A DNA stretch of 64,000 nt from Solidesulfovibrio carbinolicus (GTDB lineage Bacteria > Desulfobacterota > Desulfovibrionia > Desulfovibrionales > Desulfovibrionaceae). A program made the position numbers and the translations under genes. The notes under the pieces are model-generated. The model ran no database searches and was not told where the DNA came from. It saw only the letters and a list, made by a program, of their open reading frames with translations. Positions 1 to 64,000 of this stretch are shown here, one piece after another; position 1 is the first letter of the stretch; every line of letters starts with the position of its first letter. The stretch spans positions 3,472,001-3,536,000 of the forward strand of contig NZ_CP026538.1 in assembly GCF_004135975.1 (NCBI RefSeq), in the 5' to 3' direction.

Positions 1-264
1 GGCTGCGGCGTTTGCACCCGGGTCTGCCCAAGCCGGGCCATCGCCGGCGGCCCGGTGGCCTACCGCGTCTTCCTGGGCGGCAGGCTCGGCCGCCGACCGC
101 GCCTGGGCACGGAACTTGGCCGCGATCTTGCGCCCCGGCAGGCCGTGGAACTGGCCCGCCGGACCCTGGCCGTCTTTGCCCGGGACATGCGCCCTGGCCG
201 GCGTTTCGCCGATCTCGTCTTTCCGGGCGGCCTGCCTGGGCTGCCGGCCTGGGCGCTGTCATGA
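1..264 (+). CDS. Sulfite/nitrite reductase-like protein, C-terminal fragment
   Basis: The gene enters from the left edge, so only the last 87 codons are visible. They begin inside a ferredoxin-type 4Fe-4S motif (GCGVCTRVCPSRAI) and continue into a GGRLGRRPRLG stretch. That arrangement is typical of the C-terminal half of siroheme sulfite/nitrite reductases with an inserted ferredoxin domain, as in AsrC-like anaerobic sulfite reductases. Such enzymes reduce sulfite or nitrite in the cytoplasm using siroheme and 4Fe-4S clusters. The siroheme-binding cysteines would lie upstream of the window, so the substrate cannot be judged. The stop overlaps the start of the polyferredoxin gene (ATGA), so the two are probably co-translated. 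Fe-S reductase tail is well supported; the exact subfamily is inferred. Confidence 0.7.
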   Translation, partial: GCGVCTRVCPSRAIAGGPVAYRVFLGGRLGRRPRLGTELGRDLAPRQAVELARRTLAVFARDMRPGRRFADLVFPGGLPGLPAWALS

Positions 265-1571
265 CGGCCCTTGGCGTGACGCTGCAGTTCCTGGGGCTGC
301 TTGTTTTCGCCGCCCACAGCCTGCGCGGCGGCGATCTGGGCCTGTGCGCCTCCGTCCTGGTCCTGACCGGCTGTCTGGCGGCCCGGCGCGACCTGGCCCG
401 GTGGCTGGTTGGTCCAACCCTGTTGGCCGCCGGGTTGGTCTTTGCCGAGGCCGGGCGCGACATGGTCGCTTTTCGGCTGGCGGCCGGCCTGCCCTGGCTG
501 CGCTTGGCCGGCATCATGGCCGGAGTGGTGGCCGTGTGCCTGGCTGGCGGGCTTTTTGCCTTCACGCGCCGGGGCGAGGCCTTTGGCCGCCACGGCCCAG
601 GCAACGCCGCGCCCCGGGCGGCGGCGTTCTGGATCGCGGTCGCGCTTTTGGCCGTGGCCCGGGCCAAGGTCGCCTTTCCGATCCTGCTCCTGGACCGGTT
701 TGCGCCTGGCTGGGGGTGGCTGGAAATCACGGCCCTGGGCCTCTACGCCGCCTGGCTGACCGGCTTGATGCTGGCCACGCCGCAAACCGGTCCGTTACGG
801 TCGCGCTACTGGGCGGCCTTTTCGCTGGTGTTTTTCGGCCAGCTGGCCCTGGGGTTGGCCGGGGCCACGGTCTTTCTCATGACCGGGGCGCTGCATCTGC
901 CCGTGCCGGCGCTCATCGCGGCCGGTCCGGCCTACCGGGGCGGCGGCTATTTCATGCCCATCCTCTATCTGTCCACGGTGCTGCTGGTCGGCCCGGGCTG
1001 GTGTTCGCATCTGTGCTACATCGGCGCGGCCGACGACGCCTGCGCCCGGCTTGGCCGAGCCGTGCCCAGGCGGCTTCCGGCCGGGCGGGTCTGGTGGCGG
1101 GTGGCCACCTTGGCGCTCACCGTCGGCGGCGCGCTGCTCCTGCGCTGGCTGGAGGTTCCCCTGGACGTCGCCGTCACGGCGGCGGCCGTCTTTGGGCTTG
1201 TGGGTCTGGGGATCATGGCGACCATCTCCCGCAAGACCGGCGTCATGGTCCATTGCACCATGTATTGCCCCATCGGGCTTTTGGGGAATATCCTCGGAAA
1301 AATAAGCCCCTGGCGGGTGCGCATCGGCCAGGGCTGCGACGGCTGCGGCCGGTGTTCGCGAGTCTGCCGCTATCTGGCGCTGACCCCGGCCGATCTGGAC
1401 AAGGGCCGGCCGGGCCTGTCCTGCACGCTGTGCGGCGACTGCCTGTCCGCCTGTCCGGGCGGGCGCATCGGCTTGCGGTTTCCGGGGCTGTCGCCCGAGG
1501 CGGCGCGCCAGGCCTTTTTCGCCCTGGTGGTGGCCCTGCACGCGGTGTTTCTGGGCGTGGCGCGGATTTGA
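261..1571 (+). CDS. NapH/NosR-type membrane polyferredoxin
   Basis: A 436-residue membrane protein with several hydrophobic segments over the first 330 residues. A CxxxCP motif follows at about 332-337, then two 4Fe-4S motifs with cysteines near 359/362/365/369 and 388/391/394/398, and a last hydrophobic stretch. This order is that of NapH/MauN/NosR-type electron-transfer proteins, which pass electrons from the quinone pool or periplasm to a partner reductase. The start was placed at 261 because it overlaps the upstream stop; a longer reading upstream is only a shadow of the sulfite reductase frame. Translational coupling suggests that it feeds the upstream reductase, which is an inference. 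The family is clear but the electron donor and acceptor are not. Confidence 0.8.
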   Translation: MTALGVTLQFLGLLVFAAHSLRGGDLGLCASVLVLTGCLAARRDLARWLVGPTLLAAGLVFAEAGRDMVAFRLAAGLPWLRLAGIMAGVVAVCLAGGLFAFTRRGEAFGRHGPGNAAPRAAAFWIAVALLAVARAKVAFPILLLDRFAPGWGWLEITALGLYAAWLTGLMLATPQTGPLRSRYWAAFSLVFFGQLALGLAGATVFLMTGALHLPVPALIAAGPAYRGGGYFMPILYLSTVLLVGPGWCSHLCYIGAADDACARLGRAVPRRLPAGRVWWRVATLALTVGGALLLRWLEVPLDVAVTAAAVFGLVGLGIMATISRKTGVMVHCTMYCPIGLLGNILGKISPWRVRIGQGCDGCGRCSRVCRYLALTPADLDKGRPGLSCTLCGDCLSACPGGRIGLRFPGLSPEAARQAFFALVVALHAVFLGVARI

Positions 1572-1685
1572 GGCAGGCCAAAGCCTTGCCCCATTGAAAC
1601 CGTGGCGGCGGCGATTGCCCCTTCCTTTGTCGCCTGATCGGCACTATAGGAGTCCCAGGTTTCAACTTGAACAGGAGCAGAGCCC

Positions 1686-1868
1686 ATGGGCGCGTTTTCG
1701 ATCTGGCACTGGCTGGTGGTCTTGGGAGTCGTCATCATCCTCTTCGGCCCCAGCCGGCTGCCGAGCCTGGGCCACAACCTGGGCAAGGCCATCCGGGGCT
1801 TCAAGGATTCCATGGGCGAAAAGGATATCACGCCGGTCGATCCTCAAAACGACCAGAGACGGTCCTAG
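1686..1868 (+). CDS. tatA: Sec-independent protein translocase TatA/E
   Basis: A 60-residue protein with the standard TatA layout: a short periplasmic start, one transmembrane helix (about residues 6-21), the FGPSRLPSLG hinge (TatA usually has FGP.KLP.LG), and an amphipathic helix containing GKAIRGFKDSM, followed by a short charged tail. TatA oligomerises to form the pore that exports folded, often cofactor-loaded proteins with twin-arginine signals. An AGGAGC ribosome site precedes the ATG. No tatB or tatC is adjacent, so it is a stand-alone copy, as is common in this group. A likely client is the twin-arginine DUF1501 protein at 8116-9393. A strong terminator follows at 1894-1929. Confidence 0.93.
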   Translation: MGAFSIWHWLVVLGVVIILFGPSRLPSLGHNLGKAIRGFKDSMGEKDITPVDPQNDQRRS

Positions 1869-1893
1869 ACGATCCCAGACGATCGCAGCGACA

Positions 1894-1929
1894 AAAGCCC
1901 GCGCTTCTTTTTACGGAAGCGCGGGCTTT
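1894..1929. terminator. Bidirectional hairpin terminator between tatA and the chemoreceptor gene
   Basis: A perfect 14-bp stem (1894-1907 with 1916-1929; arms AAAGCCCGCGCTTC and its complement) closes an 8-nt loop. It lies between two convergent genes. A short T-rich run follows on both strands, so it can end transcription from either side. Confidence 0.85.
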
Positions 1930-1994
1930 GTTATGGGCAGGATCGGCGGATAAAACGTCGGTCGCCCAGAGACCGGCCCCGCCAGCTCTCGCGC

Positions 1995-4214
1995 CTACCT
2001 TCCTCCCGGCAGCGCCGGCCGACGCCCGCCGCCCGCCGACAGGGCCGCGCCGCCGCTTTCGCCCTTCATGTCGGCAATAAGCCCCTTGAGCGCCTGGGCC
2101 TGCTCGGCCAGCTCGGTCACGGCCCGCGACGACTGGCTCATGGCGTCGGCGGTTTCCGAGGAAATGCGGCTGACCGCCTCGATGGAGCGGTTGATCTCCT
2201 CGGAGGTGGCCGATTGCTGCTCGGCCGCCGTGGCGATGGAACGCACCTGCTCGGAGGTGGTCTCCACCAGGGCCACGATGCCCTGCAGCGACTCGCCGGC
2301 CTGCCGGGCCAGATCCGTGGCCCCGTCGATGGCGACCGTCGCCTGCTCCACATTGCCGATGTTCTTGCGCGCCCCGTCCTGGATGGAACGGATGGCGTCG
2401 CCCACCTCCTTGGTGGCGACCATGGTCTTTTCGGCGAGCTTGCGGACCTCGTCGGCGACAACGGCGAAGCCGCGCCCGGCCTCGCCGGCCCGGGCCGCCT
2501 CGATGGCGGCATTGAGCGCCAACAGGTTGGTCTGGTCGGCAATGTCGGAAATGACGTTGAGCACGTTGCCGATGCCCTCGGCCTGCTGCCCAAGGGTCGT
2601 CATGTCGGCCTTAAGCCCCGTGGCCTGGGTTTGGACCTTGCCGATGCCCGCGATGACGTTGGCCACGATGCCGGCCCCGTCCTCGGCCCGGGTCCGGGCG
2701 TTTTCGGCGGCGGTGGCCGCTTGGCCGGCGTTTCGCGCCACCTCCAGCACCGTGGCGTTCATCTCTTCCATGGCCGTGGCCGTCTCGGCCACCCGGGCGC
2801 TTTGCTCCTCGGAGCCCCGGCTCGACTGCTCGACCTGGGCGGCCAGCTCATCGGAAGCCGAGGACAGGATGTCCACCACGTCTTCGAGCCGGGCGGCGGC
2901 ATGGAGCATCCCGTCGGTTTTGGCCTGCTCGGCTTCCTGGCGCGCCGCCTCGGCCGCCTGGCCGGCCTGGGCCGCCCGGGCCGATTCCTCGCCGGCCAGC
3001 CGGGTCTTTTCGTCGGCCTCGGCGATCATGCCGCGAAGGCTCGCCACCATGCCCCGCAGGGCCTGGGCCAACCGGCCGATCTCATCACGCTGACGCAGGG
3101 CGATGGGATGCTCCAGATCGCCCCCGGCCACGGCCTGGGCGGCCCGGGCCAGCCCCGTCACCGGCCGCACGATGGCCCGGGCGATGAGAAACACCGCCGC
3201 GATCAACACCGCCAACCCGCCCAGGCACAGCCACAACAGCACCATCTGCATATGGCGGGCGTTTTCCATCATGGCGTCCTTGGGCAGGCCGGCAATGAAA
3301 CTCCAGGCCCCATCCACGCCTTCCAGTCGCACCGGGGTGAGGCTGTAGAGCATCTCCTCGCCGTTGGCCGGCGACTTCTGAGTAAAAATAAGGCTCTTAC
3401 CGTTCTTGACGGCCTCGGCCAGGGGCTTGCGGTTGGCTTCGTCAACCAGATCCGCCGCCTGCTTGCCGATGATGTCTTTTTCCTTGTGGGCCACGATCAT
3501 GCCGGAATCGGACAGCAGCACGCCATAGCCCGTGCCGAAGACCGTGATGCCCGAAACGAGCTTCTGAAGCCCCTCCAGGCTGATGTCCAGACCGGCCACG
3601 CCCTTGCCCTTGTCCGTCATGGGCACGCAGGCGCTCACCATCATCCGCTTCTTGCCGGCCACCTCGTATTCCGTGGGTTCGACGAGGAGCGTCTTGTTGG
3701 TTTTCAGCGGCTGCCAGTACCATTTGTCCTCGGCGCTGCTGCTGGTGGACAAGGAGGCCGTGGCGTGGGTCTCCTCCACGCCGGCCCCGCCCCGGATGAC
3801 GTAGGGCAAAAACCGGCCCGATTCCTCGTGCAGGGCGTCGGCTTTGACGAATTCGCCATCCCGACCGTCAAAGGCGTCCGGCTCCCAGGCCGTCCACACG
3901 CCAAACACCTCAGGCAGCGCGGCCAGGGTTTTATGCAGCAACTTGGCCACCGCCGCCCTTTTGGGCGCGTCGCCGGCGCGTTCGCTGGCCACGCCGGCGG
4001 CCAAAACCTTGGCCGAGTCCATGGCCGCGCCAAGCTCCCCCTGCACCATGGCCGCGTAACGGGCGCTCACCTCTTCGGCCAGACGCCGCGTTTCGACGGC
4101 GGCGTTATTCTCGATCCCCGTGCGCACGACAAGCAAAATGGCGGCGAACACCGCAATACATACCAATGCGATCGGAAAGAGAATCTTGTTACGCAACTGC
4201 CAATCCTGAAACAT
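1995..4214 (-). CDS. Methyl-accepting chemotaxis protein with dCache sensor
   Basis: A 739-residue chemoreceptor. A transmembrane helix near residues 8-29 precedes a large periplasmic double-Cache-type domain, seen in the stretch from [20 protein letters not shown] to [11 protein letters not shown] second transmembrane helix lies at about 316-340, followed by a HAMP domain and a long methylation/signalling coiled coil. The signalling tip ([20 protein letters not shown] ... [18 protein letters not shown]) spans about 550-597. It binds a small ligand outside the cell and controls CheA. The ATG at 4214 was preferred over an upstream ATG at 4304 because GGAGG precedes it and the protein then begins directly before the first helix. 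There is no CheR-docking pentapeptide at the C-terminus. The ligand cannot be predicted and no chemotaxis genes are adjacent. Confidence 0.93.
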
Positions 4215-4706
4215 GCGCGCCTCCGGTAAACAGCATGAATAATGGTGCGTCACAGGCAAAAAACGCCAGCCTTTAGCAACCCCAGTATCCTGGGAACATC
4301 GCAATTACAAGACGGCCCTACGCCATATCCGCTTCGGCCAAGTTTGGAATTTAGCGTCGTCTCCGCCCCTCCGCCCGGCCTTGAACCAACGCCAACATGG
4401 TCCACGCCAGGCCTCGGGGCATCCGCGGCTTGACCTTTTTCCCTTCTCGCGGTTTATACTGAAACCATCCCTCACAGGTCTCCTGCCCGGGGACGGCGGC
4501 GTTTTTTCGAAGCTCCGCCGTCGCTCCCGGCAACCGGTCGCGACTTTTCGTTTCGTGGCCCCGCGTCGCGCGTCGCCGAAAAAAAGCGGACCTCTCGAAA
4601 AAAAAATCGTCCTTTTGACTTAGGTCAAACCGCTTTCGGCCCGGCCCGCGTAGACCCGAAACCAACGAAACGGGAAACCGACCCCAACCCAAACGGAGGA
4701 CGACAT
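4215..4706. other. Divergent intergenic region between the chemoreceptor and hcp
   Basis: A gene-free stretch of about 490 bp between two divergent genes; the open frames across it look like shadows. The recognisable content is the 16-bp FNR/HcpR-like palindrome at 4614-4629, A-rich runs just before it (about 4579-4606), and the hcp ribosome site (ACGGAGGACGACAT before the ATG). Confidence 0.6.
4614..4629 (+). promoter_or_regulatory. FNR/HcpR-like operator upstream of hcp
   Basis: A perfect 6-4-6 palindrome, TTTGAC-TTAG-GTCAAA, lies about 78 bp before the hcp start. The shape and half-site match CRP/FNR-family sites. In Desulfovibrio the nitrosative-stress regulator HcpR, of this family, controls hcp and its ferredoxin. 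The link to HcpR rests on family knowledge; the regulator gene is not in the window. Confidence 0.7.
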
Positions 4707-6323
4707 ATGTTTTGCTACCAGTGCGAACAGACCGCCAAAGGCCTTGGTTGCGACAAAATCGGCGTTTGCGGCAAGCAGCCCGACGTCTCCGATCTGCAGG
4801 ATCTCCTCGTCTATGCCCTGACCGGCCTGGCCCAAGCCGCCGTGGCCGCCAAGGCCGAGGGCGTGGCCGTGCCGCTGGAAACCGGCCGCTACTTCGCCAA
4901 GGCCATGTTCTCCACGCTCACCAACGTCAATTTCGACGCCGCCGACTTCGTGCCCCTGATCAACGAAGCCGTGGCCAAGCGCAAGGCCCTGGCCGCGCTG
5001 ATTAAGGCCCAGCTGCCCGAAGGCCCGGCCAGCTACGTCCCGGCCCTTGATCTCGCCGGCCTCATCGCCCAGGGCCACATCCATGGCCTCAAGGACATCC
5101 CCGAGACCAACGACGACATCCGCTCGCTCAAACACACGCTGATTTTCGGCATCAAGGGCATCGCCGCCTACGCCGACCATGCCGCCATCCTCGGCCAGGA
5201 AGACCCGGCCGTGTACGAATTCCTCTACGAAGGCATGGCCGCCACCTTCACCACCGACAAGGACCTCGGGGCCTGGGTCGCTTTGGTCCTCAAGTGCGGC
5301 GAAGTGAACCTGCGGGCCATGGAGCTTCTCGACGCCGCCAACACCGGCGCTTACGGCCACCCCGTGCCCACCGTCGTGCCCCTGGGCCACAAGGCCGGCA
5401 AGGCCATCCTGGTTTCCGGCCATGACCTCAAGGACCTCAAGCAGCTCCTGGAGCAGACCGCCGGCAAGGGTATTTTCATCTACACCCACGGCGAAATGCT
5501 GCCCGCCCACGGCTATCCCGAACTGAAGAAGTACCCCCACTTCCACGGCCACTACGGCACCGCCTGGCAGAACCAGCACAAGGAATTCGCCGCCTTCCCC
5601 GGCGCGATCCTCATGACCACCAACTGTATCCAGAAGCCCGCCGAGAGCTACCTGGGCAGCATCTTCACCACCGGTCTGGTCGGCTGGCCCGGAGCCGTCC
5701 ACGTGAAAAACGGCGAGTTCGGCCCGGTCATCGAAAAGGCCCTGGCCATGCCCGGCTTCGCCGCCGACGAGGACAAGGGAACGGTCATGACCGGTTTCGC
5801 CCGCAACGCCGTCATGAGCGTGGCCGGCACGGTCATCGACGCGGTCAAGGCCGGCAAGATCCGCCACTTCTTCCTGGTGGCCGGCTGCGACGGGGCCAAG
5901 CCCGGCCGCAACTACTACACCGAGTTCGTGGAGAAGGCCCCGGCCGACACCATCGTGCTGACGCTGGCCTGCGGCAAGTTCCGCTTCTTCGACAAAAAGC
6001 TCGGCGACATCGGCGGCATCCCGCGCCTGCTCGACATGGGCCAGTGCAACGACGCCTACTCGGCCATCCAGGTGGCCCTCGCCCTGGCCGGCGCGTTTAA
6101 CTGCGGCGTCAACGACCTGCCGCTGTCCATGGTCCTGTCCTGGTACGAGCAAAAGGCCGTGGCGATTCTCCTCACCCTGCTCCACCTGGGCGTCAAGAAC
6201 ATCCGCCTCGGACCCAGCCTGCCAGCGTTCCTCACCCCCAACGTGCTGAACTTCCTGGTCGCCAACTACGACATCAAGCCCATCAGCACCCCGGACGAAG
6301 ACCTTAAGGCGATCCTCGGCTAG
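4707..6323 (+). CDS. hcp: Hybrid-cluster protein (hydroxylamine reductase)
   Basis: A 538-residue protein, full length for Hcp. The N-terminal cysteines C3, C6, C15 and C21 bind the ordinary Fe-S cluster, in the close spacing of the Desulfovibrio/anaerobe class. The rest is the hybrid Fe-S-O cluster fold, with conserved blocks such as TNCIQKP, VAGCDGAKPGR and GQCNDAYSA. Hcp reduces NO or hydroxylamine and protects anaerobes from nitrosative stress in the cytoplasm. It starts at an ATG with the ribosome site GGAGGACGAC. The ferredoxin gene 60 bp downstream is its probable electron donor, and an FNR/HcpR-like palindrome lies upstream. Long open frames on the other strand are codon-bias shadows. 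Confidence 0.97.
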   Translation: MFCYQCEQTAKGLGCDKIGVCGKQPDVSDLQDLLVYALTGLAQAAVAAKAEGVAVPLETGRYFAKAMFSTLTNVNFDAADFVPLINEAVAKRKALAALIKAQLPEGPASYVPALDLAGLIAQGHIHGLKDIPETNDDIRSLKHTLIFGIKGIAAYADHAAILGQEDPAVYEFLYEGMAATFTTDKDLGAWVALVLKCGEVNLRAMELLDAANTGAYGHPVPTVVPLGHKAGKAILVSGHDLKDLKQLLEQTAGKGIFIYTHGEMLPAHGYPELKKYPHFHGHYGTAWQNQHKEFAAFPGAILMTTNCIQKPAESYLGSIFTTGLVGWPGAVHVKNGEFGPVIEKALAMPGFAADEDKGTVMTGFARNAVMSVAGTVIDAVKAGKIRHFFLVAGCDGAKPGRNYYTEFVEKAPADTIVLTLACGKFRFFDKKLGDIGGIPRLLDMGQCNDAYSAIQVALALAGAFNCGVNDLPLSMVLSWYEQKAVAILLTLLHLGVKNIRLGPSLPAFLTPNVLNFLVANYDIKPISTPDEDLKAILG

Positions 6324-6341
6324 TCAGCCTGCGCCACGCAC

Positions 6342-6370
6342 GGCGGGCGGCCCGGAATGGGCCGCCCGCC
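6342..6370 (+). promoter_or_regulatory. Hairpin between hcp and its ferredoxin gene
   Basis: A perfect 12-bp G/C stem (6342-6353 with 6359-6370) and a 5-nt loop sit in the 60-bp gap between the hcp stop and the ferredoxin start. No T-run follows; an AGGAAAAAA ribosome-site region does. It looks like a 3'-end stabiliser or processing hairpin, or a partial attenuator lowering ferredoxin relative to Hcp, rather than a full terminator. Confidence 0.5.
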
Positions 6371-6383
6371 CAGGAAAAAAGTT

Positions 6384-7130
6384 ATGAAACGCAAGATCAT
6401 CGAAATCGACGAAGCACTGTGCAACGGCTGCGGCCAGTGTGTCACCGGCTGCGCCGAAGGCGCGCTCGAAATCATCGACGGCAAGGCCAAGATCGTGGCC
6501 GACCATTTCTGCGACGGACTGGGGGCCTGCATCGGCCACTGCCCCACCGGCGCGCTGCAAATCATCGAACGCGAAGCCCCGGAATTTGACGAGCACGCCG
6601 TGGAAGAGCGTTTGGCCAAGCTGAAAAAGCAGCCTTCCCCCTGCGGCTGCCCGTCCAGCGCGCCCATGTCCATATCGCCCTGCCAGGCGGCCAACGCGCC
6701 CACGGCCCAGGTTGCGGCCGGCGGTTCGGCCCTGTCCACCTGGCCCATCAAGCTGCGCCTGGTGCCGCCCACGGCTCCGTTTTTACGCGGCGCGCGCCTG
6801 CTTTTAACTTCCGACTGCGTGCCCCCGGCCTTCCCGGCCTACGGCAGCGCCTTCCTGCCGGGCCGCGTGGCGCTTCTGGGCTGTCCCAAGTTCGACGACG
6901 CCCAGAGCTATGTGGATAAGTTGGCTGACATTATTCGGGAAAGCGAGCCCCAGGACATCACGGTGCTGCAAATGGACGTGCCGTGTTGCTCGGGCATGTC
7001 GCGCATCGCCGCCCTGGCCGTGGCCGCCTCGGGCAAAAACGTTCCCGTCACCCAGGTGGTGGTTTCCCGTCGCGGCGAAGTGCTCGGGATGCAGCCGGTC
7101 AAGATCGGCAATTCCCCCTTCGGCGGCTAG
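6384..7130 (+). CDS. 4Fe-4S ferredoxin-domain protein, Hcp partner (FrdX-like)
   Basis: A 248-residue protein. Residues 1-60 form a two-cluster ferredoxin domain: C13-C16-C19-C23 is a full 4Fe-4S motif. The second motif reads C43-x5-C49-x3-C53, with Leu46 where a cysteine is normally found; this CDGLGAC pattern is usual in the family. A Cys-rich linker (CGC, C) and a conserved C-terminal domain (about 120-248, with VALLGCPKFDD and VPCCSGM) follow. It most likely carries electrons to Hcp. Start at 6384 is chosen for the AGGA site; an ATG 27 bases upstream lies within the hairpin. The 3' gene is a cupin 40 bases on. Role by context; strongly supported as Fe-S protein. Confidence 0.87.
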   Translation: MKRKIIEIDEALCNGCGQCVTGCAEGALEIIDGKAKIVADHFCDGLGACIGHCPTGALQIIEREAPEFDEHAVEERLAKLKKQPSPCGCPSSAPMSISPCQAANAPTAQVAAGGSALSTWPIKLRLVPPTAPFLRGARLLLTSDCVPPAFPAYGSAFLPGRVALLGCPKFDDAQSYVDKLADIIRESEPQDITVLQMDVPCCSGMSRIAALAVAASGKNVPVTQVVVSRRGEVLGMQPVKIGNSPFGG

Positions 7131-7170
7131 AACGTCGCCCCCCTTTGACCGCAAACGCAAGGAGCCGGTC

Positions 7171-7488
7171 ATGAAGAAGATCAACATCATCGAGGAAGGC
7201 CCGTTCAAGGACACCGGCCACGGCACGCTGTGGGTCCACGATTCGGCCAATTTCCGCATCGTCAACTTCAACTTCAAGGCCGGCCAGCAGCTGGCCGTGC
7301 ACTCCCACGACGTGGACGGCGAACTGTCCATCGTGGTGCTTTCCGGCGAAGGCGAGTTCCTGGGCGCGGACGACGCGACCATCCCGGCCAAGACCGGCGA
7401 CGTGCTGGTGTGCCCCATCGCCACACCCCACGGCATCCGCTCCATCACCGACATGCGCGTGCTGGTGACCATCGCCCCGCCGCCCTAA
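7171..7488 (+). CDS. Small cupin-domain protein
   Basis: A 105-residue single-domain cupin. The first metal motif is H44-x-H46-x4-E51 (VHSHDVDGE) and the second motif ends in H87 (PHGIR), so the usual three-His-one-Glu site is present. Cupins of this size bind a metal and a small ligand; no substrate can be named. The ATG follows an AAGGAG site. The gene comes 40 bases after the Hcp-linked ferredoxin with no terminator between, so it may be the third gene of the nitrosative-stress operon. A type A palindromic repeat follows the stop. Confidence 0.85.
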   Translation: MKKINIIEEGPFKDTGHGTLWVHDSANFRIVNFNFKAGQQLAVHSHDVDGELSIVVLSGEGEFLGADDATIPAKTGDVLVCPIATPHGIRSITDMRVLVTIAPPP

Positions 7489-7500
7489 GGCGCAGAGAGC

Positions 7501-7550
7501 GGGAGATGCCTCCACCGGCCGGGGGCCTGAGGCCCCCGGACCCCCCTCCT
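7501..7550 (+). repeat. Type A palindromic 3'-end repeat, copy 1
   Basis: This copy begins 12 bases after the cupin stop, in gene orientation. It has a purine-rich GGGAGATG leader, CCTCCACCGG, then a 9-bp hairpin (CCGGGGGCC, loop TGA, complement; 7519-7539) and a C-rich tail. Confidence 0.8.
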
Positions 7551-7573
7551 AAAAACCGGGCGAAGCGAAAATA

Positions 7574-7613
7574 AAAAAACGGCCCGTGCAATTCCAACAG
7601 GTTGCACGGGCCG
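7574..7613 (-). terminator. Leftward rho-independent terminator
   Basis: A perfect 12-bp stem (7580-7591 with 7602-7613, arms CGGCCCGTGCAA and complement) has a 10-nt loop. On the minus strand it is followed by seven T. It would end transcripts coming from the right, although no gene stops nearer than 8116. Confidence 0.75.
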
Positions 7614-8115
7614 CATGAGTTGCATTTTTGCCGCATATGTGAAAAAAATCGCAAGTTGCGGCGCAAATGATTTATCTAGCATGTTTTCGCCGCGACGGGA
7701 AGCGGCGAGTCGGCCCCAGAGGCCGCCATGCCCGCCATCTCCCCTGCCGGAGATGCCCGGACGAGACAGGGCGAAACGGCCGCACGCGCGTACCGCCAAC
7801 CACGCGCGCGCGGACGCGGCGCAAAGCATAGGCCACAAAGGCGGACGCGAACCCGCCGGCCTCCTGAAACGGACCCCAAACCACAAGGACTTTGGCGTCG
7901 CGGTTTCGCCCTGTCCCGTCCCGGCAACCCCGCTTGCCGTCGTCACGGCAACATTTCCCCTTGATCCGGCCTCCCGTGCCGGCTCTTACCCGCCCCAGCC
8001 CCAACGCCGCAGCGCTCCCGTCTGCGTCCCCTTGCTTCCAGCCCGGGACAGATTGCTGAGACTGTCGCCGCCCTGGCGCAAGGCCTCGTATCCCAATCAA
8101 TTCCCAGGCGAGGCG

Positions 8116-9393
8116 CTACCCCACAAGCCCGCCGAGCATCTGTCCCGGCCCCAGCCCCGGAAAGATGTCGGGAATCCGTTTTTCCGGCAGCCCCAGGTGG
8201 CTGACGGCTATGGCGGCCACGGCCTCGCGCCAGTCCGTGGCCGCCGCGATGTCGCGCCCGCCGGCCAGGCGGTGCCCGGCCAGCCCGGGCCACGGCCCGA
8301 CCACCCGCCCGCCGGCCACCGGCCCGCCCAGGACGAGCATCACCCCGCCCAGGCCGTTGTCCGTGCCGCCAAACGCGTTTTCCCGGGCCGTGCGACCGAA
8401 TTCGCCCAGGGCCACGACCACCGTGTCCGCCGCGGCCGGTCCCAGGCCGGCCAGCATGCCGGCCAGGCCCTGGCCGAGGTCGCGCAACCGGTCGGCCAGA
8501 TAGCCCTTGGCCGCGCCCTGGCCGCTGTGGGTGTCAAAACCGCCCACGGCCACAAAGCCCAGGGCGGCGTCGCGACGCCTGGCCAGTTCCTTGCCCAAGC
8601 GCGGACCGAATTCGGCGAAATGCGGCGCGGGCACGGCCCCGGCCGCCGCCCGGCGGGACTCTTCCAGGAGTTTGGCCAGCTGTTCCTGGCGGGCTTCCCG
8701 GCCGGCGGCGAAGGCCTTGGCCAGGGAACCGCCGGCTTGGCCGTAGAGCTTGCCGGCGGCGTCGAAAAGGGTCTGGTCCTCCACCGGCAGTCCCGGCAGG
8801 GACTCGCCGCGACCGGGGGCCAGCATGGCGTAGTGCGGCGCGCCGTCGTAGGCCTCCGACTGGCTGGCCACCACCATTTGCGAGCGTTCGCCGCCCAGGG
8901 CCAAGGCCAGCCGGCCCAGCCAGCCGGCCGCGCCGGCCTTGCCCTTGCGCTGGGCGGCCGGCGCGCCGGCGGCGAAATCGGCCAGGGCGGCGGCGTGGGT
9001 CGCGCCCTGGCCGGGCATGGCGCAGGCCGGGATGACGGCGAGCTGTTTGCGGGCGTAGAGCGGGGCCAAAAGGGTCAAGGCGGGATGGAGCCGAAAACCG
9101 TTGCCGAGATCGGTTCCGGCCTCGGCGGTAAGCGCGGTGGTGGGGCGCAGCACGGCGTACAGCGGGTCGGCCGTGGGCGCGGCCATGGACAGCCCGTCCG
9201 GGCCGCCTTGCAGCAGCACCACCACGAGTTGCTTGCCCTCGCGCCAGGAGGGTTTGACCGGTTCCCGGCCGCCGGCCTTGGCCTCGCTTTTGGCGTCGCC
9301 TTTGCGGTCGGCCTTTTTGGCCAAGGCCGCTCCCGGCATCAGGCTCAGCGCGCCAAGGCCGGCCAGCACGCGCAGCGCGTCGCGTCGTCGCAC
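8116..9393 (-). CDS. DUF1501 family protein, Tat-exported
   Basis: A 425-residue protein with a twin-arginine signal at the very start (RRRDALRVL followed by a hydrophobic stretch to about residue 25). The remainder is the DUF1501 fold of the alkaline-phosphatase-like superfamily. Conserved blocks include VVVLLQGGPDGLSM, GGFDTHSGQ, and VVVALGEFGRTARENAFGGTDNG near the C-terminus. Its biochemical role is unknown; members are exported and usually encoded beside a DUF1800 protein, as here (gene directly upstream on the same strand). Export would use the Tat system, for which tatA lies at 1686. Length is normal for the family. Confidence 0.88.
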   Translation of the reverse strand: MRRRDALRVLAGLGALSLMPGAALAKKADRKGDAKSEAKAGGREPVKPSWREGKQLVVVLLQGGPDGLSMAAPTADPLYAVLRPTTALTAEAGTDLGNGFRLHPALTLLAPLYARKQLAVIPACAMPGQGATHAAALADFAAGAPAAQRKGKAGAAGWLGRLALALGGERSQMVVASQSEAYDGAPHYAMLAPGRGESLPGLPVEDQTLFDAAGKLYGQAGGSLAKAFAAGREARQEQLAKLLEESRRAAAGAVPAPHFAEFGPRLGKELARRRDAALGFVAVGGFDTHSGQGAAKGYLADRLRDLGQGLAGMLAGLGPAAADTVVVALGEFGRTARENAFGGTDNGLGGVMLVLGGPVAGGRVVGPWPGLAGHRLAGGRDIAAATDWREAVAAIAVSHLGLPEKRIPDIFPGLGPGQMLGGLVG

Positions 9394-9490
9394 CCATCTT
9401 CCTCCGTTGGCTGCGCCGGGCGCTTCCGCCCGACCTCAAACGCCCTTGAAAAAACTCCCCCCCTCGACGCGAAGCCCCCCTTTTCCCAAC

Positions 9491-9535
9491 TGGGGGGTCC
9501 GGGGGCCTCAGGCCCCCGGCCGCCGGAGGCATCTT
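9491..9535 (-). repeat. Type A palindromic 3'-end repeat, copy 2
   Basis: It lies 26 bases beyond the DUF1800 stop, in the same (leftward) orientation. The core CCGGGGGCC/GGCCCCCGG hairpin with a 3-nt loop is at 9499-9519, and the GGCGG/GAGGCATCTT flank is intact. Confidence 0.85.
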
Positions 9536-9560
9536 CCTCTTATCCTTCTTCTTTATCCCC

Positions 9561-11045
9561 TCAATACCGCACAAAATCCGGCGAAGCCAAAATAACGGCC
9601 ACCCCGCCGCGTTCGGCGGCCTGGCGGACGGCTGGAGAGAGGGTTGGGCCGAGGGTGCGGGCCAGGGCCGCCGGATCGGCGGTGGGCGCTGGAAAGCCGG
9701 CGATGCGGCCGGCGGCCAGATCGCCGGCCAGGCTGACCCGACGCGGCAGGGCTTCGGCCTTGGCCCATTGGGCGGCCGGGGCCAGAGCCCCTTCGGCGGC
9801 GTCGCCGGGCAGGGGTTGGCCCAGGGCGGCCAGCGTACCGACCAGTCCGGCGGCGTCGGCGGGAAACGCCCCCAGGGCGCGCAGGGCCGAGGCCACCTGG
9901 CGCAGGGGCGATTTCACCCGCCCGCCCCGGTATTTGTCGTCCTGGAATTCGGGGCTGGTGAACAGGGCGCGCAGGGTCTGGCGGATGTCGCCGCCGGTCT
10001 TCTGGAACGTGTCGGCCAGGCGGGCGACCAGGGCCGGGGGCGGATCGTCGGTAAGGAAATAGACGGCCAGCTTGCGGCTGATGTTTTTGGCCGTGGCCGG
10101 GTGTTCGACCAGAAGGCGCAGGGCGGCGGCCCCTTCGCCAAAGCCCGTGCCCTTGATGCGTTGCCCCAGGAGGGTTTTGTCCGAGGGATCGTGGCGTTCG
10201 GCGTCGAAATAGAAGCCGCCGGTATCAGAGTCGGCCCGGGCCGCGCCCACGCGCCAGCCGGTCAAAATGCGGGCCAGGGCCTGGACGTCGGCGGGCTTTT
10301 GGGGACCGCCGGGGCCAAGGGTCTGGCGGTTTAAGAGCACGGCGGCGTAGGTGGCGTCGATGCTGTCCTTGGCCGGTTTGCCGGCCTCGCGCACCACCAC
10401 GTTTTTCCAGTTGTCCTGGGCCATGAGCATGGCCGGGTGCATGGCCGTGGCGGCGAGCAGATCGAAAAAATTGCCCAGGGCGTGGGGCCGGATGGCTTCG
10501 CGTTCGTAGGAGCCGATCCAGAGGTGGCTGAGGCCCTTTTTGGGGCCAAGGCCCAAATGCTCGCACCAGAAAGCGACCATGAGTTCGGCGAGTTGATTGG
10601 GCGAGGCCACGGCCCGCAGCAGCCGGGCCTTGGCGGCTTCCAGGGCCACGGCATCGGCCCGGTCGAAGGTGCGGCGCATGGCCTCGGGGCCCTCGGCCCG
10701 GCCTTCCTCGGCCGGGGGGCCGTATTCGCGGAAAAGCCGCACGGTGTCTTTGTGCAAGGTGGGCAGGGCGGCCAGGGCGCGTTCGAGTTCGGGCGGCTCG
10801 GGCTGGGGCTCGGGGGCAAGCTGTGCGTCGATAAACGCGGCCGCGCCCATGGCCGCCGCCTTGTCGAGCAGGCCCGGGGTCGGGCCATAGGTCAGGCGGT
10901 TTACGGCCTGGACCACGTCCGGCCCTGGTTCCGTCCCGCCGGCCAGGGCCGGGGCGGCGAAAACAAGGCACGCGAAAAGTCCCGCCGGACCGAGCCAGGC
11001 GGCCACATGTCCAAGAAATCGGGCGGTTCGCGTCATGCCGGCCAT
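9561..11045 (-). CDS. DUF1800 family protein
   Basis: A 494-residue secreted protein. A signal peptide (hydrophobic segment about residues 15-35, ending ALAGG) is followed by the DUF1800 domain, with hallmarks VNRLTYGPTPG, LVAFWCEHLGLGP-like text (MVAFWCEHLGLG), ARILTGWRVG, FYFDAERHDPSDKTLLG and ISRKLAVYFL. DUF1800 proteins have no established activity; they are almost always paired with DUF1501 proteins, which supports a joint extracytoplasmic role. Start 11045 is the first of two close in-frame ATGs (the other at 11036); neither has a clear ribosome site. It is the upstream member of a two-gene leftward unit, with a palindromic repeat between the genes. Confidence 0.87.
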   Translation of the reverse strand: MAGMTRTARFLGHVAAWLGPAGLFACLVFAAPALAGGTEPGPDVVQAVNRLTYGPTPGLLDKAAAMGAAAFIDAQLAPEPQPEPPELERALAALPTLHKDTVRLFREYGPPAEEGRAEGPEAMRRTFDRADAVALEAAKARLLRAVASPNQLAELMVAFWCEHLGLGPKKGLSHLWIGSYEREAIRPHALGNFFDLLAATAMHPAMLMAQDNWKNVVVREAGKPAKDSIDATYAAVLLNRQTLGPGGPQKPADVQALARILTGWRVGAARADSDTGGFYFDAERHDPSDKTLLGQRIKGTGFGEGAAALRLLVEHPATAKNISRKLAVYFLTDDPPPALVARLADTFQKTGGDIRQTLRALFTSPEFQDDKYRGGRVKSPLRQVASALRALGAFPADAAGLVGTLAALGQPLPGDAAEGALAPAAQWAKAEALPRRVSLAGDLAAGRIAGFPAPTADPAALARTLGPTLSPAVRQAAERGGVAVILASPDFVRY

Positions 11046-11156
11046 ACCGGCAATGTGCGCGGCGGCCGGCCAAATGTCAATTGCGCGCCGGCCCGGGCCA
11101 AGGGGTGCGCCCGACGACGCTTCGTGGTAGGAAGGGGAAACTCCAAGGAGGAACGT

Positions 11157-11324
11157 ATGGCTGTCTATGCCAACCAGACCATCATCAAGTACGGCGTGGG
11201 CTTCGGCTCGGCTTTGGCCATGTCAGTGTCCTTTGCCCTCAACAAGTCCATCGGCTGGGCTATTGTTCACGGCCTGCTCGGCTGGTTCTACGTCGTCTAC
11301 GCCTGGCTGTTCAAAGCCTATTAG
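11157..11324 (+). CDS. Small membrane protein, 55 residues
   Basis: A short gene with an excellent ribosome site (AAGGAGG, 5 bases before the ATG). The 55-residue product begins with a polar turn. It then has two hydrophobic helices, about residues 13-28 and 33-53, separated by NKSIG, and a KAY tail. This is a helical hairpin expected in the inner membrane with both ends on the same side. I do not recognise a named family. It is transcribed alone: the DUF1800 gene diverges on the left and a leftward operon converges from the right. The ribosome site and regular topology make it a credible gene; its function is unknown. Confidence 0.75.
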   Translation: MAVYANQTIIKYGVGFGSALAMSVSFALNKSIGWAIVHGLLGWFYVVYAWLFKAY

Positions 11325-11345
11325 CCCCGCTCCCCGCCCAAAGCA

Positions 11346-11858
11346 TCAATCCGGCGCGTTGTCCTCGGAATTGGCTGGCCCAGATTTCGAGGACACGCCG
11401 CCAGCGTCGGCGAAGTCCCCCGAAGCCAGGGGCGCGCCTTGGGGTTCGTTGGCGAAATAGACCCAGGCGGTCAGCCGCCGGCCGTCGCCAAGGACAATGA
11501 GGGCCGGCCGGCGCGTGTAGACCCGGGGGTGCTCCTCCAGCTCGTCCAGGCTGGCCAGGATGGCGGCGTCCACGGCGTAGACCTCGCCGATCACCGGATA
11601 GCGCCCTTCCCCGGCGGCCAGGTACGGAATGCCGGCTTCGAGGTAGAGGCCATGGGCGTCCACGGTGCGCCCGGGGCCGACGAACCGCGCTCCGGCCAGG
11701 AAACGGTGGTTGGAAAAGCCTCGGCGCAATGTGCCGTAGACGAAAACGTGGCTGCTCCCGTCGCCGGCCGCGGTGGCTTCGGGACCGGCCTGGCCCGGCT
11801 GCCCTTCGGCCGACTCGGCAGCACGCTTGCGGGCGAAGAAATTATACAGCAACACCAT
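11346..11858 (-). CDS. Gamma-glutamylcyclotransferase-like (AIG2/YtfP) protein
   Basis: A 170-residue protein with a poorly conserved N-terminal 35 residues. The GGCT-like fold then starts at VFVYGTLRRG (residues 38-47), the family signature. It continues through YLAAGEGRYPVIGEVY and the catalytic-glutamate region LDELEEHP. Members act on gamma-glutamyl or gamma-glutamylamine groups, or are of unknown specificity. The ATG at 11858 was chosen because it falls one base after the stop of the glycosyltransferase gene (TGACATG), giving translational coupling; the upstream extension is shadow of that gene. It is the last gene of a four-gene leftward operon. The acidic, Ser-rich tail looks unstructured. 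Confidence 0.85.
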   Translation of the reverse strand: MVLLYNFFARKRAAESAEGQPGQAGPEATAAGDGSSHVFVYGTLRRGFSNHRFLAGARFVGPGRTVDAHGLYLEAGIPYLAAGEGRYPVIGEVYAVDAAILASLDELEEHPRVYTRRPALIVLGDGRRLTAWVYFANEPQGAPLASGDFADAGGVSSKSGPANSEDNAPD

Positions 11859-11859
11859 G

Positions 11860-12573
11860 TCAACGCGGGAAAAGGCCGAAACGGACGATCCACCACAAGG
11901 CGGCCAAACCGTCGCGCCAGCCGATTTTTTTGCCTTCGTCGTAAGTGCGGCCGTAGTAGGAGACCGGCACTTCATAGATGCGAAGCCGCATCTTGGCCAC
12001 CTTGGCCGTCAGCTCCGGCTCCACGCCAAAACGGTCGCACTGGATGCGGATCTTTTGCAGCACCTCGCGGCGAAAGGCCTTGTAGCAGACCTCCATGTCC
12101 GAGAGATTGATGTCGTTGAGCATATTGGAAAGCAGCGTCAGCATCCGGTTGGCCACGGAGTGCCAGAAATAGAGCACCCGATGGGGGCCGCCCAAAAACC
12201 GCGAGCCGTAGACCACGTCGGCCTTGCCGGCGAAGATGGGGGCCAAAAGCGCTGGATAGTCGTCGGGATCGTATTCGAGATCGGCGTCCTGGATAAGGAC
12301 GATGTCGCAGGCGGCGGCGGCAAACCCGGTGCGCAGGGCCGCGCCCTTGCCCTGGTTGTTGGCGTGAAAAAACGTGCGCAGGCGGGGATCGTCGGTGAGC
12401 GTGCGCAGGTAGTCGCCGCTGCCGTCGGTGGAGGCGTCGTCCACAAGGATGACCTCGGTGGTCTCGGGCCGGGACAACACCTTGGCCAGCAGCGCCGGCA
12501 ACGTGCCGGCCTCGTTGTAAACCGGGATGACGACGCTGACGGTCATGGGACAGGCGGCGCGGGATTCGTTCAT
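11860..12573 (-). CDS. Family 2 glycosyltransferase (dolichyl-phosphate-sugar synthase type)
   Basis: A 237-residue GT-A-fold enzyme. The nucleotide-binding start is [13 protein letters not shown] (residues 13-25), followed by VDDASTDGS at 44-52 and the metal-binding DAD at 96-98 ([13 protein letters not shown]). [13 protein letters not shown] and the acceptor-side [10 protein letters not shown] follow. This is the short, soluble form of polyprenyl-phosphate sugar transferases (DPM1-like) that lack C-terminal membrane helices. It probably moves a sugar from a nucleotide donor to a lipid carrier. Its start overlaps the aldolase stop (ATGA) and its own stop nearly abuts the GGCT-like gene. The sugar and acceptor are unknown. 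Confidence 0.9.
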
Positions 12574-13766
12574 AGGGTCTCCGTGGGAATGCCGAGGGCC
12601 GCAAAGTAGCGGGCGCGGCAGGAAGTTTCAATGGCGCACAGGGCGGCCAGGGCGTCGCCGAAATCGTTCGCGCCCATGGTGAAGACGCCATGGCCGCAGA
12701 CGATGACCCCGGGCCGGCCGCCATTCGCCGCCAGGGCCGGCGGCATGGTGTGGACCAGCCCGCGCGGGCCGCAGCCCACCTCGCCCGGCACGATGGGGGT
12801 TTCGCCGGCGAAACGCTGCCGGGCGCAGTCCACATGGCAGCGCTCCCGCCGGGGGCAGGTGGCCAGGTCCTCGCAATCCATGGACATGACGACGGCAAAC
12901 CGGGGATGGCCGTGGAGAATCGCCTTGCGGCCGTCCAGGGCGGACAGGGCGGCGTGGGCGGCCAGTTCGCTGGAGGCGGTAAGCCCCGCGCAGGACGAAC
13001 CGTCCAGGGGCACGAGGTCCATGGCTCCGGGCAGCTCGTCCAGGGCCGCGCCGGTTTGGCTGATGGCCAGAACGCCGTCCAGGTTATAGGAAATGTTGCC
13101 AAAGACCGAATCGACCAGCCCCAGCTCCACCGTGGCCCGGCCGGCCTGGGCCATGGCCGCGAGCATGGTTTCGCGGTCGATGAATGGCCCCTTGGCCAAG
13201 GCCGGCACAATGGTCGGCGGCGGCGGCAGGGTCCGGCAGGCGGCGGCAAAAGCGGCCGCATAGGCCGCATCCACGGCCCCGGCCCGGTTGGCGGCCAGAA
13301 AATCGGCGAAAAATTTGACGAACCCGGCAAAGGCCACGGATGAGACCGTGACAAAGGCCTGCTCCGGGGAAAGCGCGCCATGGGCCAGGATGCCGACTCC
13401 GGGCAAATAGGCTCCCTTGCGCCGGGACAGGGCGGCGGCGGCGGCTTCCACGGTCGGTTCGGCAATGACCGGAATGTCGTGGAAAAAGGTGCGCGTCTCG
13501 CAGTCCCGGGGCCGGATGGCCGGGGCTTGACTGCCGGCCAGGAATTCGAGGATGGCGCGGTGGGGCTGGGCCGGCGGAGCCAGGAGCACACAGCCCACCC
13601 CCAGGCGGTCCACCAACCCGGCCAGGAGTTCCTCGTGGGGCGAGGGCCGGGAAAAGGCCAGGCGGTCGTCCAGACAGGCGGCCACGGCTGCGCCGGGATC
13701 GGTCAGGCCGGCGGCGGCGAGCTTTTCGGCAAAGCGCCGGGCCAGGGCGGCGGTCAGATCGGCCAT
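12570..13766 (-). CDS. Class II aldolase-like protein with duplicated domain and Cys-rich insert
   Basis: 398 residues, about twice a usual class II aldolase. The C-terminal half carries the zinc-ligand motif HGHP (285-288) and a later His in CGHG (357-360), so it is the likely active domain. The N-terminal half has a similar end (GILAHG at 126-131, then a helix-rich stretch aligning with the C-terminal end) but lacks the HGHP motif, suggesting a degenerate duplicate. Right after HGHP comes an insert with cysteines 298, 304, 310 and 314 that ordinary aldolases lack and that could bind a metal. Substrates of this family are sugar phosphates or aldols. It overlaps the AOR-like gene by 13 bases and the glycosyltransferase by 4. 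Confidence 0.75.
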
Positions 13767-15469
13767 GGCGACTCCAGGGCGGCGACGGCCTGGGTGGTGG
13801 GACGGCCGTCGGCGTTCAGGCCGCGCAGCCGGTAGTAGGCGGCCCGGGCGGCCAGGAACTCCTCGCGCGGCAAGGGCGCGACCACAATGCCCTCCCCGGA
13901 CGAGCCGGTTTCGGCGAAAAAACGCTCCGGCAGGTCGTCATCGGCGACGCCAAGGCCAGCACGGGCATTTATCGTCCGCTCGACCAACACCGTGCGCTGC
14001 CCCAGGCCGGCCAGCCCGGCGGCGCTGACGCCCTCGCCCCGGACGGCGGACAGGGCCAGCGCCCATTCCTCCAGGCCAACGGCCAGCCCAAAAAGCGGAC
14101 AGCCGCCGAGCGAAGCGGCCACGGCGGCCGCGTTTTCGCCCAGAAACACGGCCCGGGCCTTGCCGGCGAAGCTGAACCGGTCCGTGGCCACGGGTTTTCG
14201 CAGCAGCTCATGGCCCAGGCACAGCCCGCCCCAGGCGTCCGGGCCGGATGTGCCCACGGCCAGGGACAAGGCCAGGCCGTAGGCCCCGCGCGGATCAAAG
14301 GCCGGCAGGGCCACGCCCTTGACGGCCATGGCCGAGGGCGAAACGCTCAGCCCTTCGGCCACGAGAGCGGCCAGGGCCGGCAGCAAGGCGTCCGAGGCCA
14401 GATCGCGCCCGGCCGCCTCGGCCCGGCCGGCAAGGAGAGCGGCCGCGCCCGGGGCGAAAAGCCCGGCCTGGCGGCAGGCGGCATGGGCGGCCACGGCCAG
14501 ATCGGGATCGGCCAGGCCCAAGAGCGCGGTCAGATGCGACCAGGCGTCGCCGTCCGGGAGCACGCCGCCATCGGCCGTGACGTGGCGGCACGGCGTGGGA
14601 CAGCCCGGACAGCCGGCGGCGCGCGGCGAAAGACGGGCAAACAGGCCCGGAGCGGAGAGTTGCCCGGCCGCCTCGAAGGCGGTTTCCCGGAAATTGCGGG
14701 TCGGCAGCATCCGCCGGCCGGCCGTGAGATCCAAAAGCGCCGCCGTGCCGTAGCGCCCGAAACCGCACGGCCCGGCCAAGGCCGGCGCGGCGGACACAAG
14801 GCGCTCCATGGCCGCCCTGGCCCCGGCCAGGGCGGCGGGATCGGCCGGGGCCGGCCCTTCCCCTTGCGCCCGGGCGGCCACGGCGAAACAATTCTTGGCG
14901 GCAAGCGGCAAGGCCACGCCGCCCGGCCCCACGGCGTGCAGGCCATCGGCCCACAGTCCGGCCAGGGGCGAACCGGCCCGGGCGGCCGGACCGGCGACCA
15001 GCGCGCCGTCATGGGACGGCAAGGCGGCCAGGGCCGCCGAGGTCCCCTGCCCCGCCGCCGCACCCAGGGGAAGCAGGCGCACCCCGTCAGCGTCCAGAAA
15101 CAAGGCCGTGGGCGTATTCGACCGACCGGTCACGACCACGGCGGCGAGGCCAAGCCGGGCCAGGGCACGGCCCAGCCCGCCGGGCACGGCAACGGCCAAA
15201 ACGCCGCCGGTATGCGGATTGGTCCCGGCCAGGGCGGCAAAGGAAACCCCGGGCAGATCAAAACCGGCCAGGGCTCCCGGAGCCAGGACCACAGCCCCGT
15301 CCGGCGCGTCCCAGACGGCCCGGGGCCGGGCGGCCAAAAGCGCTACGGCCAAGGCCCGGCCGCCAAGCGCCTGCCGGGCCAAGCTCGGGTCTTGCTGCTC
15401 GCGGCGACAGACCCCGGTGGACAGGTCGCAAAAAAGGATATGGGCGGTGGGATGTTCCATAAGCGGCAT
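13754..15469 (-). CDS. Aldehyde:ferredoxin oxidoreductase family protein (tungstopterin)
   Basis: 571 residues, near the usual length of AOR-family enzymes. Recognisable are the N-terminal cofactor region (GTNPHTGG at 82-89), GPGGVALPLAAKN (181-193, corresponding to the family's RGGLGAVMGSKN pterin loop) and the Fe-S motif C287-x2-C290-x3-C294, with a later cysteine near LGGCPLFGL. AOR enzymes oxidise aldehydes to acids, passing electrons to ferredoxin with a W-bispterin cofactor. Sequence divergence at several motifs means the substrate may not be a simple aldehyde. It heads a four-gene leftward operon with overlapping reading frames, so its partner is probably the aldolase-like protein. Two MoeA genes in the window fit a need for pterin cofactors. 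Confidence 0.85.
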   Translation of the reverse strand: MPLMEHPTAHILFCDLSTGVCRREQQDPSLARQALGGRALAVALLAARPRAVWDAPDGAVVLAPGALAGFDLPGVSFAALAGTNPHTGGVLAVAVPGGLGRALARLGLAAVVVTGRSNTPTALFLDADGVRLLPLGAAAGQGTSAALAALPSHDGALVAGPAARAGSPLAGLWADGLHAVGPGGVALPLAAKNCFAVAARAQGEGPAPADPAALAGARAAMERLVSAAPALAGPCGFGRYGTAALLDLTAGRRMLPTRNFRETAFEAAGQLSAPGLFARLSPRAAGCPGCPTPCRHVTADGGVLPDGDAWSHLTALLGLADPDLAVAAHAACRQAGLFAPGAAALLAGRAEAAGRDLASDALLPALAALVAEGLSVSPSAMAVKGVALPAFDPRGAYGLALSLAVGTSGPDAWGGLCLGHELLRKPVATDRFSFAGKARAVFLGENAAAVAASLGGCPLFGLAVGLEEWALALSAVRGEGVSAAGLAGLGQRTVLVERTINARAGLGVADDDLPERFFAETGSSGEGIVVAPLPREEFLAARAAYYRLRGLNADGRPTTQAVAALESPWPI

Positions 15470-15592
15470 CGCAAAACGTTTCCGTCCGGGAGGTAGCAGC
15501 CGGGCCGGTTCGAGGCAATGGGCAATGCGCCCTAAAGCCTTGGCGGGATGCGCCGATAAGTTTCGTGCAAGCCCACGTCAGCGAGGTCGGCC

Positions 15593-16450
15593 ATGCAGAT
15601 CGCCTTCAATACTCACGGCATTTCCACCAGCCTGTCCCCCATGGACGGGTCGGCTGCGCCCAAGTCCGGCCAAGCCGCCTCGGGCCATCTTTCGCTGACC
15701 TTCGGCTCCGGGGACAAGGCCAAGGAAACGAAGCAGACCAAGGCCCCGTCCTCCACCTCCGACGTGTTCGCCGCCGAAATCATGCGCCGCATCAACCAGG
15801 CCGAGGGCGCGACCGTGGCCAGCAATGCCGCCATCGCCAGCAACGCGTCCCTTGGCAGCAACGCCGGAGCCGGGGTCAACGTCGCCGCCTCGGGGGATTT
15901 GCAGGCCGCCCTGGCCGATGCCGTGGAATACGTGCGCAAGCAGCACGGCGACGCCGCCGCCACCGCCGTCATGGGCATCATGTTCAAGGAAGTGGGCGAC
16001 GGCTCGGGCGGCGAGGACCGCCTCGGCGACGCCCTGGTCTCGGCGCTCAAATTCATCGACGGCAATTTCGGCATCGCCGCCGGCGACGCGGCCATGGACA
16101 AGTTCAACGGCGCGCTCAACGAAGCCGTCAACGACTACTACCAAAACGGCCACCTGGAGGAATTCTACGCCGCCAACGGCACGACCGGAGCCGTCAAGCA
16201 GGCCCAAGGCGTCGTCGCCTCCACCCTGGCCCACGTGGCCAAGGAATTCGGCACGGACGCGGCCAAGACCGTGGCCGACATCCTGGCCACCAATTTCACC
16301 GACCAAGGTTCCACCCGCCAGGGCCTGGGCCAAGCCATCGTGGCCGCCAACGATTACCTCTCGGCCAACTACGGCGCGGCCGACCTCGGCAGCCTGCCCC
16401 TTGGCCAGACCAACCAGCCCAAGGGCTCCGTGCTCAATCTCACGGCATAA
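15593..16450 (+). CDS. Hypothetical protein, alanine/asparagine-rich linker
   Basis: 285 residues, no family recognised. The first 100 residues are low complexity (SGHLSLTFGSGDKAKETKQT, then repeated ASN-type units such as SNAAIASNASLGSNAG), predicted disordered. Residues about 105-265 are regular helices with repeated patterns: VEYVRKQHGDAAATAVMGI, ALVSALKFIDGNFG, VVASTLAHVAKEFG. There is no signal peptide or transmembrane segment. The ATG has a GAGGTCGGCC site upstream. It is transcribed divergently from the AOR operon and ends tail to tail with tamB, each stop followed by its own palindromic repeat. Composition and ribosome site argue for a real gene, probably lineage-specific; no function can be given. 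Confidence 0.7.
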   Translation: MQIAFNTHGISTSLSPMDGSAAPKSGQAASGHLSLTFGSGDKAKETKQTKAPSSTSDVFAAEIMRRINQAEGATVASNAAIASNASLGSNAGAGVNVAASGDLQAALADAVEYVRKQHGDAAATAVMGIMFKEVGDGSGGEDRLGDALVSALKFIDGNFGIAAGDAAMDKFNGALNEAVNDYYQNGHLEEFYAANGTTGAVKQAQGVVASTLAHVAKEFGTDAAKTVADILATNFTDQGSTRQGLGQAIVAANDYLSANYGAADLGSLPLGQTNQPKGSVLNLTA

Positions 16451-16459
16451 AGAAAGAAG

Positions 16460-16548
16460 AGAAGATGTCCGGCGGCCAGGAGAGGCGCTGCCTCTCCCAA
16501 ACCTCTCCGCCAGGGGCCTGAGGCCCCCTGCCCCCCTTTGCTTTTCCG
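16460..16548 (+). repeat. Type A palindromic 3'-end repeat, copy 3 (expanded)
   Basis: It starts 10 bases after the stop of the unknown gene with the AGAGAAGATG leader and GGCGGCC. An extra hairpin of about 30 bases (AGAGGC/GCCTCT) is inserted before the core stem, CAGGGGCC/GGCCCCTG around 16511-16530. The C-to-A change in the core is balanced by G-to-T in the other arm. Confidence 0.75.
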
Positions 16549-16599
16549 CCGACCAAATACCCGCCCCGCGCGCCAAACCCCTTTAAGCATTTCTCCATT

Positions 16600-16652
16600 C
16601 GGGGGGTCCGGGGGGGCGGTCGGCCCCCGGCCGCCGGAGGCCTCTTCTCTTT
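16600..16652 (-). repeat. Type A palindromic 3'-end repeat, copy 4
   Basis: It lies 18 bases beyond the tamB stop, in tamB orientation, facing copy 3. The core is longer-looped (CCGGGGG ... CCCCCGG around GGCGGTCGG), with the standard GGCCGCCGGAGGC flank and the TCTTCTCTT purine-leader complement. Confidence 0.8.
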
Positions 16653-16669
16653 TTATTCTTCCTCGTTAT

Positions 16670-19600
16670 CTAATAATCCCACTTCCAGTTGACGCCCACA
16701 CCTTGTTTGTTGTCGACGCCCACGCGGCTGTCCACGGTGATATTGGGCGTGACCTGCACTTCCACGGACACCGCGCCGCTTTGCGCGCCCATGCCTTGTT
16801 CGACGCCCACGGTCACGCCCTTGAAGATCTCCTTGCCGGCCTTGAGCACGGTGCCGGCCATGCCGGATTTTCCGGTGACGATGGAGAGCTGGTCCAGGCC
16901 CAGGATGCGCCGGGTGCGGGCCAGGATGCTGGTGGGCGTGCCGCCGGCGTAGATGGAGGCGGCGGCCTGGGCCAGTTGGGCGGCCTGGATGGGCGAAAGC
17001 GAACCGGCGTTTTGGCCAAAAAGCAGCCGCGAGAGGATTTCGTCGCGGGGCAGCTGCGGCGTGGAGGTCAGCGTGATGACCGGGGCGTCGGCGTCGCCGG
17101 TGATGGCGATGCCGGCGGTGACGTTGTCCTTGGTGGTTTCGGCCCGCACGTCAAAGGTCGGGGCCGTGGGCGCGCCGCCGCTAAACGTCAGCTCGCCCTT
17201 GGTGATTTCCAGCGTCGAGCCGAGCAGATCCAGGCTGCCCTTGTCCACGGCGTAGCGACCGACGACGATGGGCGCGGCGGCCGTGCCGGTGACGGCAAGC
17301 GCGCCGGTCCAGCGCGACTCCAGGCCAAGGCCGCGTACGTAGACGGCCTGGCCCAGGGAAATCTTGAGGTCGAGGTCCACGTGGCGGGCCACGGCCGGCG
17401 GCGCGGCCTTGGCGGCCGGTTTCTTGGGCGCGGCCGGATCGTTGACGTAGGTGACCGGGATGACGGCCACGTCGGGCGGCAGGGAGGTGGGCAGATTCAC
17501 GTCGGCCGGCCCGATGACGATGTTGCCGCTGGCGCGCAGGCGCGAGAGCGTGCCGGTGACGGCTATCGTGCCGTCGGCGGCGGCGGTGGCGATGTCCAGG
17601 CCCACGACGCGCAGATGCGCCAGGGCGAGTTTCACATCCACGGGACCGTTGACCGGGTCGGCGATGCCGACCGTGCCGGAGAGCGTAAAGCGGCCGCCCC
17701 GGCCGTCCTCGCCCGAGGCCGAGGCGATGGTGAGCCGGCCGCCTGTGGCGTCGGCCTTGAGCACGACGTTGGTGAGGACCAGTCCGGCGTCGGCGTTTTC
17801 CAGGCGGCTGGCGGCCAGGGCCAGGCCCCCCGTCGCGACCGGGGCGCCGAGCGTGCCGCCAAGGGCCAGATCGGCGGTGAGGCGGCCGACGATGCGGGTG
17901 TTGACCCGGGCTAAAAGGCCGGCGAAATCGGCCAGATCGGCGTCGGCGGCGATCTGGCCGGACAGCGCGCCGCCGGGCGGCAGGTCGCAGGCAAAGGGGG
18001 CCAGGGACAGGCGCATGGGCAGGCCGGCCGTGACGGTGACGACGTCGGAGGCCTTGCCGCTTTTGGATTCCTTGGCGTTTTTGCCGGCCAGTCCGGCCGT
18101 GACGTCCAGGCGCGCGCCGTTGCAGGTCGCCTTGGCCCACAGGCTGACCGACGGCAGGCCCTTGCCCTGTTCGGCGGCCAGGCGCAGCCCGGACACACGG
18201 GTTTCGGCTGCGATTTGCGGCCGGGCCGGCGTGCCGGACAGGGTGGCGCTGGCCGTGGCCGTGCCGTCGATGCCGGCCAGGCCGAAAAGCCCGAGCAGCG
18301 GCAGGGGAAAGTTGTCCACCGTGGCCTTGCCGCTGGCTTCGTTTGGCCCAAGGGTCCCGGAGGCGGTGATCTTGGCCTTGTCCAAGGCGAGGCTCACGCC
18401 CTCCACGCGCAGGGCGTCACCGCCCAGGGTGACGGCGGCCGGGCTGGCCAAGGCAAATTTGCGGCCCTCCAGGCTGCCGGCCAGGGACTGCACGGCAATG
18501 CGGCGTTTGCCGGCCTCGGCCGGGGGCAGGCTCAGGCGCAGGCTGGCCTCGACGGTGGTCTGGCCGGCGAGCCTGCCTTTGGCCTCGGCCGAAACGGCCA
18601 TGGCCCGGCCGTCGCCGCTGGCGGTGGCCAAAAGGGTGGCAAGGGACACGCCCGAGGCTTCCAGGCCGCGTCCGGTGAGGCTGGCCTTGCCGCGCGGCGC
18701 GCCGATGAGGTCGTCCAGGGCGGCGTTTGCGGTCAAGCTGGCGGCGGCCAGGCCGGGCAGGCGCAGGTTGGCCGCGCTAAGATCAACGGTGAGCGACTGG
18801 GTCGCCCCTTTGCCCGGCCCGGCGGCAGCCGAGGCCGTGAGCTTGAGCGAGCCGGCCAGCGTCAAGCCGACGAAGCGGCCCAGGCCGGCCAGATTCCCGG
18901 CCTGTCCGGCAAGCTTGCCCGAGACCCGGCCGGTTGCCGTATCGATGTCGGCCTCGCCGGCAAAGGCGGCGTCCGGGGCGGCCAGTTTGAGGCCGGACAG
19001 GCTCAGGCGCGAGCCGGTCAGGGCATAGGCGGCCTCGGCCCGGGCCGTCTCGCCCTCGCGCACGGCGGCGATGGTCGCCTTGCCCGAGGGACGGCGGGCG
19101 CTGTCGGCCAGACTGGCCTCCAGGGACGCTTCGGTGAGCGCCAGTTCGCCCAGGCGTAGGCGCTTGGCCCCGGCCGCGACGTCCAGGCGCGGTGAGACGG
19201 CTGGGCCGGAGATGGTCAGCTTGGCCTCGGCCGCGCCGGCGCAGGGCTGGCCCAGGGCGGCGGTCAGCAGGGTCAGGTCCGGCGTGTCCAGGCGCACCTT
19301 GGCGTCCAGGCTGTCCGAGGCGGCGGTGTAGCCGCCCGTGCCGGTGAGCGTCAGCCCCTTGCCGGCCAGGGACAGTTCGGTCAGGCGCACGCCCTGGGCC
19401 GAGAAGGCGGCCGTGAGATCGAGCTTGGGCGCGGGGCCAAGCAGGGCGGCCACCGAGGCATCCAGGGAGCTTGCCGTGGCCGGGGCGGCCAGCTTGGTGA
19501 AGGAGGCGGCAAGGCTCGTCGTGCCGTGGCCGTCCGGGGCGGTGGTCACGTCCCCGGCCACGGCCGCGCCGCCGGTCAGGCGAAGGCCGACAAGCGAGGC

Positions 19601-21160
19601 CGCGCCGGCCAGATCGGCCAGGGAAACGGCCAGCCGGCCGCGCACATTGCCGCCCTCGATATGGACCTGCCCCAGGGTCACGGTTCCGCCCTGGCCGGTC
19701 AGGGCGGCCTGGTCCACGTCCACGATCCAGTCGGACGTCAGCAGGCCTTTGGCGTCGAAATCCAGGTTTTGGCCGGCCAGAGTCGTGCCGTCGGGGCCAG
19801 CCAGGCCGGCGAGCTTGCCCTGGGCGGCCAGGGTCGCGCCTGGGAAGCTGTTGGTGATGGGAGCCACAACCTGGGCCGAGGCCTTGATGTCGCCGTCGGC
19901 CAGATGCACGGGGCCGGCCCAAAAACCCCGGGCCGTGGCGTCGGCGCTAAGCGACGGCCGGGACAGCGGACCGGCGACGGTGAATTTCGCCCCGAGCCGG
20001 CCGCCCAGGGCCGAAGTCGCCAGGCGCGAGGCGTCGCTGATGTCGATGACGCCGGTTGCGGCCAGGGCGTCGGCGTCCGGGTCCATGGTCCCGGACAGGG
20101 AGACGCTGCCAAACGCGCCCGAGACTTCGAGCGTGGAAAGCTCCAGGGCGGAATCGGCCAGCCCGGCCCGGCCGGCCAGGACCAGCCGGGAGCGCGGGCC
20201 AAGAAAATCGTCGAAAAAAGGCGGCAGCAGGCCCGGGGTGGGCCGCAGGCCGAGGTCCAGGAAAAAGTCGGCCCGGGCGTCCCTGGCCAGGGGGATGCCC
20301 AGCCCGAGGTCGGCCACGAGGAGATCGGCCGCGCCAAGGCGGGCGGACAGGCGGCCTTTCCAGGCGCTAAGAGGGCCGTCGCCCAGGGCTTCCAGGGCAA
20401 AGGGCGTGCGGTCGTCGCCGGCCAGGGCCGAGGCGACAAGGCCTCCGGGCGCGTCGTCAAGGCTCGCCTTCACGGCCAGTCGCCAGTCGGCATAATTGAG
20501 CGCCGCGCCGACAGACAGCGTCAGCGGCGCTTCCCCGTCCAGACGCTTGGCGGCCAGCATCAGGGCGGCCGCGCCCTGGCCCGACTCGGCCAGCCGGCCG
20601 GACAGGCTGATGACGGCGGCCTGGCCGGCCAGCTCCTTGTCGAGGATGACGCGCCCTACAGCCAGTCGGTCCAGCAGGATGGGCGGCAGCCGGGGAAAGC
20701 GCGGCGGCCAGTCGAAGGTGACCGGGGCACGGTGGGACTGGGGGATGTCCGGGGCACGGCGCAGGCGCACCACGTCGGCGGCGATTTCGTGGATGACCAC
20801 CCGGCCGGTCAACAGGGCCGCCGGCGACCAGGAGAGCGAGGCGTCGCCGATGACGAGCCACGGCCCCTTGGCGTCGGCCAGGGCGAAGCGGCCGACCTTG
20901 AGGGAAAAGGGCAGCGTGCCGGAGACGTTTTCGATGCGGGCGGCAAAGCCGCTGCCGGCGGTGATGGCGCGCTCGGCCACCCAGGCCGCGCCGTCAAGCC
21001 CCCAAGGCGTCAGCAGCGCCAGCCACAAGGCGACAACCAAACCGGCCAGCCCGCCCAAACCCAGGCCCAGCCGGCGCGGCCAACGCCGTCCCGCCCCCGG
21101 GGCCTTCCCCCCATCCTGATCTACATCTTTCCCCATATCCTGGTTCCCCCCGTGACCCAT
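16670..21160 (-). CDS. tamB: Translocation and assembly module subunit TamB
   Basis: 1496 residues. A single N-terminal transmembrane helix (about 33-52) anchors it in the inner membrane. A very long repetitive beta-rich periplasmic body follows, and the conserved TamB/DUF490 domain occupies the last 300 residues (GKVELTFSGG-like text GELTFSGGAPTAPTFDVRA, SRLLFGQNAGSLSPIQAAQLAQAAASI, ending VNWKWDY). TamB works with TamA to insert outer-membrane proteins or shuttle phospholipid across the periplasm. tamA is directly upstream, 52 bases away, with a palindromic repeat in between. The ATG at 21160 lies at the edge of that repeat and has no ribosome site; an in-frame ATG at 21136 is an equally good start. 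Family assignment is secure. Confidence 0.92.
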   Translation of the reverse strand: MGHGGNQDMGKDVDQDGGKAPGAGRRWPRRLGLGLGGLAGLVVALWLALLTPWGLDGAAWVAERAITAGSGFAARIENVSGTLPFSLKVGRFALADAKGPWLVIGDASLSWSPAALLTGRVVIHEIAADVVRLRRAPDIPQSHRAPVTFDWPPRFPRLPPILLDRLAVGRVILDKELAGQAAVISLSGRLAESGQGAAALMLAAKRLDGEAPLTLSVGAALNYADWRLAVKASLDDAPGGLVASALAGDDRTPFALEALGDGPLSAWKGRLSARLGAADLLVADLGLGIPLARDARADFFLDLGLRPTPGLLPPFFDDFLGPRSRLVLAGRAGLADSALELSTLEVSGAFGSVSLSGTMDPDADALAATGVIDISDASRLATSALGGRLGAKFTVAGPLSRPSLSADATARGFWAGPVHLADGDIKASAQVVAPITNSFPGATLAAQGKLAGLAGPDGTTLAGQNLDFDAKGLLTSDWIVDVDQAALTGQGGTVTLGQVHIEGGNVRGRLAVSLADLAGAASLVGLRLTGGAAVAGDVTTAPDGHGTTSLAASFTKLAAPATASSLDASVAALLGPAPKLDLTAAFSAQGVRLTELSLAGKGLTLTGTGGYTAASDSLDAKVRLDTPDLTLLTAALGQPCAGAAEAKLTISGPAVSPRLDVAAGAKRLRLGELALTEASLEASLADSARRPSGKATIAAVREGETARAEAAYALTGSRLSLSGLKLAAPDAAFAGEADIDTATGRVSGKLAGQAGNLAGLGRFVGLTLAGSLKLTASAAAGPGKGATQSLTVDLSAANLRLPGLAAASLTANAALDDLIGAPRGKASLTGRGLEASGVSLATLLATASGDGRAMAVSAEAKGRLAGQTTVEASLRLSLPPAEAGKRRIAVQSLAGSLEGRKFALASPAAVTLGGDALRVEGVSLALDKAKITASGTLGPNEASGKATVDNFPLPLLGLFGLAGIDGTATASATLSGTPARPQIAAETRVSGLRLAAEQGKGLPSVSLWAKATCNGARLDVTAGLAGKNAKESKSGKASDVVTVTAGLPMRLSLAPFACDLPPGGALSGQIAADADLADFAGLLARVNTRIVGRLTADLALGGTLGAPVATGGLALAASRLENADAGLVLTNVVLKADATGGRLTIASASGEDGRGGRFTLSGTVGIADPVNGPVDVKLALAHLRVVGLDIATAAADGTIAVTGTLSRLRASGNIVIGPADVNLPTSLPPDVAVIPVTYVNDPAAPKKPAAKAAPPAVARHVDLDLKISLGQAVYVRGLGLESRWTGALAVTGTAAAPIVVGRYAVDKGSLDLLGSTLEITKGELTFSGGAPTAPTFDVRAETTKDNVTAGIAITGDADAPVITLTSTPQLPRDEILSRLLFGQNAGSLSPIQAAQLAQAAASIYAGGTPTSILARTRRILGLDQLSIVTGKSGMAGTVLKAGKEIFKGVTVGVEQGMGAQSGAVSVEVQVTPNITVDSRVGVDNKQGVGVNWKWDY

Positions 21161-21210
21161 TTGGGGGGTCCGGGGGCCTCAGGCCCCCGGCCGCCGGAGG
21201 CATCTTCTCA
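21161..21210 (-). repeat. Type A palindromic 3'-end repeat, copy 5 (tamA/tamB gap)
   Basis: It fills the 52-base gap between the tamA stop and the first tamB ATG, in operon orientation. The CCGGGGGCC/GGCCCCCGG core is intact, and the repeat ends in CCCCCCAA directly before ATGGG. Confidence 0.85.
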
Positions 21211-21212
21211 AA

Positions 21213-23048
21213 TTAAAATGATTGCCCGATGCTGCAATAGAACTGGGCGATGTCGTCGATGTCCTGGCGGCGGGCCAGGGGCGTGGCCACGTCCACGCGC
21301 ACCGGGCCGACCGGGGTGTAGACCCGAAGGCCCAGGCCCGCGCCGAGCATGATGGGTTGGTCGTAGGGAGGCAGGGCCTTGCCGAAGGCCGTGCCGCCGT
21401 CGAGGAAAGGCACGATGCCGACGAGTTCGGTGACGCGCCAGCGCAGTTCGGTGGAGAAGGTGAAAAGCGACGCGCCGCCCACCGGCGTCTTGCCGCGCAT
21501 GGGCCCCACGCTCTGGTAGGAGTAGCCCCGGATGGAGCCGCTGCCGCCGGCGTACCAGCGCAGGTCCGGGGTGACGTTTTCGCTGTCCGTGCCGATATTG
21601 GCGCCGCCCACGGCCCGGGTGGCCAGGACGAGGCCGGGCTTTTCGAGGATTTTGAGATAGTGGGCCAGGGTGAATTCCGGGCGCAGGAAGTTGTCCGCGC
21701 CGCTTAAGGTCCCCCAGTAGGGGGCCACGGAGCCGGTGGCCAGCAGCCCCTTTTGCGGGTCGAGCACGTCGTCGCGGCCGTCGTAGCCGATCTCCACGGG
21801 CAGGAAGACGAAGCCGTAGCGGGCGTCGGACTCCCAGGGGCGGGACTCGTCTTCCTCAATGCGCGAGGCCCGGTAGCCCAGGCCCGCACCGCCCGAGACC
21901 GCGTCGGTGAACTGGCGGCGAAGCGAGGCCGTGGCCGTGGCGTTTTGGCCCTTGTAGGCCTTCTTGTCTTCGTTGGCGACCCGGGCCTTGGCCTTGAACA
22001 GGTCCTTGGGCGTAAGCGCATCGGGTTTTTCAAAGGCAGCCTCGGCGAACTGCTCGATGCCCGAGGCGCTGCCGGCCACGGCGAGTTTTTCGCCGCCGCC
22101 GAAAAGATTGCGGTGCTCCCAGCCGAGGTTCGCTCCAGGGCCTTCGTCGGTTTTGTAGTCCACGCCGCCTTTGACGGTACGGTGCTTGCGCTCGGTCAGG
22201 GACACCTTGATGGGGGCCTGGCCGGTTGTCGGGTCCACGGCTGCGGTCTCCACCTGCACGGCGGCGAACAGCCCGGTGGCGTTTACGGCACGGCGGTAGG
22301 CTTCCACACCCTTGGCGTCGTAGGGCTGGCCCTGTTTCCAGGGAATCATGCCGGCGAGATAGCTTTCCTTGACCGTGGTCAGTCCGGCGAAGCTGGTCGG
22401 GCCAAAGGCCGCCTTGGGGCCGGGGGAGACGGTCCAGACCACGGACACGGCGTGATCGGCGAAGTTGGCCGTCACCTGCCGGTTGTCCACCTTGGCGTCG
22501 GGCCGGGCCTCGTCGCGCAGGAGTTCGGTGATTTTCGCCTCGGCGTCGAGGATGGCCTTGGCGGCAAAGGGCGAAGGCAGGGCCAGCCCCAGGCGTTCGG
22601 GCGTGGGCAGGGCCGAGGCGTCGCCGCCGTCGGGGGTCTTGAGGACCACCGAGCGCAGGTCGAACTGGGGCCCGGGATCGATGGCGAAGGTGAGCACGGC
22701 CGGGCTGGCGGCGCTGTCCAGGGAGACGGCCACGGTGGCGGCAAAACGGCCGCGCGACTGGAACACCTTGGCGAAGGCCGCCTTGTCTTCCTCGGCCCGG
22801 CGCTCCAGGAGCAGGGCCGAGTCCGGCGGCGCGTCGCGCAGGGCCTCGGCCTTGGAGACCTGATGCAGCAGGTCGAGGAGTGCGGGATCGAGGCTGCCTT
22901 CGTAGCGCACGACATAGGCCAGTCCGGGCGGGACCTTGGCCTGTTCCACGCGGGTGGCCGCCCCGGCCGGGACAGCCAGACCGGCGACAAGGGCCAGGAG
23001 CAGCACAAGTCCGGTCAGGCCCTTTGGAAAACGCTTCGTGCGCATCAT
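21213..23048 (-). CDS. tamA: Outer-membrane assembly protein TamA (BamA/Omp85 superfamily)
   Basis: 611 residues. A signal peptide covers residues 1-30 (LVLLLALVAGLAVPAGAA). POTRA-type domains lie up to about 300 (for example TSFAGLTTVKESYLAGMIPWKQGQPY). The C-terminal 300 residues form an Omp85 beta-barrel, with GGSGSIRGYSYQSVGP as the conserved lid-lock RGY motif and VRVDVATPL near the end; the terminal Phe is the outer-membrane sorting signal. It pairs with TamB in envelope biogenesis. The start is the first of two adjacent ATGs at 23048/23045; the longer upstream frame is a shadow of the P-type ATPase. It sits downstream of the ATPase gene by 49 bases and upstream of tamB, so the three may be co-transcribed. 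Confidence 0.92.
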   Translation of the reverse strand: MMRTKRFPKGLTGLVLLLALVAGLAVPAGAATRVEQAKVPPGLAYVVRYEGSLDPALLDLLHQVSKAEALRDAPPDSALLLERRAEEDKAAFAKVFQSRGRFAATVAVSLDSAASPAVLTFAIDPGPQFDLRSVVLKTPDGGDASALPTPERLGLALPSPFAAKAILDAEAKITELLRDEARPDAKVDNRQVTANFADHAVSVVWTVSPGPKAAFGPTSFAGLTTVKESYLAGMIPWKQGQPYDAKGVEAYRRAVNATGLFAAVQVETAAVDPTTGQAPIKVSLTERKHRTVKGGVDYKTDEGPGANLGWEHRNLFGGGEKLAVAGSASGIEQFAEAAFEKPDALTPKDLFKAKARVANEDKKAYKGQNATATASLRRQFTDAVSGGAGLGYRASRIEEDESRPWESDARYGFVFLPVEIGYDGRDDVLDPQKGLLATGSVAPYWGTLSGADNFLRPEFTLAHYLKILEKPGLVLATRAVGGANIGTDSENVTPDLRWYAGGSGSIRGYSYQSVGPMRGKTPVGGASLFTFSTELRWRVTELVGIVPFLDGGTAFGKALPPYDQPIMLGAGLGLRVYTPVGPVRVDVATPLARRQDIDDIAQFYCSIGQSF

Positions 23049-23097
23049 GAAAAACTCAGTCGCTGCCACGGTTCGATCCGTAACACGCCCCCCCGGC

Positions 23098-25758
23098 TCA
23101 AGCAACCGGGACGGCCGGCTGCCGCCCGGCTTCCAGGCGTTTTTGGAGCTCCACCAGGACAAAACCGACCGCGGCGGCGGCCAGAATGCGCAGCCAACTG
23201 GCCGCGCCAATGGGCGCTGCGCCAAAAAGGCGTTGCATGAAGGGCACGTAGGTAAAAAAGGCCTGGAGGACCACGGCCAGGGCCACGCCGGCCAGCACCC
23301 AGCGGTTGCCGGAAAGCGGCATGGACAGGGCCGAGCGGGTAAGCGAGCGGCAGTTGAAGAGATACAGCGCCTCCATGGCCACGAACACGTTGACGGCCAC
23401 GGTGCGGGCCGCTTCCCGGCTGGCCCCGGCGGCCAGCTCCAACTTGTAGAGCCCGAAGGCGGCCACGAGCAGGGCCGCGCCCACGAGGAGCACGCGGCGG
23501 ATGAGCAGCCCGTCAAGGATGGGCCGGCGCGGATCGCGCGGGGCGCGCTCCATGATGCCCGGCTCCCGGGGTTCGAAGGCCAGCATGAGGCCGAGGCTGC
23601 CGGCCGTGGTCATGTTGATCCACAGGATCTGCACCGGGGAAATGGGCAGGTCCACGCCCAAAAGCACGGCGGCCAGGATGACCAGCCCCTCGCCCAGGTT
23701 GGTGGGCAGGGTCCAGACGATGAATTTCGAGAGATTGTCAAAAACGCCGCGTCCTTCCTCCACGGCGGCCTCGATGGTGGCGAAGTTGTCGTCGGCCAGC
23801 ACCATGTCGGCGGCCTCCTTGGCCGCTTCCGTGCCGCCAAGGCCCATGGCCACGCCGATGTCGGCCTGTTTGAGGGCCGGGGCGTCGTTGACGCCGTCCC
23901 CGGTCATGGCGCACACGTGGCCGAGACTTTGCAAGGCCTTGACAAGACGCAGCTTTTGTTCGGGCGAGACCCGGGCGAAGACATGCGTGCCTTCGGCCAG
24001 GGCCGGCAGATCGGCGTCGGCGGCGGCCTCGATGTCGCGGCCGGTCATGGCCCGGATGGGGGCGTCGCCGGAAAGGCCCAGCTGACCGCCTATGGCGGCG
24101 GCGGTGGCGGCATGGTCGCCGGTGATCATCTTGACCATGACCCCGGCCTTGCGGCAGGCGGCCACGGCGGCTTTGGCCTCGGGGCGCGGCGGGTCGATCA
24201 TGCCGACCAGGCCCAGGAAGGTCAGCCCCTCGTCGCGGCAGCCCGGTTCGATGACGGCCGTGCCGGGCGGCAGCGCGCGCCGGGCCAGGGCCAGCACCCG
24301 CAGCCCGCGACTGCCCATGGCCTCGATGTCGCGGCGCACGGCCTCGGGGTCGAGGACGCCGCCGGCGGCGTCGCGGCAACGCGGCAGGGCGGTCTCGGCC
24401 GAGCCTTTGAAATACAGCGTCGGCGGCACGCCCTCGCCCTCGTGGTGCAGCGTGGTCATGAACATGCGTTCGGACTCGAAGGGTTCGTCATAAAGGCGCG
24501 GCCGGGCGACGGCCAGGGCGTCCAGGGACAGCCCGGCCCGGCGGGCGGCCAGGAGCAAGGCGGCCTCGGTGGGGTCGCCGGTGAAGGTCTCGCCGTCTTC
24601 GGCCAGGGTCGCGTCGTTGCACAGGGCGGCGGCGGCCAGGGCCTCGGCCAGGGCGTCGCCGCCGTCCGGCGGGCCGGCGAAGGTCTGGCCTTCAAGGGTC
24701 CAGCGGCCTGTCGGCAGGACGATTTCCACCACGGTCATGCGGTTTTGGGTCAGGGTGCCGGTCTTGTCGGTACAAACGACGGTGGTGGACCCCAGGGTCT
24801 CCACGGCCGGCAGCCGGCGCACCACGGCGCGGCGGGCGGCCATGCGCGAGACGCCGATGGCCAGGATGACGGTGACGGCGGCGGGCAGGCCCTCGGGGAT
24901 GGCCCCCACGGCCAGGGCCACCGCGGCCATGAACATCTCCGTCGGGCTTTGGCCCCGGGCCACGCCCACGGCAAAGGTCAGGCCGGCCAGGGCCAGGATG
25001 CCGTAGAGGACGATGTGGGAGAATTTGGCGATGGCGCGGGTCAGCGGCGTGGCCAGTTCGTCGGCGGCGGCGGTGAGCGCCGCGATGCGGCCGATGGCGG
25101 CGGCGTCGCCGGTGGCTGTGACCACGCCCGTGCCCTGGCCGTAGGTGACGACCGAGGCGGCAAAGGCCAGGTTGGCCCGGTCGGCTAAAAGCGTGTCCTC
25201 GGGCAGGGGGTCGGCGGACTTGTCCACGGGCACGGATTCGCCGGTGAGCGCCGATTCGTCGATGCGCAGGCTCTGGACCGTGAGCAGACGCAAATCGGCC
25301 GGGACCTTGTCGCCCGAGCGCAGGCGCACCACGTCGCCGGGCACGAGGTTTTCGGCGGCCATGACCCGCCAGCCGCCGTCGCGAAGCACGGCGGCCTCGG
25401 TGACCATGGACCGGGCCAGGGCGGACAGGGCGGCCACGGCCTTGGCTTCCTGGAAATAGCCGATGACGGCGTTGACCAGGACCACGCCCAGGATGACCGA
25501 GGCGTCCACAGGCTCGCCGAGCATGGCCGTGACGGCGCCGGCGGCCAGCAGGATATAGATCAGCGGTTGGTGGAACTGGAGGGCGAAGCGCTTAAGCGCG
25601 CTCATTTCGCCCTTGGCGGTCAGCGCGTTTCTGCCGTAACGGGCCAGGCGGCTGGCGGCTTCGTCGGCGGCAAGCCCGGTGTGGCCCGAAGCCAGGGCGT
25701 CCAGGGCGTCATTGACCGGCAAGGCGTGCCAGGAGCGGGTCGGCGGGGATTCAGGCAT
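23098..25758 (-). CDS. P-type cation-transporting ATPase (P2, Ca2+-like)
   Basis: 886 residues with all P-type ATPase domains. There is an N-terminal cation-ATPase domain (1-70), TM1-2, and an actuator with TGES (172-175). TM4 contains GAIPEGLPA (285-293, the Ca2+/SERCA-type PEGLP site with Glu289). The phosphorylation site is DKTGTLT (Asp331), with a nucleotide-binding domain, the hinge TGDGVNDAPALK, and six C-terminal helices. It exports or exchanges a cation, most likely Ca2+ or Mn2+, using ATP. The PEGLP site rules out heavy-metal CPx and Kdp types. The ATG follows a weak GGAT site. No regulator is adjacent on this strand. Confidence 0.93.
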   Translation of the reverse strand: MPESPPTRSWHALPVNDALDALASGHTGLAADEAASRLARYGRNALTAKGEMSALKRFALQFHQPLIYILLAAGAVTAMLGEPVDASVILGVVLVNAVIGYFQEAKAVAALSALARSMVTEAAVLRDGGWRVMAAENLVPGDVVRLRSGDKVPADLRLLTVQSLRIDESALTGESVPVDKSADPLPEDTLLADRANLAFAASVVTYGQGTGVVTATGDAAAIGRIAALTAAADELATPLTRAIAKFSHIVLYGILALAGLTFAVGVARGQSPTEMFMAAVALAVGAIPEGLPAAVTVILAIGVSRMAARRAVVRRLPAVETLGSTTVVCTDKTGTLTQNRMTVVEIVLPTGRWTLEGQTFAGPPDGGDALAEALAAAALCNDATLAEDGETFTGDPTEAALLLAARRAGLSLDALAVARPRLYDEPFESERMFMTTLHHEGEGVPPTLYFKGSAETALPRCRDAAGGVLDPEAVRRDIEAMGSRGLRVLALARRALPPGTAVIEPGCRDEGLTFLGLVGMIDPPRPEAKAAVAACRKAGVMVKMITGDHAATAAAIGGQLGLSGDAPIRAMTGRDIEAAADADLPALAEGTHVFARVSPEQKLRLVKALQSLGHVCAMTGDGVNDAPALKQADIGVAMGLGGTEAAKEAADMVLADDNFATIEAAVEEGRGVFDNLSKFIVWTLPTNLGEGLVILAAVLLGVDLPISPVQILWINMTTAGSLGLMLAFEPREPGIMERAPRDPRRPILDGLLIRRVLLVGAALLVAAFGLYKLELAAGASREAARTVAVNVFVAMEALYLFNCRSLTRSALSMPLSGNRWVLAGVALAVVLQAFFTYVPFMQRLFGAAPIGAASWLRILAAAAVGFVLVELQKRLEAGRQPAVPVA

Positions 25759-25957
25759 GGGTGCATCCTTGGGGGGCTGTCCCGAAAAGGGGGACGATAG
25801 TGCCTCTATGCCAGGATTCGCGGTCCGCTACAAGCCCGAGGCGGGAACGGGAAATGTCGGCTGGGCAGCTTTGTACCCTGTCACCTTTATCTCTGCCCTA
25901 GTTGTTACCTTTAAGGCTGGCCAACACCACTCAACGCCTCCCTTTCGAGCCCAAAAG

Positions 25958-25991
25958 AAGAAGGCCCCTGCCAAAAAACAGGGGCCTTCTT
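25958..25991 (-). terminator. Leftward terminator after the DUF1640-like gene
   Basis: A perfect 13-bp stem (25958-25970 with 25979-25991; arms AAGAAGGCCCCTG and complement) has an 8-nt loop. On the minus strand it ends in CTTCTTCTTTT. It lies 22 bases past the stop at 26013 and before the P-type ATPase promoter. Confidence 0.8.
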
Positions 25992-26012
25992 GCTGAAGGG
26001 AATAGGGGAATT

Positions 26013-26240
26013 TTAGGAAAAAATCTTGATGGCGGCCAAAAAGGCCACACCCAAGGCAATCATGCTGCCCATGCGAATGGTCAGGCGCAGCTCCAGGCGC
26101 TCCAGGTCGGCCTTGGTCGCCAGCCGCTCGTCGATCAATTCGGCTTGGGCATGGGCCAAGGTTTCCGCCTGCTCCTCGGTAAAGCCGGCGGCCTTGAGCT
26201 TTTTGGCGAAAGCCAGGGTATCGAAAGTAGTACTGGTCAT
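26013..26240 (-). CDS. DUF1640-like coiled-coil membrane protein
   Basis: A 75-residue protein. Residues 1-55 form a helical, heptad-rich segment (FAKKLKAAGFTEEQAETLAHAQAE, LATKADLERLELRL). One C-terminal transmembrane helix follows (IALGVAFLAAIKIF). This is the usual bacterial DUF1640 architecture, often several small copies per genome, of unknown function and distantly related to mitochondrial calcium-uniporter regulators. GGTGAG lies ahead of the ATG at 26240; a longer frame upstream starts within promoter DNA. It is a single-gene unit with its own terminator. Confidence 0.82.
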   Translation of the reverse strand: MTSTTFDTLAFAKKLKAAGFTEEQAETLAHAQAELIDERLATKADLERLELRLTIRMGSMIALGVAFLAAIKIFS

Positions 26241-26413
26241 AGGCTCACCATGCGCACGGAGGAGGAACCTGTCAATCCCTCTTGGCTCCCTTGGCGGCTG
26301 CCTCGTCGCCATTGCCGTCATTGACGCCATTGCCGTCTTGACCCTGGCCGAACCCATGGCCTACAAGGTGTGCTGATATTCTGTTGTCGCACATTGGTGA
26401 AAGGCTGGTGATC

Positions 26414-27496
<1,083 letters not shown>

Positions 27497-27520
27497 GCCA
27501 AGTCAACGCCCCCCGTATCC

Positions 27521-28726
27521 ATGAGCGCGCAAGCCAACAAGCCTTCAGTCCTCATCGTCGACGACGTGCCGGCCAACATCCGCTTGCTGGCCGATTGCCT
27601 GCGGGAAGATTACGCCATCCGCGTGGCCACGGGCGGGGCCGAGGCCCTGGCCCTGGCCGGGCGCGGGCGGCCCGACATCATCCTGCTCGACGTGGTCATG
27701 CCCGACCTCGACGGCTACGAGGTCTGCCGCCGGCTCAAGGCCGACCCGAAAACCGCCGACATCCCCGTTATTTTCGTCACCGCCAACCATGCTCCGGAAG
27801 ACGAGGCCCATGGCCTGTCGCTGGGGGCCGTGGACTATGTCGTCAAGCCGGTGAGCCCGGCCGTGGTCCGGGCCCGGGTGAAAAACCATCTGGAGCTGCG
27901 CGCCGCCCGGGAGGCCCTGGCCCGGCAAAATGAGGCTCTCAAGGAGGCGGCCCGGCTGCGCGAAGACGTGGACGGCATCATGCGCCACGACCTCAAGGCT
28001 CCGCTGACCGGCATCATCGGCCTGCCCCAGATCATCCTCGACGAGGGGGGGCTTAACGAATCCCAGGCCATGTTTTTGCGGCTGATTGAAGAAAACGGCT
28101 ACAAGATGCTCTCCATGATCAACCTGTCGCTGGATCTCTTCAAGATCGAGCGTGGGGCCTACCGGCTTTCGCCCGAGCCGGTGGAACTGTTGGCCCTGGT
28201 CCGGCGGCTTTTTGTGGAGTTCGCGGCCTTGGCCGGGCCGCGAAAGTTGAGGTGCGCGCTGACCGTGGACGGCCGGGAGGCCCGGCCCGAGGACACGGCC
28301 TACCTGTGCGGCGAGCGGCTGCTGCTCTATTCCATGCTGGCCAACTGCCTGAAAAACGCCTTGGAGGCCTCGCCGCCCGGCGGGCGGGTGACGGTGGACG
28401 TCGCCCCCGGCGAACCGACCGTGTTGCGGGTGGTCAACCGGGGCGCGGCTCCGGCGCGTCTGCGGGATCGATTTTTCACGAAATACGCCACCGAAGGCAA
28501 GCCCGGCGGCACCGGGCTTGGCGCGTATTCGGCGCGGCTTATCGCCGAGACCCATGGCGGGAGCGCGCGCATGGAGACGAGCGACGAGGCGGACTGCACG
28601 GTGGTGACCCTGACCCTGCCGCGCGGCGATCTGGCGGTGGTGACCCTGACCCTGCCGCGCGGCGATCTGGCGGTGGTGGGGGAGACGCCGGCCGGCGCGC
28701 CGGTGATGGTCTGCCCGGCCGTGTAA
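27521..28726 (+). CDS. Receiver-histidine kinase hybrid (REC-HisKA-HATPase)
   Basis: 401 residues without membrane segments. The receiver (1-120) has phospho-Asp57 and Lys109. The HisKA motif MRHDLKAPL carries phospho-His156, and the C-terminal ATPase domain has N-box NCLKNALEA and the G2-type GGTGLGAYSARL. The usual DxGxG G1 box reads VVNRGAAP, so its aspartate is absent, as in a subgroup of these kinases. It is a cytoplasmic relay protein that receives and passes phosphate, next to the HD-GYP regulator. Near the end a 12-residue unit VVTLTLPRGDLA is repeated exactly, from a 36-bp tandem duplication (28601-28672). The ribosome site before ATG 27521 is weak. Confidence 0.9.
   Translation: MSAQANKPSVLIVDDVPANIRLLADCLREDYAIRVATGGAEALALAGRGRPDIILLDVVMPDLDGYEVCRRLKADPKTADIPVIFVTANHAPEDEAHGLSLGAVDYVVKPVSPAVVRARVKNHLELRAAREALARQNEALKEAARLREDVDGIMRHDLKAPLTGIIGLPQIILDEGGLNESQAMFLRLIEENGYKMLSMINLSLDLFKIERGAYRLSPEPVELLALVRRLFVEFAALAGPRKLRCALTVDGREARPEDTAYLCGERLLLYSMLANCLKNALEASPPGGRVTVDVAPGEPTVLRVVNRGAAPARLRDRFFTKYATEGKPGGTGLGAYSARLIAETHGGSARMETSDEADCTVVTLTLPRGDLAVVTLTLPRGDLAVVGETPAGAPVMVCPAV
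28601..28672 (+). repeat. Perfect 36-bp tandem duplication within the kinase gene
   Basis: Two identical 36-bp copies (28601-28636 and 28637-28672) encode VVTLTLPRGDLA twice in frame. The third begins as GTGGTG and then diverges. The two copies do not differ, which suggests a recent event. Confidence 0.95.
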
Positions 28727-28760
28727 ATACGGACTCTAACGCCCAAGGCACTCTTCCCTG

Positions 28761-30098
28761 TTACACCGGGCAGAACACCGACGGGTCGCCAGTGTAGGGA
28801 GTGACGGCATGCTGGCCGGTGGATTCGAGCACCGAGCGCCAGTAGTCCGAGGCGATGTTGAGTTTTTTGCGCCGAAGCGTCACGAGGTCCAGGGGCAGGT
28901 GGACGTAGCGGTCGAAAAGCCGCGCCACCACCATGCCCGTCTTGCCGGCCATGGCCGCATGCACGGCGTTTTGCCCCAGAAACCCGCAGTACACCCGGTC
29001 GTTGGCGTTGGCCGGCACGGACCGGATGATGTAGCTGGGGTCGATGAATTTGAGCGTGATGGGCATGTCGCGGCCGCGGAAATAGCCCTCGATCTCGCCG
29101 CACAGATACTGGGCGATGTCGCCCAGGACCGGATTGCCCGAAGCGTCGCGCGCGCCGGTGTCGGGCAAAAGCTTCTGCCCGGCCCCTTCGGCCACCACGA
29201 TGACGGCGTGACGCCGGGCGCGAAGGCGTTCTTCCAGGGACGGCAAAAGCCCGCGCGGCCCGGTCAGGTCGAAATCGCACTCCGGCACCAGCACGTAGTT
29301 GACTTCCTTGAGGGCCAACGTGGCCTGGGCGGCGATGAACCCGGATTCCCGGCCCATGACCTTGACCACGCCGATGCCGTTTAAGGCGGCGATGGCTTCG
29401 GTATGGGCGCAGCGGATGGCCTCGGTGGCCTTTTCCACGGCCGTGTCGAAGCCAAAGGACTTGGTGACGAGGTTGACGTCGTTGTCGATGGTCTTGGGCA
29501 CGCCGATGACGCTGATTTTCGAGCGCCGCCGGGCGATTTCCTCCTGGATGCGCCGGGCCGCCTTCATGGACCCGTCGCCGCCGATGACGAACAGCATGCC
29601 GACGTTGAGCCGTTCCAGGGCGTCCACGATGGCCTCGGGCTGTTGCGGCCCCCGGCTGGACCCCAGCACCGTGCCGCCGAACTGGTGGATGTCGGACACG
29701 GCGTTTGGCGTCAGGGCCACCGGCTCGTAGCCATAGGATTCGATGAAGCCTTGCAGCCCGAAGCGGATGCCGAGCACGCCGGCCACGTGGTAGTTGTGGC
29801 AGCACTCCATGACGATGGCCCGGATGACGTCGTTTAAGCCCGGGCACAGGCCGCCGCAGGTGACGATGGCGACTTTGACCTTGGAGGAGTCGTAGTAGAT
29901 GTTGCCGCGCGGCCCGGCCACTTCAAACTCGGCCCGGCACGGGCCGGGCACGCCGCCGAAATCGGCCGCGTCGAGTTCCATGGTGACCCGCAGATTGTCG
30001 TCCACGAAACGGCAATAGGGCAAGGGGGACGGGATCTTGGCCGGCCCGAGCGAGGCGATGGCGGTATCGGCCGGGGCAATGGGGCAACGATCTGGCAT
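28761..30098 (-). CDS. 6-phosphofructokinase (ATP-type signature with a PPi-like lysine)
   Basis: 445 residues: an N-terminal extension of about 70 residues precedes the PFK fold. The phosphate-binding start is VTCGGLCPGLNDVIR (80-94), GGDGS is at 173-177 and PKTIDND at 201-207, with GRESGFIAA later. The Gly in GGDGS indicates ATP as phosphoryl donor, while the Lys of PKTIDND is the residue usual in PPi-dependent enzymes. The combination is found in the plant/trypanosome-type ATP-PFK clade, so ATP is the better guess. It phosphorylates fructose-6-phosphate in glycolysis. It is a single leftward gene facing the two-component pair, with a ribosome site GGAGTGCGCC. Confidence 0.92.
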   Translation of the reverse strand: MPDRCPIAPADTAIASLGPAKIPSPLPYCRFVDDNLRVTMELDAADFGGVPGPCRAEFEVAGPRGNIYYDSSKVKVAIVTCGGLCPGLNDVIRAIVMECCHNYHVAGVLGIRFGLQGFIESYGYEPVALTPNAVSDIHQFGGTVLGSSRGPQQPEAIVDALERLNVGMLFVIGGDGSMKAARRIQEEIARRRSKISVIGVPKTIDNDVNLVTKSFGFDTAVEKATEAIRCAHTEAIAALNGIGVVKVMGRESGFIAAQATLALKEVNYVLVPECDFDLTGPRGLLPSLEERLRARRHAVIVVAEGAGQKLLPDTGARDASGNPVLGDIAQYLCGEIEGYFRGRDMPITLKFIDPSYIIRSVPANANDRVYCGFLGQNAVHAAMAGKTGMVVARLFDRYVHLPLDLVTLRRKKLNIASDYWRSVLESTGQHAVTPYTGDPSVFCPV

Positions 30099-30314
30099 GG
30101 CGCACTCCTTGCCGCCAAACTACCAGCTTGCCCCCCAGCCGGCAACACGATCCGGCGACGGGAGGACGAAATCGCCGCGCCGGCCTTTCGTCCGTCGCCA
30201 TTTCGTGCCGCGCGGCAGCCCTGCTCTCCGGCCAACGCCGCCCGGCCCTCGCGCCGGGACCAGCCGCGAAGGCCGCAAGCGACCCATGGCCGCCGGCCTA
30301 ATCCCAGCGCACCT

Positions 30315-30659
30315 TCACTTCCGAACCCTCCCCCGGCCGGTGACCACCACCTTGCCCGAGCTGCCAAGGGTCACACTCTGCCCCGGCGTCAGCACCAGAT
30401 CGCGCCCGTCGCCGGCCGCCGTCACCCAGACCACGCCCTTGGCGCAGGTCACCCGGCAGTAGCGCACGCCGGTGAGCGCCAGATGCTTGCCCTGGCCCAG
30501 GCGCACCGACAGGCTGCGGCCCGGGGTGAAGATCCTGGCCCCGGCCTCGGCCATGGCCCGCAGCACCCGGCTGTCGCGCCAGCGCGACAGCCATTCGTCG
30601 ATGATGCCCGTGCGCGTCGTCGCCAGCAGCCGGTCTTCCCGTAAGCGATCCACAAACAT
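30315..30659 (-). CDS. DUF2917 domain protein
   Basis: A 114-residue protein; the AAGGAGG site before the ATG is strong. Its C-terminal half shows the DUF2917 pattern (CAKGVVWVTAAGDGRDLVLTPG, then SVTLGSSGKVVVTG), a small cupin-like beta fold. The N-terminal 45 residues are a basic helix region (DEWLSRWRDSRVLRAM). Function is unknown. In many proteobacteria this gene lies beside a MocR-type regulator, as here, where the divergent gene starts 229 bases away. It is likely a regulated target; two T/A-rich palindromic elements are in the shared upstream region. Confidence 0.82.
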   Translation of the reverse strand: MFVDRLREDRLLATTRTGIIDEWLSRWRDSRVLRAMAEAGARIFTPGRSLSVRLGQGKHLALTGVRYCRVTCAKGVVWVTAAGDGRDLVLTPGQSVTLGSSGKVVVTGRGRVRK

Positions 30660-30807
30660 GGCGGCCTCCTTGGGGCGTGTCCGCGACGTCCGTCGCTCCC
30701 TTCACGCCTGAAGCGTTGGTTGGCTCGTGAATCCCGGCCCGTCTCGCGGGCCGGGCGTTGTCGTCAGTCCCGGAGACGACCCCGGGCGCGCTTCCCTTGG
30801 ACCATAT

Positions 30808-30828
30808 TGTCTGTTACCATCACAGACA
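30808..30828. promoter_or_regulatory. Inverted repeat in the MocR/DUF2917 divergent promoter
   Basis: TGTCTGT-N7-ACAGACA, a perfect 7-7-7 palindrome, is followed at about 30852-30861 by a further half-site (AACAGATATG, near-complement of CATATTGTCTGTT). Both lie upstream of the MocR-like gene in an A/T-rich patch of otherwise GC-rich DNA. It is a plausible operator for the divergently encoded MocR-type protein, whose family usually binds repeated sites in such a place. Confidence 0.6.
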
Positions 30829-30887
30829 CAGTTTCCATAAAATAAATCCATAACAGATATGCACCGCACCCACGCCCGGAGGCCGCC

Positions 30888-32354
30888 ATGACCTTGCCTG
30901 AAACCGATTCCGGCATATTCCGCTATATGGCCGTGGAGAAACATATTTTACGGCTTCTGGAGTCCGGGGAGCTGCGCGTTGGCGACCGGGTGCCGAGCCT
31001 GCGGGGCCTGGGCGGCCGGCTTGGGGTCAGCGTGTCCACGGTCAACCAGGCCTATCTGGAGCTGGAAAAGCAGGGGATCATCGAAGCGCGGCCCAAGTCC
31101 GGGTTTTTCGTGCGCCGCACGCCCATCAAACGGCCGGCCCCCAGCCGGGGCGAGGCCCCGCCGCGCGGACCGGCCACGGTGGCGCGCGGGGCGCTTATCC
31201 GCGAGGTCCTCGACGGCATGGGCCGGCGCGACATCGTGCCGCTTGGCGTGGCCCTGACCGATCCGTCGCTCTTGCCGGCCAAACAGATCGCCCGGCTGCT
31301 GTCCAAGGTGGCGGCCGGCGACGAGCGGGTGACGGGCTACGAAGGCGTGCAGGGCAATCTGGAGTTGCGCCGCCAGATCGCCTGGCGGCTGGCCGAGGCC
31401 GACATCGAGGCCGGCCCGGACGACGTGATGATCACTTCCGGGGCCATGGAGGCGCTGTACCTGGCCCTGCGCTCGGTGACCCGGCCGGGCGACAACGTGG
31501 CCATCCCGGCCCCGACCTATTACTGTTTTCTGCAACTGCTGGAGAACTTCGGCCTGCGGGCCGTGGAGCTGCCGTCCTATCCCGAGGGCGGGGTGCGCCC
31601 GGCCGACCTGCGCTCGGCCTTGGACCGCTACGACATCAAGGCGGTCATCCTCACCCCCAATTTCAACAACCCCGACGGCTCCATGATCCCTGACGAGGCC
31701 AAGGCCGAGATGGCCGCGCTTCTGGCCGAGCGCGGCGTGCCGGTCATCGAGGACGACGTCTACGGCGACCTGCACTTCGGCGAGCGCCGGCCCCGCTGCC
31801 TGCGGTCCTACGACGCCGCGGGAAACGTCCTGCACTGTTCGTCGTTTTCCAAGACCCTGGCTCCGGGCTACCGTCTGGGCTATCTGCTGCCCGGCAGGCA
31901 CGCCGCCAAGGCCTTCGAGATCAAGGCCACCACCAACGTCTGCTGCGCCACGCCGACCCAGGTCGCGGCCGCGCTGTATCTGGCCCAGGGCGGGTTCGAG
32001 CGCCACCTGCGCAAAACCCGGGGGGTGCTGGAGCGCCAGGCCCGGATGATCGAAGAACGGGTGCTGCGCCATTTCCCCGACGGCACGCGGGTGACCCGTC
32101 CAACGGGGGGCACGGTGGTCTGGGTGCAGATGCCCGACGCCGTCAATTCCATCGCGCTGTTCTATGCCGCCCGGGAACTCGGCATCGGCCTGGCCCCGGG
32201 CAACCTCTTTTCGAGCTGCGACCAGTTCAAGCATTTCCTGCGCTTAAGCTACGGCAACGCCTGGACGCCGCGCATTGAGCAGGCCCTGGCCGACGTGGGA
32301 CGGCTGGCCCGGGAGCTGGCCGAGGCCGGGGACAGGCCCGAGCCGGCCTTCTGA
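30888..32354 (+). CDS. MocR-type GntR/aminotransferase transcriptional regulator
   Basis: 488 residues. A GntR winged helix-turn-helix lies at about 15-75 (VPSLRGLGGRLGVSVSTVNQ, then a wing ending SGFFV). The rest is a fold-type I PLP aminotransferase domain with NFNNPDGSM near 258-266, Asp290-Val-Tyr292 and the PLP lysine K322 in SSFSKTLAPGYRLGY. MocR regulators sense an amino-acid-like ligand through PLP. A good ribosome site (GGAGG) sits 6 bases from the ATG. It is divergent from a DUF2917 gene, with an inverted repeat between them, suggesting control of that gene and of itself. All catalytic-site residues needed for PLP binding appear to be kept. Confidence 0.92.
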   Translation: MTLPETDSGIFRYMAVEKHILRLLESGELRVGDRVPSLRGLGGRLGVSVSTVNQAYLELEKQGIIEARPKSGFFVRRTPIKRPAPSRGEAPPRGPATVARGALIREVLDGMGRRDIVPLGVALTDPSLLPAKQIARLLSKVAAGDERVTGYEGVQGNLELRRQIAWRLAEADIEAGPDDVMITSGAMEALYLALRSVTRPGDNVAIPAPTYYCFLQLLENFGLRAVELPSYPEGGVRPADLRSALDRYDIKAVILTPNFNNPDGSMIPDEAKAEMAALLAERGVPVIEDDVYGDLHFGERRPRCLRSYDAAGNVLHCSSFSKTLAPGYRLGYLLPGRHAAKAFEIKATTNVCCATPTQVAAALYLAQGGFERHLRKTRGVLERQARMIEERVLRHFPDGTRVTRPTGGTVVWVQMPDAVNSIALFYAARELGIGLAPGNLFSSCDQFKHFLRLSYGNAWTPRIEQALADVGRLARELAEAGDRPEPAF

Positions 32355-32472
32355 TTCGCGCCGGACGCTCGGGCAGGCGGGATTGTCGCCCCGAAGACGT
32401 TGGTTTTTTCCGCCAAGGCTGCTAGCTTTCCCGTAGAAGTCTGCGGCCCGCGCGGCCCGGAGGAGCCTTGCC

Positions 32473-32799
32473 ATGCAGGTGACATGTGAGGAGACGGATG
32501 CGGCCCTTGTGGTGCGCGTTTCCGGCGAGATCATCATGGACGCGGTGACCGAATGCCGCGCCGAGGTGGAGCATCTGGCCCTGGCCGCGGCCGCCCCGGC
32601 CGTGGTGGTGGATCTCTCGGGCGTGGCCTTCATGGACAGTTCCGGAGTGGGGTTTCTTATCGGCCTGCGCCGGCTGTGCCAGGACCACGGCAAGACCCTG
32701 TCCCTGGCCAATCCCACGCCGCCGATCAAAAAGCTCCTGGCCATGCTGCGCCTGACCGAGTATTTCGACGCCCCGCCAACCGACCCGGCCGGGGTCTGA
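32473..32799 (+). CDS. STAS-domain anti-sigma factor antagonist
   Basis: 108 residues, a SpoIIAA/RsbV-like STAS domain. The strand-loop-helix VVVDLSGVAFMDSSGVGFLI is present, with the phosphorylatable serine in DSSG (Ser56 or Ser57). In its unphosphorylated form it would trap an anti-sigma kinase. An AGGAGCC site precedes the ATG. The next gene, 8 bases on, encodes a response regulator fused to a PP2C phosphatase, which would remove the phosphate. The cognate anti-sigma kinase (RsbW/SpoIIAB type) is not adjacent. Together they form a two-component-controlled partner switch. Confidence 0.93.
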   Translation: MQVTCEETDAALVVRVSGEIIMDAVTECRAEVEHLALAAAAPAVVVDLSGVAFMDSSGVGFLIGLRRLCQDHGKTLSLANPTPPIKKLLAMLRLTEYFDAPPTDPAGV

Positions 32800-32807
32800 C
32801 GCCTGTC

Positions 32808-34367
32808 ATGCGCATCGCCGTCGTCGATGATTCCGAGACCTTCCGGGCCTACCTCCAAGGCCTGCTGGCCGACCGGGGCGAACTGTCCGCCTTCGACACG
32901 GCCGGCGACTGTCTGGCCGCCCTGGCCGATCCGGCCCGGCCGCCCGTGGACCTCGTGCTCATGGACCTCATCATGCCAGTCATGGACGGCCTGGAAGCCA
33001 CCCGCCGCATCAAGGCCGATCCGGCCACGGCCGACGTGCCGGTCATCATGGTCACGGTGTCCGATGATGACGCCAGCCTGTCCGAAGCCTTTGCCGCCGG
33101 GGCCATGGACTACATCCAAAAGCCGCCCCGAAAGCCCGAACTGCTGGCCCGGGTGGACTCGGCCCTGCGCCTTAAGGCCGCCATCGACGCCCGCAAGGCC
33201 CGCGAACGCGAAATCAAGGCGGAAAAGGAATACATCGCCGCCATCCTGGAATATTCCCACGACGGCATCGCCGTGGCCGGCCCGGACGGGCGCTTCACGT
33301 TCGTCTCCCCCGGCATGGAGCGCATCTTCGGTCTGCCGGCCGACACCTACACCACCGCCGACCGCTGGCTGGACATCGTCTTCCCGGACCTGGCCGCCAG
33401 GGACGATCTGGCCGACATTTTCCACCAGCGCCCGGCCCCGGGCCATGTCTGGCGGCGGCTCTACCCCTTTGCCGACAAAAACGGCCAGCGCCGGGCCTGC
33501 CAGATCCATTTTTCCACCATGCCCTCCGGCGACCTGATCCTCAACATCCAGGACATGACGCTTTTCGAGAAGCAAAAAGAGGATCTGGTCAAAAAGCACA
33601 ACCGCCACCAAAAAGACCTCGACGCCGCCGCCGAGATCCAGCAAAGCCTGCTGCCCCGGCGCTTCACCATGTCCGACGCCCTGCGCTTTGCCTGGGAGTT
33701 CGTGCCCTGCCACAACATCGGCGGCGACATCTTCAACGTCTTCCCCCTGGGCCCCCACCATGTGGGCCTCTACATGCTCGACGTCTCGGGCCACGGCGTG
33801 GCCTCGTCCCTGGTCGCCCATTCGGTCTACAACTTCATGCACTACCAGCGCTCGACCCTGATCGACCGCTCCGGCGGGGCCATCGACGTGGTGCCCCCCG
33901 AGACCGTGCTCTCCCGGCTCAACGATGAATTCCCCTTCACCAAGTTCCAGAAGTTTTTCACCATCTTTTACATGACCATCGACCTGCGCACCGGGCGAGG
34001 CCGCTACGGCAACGCCGGCCATCCCGCGCCATGGCATATCCCGGCAGGCGGTCCCATGGCCGAGCTGCCCGAACGCGGCCCCATCATCGGCCTGGCCGGC
34101 TTGCCCCCCATCCCTCCCGGCGAGCTGCTCCTGGCCCCGGGCGACAAGCTCCTGGCCATAAGCGACGGCCTGGCCGACAGCCGCGACGCCCAGGGCGAAT
34201 CCTTCGGCGAGGAACGCATCGCCGCCATCGCCGCCGCCAACGCCCGGGAGTCCGTGGACGTCCTCGTGACCGCCCTGCGCCGGGCCGCCGACGACTTCCG
34301 CCAGGCCGCCCCGCCCCGCGACGACCTGAGCCTGCTTGGGGTGGAATTCATCCGGCCAAAGGCGTAG
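32808..34367 (+). CDS. Response regulator-PAS-PP2C serine phosphatase (RsbU/SpoIIE type)
   Basis: 519 residues. There is a receiver with phospho-Asp53 (residues 1-120), a coiled linker, a PAS domain (about 135-250, ILEYSHDGIAVAGPDGRF), then a signalling helix with AAEIQQSLLPR typical of RsbU-like phosphatases. The SpoIIE/PP2C domain covers about 305-519, with metal-binding sites GGDIFNVFPL, DVSGHGVASS and the ISDGLADSRDAQGESFG end motif. It would dephosphorylate the STAS protein encoded 8 bases upstream, releasing a sigma factor or other target upon receiver phosphorylation. The ATG at 32808 is the first codon of a standard receiver (MRIAVVDDS); longer frames are shadow. Confidence 0.93.
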   Translation: MRIAVVDDSETFRAYLQGLLADRGELSAFDTAGDCLAALADPARPPVDLVLMDLIMPVMDGLEATRRIKADPATADVPVIMVTVSDDDASLSEAFAAGAMDYIQKPPRKPELLARVDSALRLKAAIDARKAREREIKAEKEYIAAILEYSHDGIAVAGPDGRFTFVSPGMERIFGLPADTYTTADRWLDIVFPDLAARDDLADIFHQRPAPGHVWRRLYPFADKNGQRRACQIHFSTMPSGDLILNIQDMTLFEKQKEDLVKKHNRHQKDLDAAAEIQQSLLPRRFTMSDALRFAWEFVPCHNIGGDIFNVFPLGPHHVGLYMLDVSGHGVASSLVAHSVYNFMHYQRSTLIDRSGGAIDVVPPETVLSRLNDEFPFTKFQKFFTIFYMTIDLRTGRGRYGNAGHPAPWHIPAGGPMAELPERGPIIGLAGLPPIPPGELLLAPGDKLLAISDGLADSRDAQGESFGEERIAAIAAANARESVDVLVTALRRAADDFRQAAPPRDDLSLLGVEFIRPKA

Positions 34368-34426
34368 AGACCCGCTTCCCGTCCTCGCGACGCCTTTCTT
34401 GCAACTCCAACCCCGTAAACCCACCC

Positions 34427-35341
34427 ATGCCCTTTGCCGTCTACCACGCCCCGCCGGGGCTTTTGCCCGAACTGGTCCGCGAACTGGGCGACGCCGTCAC
34501 CGCCGTGCGCGATCCCCTGGTCGTCGCCGACGGCCCGCCGCGCCCCTGCGCCTTTGCCGCCAACGTCTGGACCGACCCGGCCTTTATTCCCATGGACTCC
34601 GTGGGCGACGCGGCCCGCAAGCTGGCCGCCGTCCAGCGCAACTGGAGCCTGGTCCCCACCGGACTCTTTCGCCGGGCGGCGCTGATTGCCCAAAAGCTCC
34701 CCCGGGTGTCGGCCAAGCCCCTGGCCTTTGGCCGGCCGCTGCCCACCGCCCCCTTAGGGGCCTTCACCCTGTGGGACGAAAACCTGCTGCTCGCCTCGCC
34801 GGCCACCAGCGAACCCGTGCCGGACGGCGTCTACCGCTTCGAGGAAGACAAGACCGGCCCGCCCAGCCGGGCCTATCTCAAGCTGTGGGAACTCTTCACG
34901 CGCCTGGGCACGGCCCCCCGGCCCGGGGAACTCTGCCTGGACATGGGCGGCAGCCCCGGCGGCTGGTCCTTTGTGCTGGCTTCCCTTGGGGCGCGGGTCT
35001 TTTGCATCGACAAGGCCCCCCTGGCCGACAACGTGGCCCGCGATCCGCTGGTGTCCTGGTGCCCGGGCAGCGCCTTTGGCCTGGACCCGCGCCACGCCGG
35101 AGCCGTGGATTGGCTTTTCTCCGACGTCATCTGCTACCCCGACCGGCTCTACGACTGGCTGTCGCGCTGGCTGACCCTGGGCCAGTGCCGCCGCTTCGTG
35201 CTGACGGTCAAACTCCAAGGCGAAACCGACCCCGCCCTCATCGACCGCTTCCGCGACGTGCCCGGCAGCCGGCTGCTGCACTTAAGCGCCAACAAGCACG
35301 AACTGACCTTCGTGCGGTTGGGTGATGAAGCAACCAACTGA
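34427..35341 (+). CDS. RlmM-like FtsJ-type SAM methyltransferase
   Basis: 304 residues. The N-terminal 150 residues look like a THUMP-like or RlmM-type substrate module (AVQRNWSLVP, KPLAFGRPLP). The C-terminal Rossmann fold has the SAM-binding LDMGGSPGGWSFVLASLGARV, a conserved Asp in WLFSDVICYP and a Lys in LTVKLQG, as in FtsJ-family 2'-O-ribose methyltransferases (K-D-K-E set). RlmM modifies C2498 of 23S rRNA; the assignment to that position is by resemblance only. The ATG at 34427 lacks a clear ribosome site. It follows the phosphatase by 59 bases and is followed by a palindromic repeat. Confidence 0.75.
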   Translation: MPFAVYHAPPGLLPELVRELGDAVTAVRDPLVVADGPPRPCAFAANVWTDPAFIPMDSVGDAARKLAAVQRNWSLVPTGLFRRAALIAQKLPRVSAKPLAFGRPLPTAPLGAFTLWDENLLLASPATSEPVPDGVYRFEEDKTGPPSRAYLKLWELFTRLGTAPRPGELCLDMGGSPGGWSFVLASLGARVFCIDKAPLADNVARDPLVSWCPGSAFGLDPRHAGAVDWLFSDVICYPDRLYDWLSRWLTLGQCRRFVLTVKLQGETDPALIDRFRDVPGSRLLHLSANKHELTFVRLGDEATN

Positions 35342-35348
35342 AAAAAAA

Positions 35349-35397
35349 AGAGAAGATGCCTCCGGCGGCTGGGGGCCTGAGGCCCCCAGACCCCCCA
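35349..35397 (+). repeat. Type A palindromic 3'-end repeat, copy 6
   Basis: It begins 8 bases after the RlmM-like stop with AGAGAAGATGCC and TCCGGCGG. The core is CTGGGGGCC/GGCCCCCAG: the C-to-T change in one arm is matched by G-to-A in the other, keeping the pair. Confidence 0.88.
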
Positions 35398-35918
35398 CTT
35401 GGAGAAAGGTTTAAAGGGGGTTCGACGGGGCTTGCTCTTTGGCCGGCGGGGAGGCCCATGATGCGGCGCATCCCCGTGCCCGGAAACCACGCGCGGAAAT
35501 CAACGCCGCAGCCAGCGCCCGCGCCAAGCCTACGCAATCGTCATGGGTTCCGAACCTGCATCGTGTGGGGAGATTGCTCTACAGGAAGAAAAAGAAAGTC
35601 CCCGGTCGGCAGAGATCCTTCAGGCTGCAATTGCCCACAGAGATGCCAACCAGGGACCGTAAGAAAATATTCTTGAGATTCGCGTTCGTCAAGTACGCAC
35701 AGGGGCCGGCTGCCAAAGGCTGCTGCACGATTTCGGCCTGGCGGAGCGATCTCGCCCAAGCACAATCGCCTTCAACGCCGACGCTTCCGGCCGGCGGGCC
35801 AGCTGCGAACGCCCTGGATGCCCGAGACTTCATGGGCACGGGCCATCCGGTCGGCAGCACGCCTCTCCGTAACAACGCCTCGCGCCGGCCGCCTTCCCCT
35901 GCAACACCCGCCGCCTGA

Positions 35919-35951
35919 CGAACATTTGAACATAAAACGATCAAATGTTCG
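35919..35951. promoter_or_regulatory. Operator-like palindrome upstream of dhaK
   Basis: An 11-bp perfect inverted repeat, CGAACATTTGA, N11, TCAAATGTTCG, lies about 100 bp upstream of the dhaK start in an A/T-rich patch. Its GAACATTTGAACAT part also contains a direct repeat. Such a site fits a DeoR/GntR-type repressor of glycerol or dihydroxyacetone use. No regulator gene is adjacent, so the binding protein is unknown. Confidence 0.65.
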
Positions 35952-36052
35952 GACAAGTCCCCGCAATACAGAACTTTGCCATCGACAATGGTTTTGCGCT
36001 GGAGTAATCTGTCCGCACTGCTGGGATACCCTGAACCGGAGGAATCGTTGCT

Positions 36053-37111
36053 GTGAAGAAGTTGATCAACAACGTGGAAGACGTCGTCCAGGAACAGCTC
36101 CAAGGCATGGCCCTGGCCCATCCCGAATTGACCGTGAAATTCGATCCCTGCTACGTCGTTCGGTCCGACGCCCCTGTAAAAGGCAAGGTCGCCCTGGTCT
36201 CCGGCGGCGGCTCCGGCCACGAACCCATGCACGGCGGCTTCGTCGGCAAGGGGATGCTTGACGGCGCCTGCCCGGGAGCCGTGTTCACCTCGCCCACGCC
36301 GGACCAGATGTACGAATGCGCCAAAGCCGTGGACGGCGGCGCGGGCGTGCTGTTTATCGTCAAGAACTACACCGGCGACGTGATGAATTTCGAGGCCGCC
36401 GCCGAACTCGTGGCCGCCGAGGGCATCAAGGTCCAAAACATCCTCATCGACGACGACGTGGCGGTCAAAGACAGCCTGTGGACCGCCGGCCGACGCGGCG
36501 TCGGGACCACCGTGCTGGCCGAAAAGATCGTCGGCGCCGCCGCCGAGGCCGGCTACGACTTGGACAATTGCGCCGACCTGTGCCGCAAGGTCAACCAGTA
36601 CGGCCGCTCCTTTGGCGTGGCGCTCACCTCCTGCACCGTGCCCGCCGCCGGCAAACCCACCTTCGTCCTGGGCGAGGACGAAGTCGAAATGGGCATCGGC
36701 ATCCACGGCGAACCCGGCACCCACCGCATGCCCATCAAATCCGTGGACGAAATGACCGCCTACGCCGCCGCCCAGATCATCGACGACCCGGCCTACACCC
36801 GCGTCGTGCGCGAATGGGACGGCCAGGGCTGGGCGGAAAAGACCCTCACCGACGCCCCCTTTGCCAAGGGCGATCAGGTCATCGCCTTCGTCAACAGCAT
36901 GGGCGGCACCCCGGTCTCGGAACTCTACGCCGTCTACAGAAAGCTCGACGAAGTCTGCAAGGCCAAGGGCCTGACCATCGTGCGCAACCTGGTCGGCCCC
37001 TACATCACGTCGCTGGAGATGCAGGGCTTTTCCATCACCCTGCTTAGGGCCGACGACGAGATCCTCAAATTCTGGGACGCGCCGGCCAAAACCCCGGGTT
37101 TTGTCCGCTAG
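36053..37111 (+). CDS. dhaK: Dihydroxyacetone kinase subunit DhaK (PTS type)
   Basis: 352 residues, the length of PTS-type DhaK. It contains the substrate loop [15 protein letters not shown] (51-65) and the His in GIHGEPG (His218), to which dihydroxyacetone is covalently bound. DhaK, with DhaL, turns dihydroxyacetone into its phosphate, with phosphate coming from PEP through DhaM. The start is GTG (36053), preceded by a good GGAGGA site. An operator-like palindrome lies about 100 bp upstream. The gene is followed at 239 bases by dhaL; a strong terminator hairpin lies in that gap, so much transcription may end after dhaK. Confidence 0.96.
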
Positions 37112-37121
37112 TGGAGCATCC

Positions 37122-37149
37122 CTTAAAAAACACGCTCGTATTTTTTAAG
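37122..37149 (+). promoter_or_regulatory. A/T-rich palindrome after dhaK
   Basis: CTTAAAAAA at 37122-37130 is complementary to TTTTTTAAG at 37141-37149, with a 10-nt loop. A weak, A/T-only 9-bp stem lies 11 bases past the dhaK stop. It may be a processing or weak pausing site; it is not a strong terminator. Confidence 0.35.
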
Positions 37150-37175
37150 AACAACTTGTTGTTGCAATGTATTGC

Positions 37176-37212
37176 CGACGAAATGCCCTATGCGCTTTTC
37201 GTGGACGCGACA
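37176..37212 (+). repeat. Dha-flanking hairpin repeat, copy 1
   Basis: GACGAAATGCCCTATG and CTTTTCGTGGACGCGACAC form an imperfect hairpin with a 13-nt loop. The same motif, about 75 percent identical and with the same loop length, recurs after dhaM at 40588-40628. Confidence 0.55.
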
Positions 37213-37266
37213 CGAGCGCTGCCCGTATGAGGCGCTCGCGCTTTTGCGGGACAAACGCATGACCCG

Positions 37267-37306
37267 GCGCGGGCGTGAAGCATCCTCTTCACGCCCGCGC
37301 TTTTTT
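37267..37306 (+). terminator. Strong rho-independent terminator between dhaK and dhaL
   Basis: A perfect 14-bp stem (37267-37280 with 37287-37300, arms GCGCGGGCGTGAAG and complement), a 6-nt loop and then six T. Upstream is a weaker, mutually exclusive-looking stem around 37210-37234 (CGAGCGC/GCGCTCG). dhaL starts 44 bases after the T-run, so it may be an attenuator or the element that keeps dhaK above dhaLM expression. Confidence 0.85.
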
Positions 37307-37350
37307 GAAGTCCGCCGGCCTGCCGGCCAATCCGCCCCAGGAGCCCCGCC

Positions 37351-37977
37351 ATGCCCATGACCAAAGCCCAACTGCTGGCCTGGATCGACAAGCAAAACGC
37401 CGTTTTTCTCGATAAAAAGGAATACCTGACCGACCTCGACGCCGCCATCGGCGACGCCGACCACGGCATCAACATGAACCGGGGATTCGCCAAGGTCATG
37501 GAAAAGCTCCCCACCGTGGCCGACAAGGACCTGCCCACCATCCTCAAGACCGTGGGCATGACCCTCATGTCCAGCGTGGGCGGAGCCAGCGGCCCGCTCT
37601 ACGGCACCTTCTGGATGAAAGGGGCCATGGCCCTGGACGGCAAGGCCGAAATGACCACCGCCGATTTCAAGGCCTTCCTCGAAGCCGCCGTGGGCGGCAT
37701 CGTCCAGCGCGGCCGGCCCGAGCTTGGCGACAAGACCATGTACGATCTCTGGGGACCGGTGCTGGCCGCCGTCAAGGCCGCCGACGACACAGCGCCCCTG
37801 GCCGAGGTCGTGGCCGCCGCCCTGCCCGTGGCCGAGGCCGCCCTGGCCGCCACCATCCCGCTCCAGGCCCGCAAAGGCCGGGCCAGCTACCTCGGCGAAC
37901 GCTCCATCGGCCACCCCGACCCCGGCGCGACTTCGTCGCTGTATATGTTGCAGACGTTGCAGGAAGTGTTGGGATAG
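37351..37977 (+). CDS. dhaL: Dihydroxyacetone kinase subunit DhaL (ADP-binding)
   Basis: 208 residues, typical size. It contains the Mg-ADP-binding acidic set in DAAIGDADHGINM (Asp30, Asp35, Asp37) and the GGASGPLYGT loop, ending with HPDPGATS. In PTS-type kinases DhaL holds a permanently bound ADP that is re-phosphorylated by DhaM and passes phosphate to dihydroxyacetone on DhaK. An AGGAGCC site lies before the ATG. It is separated from dhaK by an attenuator-like terminator and from dhaM by a palindromic repeat. Confidence 0.96.
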   Translation: MPMTKAQLLAWIDKQNAVFLDKKEYLTDLDAAIGDADHGINMNRGFAKVMEKLPTVADKDLPTILKTVGMTLMSSVGGASGPLYGTFWMKGAMALDGKAEMTTADFKAFLEAAVGGIVQRGRPELGDKTMYDLWGPVLAAVKAADDTAPLAEVVAAALPVAEAALAATIPLQARKGRASYLGERSIGHPDPGATSSLYMLQTLQEVLG

Positions 37978-37984
37978 GAAGAGG

Positions 37985-38037
37985 AAGAGGAAGAGGCCTC
38001 CGGCGGCCGGGGGCCTGAGGCCCCCGGACCCCCCAAA
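37985..38037 (+). repeat. Type A palindromic 3'-end repeat, copy 7 (dhaL/dhaM gap)
   Basis: The best preserved copy: AAGAGG purine leader, CCTCCGGCGG, core CCGGGGGCC/GGCCCCCGG with loop TGA, and an ACCCCCC tail. It lies 7 bases after the dhaL stop and ends 27 bases before the dhaM start. Confidence 0.9.
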
Positions 38038-38064
38038 TGGGTGAAGGGGGCCAAGGAGAAAAAG

Positions 38065-40563
38065 ATGATCGGGATTGTGGTGGTTTCCCATAGCGAGAAG
38101 CTGGCCCAGGGCGTCCTCGAACTGGCTGCCCAGATGACCCGGGGCGCCGTGCCCATGCAGGCCGTGGGCGGCATCGACGACCCGGACAACCCCATCGGCA
38201 CCGATCCCATGCAGGTGCTGGCCGCCATTGAAGCCGTGGACGCCCAGGCCGATGACGGGGTGCTGGTCCTCATGGACCTCGGCAGCGCGCTTTTAAGCGC
38301 CGAAACCGCCCTGGATTTCCTGGACGAGGCAGTGCGGGCCAAGGTGCTCCTGTGTTCGGCCCCGGTGGTCGAAGGAACCGTGGCCGCCGCCGTCCAGGCC
38401 TCCGTCGGCGCGTCCCTGGCCCAGGCCAGCGCCGAGGCGCGCGCCGCTCTGGGCGTCAAGATCGCTCAGCTCGCGCCGCTGACCGGCGAGGCTCCCGAGG
38501 CCCCCTCCCCAGCCGCCGCGCCCGCCCCGGCCGCCGGCCCGGAACAGACGCTTTCCCTGCATATCGCCAACAAAAACGGCCTCCACGCCCGCCCGGCCGC
38601 CGCCCTGGTGGCCACGGCCGGACGTTTTGCCGCCGACATCGTCGTGCGAAGGGGCGAGGCCGCCGCCTCGGCCAAGAGCATCAACCAGGTGGCGCTTCTG
38701 GGCATCAAACGCGGCGACGACATCGTTATCGCCGCCGCCGGCCCGGACCGCGAGGAAGCGCTGGCCGCCATCGCCGCCCTGCACGCCGACCATTTCGGCG
38801 AGCGCGACGAGGACGTCGCCGAGGCCCCGGCCGCGCCGGCCGTCGCCATCCAGCCGGCCGGCGACGGCGTTCTAACCGGCGCGCCGGCCAGCGCCGGCCA
38901 GGCCGTGGGGCCGGCCCACGTCCACCGGCCCAGCCTGCCCGAGATCACGCGCCGGGAAACCGACGCCCCGGCCCGGGAAGTCGCCCGCCTGGACGTGGCC
39001 CTGGCCCAGGCCCGGGCCGAACTGGAAGCGCTTTCGCACCGGGCCGTACGCGCCTCGGACAAGGCGGCGGCCGGCATTTTCGAGGTCCACGCCCTGCTCC
39101 TTGGCGACGACGACCTGCGCCGGGCAGCGATCGGGCGCATCGAGGCCGAAAAGGTCGAGGCCGCCTATGCCTGGAACGCCGTGATGGAGGAAACCGCCGC
39201 CGCCTACCGCAAACTGTCCGACGGCTACATGCAGGCCCGGGCCGCCGACGTCCTCGACAGCGGGACGCGGGTGCTGCGTCTGCTGACCGGCGAAACGGCC
39301 GCGCCCATTCGTCTGGCCCGGCCGTCCATCCTCGTGGTGGGCGAGCTGTCGCCGTCCGAGGCGGCCGGCCTCGATCCGGCCCTGGTTCTCGGCATCGCCG
39401 CTGAAACCGGCGGGGCCACCGCCCATGCCGCCATCCTGGCCCGGTCCCTGGGCATCCCGGCCGTGGTGGGCCTGGGTGAAGGGTTGCGGACGGTCGCCCA
39501 AGGGCAAATGCTCGTCCTTGACGGCCAGGCCGGCACGGTGCTGACCGACCCGGACGAAGCCGCCTGCCGGGCGGCCGAAGCACAGCGCCGGGCCTGGACG
39601 GCGGCCAGGGAAGCGGCCCGGTCCAAGAGCGCAGCCCCGGCCGCCACTTGCGACGGCACGGTCGTGCCGGTCATGGCCAACATCGGCGGCCCGGCCGACG
39701 CGGCCAGGGCGCTCACCAGCGGGGCCGACGGCGTGGGGCTTTTCCGCACGGAATTTCTCTTCTTGGAGCGCCAGGACGCGCCCAGCGAGGACGAACAGTA
39801 CGCCGCCTACGTCGCGGCGGCCGAGGCCATGGCGGGCCGGCCGGTCATCATCCGCACCCTGGATATCGGCGGCGACAAGCCGGTGCCCTATCTGGACACG
39901 CCGCGCGAGGACAACCCGTTTCTGGGCCAGCGCGGGGCGCGGTTGTGCCTGGCCCGGCCGGCGCTTTTGCGCACCCAGTTGCGGGCGCTTTGGCGAGCGG
40001 CGAGCGGACGCGACATCTGGATCATGTACCCCATGATCAGCGATGTGGCCGAACTGCGAGCCGTGCTGGCCGCCCAGGAGGCCGCCCGGCGGGAACTCGT
40101 GGCCGAGGGCGTCGAAACGCCGGCCAAGGTCAAGACCGGCATCATGATCGAGGTGCCGGCGGCCGCGGCCATGGCCGACAAACTGGCCGGGCTGTGCGAT
40201 TTTGTAAGCATCGGCACCAACGACCTGACCCAGTACGTCATGGCCGCCGACCGGGGCAATCCGGCCGTGGCCCATCTGTGCGACAGCCTGCATCCGGCCG
40301 TGCTGCGCCTTATTGCCCGCACATGTGAGGCCGGCGCGGCCGCCGGCATCGAGGTCGGCATGTGCGGCGAGCTGGCCGGCGAGGCCAAGGCCACGCCGCT
40401 GCTATTGGGATTGGGGCTGGTCGAACTGAGCATGAGCGCCGGGCTTGTGCCCGAGGTCAAGGAGGCGGTGCGCGGCGCGGATCTGGCCGCCTGCCGCGCC
40501 CTGGCCCAAAAGGCCCTGGCCTGCGACACGGCCGGGGAAGTGCGGGCGCTTTTGGGCTTTTGA
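38065..40563 (+). CDS. dhaM: DhaM fusion: EIIA-Man domain, HPr, full-length enzyme I
   Basis: 832 residues. Residues 1-135 are an EIIA-mannose-type DhaM domain (His9 in VVSHSE). HPr spans about 160-245 with His174 in NKNGLHARPAA. Enzyme I runs from about 268 to 832, with its phospho-His454 in GGATAHAAI, PEP-site Arg561 in GLFRTEFLF, IEVPAAAAM and the active-site Cys767 in MCGELAG. In the E. coli DhaM the enzyme I part is truncated; here the PEP-binding domain is complete, so the protein could take phosphate from PEP directly and hand it to DhaL. The ATG follows CCAAGGAGAA. The gene is the end of the dha operon. Confidence 0.95.
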   Translation: MIGIVVVSHSEKLAQGVLELAAQMTRGAVPMQAVGGIDDPDNPIGTDPMQVLAAIEAVDAQADDGVLVLMDLGSALLSAETALDFLDEAVRAKVLLCSAPVVEGTVAAAVQASVGASLAQASAEARAALGVKIAQLAPLTGEAPEAPSPAAAPAPAAGPEQTLSLHIANKNGLHARPAAALVATAGRFAADIVVRRGEAAASAKSINQVALLGIKRGDDIVIAAAGPDREEALAAIAALHADHFGERDEDVAEAPAAPAVAIQPAGDGVLTGAPASAGQAVGPAHVHRPSLPEITRRETDAPAREVARLDVALAQARAELEALSHRAVRASDKAAAGIFEVHALLLGDDDLRRAAIGRIEAEKVEAAYAWNAVMEETAAAYRKLSDGYMQARAADVLDSGTRVLRLLTGETAAPIRLARPSILVVGELSPSEAAGLDPALVLGIAAETGGATAHAAILARSLGIPAVVGLGEGLRTVAQGQMLVLDGQAGTVLTDPDEAACRAAEAQRRAWTAAREAARSKSAAPAATCDGTVVPVMANIGGPADAARALTSGADGVGLFRTEFLFLERQDAPSEDEQYAAYVAAAEAMAGRPVIIRTLDIGGDKPVPYLDTPREDNPFLGQRGARLCLARPALLRTQLRALWRAASGRDIWIMYPMISDVAELRAVLAAQEAARRELVAEGVETPAKVKTGIMIEVPAAAAMADKLAGLCDFVSIGTNDLTQYVMAADRGNPAVAHLCDSLHPAVLRLIARTCEAGAAAGIEVGMCGELAGEAKATPLLLGLGLVELSMSAGLVPEVKEAVRGADLAACRALAQKALACDTAGEVRALLGF

Positions 40564-40587
40564 AGATAAATAAAGGTGTTCGTCTGT

Positions 40588-40627
40588 TGTCCGCGAAATG
40601 TCCTGGGGGCTTTTCGCGGACGCGACA

Positions 40628-40628
<1 letters not shown>
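40588..40628 (+). repeat. Dha-flanking hairpin repeat, copy 2
   Basis: A 10-bp perfect stem (GTCCGCGAAA at 40589-40598 with TTTCGCGGAC at 40612-40621), a 13-nt loop, then GCGACAC. It lies 25 bases past the dhaM stop and abuts the convergent kinase gene. It is similar to the motif at 37176 in the dhaK-dhaL gap. Confidence 0.6.
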
Positions 40629-42271
<1,643 letters not shown>

Positions 42272-42409
42272 GGGTCGTCCTTTATTGTTGTGGCGTAACA
42301 GCACCGTTCATGAAAAATGCTGCAAGACGGAAACTGTATGCCGACAAGGCGACGCAAGGCAAGCCAAAGCTTTACGTGGTTGTCCCGACAATCAAAAATA
42401 CCGGAAATC

Positions 42410-45400
42410 CTATCCTGCATTTTCCCCGGACGTCGCTGCTGGCTCTGTATCGGCGTATCCGCGCTGGCCGCCAAAGCGCCACCGCAGCCGATCCAGGTAG
42501 AGATATATCACGGGCGTGGTGAAAAGCGTCATGATCTGGCTGACCACCAGTCCTCCGGCGATGACGATGCCCAGCGGCCGGCGCAGCTCGAAGCCTGCGC
42601 CATGGCCGAAGGCCAGAGGCAGCGCGCCCAGCAACGCGGCCAGGGTGGTCATCATGATGGGCCGAAAGCGCATCCGGCAAGCCTCGGTGATGGCCTCACG
42701 CGGGCCGAGGTTTCGGGCGCGTTCGGCTTCCAGGGCGAAATCCACCATCATGATGCCATTTTTTTTCACGATCCCGATGAGCAGCACAATGCCGATGACG
42801 GCGATGATGGACAGATCAAGCTTGAAGGCCATGAGCGCGGCCACGCCGCCAAGGCCGGCCGACGGCAGGGTCGAGAGGATGGTCACGGGATGGATGGCGC
42901 TCTCGTAGAGGACGCCAAGGACGATGTAGACGGCAACCAGCGCGGCCAGGATGAGCAGGGGCTGGTTTTTGAGCGAATCGCCCAGGGCCTGGGCCGTGCC
43001 GGCGAAGGTGGTGCGGATGGTCGCCGGCAGCCCCAGGCCCGCCGCCGCCTGGCCGATGGCGTCGGCGGCCTGGGAGAGCGAAACCCCGGGGGCGAGATTA
43101 AACGAGATGGTGGCCGAGGGAAATTGCCCTTGGTGAAAGACGGACAAGGGTGTCAGCTTGTCCTCCACCTTGGCGATGGTGGTCAAGGGAATCTGCTTGC
43201 CGTCCCTGCCGGGCACATAGACGTGGCGCAGGCCCTCGGGCGAGGCCCAGATGCGCGGGTCGGCGTCCAGGACCACCCGGTACTGGTTGACCTCGGCATA
43301 GGACACGCCGGCCAGGCTCTGGCCGAAGGCGTCGTAGAGCACGGCGTCGATGTCGACCATGGACACGCCCAGGCGCGAGGCCGCGTCGCGGTCCACCGTC
43401 ACCGAGGTCATAAGCCCCCGGGCCTGCTGGTCGGCGATGACGTCGGTGACTTGGGGCAGCTTGCGCAGCCGCTCCTCGACCCTGGGCGTCCACTGGGTCA
43501 GCTCGGCGAAATCGTTGCCCAGAAGCGAGAACTGGTAGAGGGCCTTGCCCGGCCGGCCGCCCAGGCGCAGTTCCTGGGCCGGCATGAGAAAGGCTTGGGC
43601 CCCGGGCAGCTTGGCCAGGGACTTGCGCAGCCGCGAAAGCGTCACCTGGATGGGCGGCCGTTTGTCCTGGGCTTTGAGGGTCACGAACATCTGGGCCGAA
43701 TTGACCGAGCCGCCGCCCGGTCCGCCGCCGCCGCCGGTAAAGCCGGTGACGCTTTCCACGTCCGGGTCGTTTTTGATGACGCTGACGATCTCGGCCAGCC
43801 GCCCTTCCATGTACTGAAACGAGCTGTCCTGGGAGGCCTGGATAAATCCCATGAGCCGGCCGGTGTCCTGTTCCGGGAAAAAGCCCTTGGGAATGATGAT
43901 ATAGAGCCAGACCGCGCCGCACAGGGCGGCGGCCGTGGCGGCCAGCATGGTTTTGGGATGCCCAAGGGCCGCTTCCAGGGCCCGGGCGTAGCCCCGGGCC
44001 AGGGCGGCAAAGGCCCGGGCGAAAAAGCCCGGCCGGCCCGGGCCATGGCCGCCCGCCCCGGCCCCGTGCCCGAAGACCACGGCGCACAGCATGGGCGTGG
44101 CCGTCAGCGACAGCACCAGCGACAGCAGGATGGCGATGGACAGCACGGCGGCGAATTCCCGGAAAAGCCGGCCCACCACCCCGCCCATGAAAAAGATGGG
44201 GATGAAAACCGCCACCAGAGACAGGCTCATGGACACCACGGTGAAGGCCACTTCCCGGGAACCGACCATGGCCGCCTGCCGGGGGTCCAGGCCGGCTTCG
44301 CGGTGACGGGCCACGTTTTCCACCACCACGATGGCGTCGTCCACGACAAACCCGGTGGCGATGGTCAGCGCCATGAGCGACAGGTTGTCCAGGGAATAGT
44401 CGAACAAATACATGACGGCGAACGTGCCGACCAGGGAGGCCACCGTGGCCACGGCCGGGATGAGCGTGGCCCGAAAGCTCCCCAGAAACACCCAGACCAC
44501 GGCGATGACCAGCAGGCAGGACAGGACAAGCGTGAATTCCACCTCGGCCAGGGAGGCCCGGATGGGCGGGCTGCGGTCCATCTCCACGGAGACGTTCACG
44601 TCGCCGGGCAGCGAGGCGACAAGCTCGGGCAAAAGCGCCCGGACGTTGTCCACGGTCTCGATGATGTTGGCCCCGGGCTGGCGGAACACGATGATCATGA
44701 CGGCCGGCGTGCCGCCTACCAGCCCGGCGGTGCGCACGTCCTCCACCGAATCGGTGACGGTGGCCACGTCGGACAGGCGCACGGCCGCGCCGTTTTTATA
44801 GGACAGGATAAGCGGCTGGTACTCGGCCGCCTTGTGGAGCTGGTCGTTGACGTCGATCTCATAGGCCGTGTCGCCGGACTCGACCCGGCCCTTGGGCCGG
44901 TTGACCGTGGTCTTGGCGATAAGTCCGCGCACGTTTTCCAGGCTTAAGCCCTGCTGGGCCAGCTTGGCCGGATCGACGCTCACCCGCACGGCCGGCAGGG
45001 CTCCGCCGCCCACGAACACCTGGCCCACGCCCTCGACCTGGGCCAGCTTTTGCTGGAGCACGGTGGAAGCCACGTCGTACATGGCGGCGCGCGACACCGT
45101 GGGCGAAGTCAGCGCCAGCACCATGACGGGCGCGTCGGCCGGGTTCATTTTGCGGTAGGTCGGATTCTGGCGCAGGGTCGAGGGCAGCTCGCCCCGGGCG
45201 GCGGCGATGGCGGCCTGGACGTCCCGGGAAGCGCCGTTGATGTCGCGCGACAGATCAAATTGCAGATTGATCTGGACCGACCCCCGGCCGCTGGTGGAGG
45301 TCATTTCCGTCACCCCGGCGATGCGGCCGAACTGGCGTTCCAGGGGCGCGGCCACGGACGTGGCCATGGTCTCGGGCTCGGCCCCGGGCAGCTGGGCCTG

Positions 45401-45541
45401 GACCGAGATGGTGGGGAAATCCACCTGGGGCAGGGCGGCGGCCGGCAGGAGCTTGAAGGCGATGGCTCCGGCCAGCATCAGGGCCAGCGTCAACAAGGCC
45501 GTGCCGACCGGGCGACGGATGCAGATTTCCGGCAGATTCAT
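42410..45541 (-). CDS. mdtC: RND multidrug efflux permease, MdtC-like
   Basis: 1043 residues, full-length HAE1/MdtC-like RND transporter with twelve membrane helices. The TM4 proton-relay aspartate pair is in [17 protein letters not shown]. Other family marks are the N-terminal [35 protein letters not shown] and a C-terminal [13 protein letters not shown]. Start at 45541 overlaps the upstream permease stop (ATGA). Pairs of unlike permeases work as a heterotrimer in MdtBC, which exports bile salts, novobiocin and flavonoid-type compounds. It is the last gene of the leftward mdtABC-type operon. No outer-membrane TolC-like gene is in the window. Confidence 0.93.
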
Positions 45542-48500
45542 ACGGTTCCGGCTTCTTCGTTCCCGGCGGCCATGGGCGGGGTCGTCTCGCGGCGGCCGGC
45601 CAGACGCTCGAAGAAGAGGTAGATGACGGGCGTGGTGTAAAGCGTGAGCGCCTGGCTGACGACAAGGCCGCCCACGATGGCGATGCCCAGGGGCCGGCGC
45701 AGCTCGCTGCCCACGCCCGAACCCAGGGCCAGGGGCAACGCGCCGAGAAGCGCCGCCATGGTTGTCATCATGATGGGCCGAAAACGCAGCAGGCAGGCCT
45801 CGTAAATGGCCTCGCCCGGGGAAAGCCCCCGCTCGCGCTCGGCGGACAGGGCGAAGTCCACCATCATGATGCCGTTTTTCTTCACGATGCCGATGAGCAG
45901 GATAATGCCGATGACGGCCATGATGCCGAGATCCTCGCCGCACAGCCACAAGGCCCCCACCGCGCCCACCCCGGCCGAAGGCAGGGTGGACAGGATAGTC
46001 ACCGGGTGGATGAAGCTCTCGTACATGACGCCAAGGACGATGTAGACGGTGATCAGCGCGGCCAGGATGAGCAGCGGCTCGTTTTTGAGCGACTCCCCGA
46101 AAGCCTTGGCCGCGCCGGTGAAATCGCCGGCAATGCTGGCCGGCATCCCGATCCGGGCCGACACCGCGGCCACGGCGGCCACGGCGTCGCCAAGGGAATG
46201 CCCGGGCGCGGCGTCAAAGGAGACCGTGGCGGCCGGGAACTGGGATTGGCGGTTGCGCACGAGCGGCGCTTCGCCCTCGGTCACCGTGGCCACGGCCGAC
46301 AGCGGAGCCTGGCCGCCGCCGGAGGTCGGCAGCCGCACCAGGGACAGGGCCTCGGGACCGGTGGCCATGGCCGGGTCCATGGCCAGCACCACCCGGTATT
46401 GGCTGAGTTCCGTGAACATGGTCGAGATCTGGCGCTGGCCAAAGGCGCTGTAAAGGGCGTTGTCGATGTCCTCGGGAGTCAGCCCATAGCGGGCGGCGGC
46501 CACCCGGTCGATGACGACGTTTAAGCGTTTGCCGCCCAGAGCCAGGTTGTGGGAGACGTTGCGCACTTCCGGCCGGGCGGCAAGCGCCTCGACAAAGCGC
46601 GGCGTCCACAGGGCCAGATCGCGGGAGCTGGGGGTTTCCAGCACGTACTGGTACTGGGCGCGGCCGGCCCGGGCGTCCACGGTCAGGTCCTGGACGGGCG
46701 AAAGCGCCACGCTCATCCCCGGCAGGCGGTGGGTCTTTTCTTCCAGCCGCCGGGCCACGCCGGCGGCGTCGGCCGTGCGCGAGGCCTTGGGCACGAGTTC
46801 CACGGCGATGCGGCCCACGTTGGGGCTGGGGTTGACGCCGTCCACGCCGACAAAGATGGCGGTGGAGGCCACGGCCGGATCGGCCGCCAATATTTCCGAC
46901 AGCCCGGCTTGACCCTCGCCCATGGCGGCAAACGAGGCGGCGGACGGGGCCTCGAACACCCCGGACAGCCCGCCCGTGTCCTGGACCGGGAAAAAGCCCT
47001 TGGGCACGGCGGCGTACATCCAGACCGTGGCCACCACGGTGCCCACGGCCACAAGGAGCGTCGCGCCCTGATGGCGCAGGACCACCACCAAGGTACGGTC
47101 GTAGAAGGCGGTCATGGCCCCGAAGGCCGCGCCAAAAGTCCGGGCGACCAGGCCCCCGCCGGACTGCCCGTTGTGCCCCGACCGGCCAAGAAGCCGGGCG
47201 CAGAGCATGGGGGTCAGCGTCAGCGACACCACAGCCGACAGCAAAATGGCCACGCCCAGGGTCACGGCGAATTCGCGGAAAAGCCGGCCCACCACGTCGC
47301 CCATGAACAGCAGCGGAATGAGCACGGCCACCAGGGAAACGGTCAGCGACAGGATGGTGAAGCCGATCTGTCCCGCGCCGTTAAGCGCCGCCTGCATGGG
47401 CGGCGTGCCCTCCTCCACATGGCGGGCCACGTTTTCGATCATGACGATGGCGTCGTCCACCACGAAGCCGGTGGCAATGGTCAGCGCCATGAGCGTCAGG
47501 TTGTTGAGGCCATAGCCCAGCAGATACATGACGCCAAAGGTGCCGATAAGCGACAGCGGCACGGCCGTGCCCGGAATGAGCGTGGCCGGCACGTCGTGGA
47601 GAAACAGATAAATGACGCCGACGACCAGGACCACGGCCAGCAGCAGCTCGATCTGCACATCGTCGATGGAAGCCCGGATGGTGACGGTGCGGTCGGTCAG
47701 GACGGACAGGTCCACGGCGGCCGGCAGGGCCGCGCGCAGCTGGGGCAGGATGGCCTTGACCCGGTCCACCACGGCGATGACGTTGGCCCCGGGCTGGCGC
47801 TGGATGTTGAGGACAATGGCCGGCTTGCCGTTCACCCAGGCGGCCTGGCGCACGTCTTCGGGGCCGGTGCGGATGCTGGCCACGTCGGACAGGCGCACCG
47901 GCCGGCCGTCGCGGTAGCTGACGATGAGCGGCTTGTATTCGTCGGCCGTGAGCAGTTGGTCGTTGGTTTCCAGAATCGACGACTGGCGCGGACCGTCGAA
48001 GCCGCCCTTGGCCTTGTTGACGTTGGCCGCGGCGATGGCCGTCCGCACGTCCTCCACGGCAATGCCGTAAGCGGCCAGGGCCGTGGGGTTGACCTCCACG
48101 CGCACGGCCGGCCGCTGGCCGCCGGCCACGCTGACCAGGCCCACGCCGGAAAGCTGGGAAATCTTCTGGGCCAGACGGGTGTCGGCCAAATCCTGCACCG
48201 CCGTCAGTTCCATGGCCTCGGAAGTAAGGGCCAACGACAGGATGGGCGCGTCGGCCGGGTTGACCTTGCTGTAGACCGGCGGCGTGGGCAGGTCGCCCGG
48301 CAGCAGGCTGGTGGCCGTGTTGATGGCCGCCTGGACCTCCTGCTCGGCCACGTCGAGGCTCAGGCTCAGGGCGAATTGCAGGGTGATGACCGAGGCCCCG
48401 GGCGAACTCACCGAGGTCATCTCGGTCAGGCCCGGCATCTGGCCGAACTGGCGCTCCAAGGGCGCGGTCACGGCCGAGGCCATGACATCGGGGCTGGCCC

Positions 48501-48657
48501 CGGGATAAAACGTCCGCACCTGGATGGTGGGATAGTCCACCTGGGGCAGGGCCGAGACCGGGAGCTGGAAATAAGCCGTCAGGCCGGCCAGCACCACCGC
48601 GACCATGAGGAGCGTGGTGGCCACGGGCCGCAGGATAAACGGGCGCGACAGGTTCAT
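45538..48657 (-). CDS. mdtB: RND multidrug efflux permease, MdtB-like
   Basis: 1039 residues. It is the partner RND permease, again with TM4 [17 protein letters not shown], the N-terminal [19 protein letters not shown] and [18 protein letters not shown]. It overlaps the adaptor gene upstream by 4 bases and the second permease downstream by 4 bases, so synthesis of the three is coupled. In MdtABC systems two B-type subunits and one C-type subunit form the working trimer. Which of these two permeases is B and which is C is set here by gene order and motif resemblance, not by experiment. Confidence 0.93.
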
Positions 48658-49853
48658 GGCTTGGCGGCCACCGCTCCGCCGGCGTTGCGCGCCTCCACCT
48701 TGGCTCCGTCGCGCAGCCGGTCGGCCCCCTCCACCACCACAACCTCGCCGGCCGCCAGCCCCGACTCGATGACCACGTCCTGGCCCACGGCCAAGCCCAC
48801 GGTCACCGGGCGCGAGGCGGCCACGCCGGACGCATCGACCACATAGGCCCTGGCCCCCTTGGGGCCGCGCTGCACCGCCGCCGCCGGCACGAGGAGCACG
48901 CCGCCCCGCTCTTCCAGCAACAGCTCGGCGTTGACGAACTGGTTGGGGAAAAGCGCCTCGTCGGCGTTGTCGAAGATCGCCCGCAGCTTCACCGTGCCGG
49001 TGGCCGTGTCGATCTGGTTGTCGAGGGTGGCGAGGGTTCCCTTGGCCAGAGCCTTGGTCATGGTGCGGTCATAGGCCGTGACCGGCAGCTTCTCGCCGGC
49101 CCGAAGCCGCGTGGCCACCTGGGGCAGCTGGTCCTCGGGCAGGGTAAAGAGTACGCTGATGGGCGACACCTGGGTGATGACGCACAGGCCGGTGGAATCG
49201 GCCGCCTTGATCATGTTGCCGGCGTCGACCTTGCGCAGCCCCACCCGGCCGGTCACCGGCGCGCTGATGCGGCTGTATTCGATTTGCAGCTTGGCGTTGT
49301 CGATAAGTCCCTTGTCCGTGCGGATGGCCGCCTCGTATTGGCGCACCAGCGAGGCCTGGGTGTCCCGGGTCTGGCCGGCCACCATGTCTTTTTTGGACAG
49401 GTTGTCGTAGCGCGTGAGGTCGGCCTTGGCGTTTTCCAGCAGTGCCGTGTCCTTGGCCAACTGGCCCTGGTACTGGTCGAGCTGGGCGGCGTAGGAACGC
49501 GGATCGATGCGAGCCAGGAGCTGGCCTTCCTTGACGAGCTGGCCTTCCTCAAAGAGCACTTCCATGAGCTCGCCGTCCACCCGGCTCTTGACCGTCACCG
49601 TGCGCAGCGGCGTCACCGTGCCGATGCCCGAAAGCGTCACCGCCGCCGTGCCGACCCGGGCCGGCGAGGTGGTCACCGAGACCACTTGCGGCCCCATGCC
49701 GCCAGGTCCGCCCGGCGGTGGCCCGCCCGGCTGGGCCAGACCGTCGCCGCCGTATTGCCGCCAAAAAAACCCGACCACGACTATTGCCGCCAACCCCATG
49801 AGCAGCCAGCGCAAGGGCCGGCGCGGCCGTGGTCCATCATGTCGTATCGTCAT
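48654..49853 (-). CDS. mdtA: RND efflux membrane-fusion adaptor, MdtA-like
   Basis: 399 residues. A short cytoplasmic start and one membrane helix (about 14-32) are followed by a Pro/Gly-rich linker and the lipoyl/coiled-coil/beta-barrel adaptor domains. Key marks are [31 protein letters not shown], the long hairpin [22 protein letters not shown] and [21 protein letters not shown]. It is the periplasmic link between the RND permeases and an outer-membrane channel. It heads the operon; the stop overlaps the mdtB start. Start 49853 (ATG) follows a CGATGACG region with only a weak ribosome site. Confidence 0.92.
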
Positions 49854-50392
49854 CGCAGGTGATCCTTCTTTATGCTGGGATGGCCTTGGAGCGCCGCCGG
49901 CCGTTGCCGGCGTCGCACCGGCACGTCGCGGCCGACGCCCAAAAAGTTACATCTGGAAAGTATATCGGGCGGACCGCGGAAGGCCAACCTTCCATTTTGT
50001 CAGGAATCGCCAGCAGCTTCGCCTCTCCGGCCACGGCCATGTCCCAAACCGCCTTCGCTGGGGCCCTGGTCGGACGAGCAGCCCGAATGGTTGCGCCGCC
50101 GGGCGACGAGTCCCATGGACCGCCGTCTCCCCCAAGACGCTCCGCCCGGAAGCGGCCCGGCGGCAACGGCGCTTGCGGGCCATGGCCGGCCGCCACCCCA
50201 AGCGAAAATGTTCGCTTGAGCGACAATTTTGCGCCGGTCACGACAATTTTATACGTCCCCCGCGCCAAAATCCCCCGCCGCTGTCGGCAAACTCCATGAA
50301 AAAGCGGCCGGAACACCCCCGCTCTCGGGCAGTTCCGGCCGCGTGTCGGCTGGTTGGCCGCGCCCATGCTCGGCGCGGCGGTCCTTTTTGCG
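49854..50392. other. Gene-free region upstream of mdtA
   Basis: About 540 bp with no supported gene. It contains an 8-bp perfect palindrome CAAGCGAA/TTCGCTTG with a 4-nt loop (50199-50218). It also has two exact direct repeats CGACAATTTT ten bases apart (50221-50230 and 50241-50250) in an A/T-rich patch, and the terminator at 50299-50342. The direct repeats could be part of the mdtA control region. Confidence 0.5.
50299..50342 (-). terminator. Leftward terminator of the Cys-rich gene
   Basis: An 11-bp perfect stem (GCGGCCGGAAC at 50304-50314 with 50332-50342) with a 17-nt loop. On the minus strand it is followed by TTTTTCATGG, a run of five T. It lies 50 bases past the stop of the small gene at 50393. 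Confidence 0.75.
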
Positions 50393-50596
50393 CTACACCC
50401 CGCCGCACAGCCGGGCGAAGCTCATGCACTCGAAACGATTGCTAAAGGGGCACGGTTCCTTGGAAAACCACTTACGCTTGGGACACCAGTAGGCGTTCTT
50501 GAAGGGCTCGTTGCACCCGGAGGGCGTCGTGGCCTTGCGGGTGTACGAGCCGAACCGCATCTTGCCGTCGCTATGGTTGACGTTCCACACGGCCAT
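50393..50596 (-). CDS. Cys-rich small protein, 67 residues
   Basis: A 67-residue product with cysteines at 28, 38, 49, 57 and 64 and several aromatic residues. The ATG follows GGAGGTGTCGACC, a strong ribosome site; a longer reading starts in shadow sequence. It has no transmembrane segment and starts MAVWNVNHSDGKMRFGSYTR. The arrangement suggests a zinc-binding or disulfide-stabilised miniprotein; I recognise no named family. It is divergent from the RdgC-like gene to the right and has its own terminator, so it is a single-gene unit. Likely real because of ribosome site, terminator and regular cysteine spacing; function unknown. Confidence 0.72.
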   Translation of the reverse strand: MAVWNVNHSDGKMRFGSYTRKATTPSGCNEPFKNAYWCPKRKWFSKEPCPFSNRFECMSFARLCGGV

Positions 50597-50827
50597 GGTC
50601 GACACCTCCGTTTCCCTTTCCCAATGCATAGGACGGGCCAAGGCAAAATCGACCAAGCCGTTACAATGCCAACTGTTTCTCCTCCCTGCCCGATCCCCGC
50701 GCCGCCCGACGCGCCGGCCTGCCCCGCCCCTCCCCCGCCCCTGGCGCGACGCCGCGAATTGATCTATGAGCTTGCCGGACCCCATCGCCAGGACGCGCCG
50801 GCCAAGCGGCGCGAAAAGGAGGACGCC

Positions 50828-51445
50828 TTGGGACTTTTAGCCGCCAGCGGCGGGTTCACCCGCTACCGCATCGTGGGCGAAGTGAACAAGCAGGCCCTGC
50901 GCGAAGCGCCGGACCGGCTCAAGAAATACGCCTTCGTGGACATCGACAACACCGCCGACGAACGCTCCTTCGGCTGGACCTCCTTCGAGGACTACCTCGA
51001 TACCGAATGGCGCGGCTCGCCGCCGGAAAAAGGCCACTACCTGGCCTTTGCCCTGCGCCTGGACACCCGGCGCATCTCCCCGGCCGTGTTCAAGAAACAC
51101 CTGCGCCTGGCCATTGACCACGAAAAGGAACAGATGAAGGACGAAGGCAAGGTCTTCGTCTCCAAGGACCGCAAAAAGGAAATCGCCGAGCGCGTCAAAC
51201 TGTCCCTCATGTCCCGCGCCCTGCCCATCCCCGCCGTCTTTGAAATCGTCTGGAACACCATCGACCAGGTCATCTGGCTGTGCACCACCAACGGCAAGAT
51301 CCAGGAACTCTTCGAAGACAACTTCACCGCCACCTTCGAAATGCACCTGGAACCCCAGACCCCGGCCTACCTGGCCGAACGCATCGTCGGCGTGGAAAAA
51401 GGCCTGGCCATCGAACACCTCGAACCCAGCCAGTTCGGCGGTTAA
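50828..51445 (+). CDS. rdgC: RdgC-like recombination-associated protein
   Basis: 205 residues beginning at TTG, with AAGGAGG 6 bases upstream; the long upstream extension (Pro-rich) is shadow. The sequence LAASGGFTRYRIVGEV, RLKKYAFVDIDNTADERSFGWTSFEDYLD and EKEQMKDEGKVFVSKDRKKEIAE is that of the shorter RdgC-like proteins of Desulfovibrio. RdgC of E. coli is a ring-shaped DNA-binding protein that inhibits RecA; here the protein is smaller (205 against about 300 residues), so function is inferred. The gene downstream encodes a small protein after a type B repeat, and the pair may be a conserved unit. Confidence 0.8.
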   Translation: MGLLAASGGFTRYRIVGEVNKQALREAPDRLKKYAFVDIDNTADERSFGWTSFEDYLDTEWRGSPPEKGHYLAFALRLDTRRISPAVFKKHLRLAIDHEKEQMKDEGKVFVSKDRKKEIAERVKLSLMSRALPIPAVFEIVWNTIDQVIWLCTTNGKIQELFEDNFTATFEMHLEPQTPAYLAERIVGVEKGLAIEHLEPSQFGG

Positions 51446-51510
51446 GGAGAGGCCAGGGGCGCTGCCCCTGGACCCCGCCGGGGGGATCATCCCCCCGGAC
51501 CCCCGCCCCT
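51446..51510 (+). repeat. Type B palindromic repeat, copy 1
   Basis: It starts directly at the RdgC-like stop: GAGAGG leader, hairpin AGGGGC/GCCCCT, then CCGGGGGGAT/ATCCCCCCGG. It differs from type A in core sequence but has the same position and polarity. A second copy is at 56212-56280. Confidence 0.8.
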
Positions 51511-51560
51511 GGGCCGCGCCCCTTGGCGCAACGACGGACCAATGCGGTTATGGAGATAGT

Positions 51561-52088
51561 ATGGACTCGATGATGGCCGAAGCCAAAAACCCGGTGCTCG
51601 GACAGGACTTCCTGACCTGGCTGTGGTTTAAAAGCGAAAAAAGCGGCTGGCTCTTCAAGCTGCCCGACGACTCCGAAGTCAACGTCTACCTGGAACAAAA
51701 AATTTCCGTGCGCGGCGGCGTGGGCGAGGAAGCCGAAACCGCCACCGTCTCCGGCCCCCACGCCCAGTTCGCCGAGGCCCGCCTGGGCGTCAAAAGCGGC
51801 AAACGCGTGGACCGGGCGCTGATTCGCTTCGAACAGGACGGCGAAACCTGGACAGTTACCGTCAAGGCCGACGACTTCACCCTCAATGCCCTGCGGCCGC
51901 CCAAGATCGACACCCGCAGCGAGGAAGGCGAAGATCCCGACGCCAAGGTGCTGGAAAAAATGTTTCTCATCGAAAAATGCACCAGCTTCTTCGACGCCCT
52001 CTACGCCCAGTTCCTGGCCGTCCGCTTAAGCCCCGGCTGGCCCGGCGAACTCTCCGACTTCGGCGAATGGCTGCGCGAAGGGGTGTAG
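51561..52088 (+). CDS. Conserved hypothetical partner of the RdgC-like protein
   Basis: 175 residues. It starts at ATG 51561 with a GGAGATAGT site; a frame upstream crosses the repeat and is shadow. The N-terminal part (LGQDFLTWLWFKSEKSGWLFKLPDDSEVNVYLE) is well ordered, followed by beta-rich segments (ATVSGPHAQFAEARLGVKSG, TWTVTVKADDFTLNALRPPKI) and a helical acidic end. No domain name is known to me. It lies 115 bases after the RdgC-like gene in the same direction, with a type B repeat between them. I believe the two often travel together in Desulfovibrio, which should be verified by neighbourhood comparison. Confidence 0.75.
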   Translation: MDSMMAEAKNPVLGQDFLTWLWFKSEKSGWLFKLPDDSEVNVYLEQKISVRGGVGEEAETATVSGPHAQFAEARLGVKSGKRVDRALIRFEQDGETWTVTVKADDFTLNALRPPKIDTRSEEGEDPDAKVLEKMFLIEKCTSFFDALYAQFLAVRLSPGWPGELSDFGEWLREGV

Positions 52089-52107
52089 GGTGTAGAGGGC
52101 AGAGAGA

Positions 52108-52145
52108 GAAGAGAAGATGCTCGGCGGCCGGGGCCTGAGGCGGCC
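52108..52145 (+). repeat. Type A palindromic 3'-end repeat, copy 8 (degenerate)
   Basis: The AGAAGAGAAGATG leader and GGCGGCCGGGGCCTGAGG are kept, but the second arm is replaced by CGGCCAGC, so the core stem is broken. An intact G/C hairpin (CGGGCGGCC/GGCCGCCCG, 52169-52190) follows downstream. Confidence 0.65.
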
Positions 52146-52168
52146 AGCCAGGGCGATGGAACGGATGA

Positions 52169-52190
52169 CGGGCGGCCTCAGGGCCGCCCG
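52169..52190 (+). terminator. Hairpin after the RdgC-partner gene
   Basis: A 9-bp G/C stem with a 4-nt TCAG loop is followed by CCGCGTTTTG. This is a weak terminator candidate, 80 bases past the stop; the neighbouring moeA converges from the right. Confidence 0.5.
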
Positions 52191-52288
52191 CCGCGTTTTG
52201 CGCCAACGGCACGCCAACGACGCGGAACAGCTTTTGGAGATGACGCAATCGCGGCTGGCCCGCTTGCCGACGTAACCGATGGCAAGGC

Positions 52289-53524
52289 TTAAATAGGCCG
52301 CACCGCCACCACGGCCTGGCCGGCCAGGCCTTCGAGGTCGGCCGGAATGACGATGAGGCCGTCGGCCATGAGCAGGGTCTTGAGCAACCCGGACTTGCCG
52401 AGCACCGGATGGGCCAGGGGCAGCTCGCCCGGGCGGTGCTCCAGGCGCACCCGGACATGGTCCTCGCGGCCCTGCTTGGAAGCCACGTTGCGCGACAAAA
52501 GCGCCGGGAAGGTGCGCGGGGCGCGGTCGAAGGCGGCTTTGTCGCCGGCCAGATGGGCCAGCAGCGGCAGCCCGAAGACGTCCAGCACCACCTGGGCCGA
52601 GGTTACCTGACCGGGCAGGCCGATGACCGGCTTGCCGTAAAGGCTGGCCAGGATGGTCGGCTTGCCCGGGCTGATGGCCACGCCGTGGGCCAGGACCTCC
52701 GCGCCAAGGCTTTTTAAGGCCTCCAGGGTGAAATCGCGCGCGCCAACCGAACTGCCGCCCGAAAGCAGGGTCAGGTCGTGGCCCTCGGCCGCGGTTTTGA
52801 GGGCGTCCCGGATGGAATCGAGGTCGTCGGGCACCAGGGGAAAGGTTGTGGCTGCGGCTCCGGCCTGGGCCAGCATGGCGGCCAGGGCGTGGCTGTTGAC
52901 GTCGCGGATCTGGCCTGGTTGCGGCGTGGCCTCGGCCGGCACGAGTTCGTCGCCGGTGGAGAGCAGGGCCACCGAGGGCATCCTGCCCACGGGCACGTCA
53001 ACCACGCCCAGGGCGGCCAACAGCCCGATCTCCTGGGGGCGCAGGCGCGTGCCGGCCCCAAGGGCCGTCTCGCCGCGCCGGGCGTCCTCGCCGGCCAGCA
53101 TCACGTTGTCGCCCGGGGCCACGGGACGGCGAATCTCAATGGCTCCCGCCCCCAGGTCCTCGGCGTATTCCACCATGACCACGGCGTCGGCCCCGGCCGG
53201 CAAAAACGCGCCGGTGACGATGCGGGCGCAATGTCCGGGCGGCAAGGCCGCCTCCGGGATGACGCCGATGGGGATGTCCATGGCCAAGTCAAGGTAGCCA
53301 GGGTTGGACTCGCCGGCCCCGAAAACCTCGGCCGCCCGCACGGCGTAGCCGTCCATGGAAGCCCGGCTGGCCAGGGGCAGGTCCTCGCCGGAGACGACGT
53401 CGGCGGCCAAAAACCGGCGGCAGGCCGCGCCAAGGGGCACGGTCTCCAGGCCAAGGGGGGCAAAGCCGTGGAGAAGATCCCGAAATTCGGCCGTGGACAC
53501 GGCCCGAAAAAAACCGTCGCGCAT
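52289..53524 (-). CDS. moeA: Molybdopterin molybdenumtransferase MoeA
   Basis: 411 residues with the MoeA domain order. The N-terminal region has SMDGYAVRAAEVF, AGADAVVMVEYAED and LRPQEIGLLAALGV. The central MPT-binding domain has LLSTGDELV, QIRDVNSHALA and LSGGSSVGARDF, followed by AHGVAISPGKPT and the C-terminal beta domain. It inserts molybdenum into adenylated molybdopterin in the cytoplasm. The ATG at 53524 is chosen because AAGGA lies 9-10 bases upstream; an ATG at 53533 overlaps that site. Glucokinase is 21 bases upstream on the same strand. A second MoeA-type protein is encoded at 56419, so this genome has at least two. Confidence 0.93.
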   Translation of the reverse strand: MRDGFFRAVSTAEFRDLLHGFAPLGLETVPLGAACRRFLAADVVSGEDLPLASRASMDGYAVRAAEVFGAGESNPGYLDLAMDIPIGVIPEAALPPGHCARIVTGAFLPAGADAVVMVEYAEDLGAGAIEIRRPVAPGDNVMLAGEDARRGETALGAGTRLRPQEIGLLAALGVVDVPVGRMPSVALLSTGDELVPAEATPQPGQIRDVNSHALAAMLAQAGAAATTFPLVPDDLDSIRDALKTAAEGHDLTLLSGGSSVGARDFTLEALKSLGAEVLAHGVAISPGKPTILASLYGKPVIGLPGQVTSAQVVLDVFGLPLLAHLAGDKAAFDRAPRTFPALLSRNVASKQGREDHVRVRLEHRPGELPLAHPVLGKSGLLKTLLMADGLIVIPADLEGLAGQAVVAVRPI

Positions 53525-53545
53525 GGATAACATCCTTCTGTTCTG

Positions 53546-54520
53546 TCAGGCTTGGAGCAGACCACGCGCCATGGCGGCGGCCCCGTAGAGGCCCACGTCC
53601 TCGTCGCGCACCAGCTGCACGGCCACGGTGCGCAAAAAATCGCCGTACGTGGGGGAGGCGTAAAATTCCCGGGCGAATTCGGGATGCCGCACCAGCAAGG
53701 GGTTTTTGGCGGCCACGCCGCCGCTCAAATAGACGCCGCCGGCGGCCACCACGGTCAGGGCGTAGTCGCGCACGGCCCGGCCGTAGAAACGGGCGAACCA
53801 GGCCGCCGTCGGGCTGTCCGGGGCGAGAAGCCGCCCGACCTCGCCCGGGGAAAGGGCGTCGCCGGTCAGAAAACGGTGCAGATGGGCCAATCCGCCCCCG
53901 GTCACCACGGTGTCGCGGCGGGCGTAGGCCTCGCCGGTGGCCTGGCGCAGAGAGGCGGCAAAGGCGGCCTCTTCCGGGCCGACAAAGGGCATGGCCGTCT
54001 GGCCGGCCTCGGAAGCCAGGACCAGCAAGCCGCCGCCGGGCAGCGGGGCCAGGCAGGCATGGCCCAGGCCCGTGCCGGCTCCAACCACGGCCTGGACCTG
54101 GCCCGGGTCCGACTCGCCGGGCAACACCACCTCGGCCGTATCCCCAAGCAGGCGGCAACCGTGGGCCTGGGCCAGAAAATCGTTGGCGCAGGCGCTGTTT
54201 CTCAGGCCATGCCGGGCTTCAAGAGCGTCGAGATCAAGCTTCCAGGCGATGTTGGCGAACCGCACCCGGCGTCCCACCACCGCCCCGGGCACGGCGAAAA
54301 CAGCGGCCGCCGCCTGGGCCGGCAAAAGATCAAACCCGGCCGCCGGCAGAGCGGCCAAGAGTTCGTCAAAAGACGCCGCCGCCTGGGTGGACAGGCGCAC
54401 CTGGCAGGACAGGGTCAGTGCGCCGTCCGGGGCCAGCAGAAAATGCCCAAAGCGGCTGGAGGTGCCGCCAATGTCGGCAGCCAGCAGATGTTTGGCGGCG
54501 GGGACGGCGGCGTCGGCCAT
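53546..54520 (-). CDS. glk: Glucokinase (ROK-independent, Glk family)
   Basis: 324 residues, the length of bacterial Glk. The ATP-binding start LLAADIGGTSSRFGHF, VFAVPGAVVGRRVRFANIAW with the Asn/Asp active-site region, ANDFLAQAHG, GAGTGLGHA and the SGGVAAKN adenosine motif are all present. It phosphorylates glucose to glucose-6-phosphate. An AAGGAGACC site precedes ATG 54520. It is upstream of moeA by 21 bases, so the two are probably co-transcribed, with no obvious functional link. The divergent LysE-type gene begins 88 bases away. Confidence 0.92.
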   Translation of the reverse strand: MADAAVPAAKHLLAADIGGTSSRFGHFLLAPDGALTLSCQVRLSTQAAASFDELLAALPAAGFDLLPAQAAAAVFAVPGAVVGRRVRFANIAWKLDLDALEARHGLRNSACANDFLAQAHGCRLLGDTAEVVLPGESDPGQVQAVVGAGTGLGHACLAPLPGGGLLVLASEAGQTAMPFVGPEEAAFAASLRQATGEAYARRDTVVTGGGLAHLHRFLTGDALSPGEVGRLLAPDSPTAAWFARFYGRAVRDYALTVVAAGGVYLSGGVAAKNPLLVRHPEFAREFYASPTYGDFLRTVAVQLVRDEDVGLYGAAAMARGLLQA

Positions 54521-54608
54521 GTCGGTCTCCTTGCAAGCGGTGGGCGTTTGCGGCAGGAAAAGCCCACGCCGACGGCAGTGTAGCCGGGGCGCGCAAGGAA
54601 ACGCAAGC

Positions 54609-55238
54609 ATGGCCGACCTCGCAAGCGCCGCCCTGGCCGGGGCGGCCATGGGGCTTTCCGCCGGGTTCGCCCCGGGGCCCTTGCTGTCCCTGGTGCTGTC
54701 CCAGACCCTGGCCCATGGCCCCCGCGAGGGCGTCAAGGTGGCCCTGGCTCCCATCCTCACCGACACGCCCATTATCCTGGCCACCTGGCTGCTGCTCTCG
54801 CGCCTCACAGGCACGCCGGCCGTCCTTGGCGTCGTCGCCCTGGCCGGGGCGGCGCTGCTGTGCCGCTACGCCTATGACTGCTTCCAGGCCCCGCCCCCGG
54901 ACGCCGGCGATCCGGCCAAGGCCCCGCGCTCGGTGTTGCGCGGCGTGGCCGCCAATTTTTCCAATCCCCACCCCTACCTGTTCTGGGCCACCGTGGGCGT
55001 GCCCTACCTCCTGGAAGCGGCCCGTTCCGGCCCGGCCGGCCCCATCGCCTATCTGGCCACCTTCTACGTCTGCATCGTCGGGGCCAAAATCCTGGCCGCC
55101 GGGCTGGCCGGACGCTTCCGGCGGTTCTTGTCCAGCCGCGGCTACCGGCTGTTCATGGCCGCGCTGGGAGCCTCGCTGCTCTACTTTGCCTGGGGATTCG
55201 TCAGGCAGGGACTCTCCCTGCTGGGCCTCGCCAGCTAA
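54609..55238 (+). CDS. LysE-family amino-acid/metabolite exporter
   Basis: 209 residues with about six membrane helices, beginning with the LysE/RhtB signature AAMGLSAGFAPGPLLSLVLS (the PGP of the family). NFSNPHPYLFWATVGVP matches the loop before TM4. The family exports amino acids and related solutes. The substrate cannot be predicted. The start ATG has an AAGGA site 9 bases upstream. It lies before the carbamoylputrescine amidase gene by 81 bases; polyamine or amino-acid export is one possible shared theme, but unproven. Confidence 0.85.
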   Translation: MADLASAALAGAAMGLSAGFAPGPLLSLVLSQTLAHGPREGVKVALAPILTDTPIILATWLLLSRLTGTPAVLGVVALAGAALLCRYAYDCFQAPPPDAGDPAKAPRSVLRGVAANFSNPHPYLFWATVGVPYLLEAARSGPAGPIAYLATFYVCIVGAKILAAGLAGRFRRFLSSRGYRLFMAALGASLLYFAWGFVRQGLSLLGLAS

Positions 55239-55319
55239 ACGGCCGGGCGGGACATTGTCCTTTGGGGCAATCGTCCGTATCATGCCGCGTTCCCCATTAT
55301 CGACCACAAAGGAGCCTCC

Positions 55320-56207
55320 ATGGCCGCGCCCTTCACCATCGGCCTTATCCAGATGGCCCCGGCCACGACCGTAGCCGCCTCCCTCGAAAAAGCCGCCGAG
55401 CGCATCGAGGCGGCGGCCAAGGCCGGCGCGCAGGTGATCTGCCTGCCCGAACTCTTTGCCACGCCGTATTTTTGCCGCAACCAGGACCACGACGCCTTCG
55501 ATCTGGCCGAACCCATCCCCGGCCCGACCACAAACGCCATGGCCGAGGCGGCCAAGGCCCACAAGGTGGTCGTGGTGGCCCCGCTCTACGAACGGCGCGG
55601 CCCGGGCTGCTACCAGAATTCCCTGGCCGTGCTCGGCCCGGACGGCGACCATCTCGGCGTCTACCGCAAAATGCACATCCCCCACGATCCGGGTTTCGAG
55701 GAGAAGTTCTACTTCGCCCCCGGCGACCTGGGTTTTAAGACTTTCCAAACGCCCTTTGGCCCCATCGGCACGCTAATCTGCTGGGACCAGTGGTTCCCCG
55801 AGGCGGCCCGGGCCACGGCGCTTCTTGGCGCGTCGGTCATCTTCTACCCCACGGCCATCGGCTGGCACCCGTCGGAAAAGGCCGAATACGGCGAGCGCCA
55901 GCGCGACAGCTGGATCACCATCCAGCGCAGCCACGCCATCGCCAACGGCCTGTACGTGGCCGCCGTCAACAGGGTCGGCAGCGAAGGCTCGGGCGAAGGC
56001 TACGGCGAAACCCTGGAATTCTGGGGCTCGTCCTTTGTGGCCGATCCCTCGGGGCAAATGATCGCCCAGGCCGGCATCGTCACCGAAGACATCCTGCTGG
56101 CCGAAATCAACCCCCAAACCATCGAAACCACCCGCCGCCACTGGCCGTTTCTGCGCGACCGCCGCATCGACGCCTACGGCGGCCTGGGCAAGTTGTACGG
56201 CCAGTAG
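55320..56207 (+). CDS. aguB: N-carbamoylputrescine amidase (carbon-nitrogen hydrolase)
   Basis: 295 residues, nitrilase superfamily. The catalytic triad is Glu44 (CLPELFATPYF), Lys117 (VYRKMHIPHDPGF) and Cys154 (LICWDQWFPE). The HIPHDPGFEEKFYF stretch and the GWHPSEKAEYGERQRDSW block are diagnostic of AguB, which cleaves N-carbamoylputrescine to putrescine, CO2 and ammonia in the agmatine route. AAGGAGCC precedes the ATG. The agmatine deiminase gene (aguA) that usually accompanies it is not in the window. A type B repeat follows the stop. Confidence 0.92.
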   Translation: MAAPFTIGLIQMAPATTVAASLEKAAERIEAAAKAGAQVICLPELFATPYFCRNQDHDAFDLAEPIPGPTTNAMAEAAKAHKVVVVAPLYERRGPGCYQNSLAVLGPDGDHLGVYRKMHIPHDPGFEEKFYFAPGDLGFKTFQTPFGPIGTLICWDQWFPEAARATALLGASVIFYPTAIGWHPSEKAEYGERQRDSWITIQRSHAIANGLYVAAVNRVGSEGSGEGYGETLEFWGSSFVADPSGQMIAQAGIVTEDILLAEINPQTIETTRRHWPFLRDRRIDAYGGLGKLYGQ

Positions 56208-56211
56208 CGTG

Positions 56212-56280
56212 TAGAGAAGCGAGAAGATCGGGGCGCTGCCCCGAGCCCCGCCGGGGGGATGATCCCCCCGGACCCCTCAA
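56212..56280 (+). repeat. Type B palindromic repeat, copy 2
   Basis: It begins 5 bases after the aguB stop with AGAGAAGCGAGAAGATC. It has the hairpin CGGGGC/GCCCCG and then CCGGGGGGAT/ATCCCCCCGG. Compared with copy 1 the first stem differs by a matched pair (A-T to C-G), keeping the fold. Confidence 0.85.
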
Positions 56281-56346
56281 TTATTTTCATATGGGGCATC
56301 CACCATATCACCCCCCGTTGAAAGTTTTAGGGGAAAGAGGGGGGGC

Positions 56347-56396
56347 GCGGGGGGGAGGAAACCCCTTTTTCCAAAAAGGGGTTTCCTCCCCCCCGC
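56347..56396. repeat. 24-bp near-perfect palindrome before the moeA-PBP gene
   Basis: The arms are GCGGGGGGGAGGAAACCCC plus TTTTT and the exact complement, with a 2-base spacer (56371-56372). It is 22 bases before the start of the next gene, next to the type B repeat. It could form a very stable cruciform or RNA hairpin, and each strand shows a T-run near the centre rather than at the end, so it is not a classic terminator. Confidence 0.8.
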
Positions 56397-56418
56397 CTGA
56401 CCGGAGGTCAGCACTAGT

Positions 56419-58356
56419 ATGAGACGCAATATCTATCTGCGGACGATTCCCATCGAGGAAGCGCTGGCGCGGGTTGTGGAGCGGCTGGATCGGGAGACGC
56501 TCGTTGGCGTGGAGCGTGTCGGGGCCGAGCGCTCGGCCGGGCGGGTCACGGCCGAGCCGGTCATTGCCCGCTATTCCTCGCCCACCTACCACAGCGCGGC
56601 CATGGACGGCATTGCCGTGCGCGCGGCCGAGACCTTTGCCGCCCGCGAAGGCTCGCCGGTGCGACTTGCGCCGGAAACGGGCTTTGTCTTCGTCAACACG
56701 GGCCATCCACTGCCGACCGGGTTCGACGCGGTGGTGATGATCGAAAACGTGGTCATGGACGGCGAGGCGGCCTGCATCGAGGCTCCGGTGGCCCCTTTTG
56801 CCCATGTGCGGCGCATTGGCGAGGACATCGTGGCCACGGAGATGATTTTGCCGCGCCATCGCCGCATCACGCCCTACGACGTGGGGGCGCTGTTGTCCTG
56901 CGGCGCGTATGACGTGTCGGTCTACGAGCGCATCCGCATCCGGGTGATCCCCACCGGCGACGAGGTCATGGATTTCACCTCGCGCCCGGCTCCCGGGCCG
57001 GGCCAGGTGGTGGAGAGCAATTCGATGCTCTTGTGCGCCCTGGCCGACGAATGGGGCTTTGTCTGCGAGCGGGTGCCGCCGGTTTCCGACGATCCCGAGG
57101 CTTTGGCCGAGGCGGTGCGGGAGGGCATCGCATCCGACGCCCACATCGTGGTGACGGTGGCCGGCTCCTCGGCCGGGAGCAAGGATTTCGCCCGGGCCAC
57201 CATGGAGCGGTTCGGCGAGGTCCTGGTGCACGGCGTGGCGGCCATGCCGGGCAAGCCGTCGCTATTGGGCGTGGCCGAGGGCGGTAAGCTCTTGGTTGGC
57301 GCGCCGGGCTATCCGGTCAGCGCCGTGGTCTGTTTCGAGCGGCTGCTCTATCCCCTGGCCTGCTGGCTGTCCCGGGTCGAACCGCGCAGCAAGCAGACCG
57401 TGACCGCTTCCCTTGCCCGCAGCGTGCCGTCGCGCATCGGCATGGTGGATTTCGTGCGTCTGGCCGTGGGCAAGGTCGGGGAGCGCCATGTGGCCCTGCC
57501 GCTGTCGCGCGGGGCGGGCAGCATTTCCACCCTGACCAAGGCCCAAGCCGTGACGCAACTCCCGGCCGCGGCCGAAGGGCTGGAAGCCGGGGCCGAAGTC
57601 ACGGCCGAGCTGCTCTGCGATCCGGGGGAGCTTGCCCGCACGCTCGTGTGCGTGGGCAGCCACGACAACACGCTGGATCTCCTGGCCGATCTGCTCATGC
57701 GCCGTACCCCGGCCATCCGGCTGGCGTCGAGCCATGTGGGCAGCATGGGCGGACTGATCGCCCTGCGCAACGACGCGGCCATGGTGGCCGGCACGCACCT
57801 GTTTGATCCCGAGACCAACGACTACAATTTCCCGTTCCTGGCCAAGTACCTGCCCAATCTTCCCGTGACGGTGATCAATCTGGCCGTACGCCAGCAGGGG
57901 CTCATCGTGGCCCCGGGCAATCCGCTGGGCATTGCCGGCGTGGCCGATCTGGCCGACGGCAAGGTGCGGTACTTGAACCGCCAGCGCGGGGCCGGCACGC
58001 GCATTCTCTTCGACTACCATCTGGCCCAGGCCGGCATTGATCCGGCCCGGGTGTCGGGCTATGGCCGCGAGGAGCACACCCACATGGCGGTTGCCGTCAA
58101 CGTGGGCACGGGCGCGGCCGACTGCGGCCTGGGCGTCTATGCGGCGGCCAAGGCCCTGGGGCTGGATTTCGTGCCCCTGGCCCGGGAGCGCTACGATCTG
58201 GTGGTGCCCACGGCCTATCTGGGCGACCCCAAGATCGAGGCGGTGCTGGAGACCGTTCGTGGCGGGGAATTCGCCGCCCGGGTGGAGGCCCTTGGCGGCT
58301 ACGAGACGGCCTGGACCGGCCGGATCATGGCGCCGGGCATGGGCCTACCGGACTGA
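56419..58356 (+). CDS. MoeA-PBP-like fusion protein (molybdopterin and molybdate/ligand-binding domains)
   Basis: 645 residues. Residues 1-400 are MoeA-like, including SSPTYHSAAMDGIAVRAAETF, IPTGDEVMDF, VVESNSMLL, TVAGSSAGSKDFARAT and HGVAAMPGKPS. Residues about 410-640 form a periplasmic-binding-protein-like (PBP) domain with the fold seen in SAM/LysR regulators. It contains SHDNTLDLLADLLMR, SHVGSMGGLIALRNDAAMVAG, HLFDPETNDYNFPF, RQRGAGTRILFDYHL and AVAVNVGTGAADCGLGVYAAA. Such fusions are seen in deltaproteobacteria and clostridia and may couple cofactor insertion to substrate sensing. It begins with a GGAGGTCAGC site. A second, ordinary MoeA lies at 52289; the fusion may serve a special enzyme such as a W enzyme. 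Confidence 0.9.
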   Translation: MRRNIYLRTIPIEEALARVVERLDRETLVGVERVGAERSAGRVTAEPVIARYSSPTYHSAAMDGIAVRAAETFAAREGSPVRLAPETGFVFVNTGHPLPTGFDAVVMIENVVMDGEAACIEAPVAPFAHVRRIGEDIVATEMILPRHRRITPYDVGALLSCGAYDVSVYERIRIRVIPTGDEVMDFTSRPAPGPGQVVESNSMLLCALADEWGFVCERVPPVSDDPEALAEAVREGIASDAHIVVTVAGSSAGSKDFARATMERFGEVLVHGVAAMPGKPSLLGVAEGGKLLVGAPGYPVSAVVCFERLLYPLACWLSRVEPRSKQTVTASLARSVPSRIGMVDFVRLAVGKVGERHVALPLSRGAGSISTLTKAQAVTQLPAAAEGLEAGAEVTAELLCDPGELARTLVCVGSHDNTLDLLADLLMRRTPAIRLASSHVGSMGGLIALRNDAAMVAGTHLFDPETNDYNFPFLAKYLPNLPVTVINLAVRQQGLIVAPGNPLGIAGVADLADGKVRYLNRQRGAGTRILFDYHLAQAGIDPARVSGYGREEHTHMAVAVNVGTGAADCGLGVYAAAKALGLDFVPLARERYDLVVPTAYLGDPKIEAVLETVRGGEFAARVEALGGYETAWTGRIMAPGMGLPD

Positions 58357-58429
58357 TCGCCGCTAGGCGGCGAGGGCCGCGCCCAAGCGCGCCAACCCCT
58401 CGCCTTGATCAACCCCCTTTTTCCCTTTC

Positions 58430-58482
58430 GGGAGGGTCCGGGAGGGGCTGAGCCCCTCCCGGCCGCCGGAGGCATTCTCCCC
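58430..58482 (-). repeat. Type A palindromic repeat, copy 9 (inverted relative to gene)
   Basis: The GGCCGCCGGAGGCATTCTCCC flank is present and the core is CCGGGAGGGGCT/AGCCCCTCCCGG. Two matched changes in each arm keep the stem. It sits between two rightward genes but faces left, the only copy not in the orientation of the gene before it. Confidence 0.8.
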
Positions 58483-58517
58483 TCATCCCTCTTCCACACC
58501 CACAACTTGAGGACAAC

Positions 58518-58790
58518 ATGGACTGGAAACTGTTTGCGACGACGTTTGCCACGATTTTCGTGGCCGAGCTGGGCGACAAGACGCAGCTGGCCTGCGTGCT
58601 GACGGCGGCGGATTCGAGAAACCCCTGGGTGGTTTTTGCCGGATCGAGTCTGGCCTTGATCGCCACCTCGCTTCTGGGCGTGGTCTTTGCGGACTTCATT
58701 TGCAATTTCGTGTCTCCGGCCATCATCAAGAAGGTCGCGGCCGTGGCCTTCGTGGTCATGGGGACGCTTATTTATTTCGACAAATTGTAG
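58518..58790 (+). CDS. GDT1/TMEM165 family transporter, single-repeat form
   Basis: 90 residues, three membrane helices. It contains the family signature E-x-G-D-K-T at residues 17-22 (VAELGDKTQLACVL). Full-length GDT1 proteins carry two such repeats; bacterial half-size members work as dimers. The family exports Mn2+ or Ca2+ in exchange for protons. A GAGGACAAC site precedes the ATG. The stop is 8 bases from the start of the Sec-containing gene, so the two are probably translated from one message. It is separated from the upstream moeA-PBP gene by a palindromic repeat. Confidence 0.87.
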   Translation: MDWKLFATTFATIFVAELGDKTQLACVLTAADSRNPWVVFAGSSLALIATSLLGVVFADFICNFVSPAIIKKVAAVAFVVMGTLIYFDKL

Positions 58791-58798
58791 GAACCGCC

Positions 58799-59032
58799 AT
58801 GAACGACGAACGCGTTTTCGTGGATCTGCGCGACAAGTGCTGAGGGTTGGGGCTGGAGATAGGTTGGTATCTCCGTCTCTCCCGGGCGCGCGAGCTGGAA
58901 TTCCTGGTCGCCCCCAAGGCCCGGCCGGTCCTTGAGGACCAGTTGCTCACGGTGTCGGGCTGGAGCCTTGACGTGGCCGAGGCCGAGGGGTTCCTGCGGG
59001 CCGTCTATCGGCGTCTGGCCCCGGCGAAGTGA
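58799..59032 (+). CDS. Selenocysteine-containing TusA/SirA-like protein
   Basis: A 77-residue product if the TGA at codon 15 (58841-58843) is read as selenocysteine; the frame is open from ATG 58799 (TAGGAACCGCC site) to TGA 59030. Around the Sec it reads VDLRDKC-U-GLGLEIGW, which lines up with the TusA pattern DLRGLxCPxP, placing Sec at the catalytic cysteine, with an extra Cys just before it. The rest (RELEFLVAPKARPVLEDQLL, WSLDVAEAEGFLRAVYRRL) follows the beta-alpha-beta-alpha-beta-beta TusA layout and length. A 7-bp hairpin with loop GGTTGG begins 11 bases after the TGA, the spacing of bacterial SECIS elements. It could be a sulfur or selenium carrier or a redox protein. If UGA is not recoded, the gene would instead be a 14-residue stub with a separate 61-residue frame starting at a TTG. 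Confidence 0.85.
58855..58874 (+). promoter_or_regulatory. Putative bacterial SECIS hairpin
   Basis: The stem GGAGATA (58855-58861) with TATCTCC (58868-58874) is a perfect 7 bp, loop GGTTGG. It starts 11 bases after the in-frame TGA, the same distance as in the E. coli fdhF element, and the loop holds the G-U usual for SelB binding. One further T-G wobble pair extends the stem. Confidence 0.8.
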
Positions 59033-59091
59033 AGGCCGGGGCCGGTTTCGTTAGCCTGGACATTTTCGGGGAAATGGTATTTTGAGGAGGG

Positions 59092-61389
59092 ATGAAGAAC
59101 CCTGCTCGCACGATGCTCGGCAGGCTTTTGAACCGGTCCATGGCCACCTTGCTGGTGGCCGTGGCGCTGTTGGCCGCCTTGCCGGCCACCCTGGCCATCC
59201 TCTGGACCAGCTTTGAGGCCCGGGGCCGGGCCGAAGCCGAGGTCACGGCCAATCTCGTGACCCTGACGCGCAGCCTAGCCGCCGTCCAGGAGGCCATCAA
59301 CCGCCAGGCCCTGGGGATGCTCGAAACCCTGCGCGCCACCCGGGCCGTGGCCCAGCGCGACCTGCCGGCCGCCAACAGGCTCTTCACCACCGTCCTGGCC
59401 GACCGGCCCGAACTGTCCAACGTCTTTTTGACCGACGCCGCCGGCCGGGTCATCGCCTCGGGACTGCCGCCGTTTTTGGGCCAGGACCTGTCCGACCGCA
59501 AATACTTCCGCGACGCGGCCGCTTCCAAGCGGCCAGGAATCGGCGATTTCATCTTCGGGCGCACCACGGGCAAGCCCATCCTCGTCTACGCCATCCCCTT
59601 GCTTGACGGCAATGGTGAGCTTGCCGGCGTTCTGGGGCTGTCCTATTTCCTCGACGGCTACGAACGCTTCGTGGCCGGTCTGGCCATGCCGCCCCATGTC
59701 CGGGTGACCCTGCTCGACCCTTCGGGCCGGCGCATGGTGGCCTACCCGCCAAGCCCAATCTATCCCCTGGGCCAGCCGGCTTTTCCCCCGATCTGGGAGC
59801 ATGTCCGCGACGCGGCTGCCGACGCCGTGACCTTCACGAGCCCCCGCCCCACCGGCCAGGTCGCCCTCTTGAGCTCCCTGCGCCTGCGGCAGTTCCCGGA
59901 CGCGCCGCCCTACCTGACCATCGTCCTGTCCAGCGCCCGCGACGAAGCCTTTGCCGAGGCCGATCTGCTCCTGGGCCGGGGCCTGACCCTGGCCGTGGTC
60001 GCCGCCCTGCTGGCCCTGGCCCTGGCCCGGCTGGCCGGCCGGGCGGCCATCGGGCGCGGCATCGAAAGCCTGGACCGGGCCGCCGCCGCCCTGGCCGGCG
60101 GCGACCTGTCCGCCCGGGCCGCCGTTGACGGCGGGGCGGCCGAGGTCCGGCGTTTGGGCGAGAGCTTCAACGCCATGGCCGACACCATCGAAATCCGCCA
60201 GCATGAGCTGGCCGACGCGGCCAAGGCCTTGGAACAACTGCGCGGGCAACTCAGCAACATCCTGGAATCCATGCCCTCGGCCATCATCGGTCTGGACGCC
60301 GCCGGCCGCGTCACCCATTTAAACGCCCAGGCGGCGACCCTGTTCGGCCTGCCGCGCGAGGCCGTCATCGGTCGGGAGGCGGCGTCCGCCCTGCCGTTTC
60401 TGGCCGGCCATATGGCCGCCCTGGAAGACGCCCTGCGCCAGCGCCGCAGCCTGCTGTTGGAGCGCATGCCCCTGCGCCGGGGTGAAGACGACCGGCTCAT
60501 GAACATGCTGTTTTATCCGCTGGTGGCCAACGGGGCCGAAGGGGTGGTCATTCGCCTGGACGACGTCACCGAGCGAGAGCGGCTGCGCGAACTCATGATC
60601 CAGACCGAGAAAATGATGAGTGTGGGCGGCCTGGCCGCCGGCATGGCCCACGAGATTAACAATCCGCTCGGCAGCATCCTCCAGGCCGCCCAGGTGCTGG
60701 AACTCCAGCTCGACCCGGCCCTGCCGGCCAACCAGGAAGCGGCCCGCAAGCTCGGCCTGAACCTTGATGCCGTGCGCGCCTACCTCGAAGCCCGCAAGGT
60801 GCTCAAATTCTTGGCCGGCATCCGCGAGGCCGGCCTGCGCGCCGCCTCCATCGTGTCCAGCATGTTGGAATTTTCCCGCCAAAGCGACTCGCGCCATGTC
60901 CAGGCCGACCTGCGGGCCATGGCCGACAAGAGCCTGAGCCTGGCCGAAAGCGATTATGACCTCAAAAAACGCTACGATTTCAGACACATCAACATCGAAC
61001 GCGACTATCCTGAGGAGCCGGTTTCGGTGTTCTGCGCGCCCACGGAAATCGAGCAGGTGCTGCTGAACCTGTTTAAAAACGCCGCCCAGGCCCTGGCCGG
61101 GGTGGCCGGCCAAGGCAAGACCCCGACCATTGCCGTGCGGGTGCGGGCGTTGCCCGAGGCCGGGGAAATCGTGGTGGCCGACAACGGCCCGGGCATGGAC
61201 GAGGCCACGCGCGCCCGGGTGTTCGAGCCCTTTTTCACCACCAAGCCGGCCGGCGAGGGCACCGGCCTTGGTCTGTCGGTGTCCTATTTCATCATCGTCA
61301 ACAACCACGGCGGGGGAATCCGCATGGACGCCGAGCCGGGAGCCGGGACGCGCTGCACCATCACCCTGCCCCGCCGGGAGCCGTCGTGA
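59092..61389 (+). CDS. Membrane sensor histidine kinase (dCache-HAMP-PAS-HK)
   Basis: 765 residues. TM1 lies at about 18-38 and TM2 at about 295-316. A periplasmic double-Cache-type domain lies between them, including VFLTDAAGRVIASGLPPFLGQDLSDRKYFRDA and VYAIPLLDGNGELAGVLGL. A HAMP domain is at about 318-370 and PAS at about 385-495 (IIGLDAAGRVTHLNAQA). The HisKA carries phospho-His520 in AGMAHEINNPLGS, and an HATPase with VADNGPGMDE and GTGLGLSVSYFII completes it. It is a full-length kinase that senses an extracellular small molecule. Its stop overlaps the next response-regulator start (GTGA). A TTGAGGAGGG ribosome site is close to the ATG. Confidence 0.93.
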   Translation: MKNPARTMLGRLLNRSMATLLVAVALLAALPATLAILWTSFEARGRAEAEVTANLVTLTRSLAAVQEAINRQALGMLETLRATRAVAQRDLPAANRLFTTVLADRPELSNVFLTDAAGRVIASGLPPFLGQDLSDRKYFRDAAASKRPGIGDFIFGRTTGKPILVYAIPLLDGNGELAGVLGLSYFLDGYERFVAGLAMPPHVRVTLLDPSGRRMVAYPPSPIYPLGQPAFPPIWEHVRDAAADAVTFTSPRPTGQVALLSSLRLRQFPDAPPYLTIVLSSARDEAFAEADLLLGRGLTLAVVAALLALALARLAGRAAIGRGIESLDRAAAALAGGDLSARAAVDGGAAEVRRLGESFNAMADTIEIRQHELADAAKALEQLRGQLSNILESMPSAIIGLDAAGRVTHLNAQAATLFGLPREAVIGREAASALPFLAGHMAALEDALRQRRSLLLERMPLRRGEDDRLMNMLFYPLVANGAEGVVIRLDDVTERERLRELMIQTEKMMSVGGLAAGMAHEINNPLGSILQAAQVLELQLDPALPANQEAARKLGLNLDAVRAYLEARKVLKFLAGIREAGLRAASIVSSMLEFSRQSDSRHVQADLRAMADKSLSLAESDYDLKKRYDFRHINIERDYPEEPVSVFCAPTEIEQVLLNLFKNAAQALAGVAGQGKTPTIAVRVRALPEAGEIVVADNGPGMDEATRARVFEPFFTTKPAGEGTGLGLSVSYFIIVNNHGGGIRMDAEPGAGTRCTITLPRREPS

Positions 61390-61778
61390 ACGCCGCCCCG
61401 GCCGTCCTTGTCCTTGACGACGAGGAACTGTTGCGCGAAAGCCTGGCCCTGTACCTGGAGACCCATGACTTTGCCGTGCTCCAGGCCGGCAGCGCCGAGG
61501 AAGCTCTGGCCTTGCTGCCGGATCATCCCTGCCGGGCGGCCGTGGTGGACATCCGGTTGCCGGGACTGACCGGCCTGGATTTCATCGCCCGGGCCCATGC
61601 CGTCTGGCCGGGGATGCGCTTTGTCGTCTACACCGGCTCGCCGGGCGTGCGGCCGGGGCCGGAACTTGCGGCCGCCGGCCTTGGCCCGGACGACATCATC
61701 GCCAAACCCGCCGCCGGCCTGGAAATCCTGGCCGACGCCTTGCGCCGGGTCCTTGGCGAGAGCGGAGAAGCGCCATGA
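61386..61778 (+). CDS. Single-domain response regulator
   Basis: 130 residues, a stand-alone receiver with the acidic pair at 11-12 (LDDEEL), phospho-Asp55 (VVDIRLPG) and Lys in IAKPAAG. The GTG start overlaps the kinase stop by 4 bases. There is no output domain, so it is a CheY/Spo0F-type relay, likely between the membrane kinase and the downstream REC-HK hybrid. Its stop overlaps the next start (ATGA). Confidence 0.92.
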   Translation: MNAAPAVLVLDDEELLRESLALYLETHDFAVLQAGSAEEALALLPDHPCRAAVVDIRLPGLTGLDFIARAHAVWPGMRFVVYTGSPGVRPGPELAAAGLGPDDIIAKPAAGLEILADALRRVLGESGEAP

Positions 61779-62866
61779 CCGACGCCCCCAAGACCACCAT
61801 CCTGACCATGGACGACGCCGAGATCCTGCGCGAAGCCATGGCCGCCTACCTGGAAAACCATGGCTACCGGGTGCTCCAGGCCGCCGACGGCCGGGAGGGC
61901 CTGGAGATCTTCGAGGCGGCCCGGCCCGATCTGGTGCTCATCGACCTGCGGATGCCGGTTCTTGGCGGCATGGAGGTGCTGGCCCGGCTGCGCGAGGCCG
62001 CCCCGGACACGCCCACCATCGTGGTTTCGGGCACGGGCCTGTTGCAGGACGCCCTGGAGGCCATCCGCCTGGGGGCCTGGGATTTTATCACCAAGCCCAT
62101 GGCCGACATGGCCGTGCTGCTCCACGCCGTGGACAAGGCCCTGGACCGGGCCAGGCTCATCAATGAAAACCGCCGCCACCGGGAGCACCTCGAAAGCGAA
62201 ATCGCCCGGCGCACCCTGGCCCTGGAGCGCTCCCTGGAAGAAAAAAAGGTGCTCCTGGCCGAGATCCACCACCGGGTCAAAAACAACCTGCAAATCATCC
62301 TGGGGCTGGTCGCCATCCAGGCCGAGGAAGCCGACAGCGACGCCGAACGCGAACGTTTTTCCCGCCTGGAAACCCGGGTGCGCTCCATGGCGCTCATTCA
62401 CCAGCAACTCTACAAGCACGGCGATCTGTCCACCATCGACATGGCCGAATACGCCCAGGCCCTGATCGGCTCCCTGGTGGCCATCTTTCGCCACGCCATG
62501 GCCGGGGTGGAAGTCGTGTGCGACTGCCAGCCCTTCCAGCTTGGCCTGGGCAAGGCCGTGCCCTGCGGGCTGCTTTTAAATGAACTGGTCTCTAACGCCT
62601 GCAAACATGCCTTCGCTCCAGGCCAGGGCGGCCGGCTGACCATCCGCATGGCCCTGGAAAACGGCCAGGCCGCCATCGAGGTGGCCGACGACGGCCGGGG
62701 GCCGGGGCCGGATTTCTCCCTGGAAACCGCCCAGACCATGGGCATGACCCTCGTGCGGGAACTCACGCGCCAGCTCGAAGGGATCATCCGCCGCCTGCCC
62801 GGGCCGGGCCTGCATCTGGCCGTGGCCTTCCCGGTCGGCCAGGGAGGGGCCAAACCGGCCTCCTGA
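61775..62866 (+). CDS. Receiver-HisKA_2 kinase hybrid
   Basis: 363 residues. A receiver (1-120) carries phospho-Asp57 (VLIDLRMPV) and Lys107. It is followed by a coiled linker and a HisKA_2/HWE-like kinase with EIHHRVKNNLQIILGLV (phospho-His166), NELVSNACKHAF and VADDGRGPGP. It belongs to the receiver-kinase type often encoded in deltaproteobacterial signal clusters. The start overlaps the upstream receiver gene by 4 bases. The set of three genes looks like a phosphorelay, membrane kinase to receiver to REC-kinase, but no DNA-binding or enzymatic output gene is next to it. Confidence 0.93.
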   Translation: MTDAPKTTILTMDDAEILREAMAAYLENHGYRVLQAADGREGLEIFEAARPDLVLIDLRMPVLGGMEVLARLREAAPDTPTIVVSGTGLLQDALEAIRLGAWDFITKPMADMAVLLHAVDKALDRARLINENRRHREHLESEIARRTLALERSLEEKKVLLAEIHHRVKNNLQIILGLVAIQAEEADSDAERERFSRLETRVRSMALIHQQLYKHGDLSTIDMAEYAQALIGSLVAIFRHAMAGVEVVCDCQPFQLGLGKAVPCGLLLNELVSNACKHAFAPGQGGRLTIRMALENGQAAIEVADDGRGPGPDFSLETAQTMGMTLVRELTRQLEGIIRRLPGPGLHLAVAFPVGQGGAKPAS

Positions 62867-63000
62867 ACAGCGGCCGGCGCCAAAGGCCGAAGCGCCCAGC
62901 CGCAGACGGGGCGGCCCGGCTCCCCACCGTCCCGAACCTTTGCCCCCGGGCCGCCCCCGTGCTAGGCTGTCCGGACAGTCCCACACCCCGGGGAGGCGAC

Positions 63001-63267
63001 ATGACCGTTGAATGGATCAGACACGACGACAGCACCCACTACGTCAACCTCGGCAAGGCCCTGCTCGTCACCGTGGTCCAGGAACGCATCGGCGCGCCCG
63101 GCTGGAAAGTCCACGTGGGCAAGCGTTCCATCAAGGACAAGATCCCGGACCTCGACGCGGCCAAGCGCGTGGCCCTGGCCTTTGCCCACCGCGTGCTCAA
63201 GGACGTCGTGGTGGACCTTGAGGAGATCGCCCCGTCCGCGCCCCAACCGCCCAAGGAGTCCGCATGA
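63001..63267 (+). CDS. Conserved hypothetical protein, 88 residues
   Basis: An 88-residue protein with a GGGGAGGCGAC site before ATG 63001; a frame starting 42 bases upstream adds non-conserved residues. The sequence (TVEWIRHDDSTHYVNLGKAL, VQERIGAPGWKVHVGKRSIKDKIPD) suggests a small alpha/beta fold without membrane segments. I cannot assign a family. It overlaps the HD-domain gene start by 4 bases (ATGA), so it is probably expressed together with it. Confidence 0.75.
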   Translation: MTVEWIRHDDSTHYVNLGKALLVTVVQERIGAPGWKVHVGKRSIKDKIPDLDAAKRVALAFAHRVLKDVVVDLEEIAPSAPQPPKESA

Positions 63268-63821
63268 TCCGCCGCGACGACGCCCTGGCCCTGATCCGGG
63301 CCCAAAACCCCAACCCCGGCCTTTTGGCCCACGGCCGGCAGACCGAGGCCGTCATGCGCGCCCTGGCCGAGCGCCTGGAACACGACCCGGAGTTGTGGGG
63401 CGTAACCGGCCTGATCCATGACCTGGACTACCCGGCCACGGCCGAAACGCCCGAACGCCACGGCTTGGCCCTGCGCGAACTCTTGCCGCCGGACTCCCTG
63501 CCCGAGGAAGCCCTGGCCGCCATCGCCGCCCACAACGACGAACACACCGGCCACGCCCCGGCCACGCCCTTTGACTACGCCCTGCGTTGCGCCGAGTCGG
63601 TCACCGGCATCATCAGCGCCGCCGCCCTGGTGCGGCCCGACAAAATGACCGGCCTGGCCGCCAAGAGCATCAAAAAGAAGATGAAGGACAAGGCCTTTGC
63701 CGCGAACGTCCGGCGGGCCAACATTCTCGAATGCGACAAGGCCGGGCTGCCCCTGGACGAATTTCTGACCCTGGCCATCGCCGCCATCGCCGGCGTGGCC
63801 GCCGAAACCGGTCTGGCCTAG
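63264..63821 (+). CDS. HD-domain hydrolase
   Basis: 185 residues. It has His23 (LAHGRQTEAVMRAL) and the metal-binding HD pair H52-D53 in TGLIHDLDYP, then AAHNDEHTG and a second conserved block. Typical HD phosphohydrolases of this size act on nucleotides or phosphate esters; the substrate is unknown. The stop of the small upstream gene overlaps its start. The next gene, a transporter, starts 22 bases on. Confidence 0.85.
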   Translation: MIRRDDALALIRAQNPNPGLLAHGRQTEAVMRALAERLEHDPELWGVTGLIHDLDYPATAETPERHGLALRELLPPDSLPEEALAAIAAHNDEHTGHAPATPFDYALRCAESVTGIISAAALVRPDKMTGLAAKSIKKKMKDKAFAANVRRANILECDKAGLPLDEFLTLAIAAIAGVAAETGLA

Positions 63822-63843
63822 GCCCCGGCCCCATCTTTCCCCC

Positions 63844-64000
63844 ATGGCACGCACCATCCTTCTTGGCGCGCTGGCGGCGCTGTTTTTCAGCGCGACCTTC
63901 ATCCTCAACCGGGCCATGAGCCTGGAAGGCGGCCATTGGCTGTGGTCGGCCAGCCTGCGCTACGCCTTCATGCTGCCCATCCTCCTGCTGTGGACCCTGG
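63844..64000 (+). CDS. DMT/EmrE-type multidrug transporter, N-terminal fragment
   Basis: The gene runs off the right edge; the first 52 residues are visible. They form a hydrophobic start (ILLGALAALFFSATFILNRA) and a second helix (YAFMLPILLLWTL), in line with the multidrug-resistance efflux transporter family of the drug/metabolite superfamily. Family assignment rests on only two helices, so the exact group is uncertain. It starts 22 bases after the HD-domain gene in the same direction. Confidence 0.65.
   Translation, partial: MARTILLGALAALFFSATFILNRAMSLEGGHWLWSASLRYAFMLPILLLWTL

Follow-up and report, generated by a model that had tools for sequence, protein, structure and literature searches.

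A probable TusA-like selenoprotein gene with a vicinal Cys-Sec pair in Solidesulfovibrio and related sulfate reducers

Does the in-frame TGA of a short gene in Solidesulfovibrio carbinolicus encode selenocysteine (Sec) and, if it does, what kind of protein results? The gene lies in a stretch of 64,000 nucleotides (contig NZ_CP026538.1, positions 3,472,001 to 3,536,000 of the forward strand), here called the window. A sequence-only reading had proposed a TusA-like selenoprotein with adjacent Cys and Sec residues, a SECIS hairpin behind the TGA and coupling to a GDT1-type transporter gene. The features concerned are listed in window coordinates, with the basis of each assignment.

56419..58356, + strand: MoeA fused to a PBP-like domain, the upstream neighbour; accompanies GDT1 and the selenoprotein gene in 13 of 97 neighbourhoods
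58518..58790, + strand: GDT1-type half transporter, 90 aa; Pfam PF01169, 79.2 bits
58789..58792, + strand: AGGA, ribosome-binding-like, overlapping the GDT1 stop codon; sequence
58799..59032, + strand: probable TusA-like selenoprotein gene, 77 residues, Sec at 15; frame read, homologues, predicted fold
58841..58843, + strand: in-frame TGA, read as Sec15 and preceded by Cys14; conservation across homologues
58855..58874, + strand: putative SECIS hairpin, stem GGAGATA/TATCTCC (7 bp), hexaloop GGTTGG; folding, covariation, published bSECIS model

Direct reading confirms the frame as proposed: it starts at ATG 58799, meets TGA as codon 15 and stays open to a terminal TGA at 59030-59032, giving 77 residues counting Sec. 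With U for the in-frame TGA, the translation is MNDERVFVDLRDKCUGLGLEIGWYLRLSRARELEFLVAPKARPVLEDQLLTVSGWSLDVAEAEGFLRAVYRRLAPAK. The closest named relative, Solidesulfovibrio magneticus isolate UBA7700, is 97% identical over the protein.

Decoding of the in-frame TGA

The gene is very probably a selenoprotein gene, judging from the comparison of its homologues. The Sec reading is strongly supported by a TGA kept in 92 of 103 distinct homologous segments, a covarying hairpin and the presence of the Sec machinery. On this evidence, SelB and tRNA-Sec almost certainly insert Sec at UGA codon 15, directed by the hairpin.

A first search found TGA at codon 15 in nine of nine named relatives. The same column in the 103 distinct segments holds TGA 92 times and TGC 10 times, with one segment unaligned (L126). 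All 29 rows from home-family genomes (L167-L195) have TGA too. Of the 40 rows from genomes outside the family or with weak matches (L200-L240), 34 do, and the other six carry Cys in the column or beside it. Neither TAA nor TAG was seen at the column in the 103 segments or in these 40 and 29 rows. Among the 17 exceptions to TGA, Cys occupies the column or an adjacent one in 16. The TGA is maintained across four families. The residue before Sec is Cys in 119 of 120 distinct genes (Gly in L116 only), which bears out the proposed vicinal pair. These 120 segments, also used for the hairpin, resampling and codon-pattern analyses, are TGA genes by construction.

Differences per codon at positions 1, 2 and 3 are 0.25, 0.18 and 0.48 before the UGA and 0.52, 0.43 and 0.61 after the hairpin. 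By this pattern both sides of the UGA look coding, the downstream side mildly so.

The hairpin is present as described, with 7 bp and the 6-nt loop GGTTGG, beginning 11 nt past the TGA; the TGA-to-loop spacing is 18 nt and the energy is -15.7 kcal/mol over 32 nt. It satisfies the bSECIS model as set out in the available part of PMC13188914: a stem of 4-16 bp, a loop of 3-9 nt with G in the first two places, a distance of 16-37 nt from the UGA and an MFE <= -7.5. Rfam at gathering scores gave no match in the window. As a single sequence, the 50-nt segment that the sequence-only reading had suggested folding does not stand out (z -1.79, equalled by 11 of 200 shuffles), so the weight rests on the comparison across species.

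That comparison used 89 distinct ungapped 45-nt segments chosen for having TGA (alignment A4). Standard pairs fill 95.3% of stem cells; shifting the partner by 1 to 3 columns lowers this to between 37 and 67%. Both sides have changed at four of the seven stem pairs: among other exchanges, A-U replaces G-C in 37 sequences and C-G does so in 5. The innermost pair does not form in 24 of 89. On each of five measures, 0 to 3 of 500 shuffles reached the observed value, a count that is not a probability. Across the order, 101 of 120 distinct segments keep every one of the six outer pairs; in 200 runs of synonymous-codon resampling, the number that did so averaged 12.2 and never exceeded 21. By this measure the hairpin is kept beyond coding need. 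The codon of Leu25 follows the same pattern: it is CTC in 103 of 120 genes, while other Leu codons of the same genes are CTC in 103 of 757.

The stem in its fixed register is broken in the other 19 of the 120 segments. Many of these, mainly from one genus of another family, shift the register and form a related hairpin; a few have weak folds. In 14 loci from one genus of family f110, His replaces the Gly after Sec, the hairpin register is shifted and the loop is mostly of AGTT type. Mean fold energy is -12.6 for the TGA segments (n=120) and -10.7 for Cys paralogs (n=10). Since the paralogs also give some structure by energy, the argument for a SECIS element is covariation, not energy.

The Sec genes that the sequence-only reading had named for checking are all accounted for in the window's genome: selA, selB and selD are present, as is a tRNA-Sec (selC) with anticodon TCA. 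The selD gene contains a TGA of its own. Within the family, selB is above the cut-off in 232 of 288 genomes: 121 of the 131 with a TGA copy and 111 of the 157 others (Fisher p 2e-6, ignoring kinship of the genomes). Seven of the ten TGA-copy genomes without selB above the cut-off are estimated at <90% complete. G176, G263 and G269 have a TGA copy, are >=95% complete and gave no selB above the cut-off; a second search of G263 (100%) and G269 (96% complete) again found none over it.

Fold and Cys-containing relatives

The predicted fold is beta-alpha-beta-alpha-beta-beta and TusA-like, with Sec15 predicted immediately ahead of helix 1, the place of the reactive Cys in TusA. In profile-profile alignment, hhalign sets Sec15 on the TusA Cys, at a probability of only 24% (E 8e-4). 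In DLRDKCU the TGA lies six residues past Asp, the same spacing as the TusA Cys (alignment A3). Foldseek returned no structure at E<=0.001. E. coli TusA and YeeD, from the thiosulfate-uptake complex, are among the next-best structures.

Family profiles did not place the protein. Seventy members scanned against Pfam at E<=1 matched 12 families, none meaningfully and PF01206 not among them, HMMER filters dropping most matches above about 0.1. The same members matched seven unrelated NCBIfam families at E<=1 (best E 0.077). The motif CPxP is absent from alignment A1 and the window has CUGLG. The earlier label TusA-like is supported for the fold and, more tentatively, for the place of the reactive residue, but not for family membership. 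TusA/SirA proteins (PF01206; E. coli TusA, the SirA-like 3hz7, YeeD/TsuB) have CPxP, whereas this protein has CUGxG with a vicinal Cys-Sec pair. Because both the TusA profile and CPxP were missed, we rejected membership of PF01206 and do not file the protein in TusA.

Homologues with Cys at the Sec place comprise 15 paralogs (10 + 5) and one Cys-Pro-Cys ortholog (L237). The 15 paralogs carry a CGLxP motif. Five of them, scanned singly, gave no Pfam match. The paralog group co-occurs with the Sec gene in ten genomes. In many of its members no Cys stands ahead of that place, so not every relative requires the pair.

A natural exchange of Sec for Cys is seen in one genus of another family. The TGA gene and selB are both found in two of its genomes, G692 and G673. 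In their sister G693, Cys-Pro-Cys occupies the place of Sec, and the gene is adjoined, as in G692 and G673, by genes for a metallo-beta-lactamase (MBL)-fold hydrolase, an FMN-reductase-like protein and ComF. The fold at the Sec site over 60 nt is -14 kcal/mol in G693 versus -28 and -30 in the sisters. No selB was found in G693 at E<=1e-30; this genome is 85% complete, so the lack is suggestive only. In a tree that omits L098, L129 and L126, the G693 sequence groups with those of G692 and G673 at 100/100, and the other 15 Cys sequences form a separate clade at 100/99. The tree is short of columns and its branches are long, and conclusions are drawn from these two splits alone. The swap from Sec to Cys thus coincides with an apparent loss of selB.

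Gene neighbourhood and candidate function

The GDT1 frame ends 8 bases before the ATG of the selenoprotein gene, so the coupling described earlier is real in the window. It does not extend far: GDT1 is found in 16 of 97 neighbourhoods, those of Solidesulfovibrio and a close genus, and we set it aside as a functional partner.

Other neighbours recur more widely. Counting distinct genes only, the order gave 128 loci: an FMN-reductase-like gene lies immediately downstream in at least 103, an MBL-fold hydrolase gene immediately upstream in at least 85, comF nearby in at least 97 and a nitroreductase gene further upstream in at least 68; these are lower bounds because some loci are short. The FMN-reductase gene is not beside the selenoprotein gene in 25 of the 128, one of which (L043) ends with its contig. 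The window's genome has the MBL, FMN-reductase and ComF genes together elsewhere, without the selenoprotein gene, which appears to have moved away from the operon. Six loci of genus g23 have a different neighbourhood, with no MBL or FMN-reductase genes in the stretch examined.

The FMN-reductase-like partner matches Pfam FMN_red at 43.3 bits (one member scanned), and all 73 partners inspected contain CX2CX2CX4-11C, with a last spacing of 4-7 in 57. Iron-sulfur flavoproteins (Isf) combine an FMN-reductase fold with a compact CX2CX2CX4-7C motif. No Isf structure was matched by the partner. The MBL neighbour resembles glyoxalase II and, more weakly, sulfur transferase/dioxygenase and ETHE1 (one member scanned). 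The FMN-reductase gene was missing from many ORF lists (39 of 97), which raised the suspicion that it encodes a second selenoprotein. A six-frame search located the gene in 73 loci, none of them with an in-frame TGA in it, and the candidate was rejected; the cause was the ORF filter or threshold.

We consider a Cys-Sec redox protein the most likely product. SelB and tRNA-Sec, directed by the downstream hairpin, would insert Sec at UGA codon 15 to give a 77-residue selenoprotein, presumably cytosolic. Cys14 and Sec15 would then act as a vicinal redox pair, alternating between a selenol-thiol form and a selenenylsulfide or passing through mixed intermediates. Where linked, the FMN-reductase-like protein with its cluster-type Cys motif would supply the electrons. 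Candidate substrates are a peroxide, a disulfide, a persulfide or a selenium compound. A selenenylsulfide between Cys14 and Sec15 is plausible from the motif; the redox-pair chemistry and the flavoprotein partnership are suggested by motif and gene order. The near-invariance of Cys14 and the retention of two Cys in the Cys-Pro-Cys form speak for a pair rather than a lone relay residue. No desulfurase or metal-resistance gene was recognised among the recurring neighbours, which counts weakly against the alternatives below. For the whole chain, from Sec decoding through the TusA-like fold to the redox-pair mechanism, we see the chances as about evenly balanced.

More tentatively, and with the chances somewhat against so specific a picture, the gene may define a new order-wide selenoprotein family in which a TusA-like scaffold has been recast to carry electrons on a vicinal Cys-Sec pair, receiving them from a dedicated Fe-S flavoprotein and acting together with the MBL hydrolase and the nitroreductase. 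It would be an anaerobe's small-protein counterpart of the thioredoxin reductase selenenylsulfide.

Alternatively, the protein could be a sulfur or selenium carrier in the manner of TusA, with a desulfurase or a sulfide source loading sulfane sulfur onto Sec15 (as Se-SH), which passes it on, and Cys14 releasing it. The TusA-like fold, Sec at the place of the TusA Cys, YeeD and E. coli TusA among the next-best structures and the sulfur-enzyme likenesses of the MBL neighbour are all in keeping with such a role. We nevertheless think it unlikely: the protein has no CPxP past its reactive residue and no PF01206 match, the recurring neighbours (four scanned against Pfam) include no recognised desulfurase, and a simple relay needs no second Cys, yet one is kept in 119 of 120 genes.

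Binding of a soft metal or metalloid (Hg, As, Cu) by the Cys-Sec pair is a poorer prospect still. The available text of PMC13188914 catalogues several CU-motif selenoproteins, some of them metal-linked (SaoL, SaoC, HgcA, MbdU), and the window gene adjoins the cation-transporter-like GDT1 gene. The GDT1 linkage, however, is limited to 16 of 97 loci, the recurring neighbours are no known metal-resistance genes and the flavoprotein neighbour points to electron transfer.

An ordinary stop, ending a 14-residue peptide ahead of a separate ORF from TTG 58847 or marking a decaying gene, is highly improbable and was rejected: a 61-aa ORF from TTG 58847 does exist and relatives include a broken (L098, TAA) and a divergent (L129) copy, but the TGA persists across four families with TAA/TAG not seen in its column, the hairpin covaries, the codon-position differences look coding on both sides (mildly on the second) and strand 1 of the predicted fold precedes the UGA.

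The redox-protein reading has a parallel in mammalian thioredoxin reductase, whose C-terminal GCUG forms a vicinal selenenylsulfide. The order Cys-Sec-Gly is common to both. Here, by contrast, the pair is near the N-terminus of a small TusA-like protein, and the reductase would be on a separate chain.

Known selenoproteins and distribution

Adjacent Cys and Sec also occur in SaoL, SaoC, HgcA, MbdU and KCU-star, according to the available portion of PMC13188914; the NCBIfam models of these proteins are unmatched by our 70 members at E<=1. YedF, which joins TusA-like and DsrE-like domains and is linked to SelD, likewise ties a TusA-like domain to selenium use; it differs in having two domains and is not called a selenoprotein in the accessible parts of PMC5322559 and PMC2432076. 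Sec is found in other sulfur-handling folds: DsrE-like and HesB-like selenoproteins are listed for Desulfovibrio vulgaris (PMC1794560, in part) and rhodanese-like ones in the 2026 catalogue (PMC13188914). These are other families, without a profile match here.

The 119 prokaryotic selenoprotein families and subfamilies of that catalogue include no TusA/SirA entry, and the words are absent from its text as available (PMC13188914). None of the nine new families from deep-Sep is named as of TusA/SirA-like kind in the available part of PMC12013277. A literature search for TusA/SirA-like with selenoprotein or selenocysteine gave no report among the matches listed; an unnamed mention in supplementary tables is possible, as is a single-genome mention in D. 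gigas, for which the accessible portion of PMC4287179 counts 9 selenocysteine proteins. The gene is thus without an entry in Pfam, NCBIfam and, as far as its available text goes, the 2026 catalogue (PMC13188914), so genome annotation probably cuts or drops it. If our reading is right, Sec would enter a TusA-like fold, and a conserved redox operon of sulfate reducers becomes testable.

Two profiles were used to trace the gene: A1, a narrow one built from ten sequences (the window gene and nine named relatives), and A2, a broader one built from 60 Sec and 10 Cys sequences out of 108 distinct ones and run within the order only. In the family, Desulfovibrionaceae, A1 had a match in 133 of 288 genomes; 131 of these have an in-frame-TGA copy, a status taken for some genomes from the stop count rather than from the letters. 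G163 and G166 are the sole A1-matching family genomes with only a TGA-less copy. A1 matched 6 of 395 genomes in a phylum-wide sample, all of the same family, and no relative of the gene was found on viral contigs. A2 matched 176 of 348 genomes of the order, Desulfovibrionales. The TGA gene is present in about half of the 348 order genomes searched, 131 carriers belonging to the home family and 34 to other families. Cultured carriers include Solidesulfovibrio alcoholivorans DSM 5433 and S. aerotolerans DSM 16695 (L011, L015).

Some individual loci depart from the usual arrangement. In one genus, the selenoprotein gene is cut by TAA at L098 (G229) and is very divergent with a poor hairpin at L129 (G248), the neighbouring operon genes being present at both. 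At L072 (G004:C6), selB lies about 1.1 kb from the selenoprotein gene, in convergent orientation.
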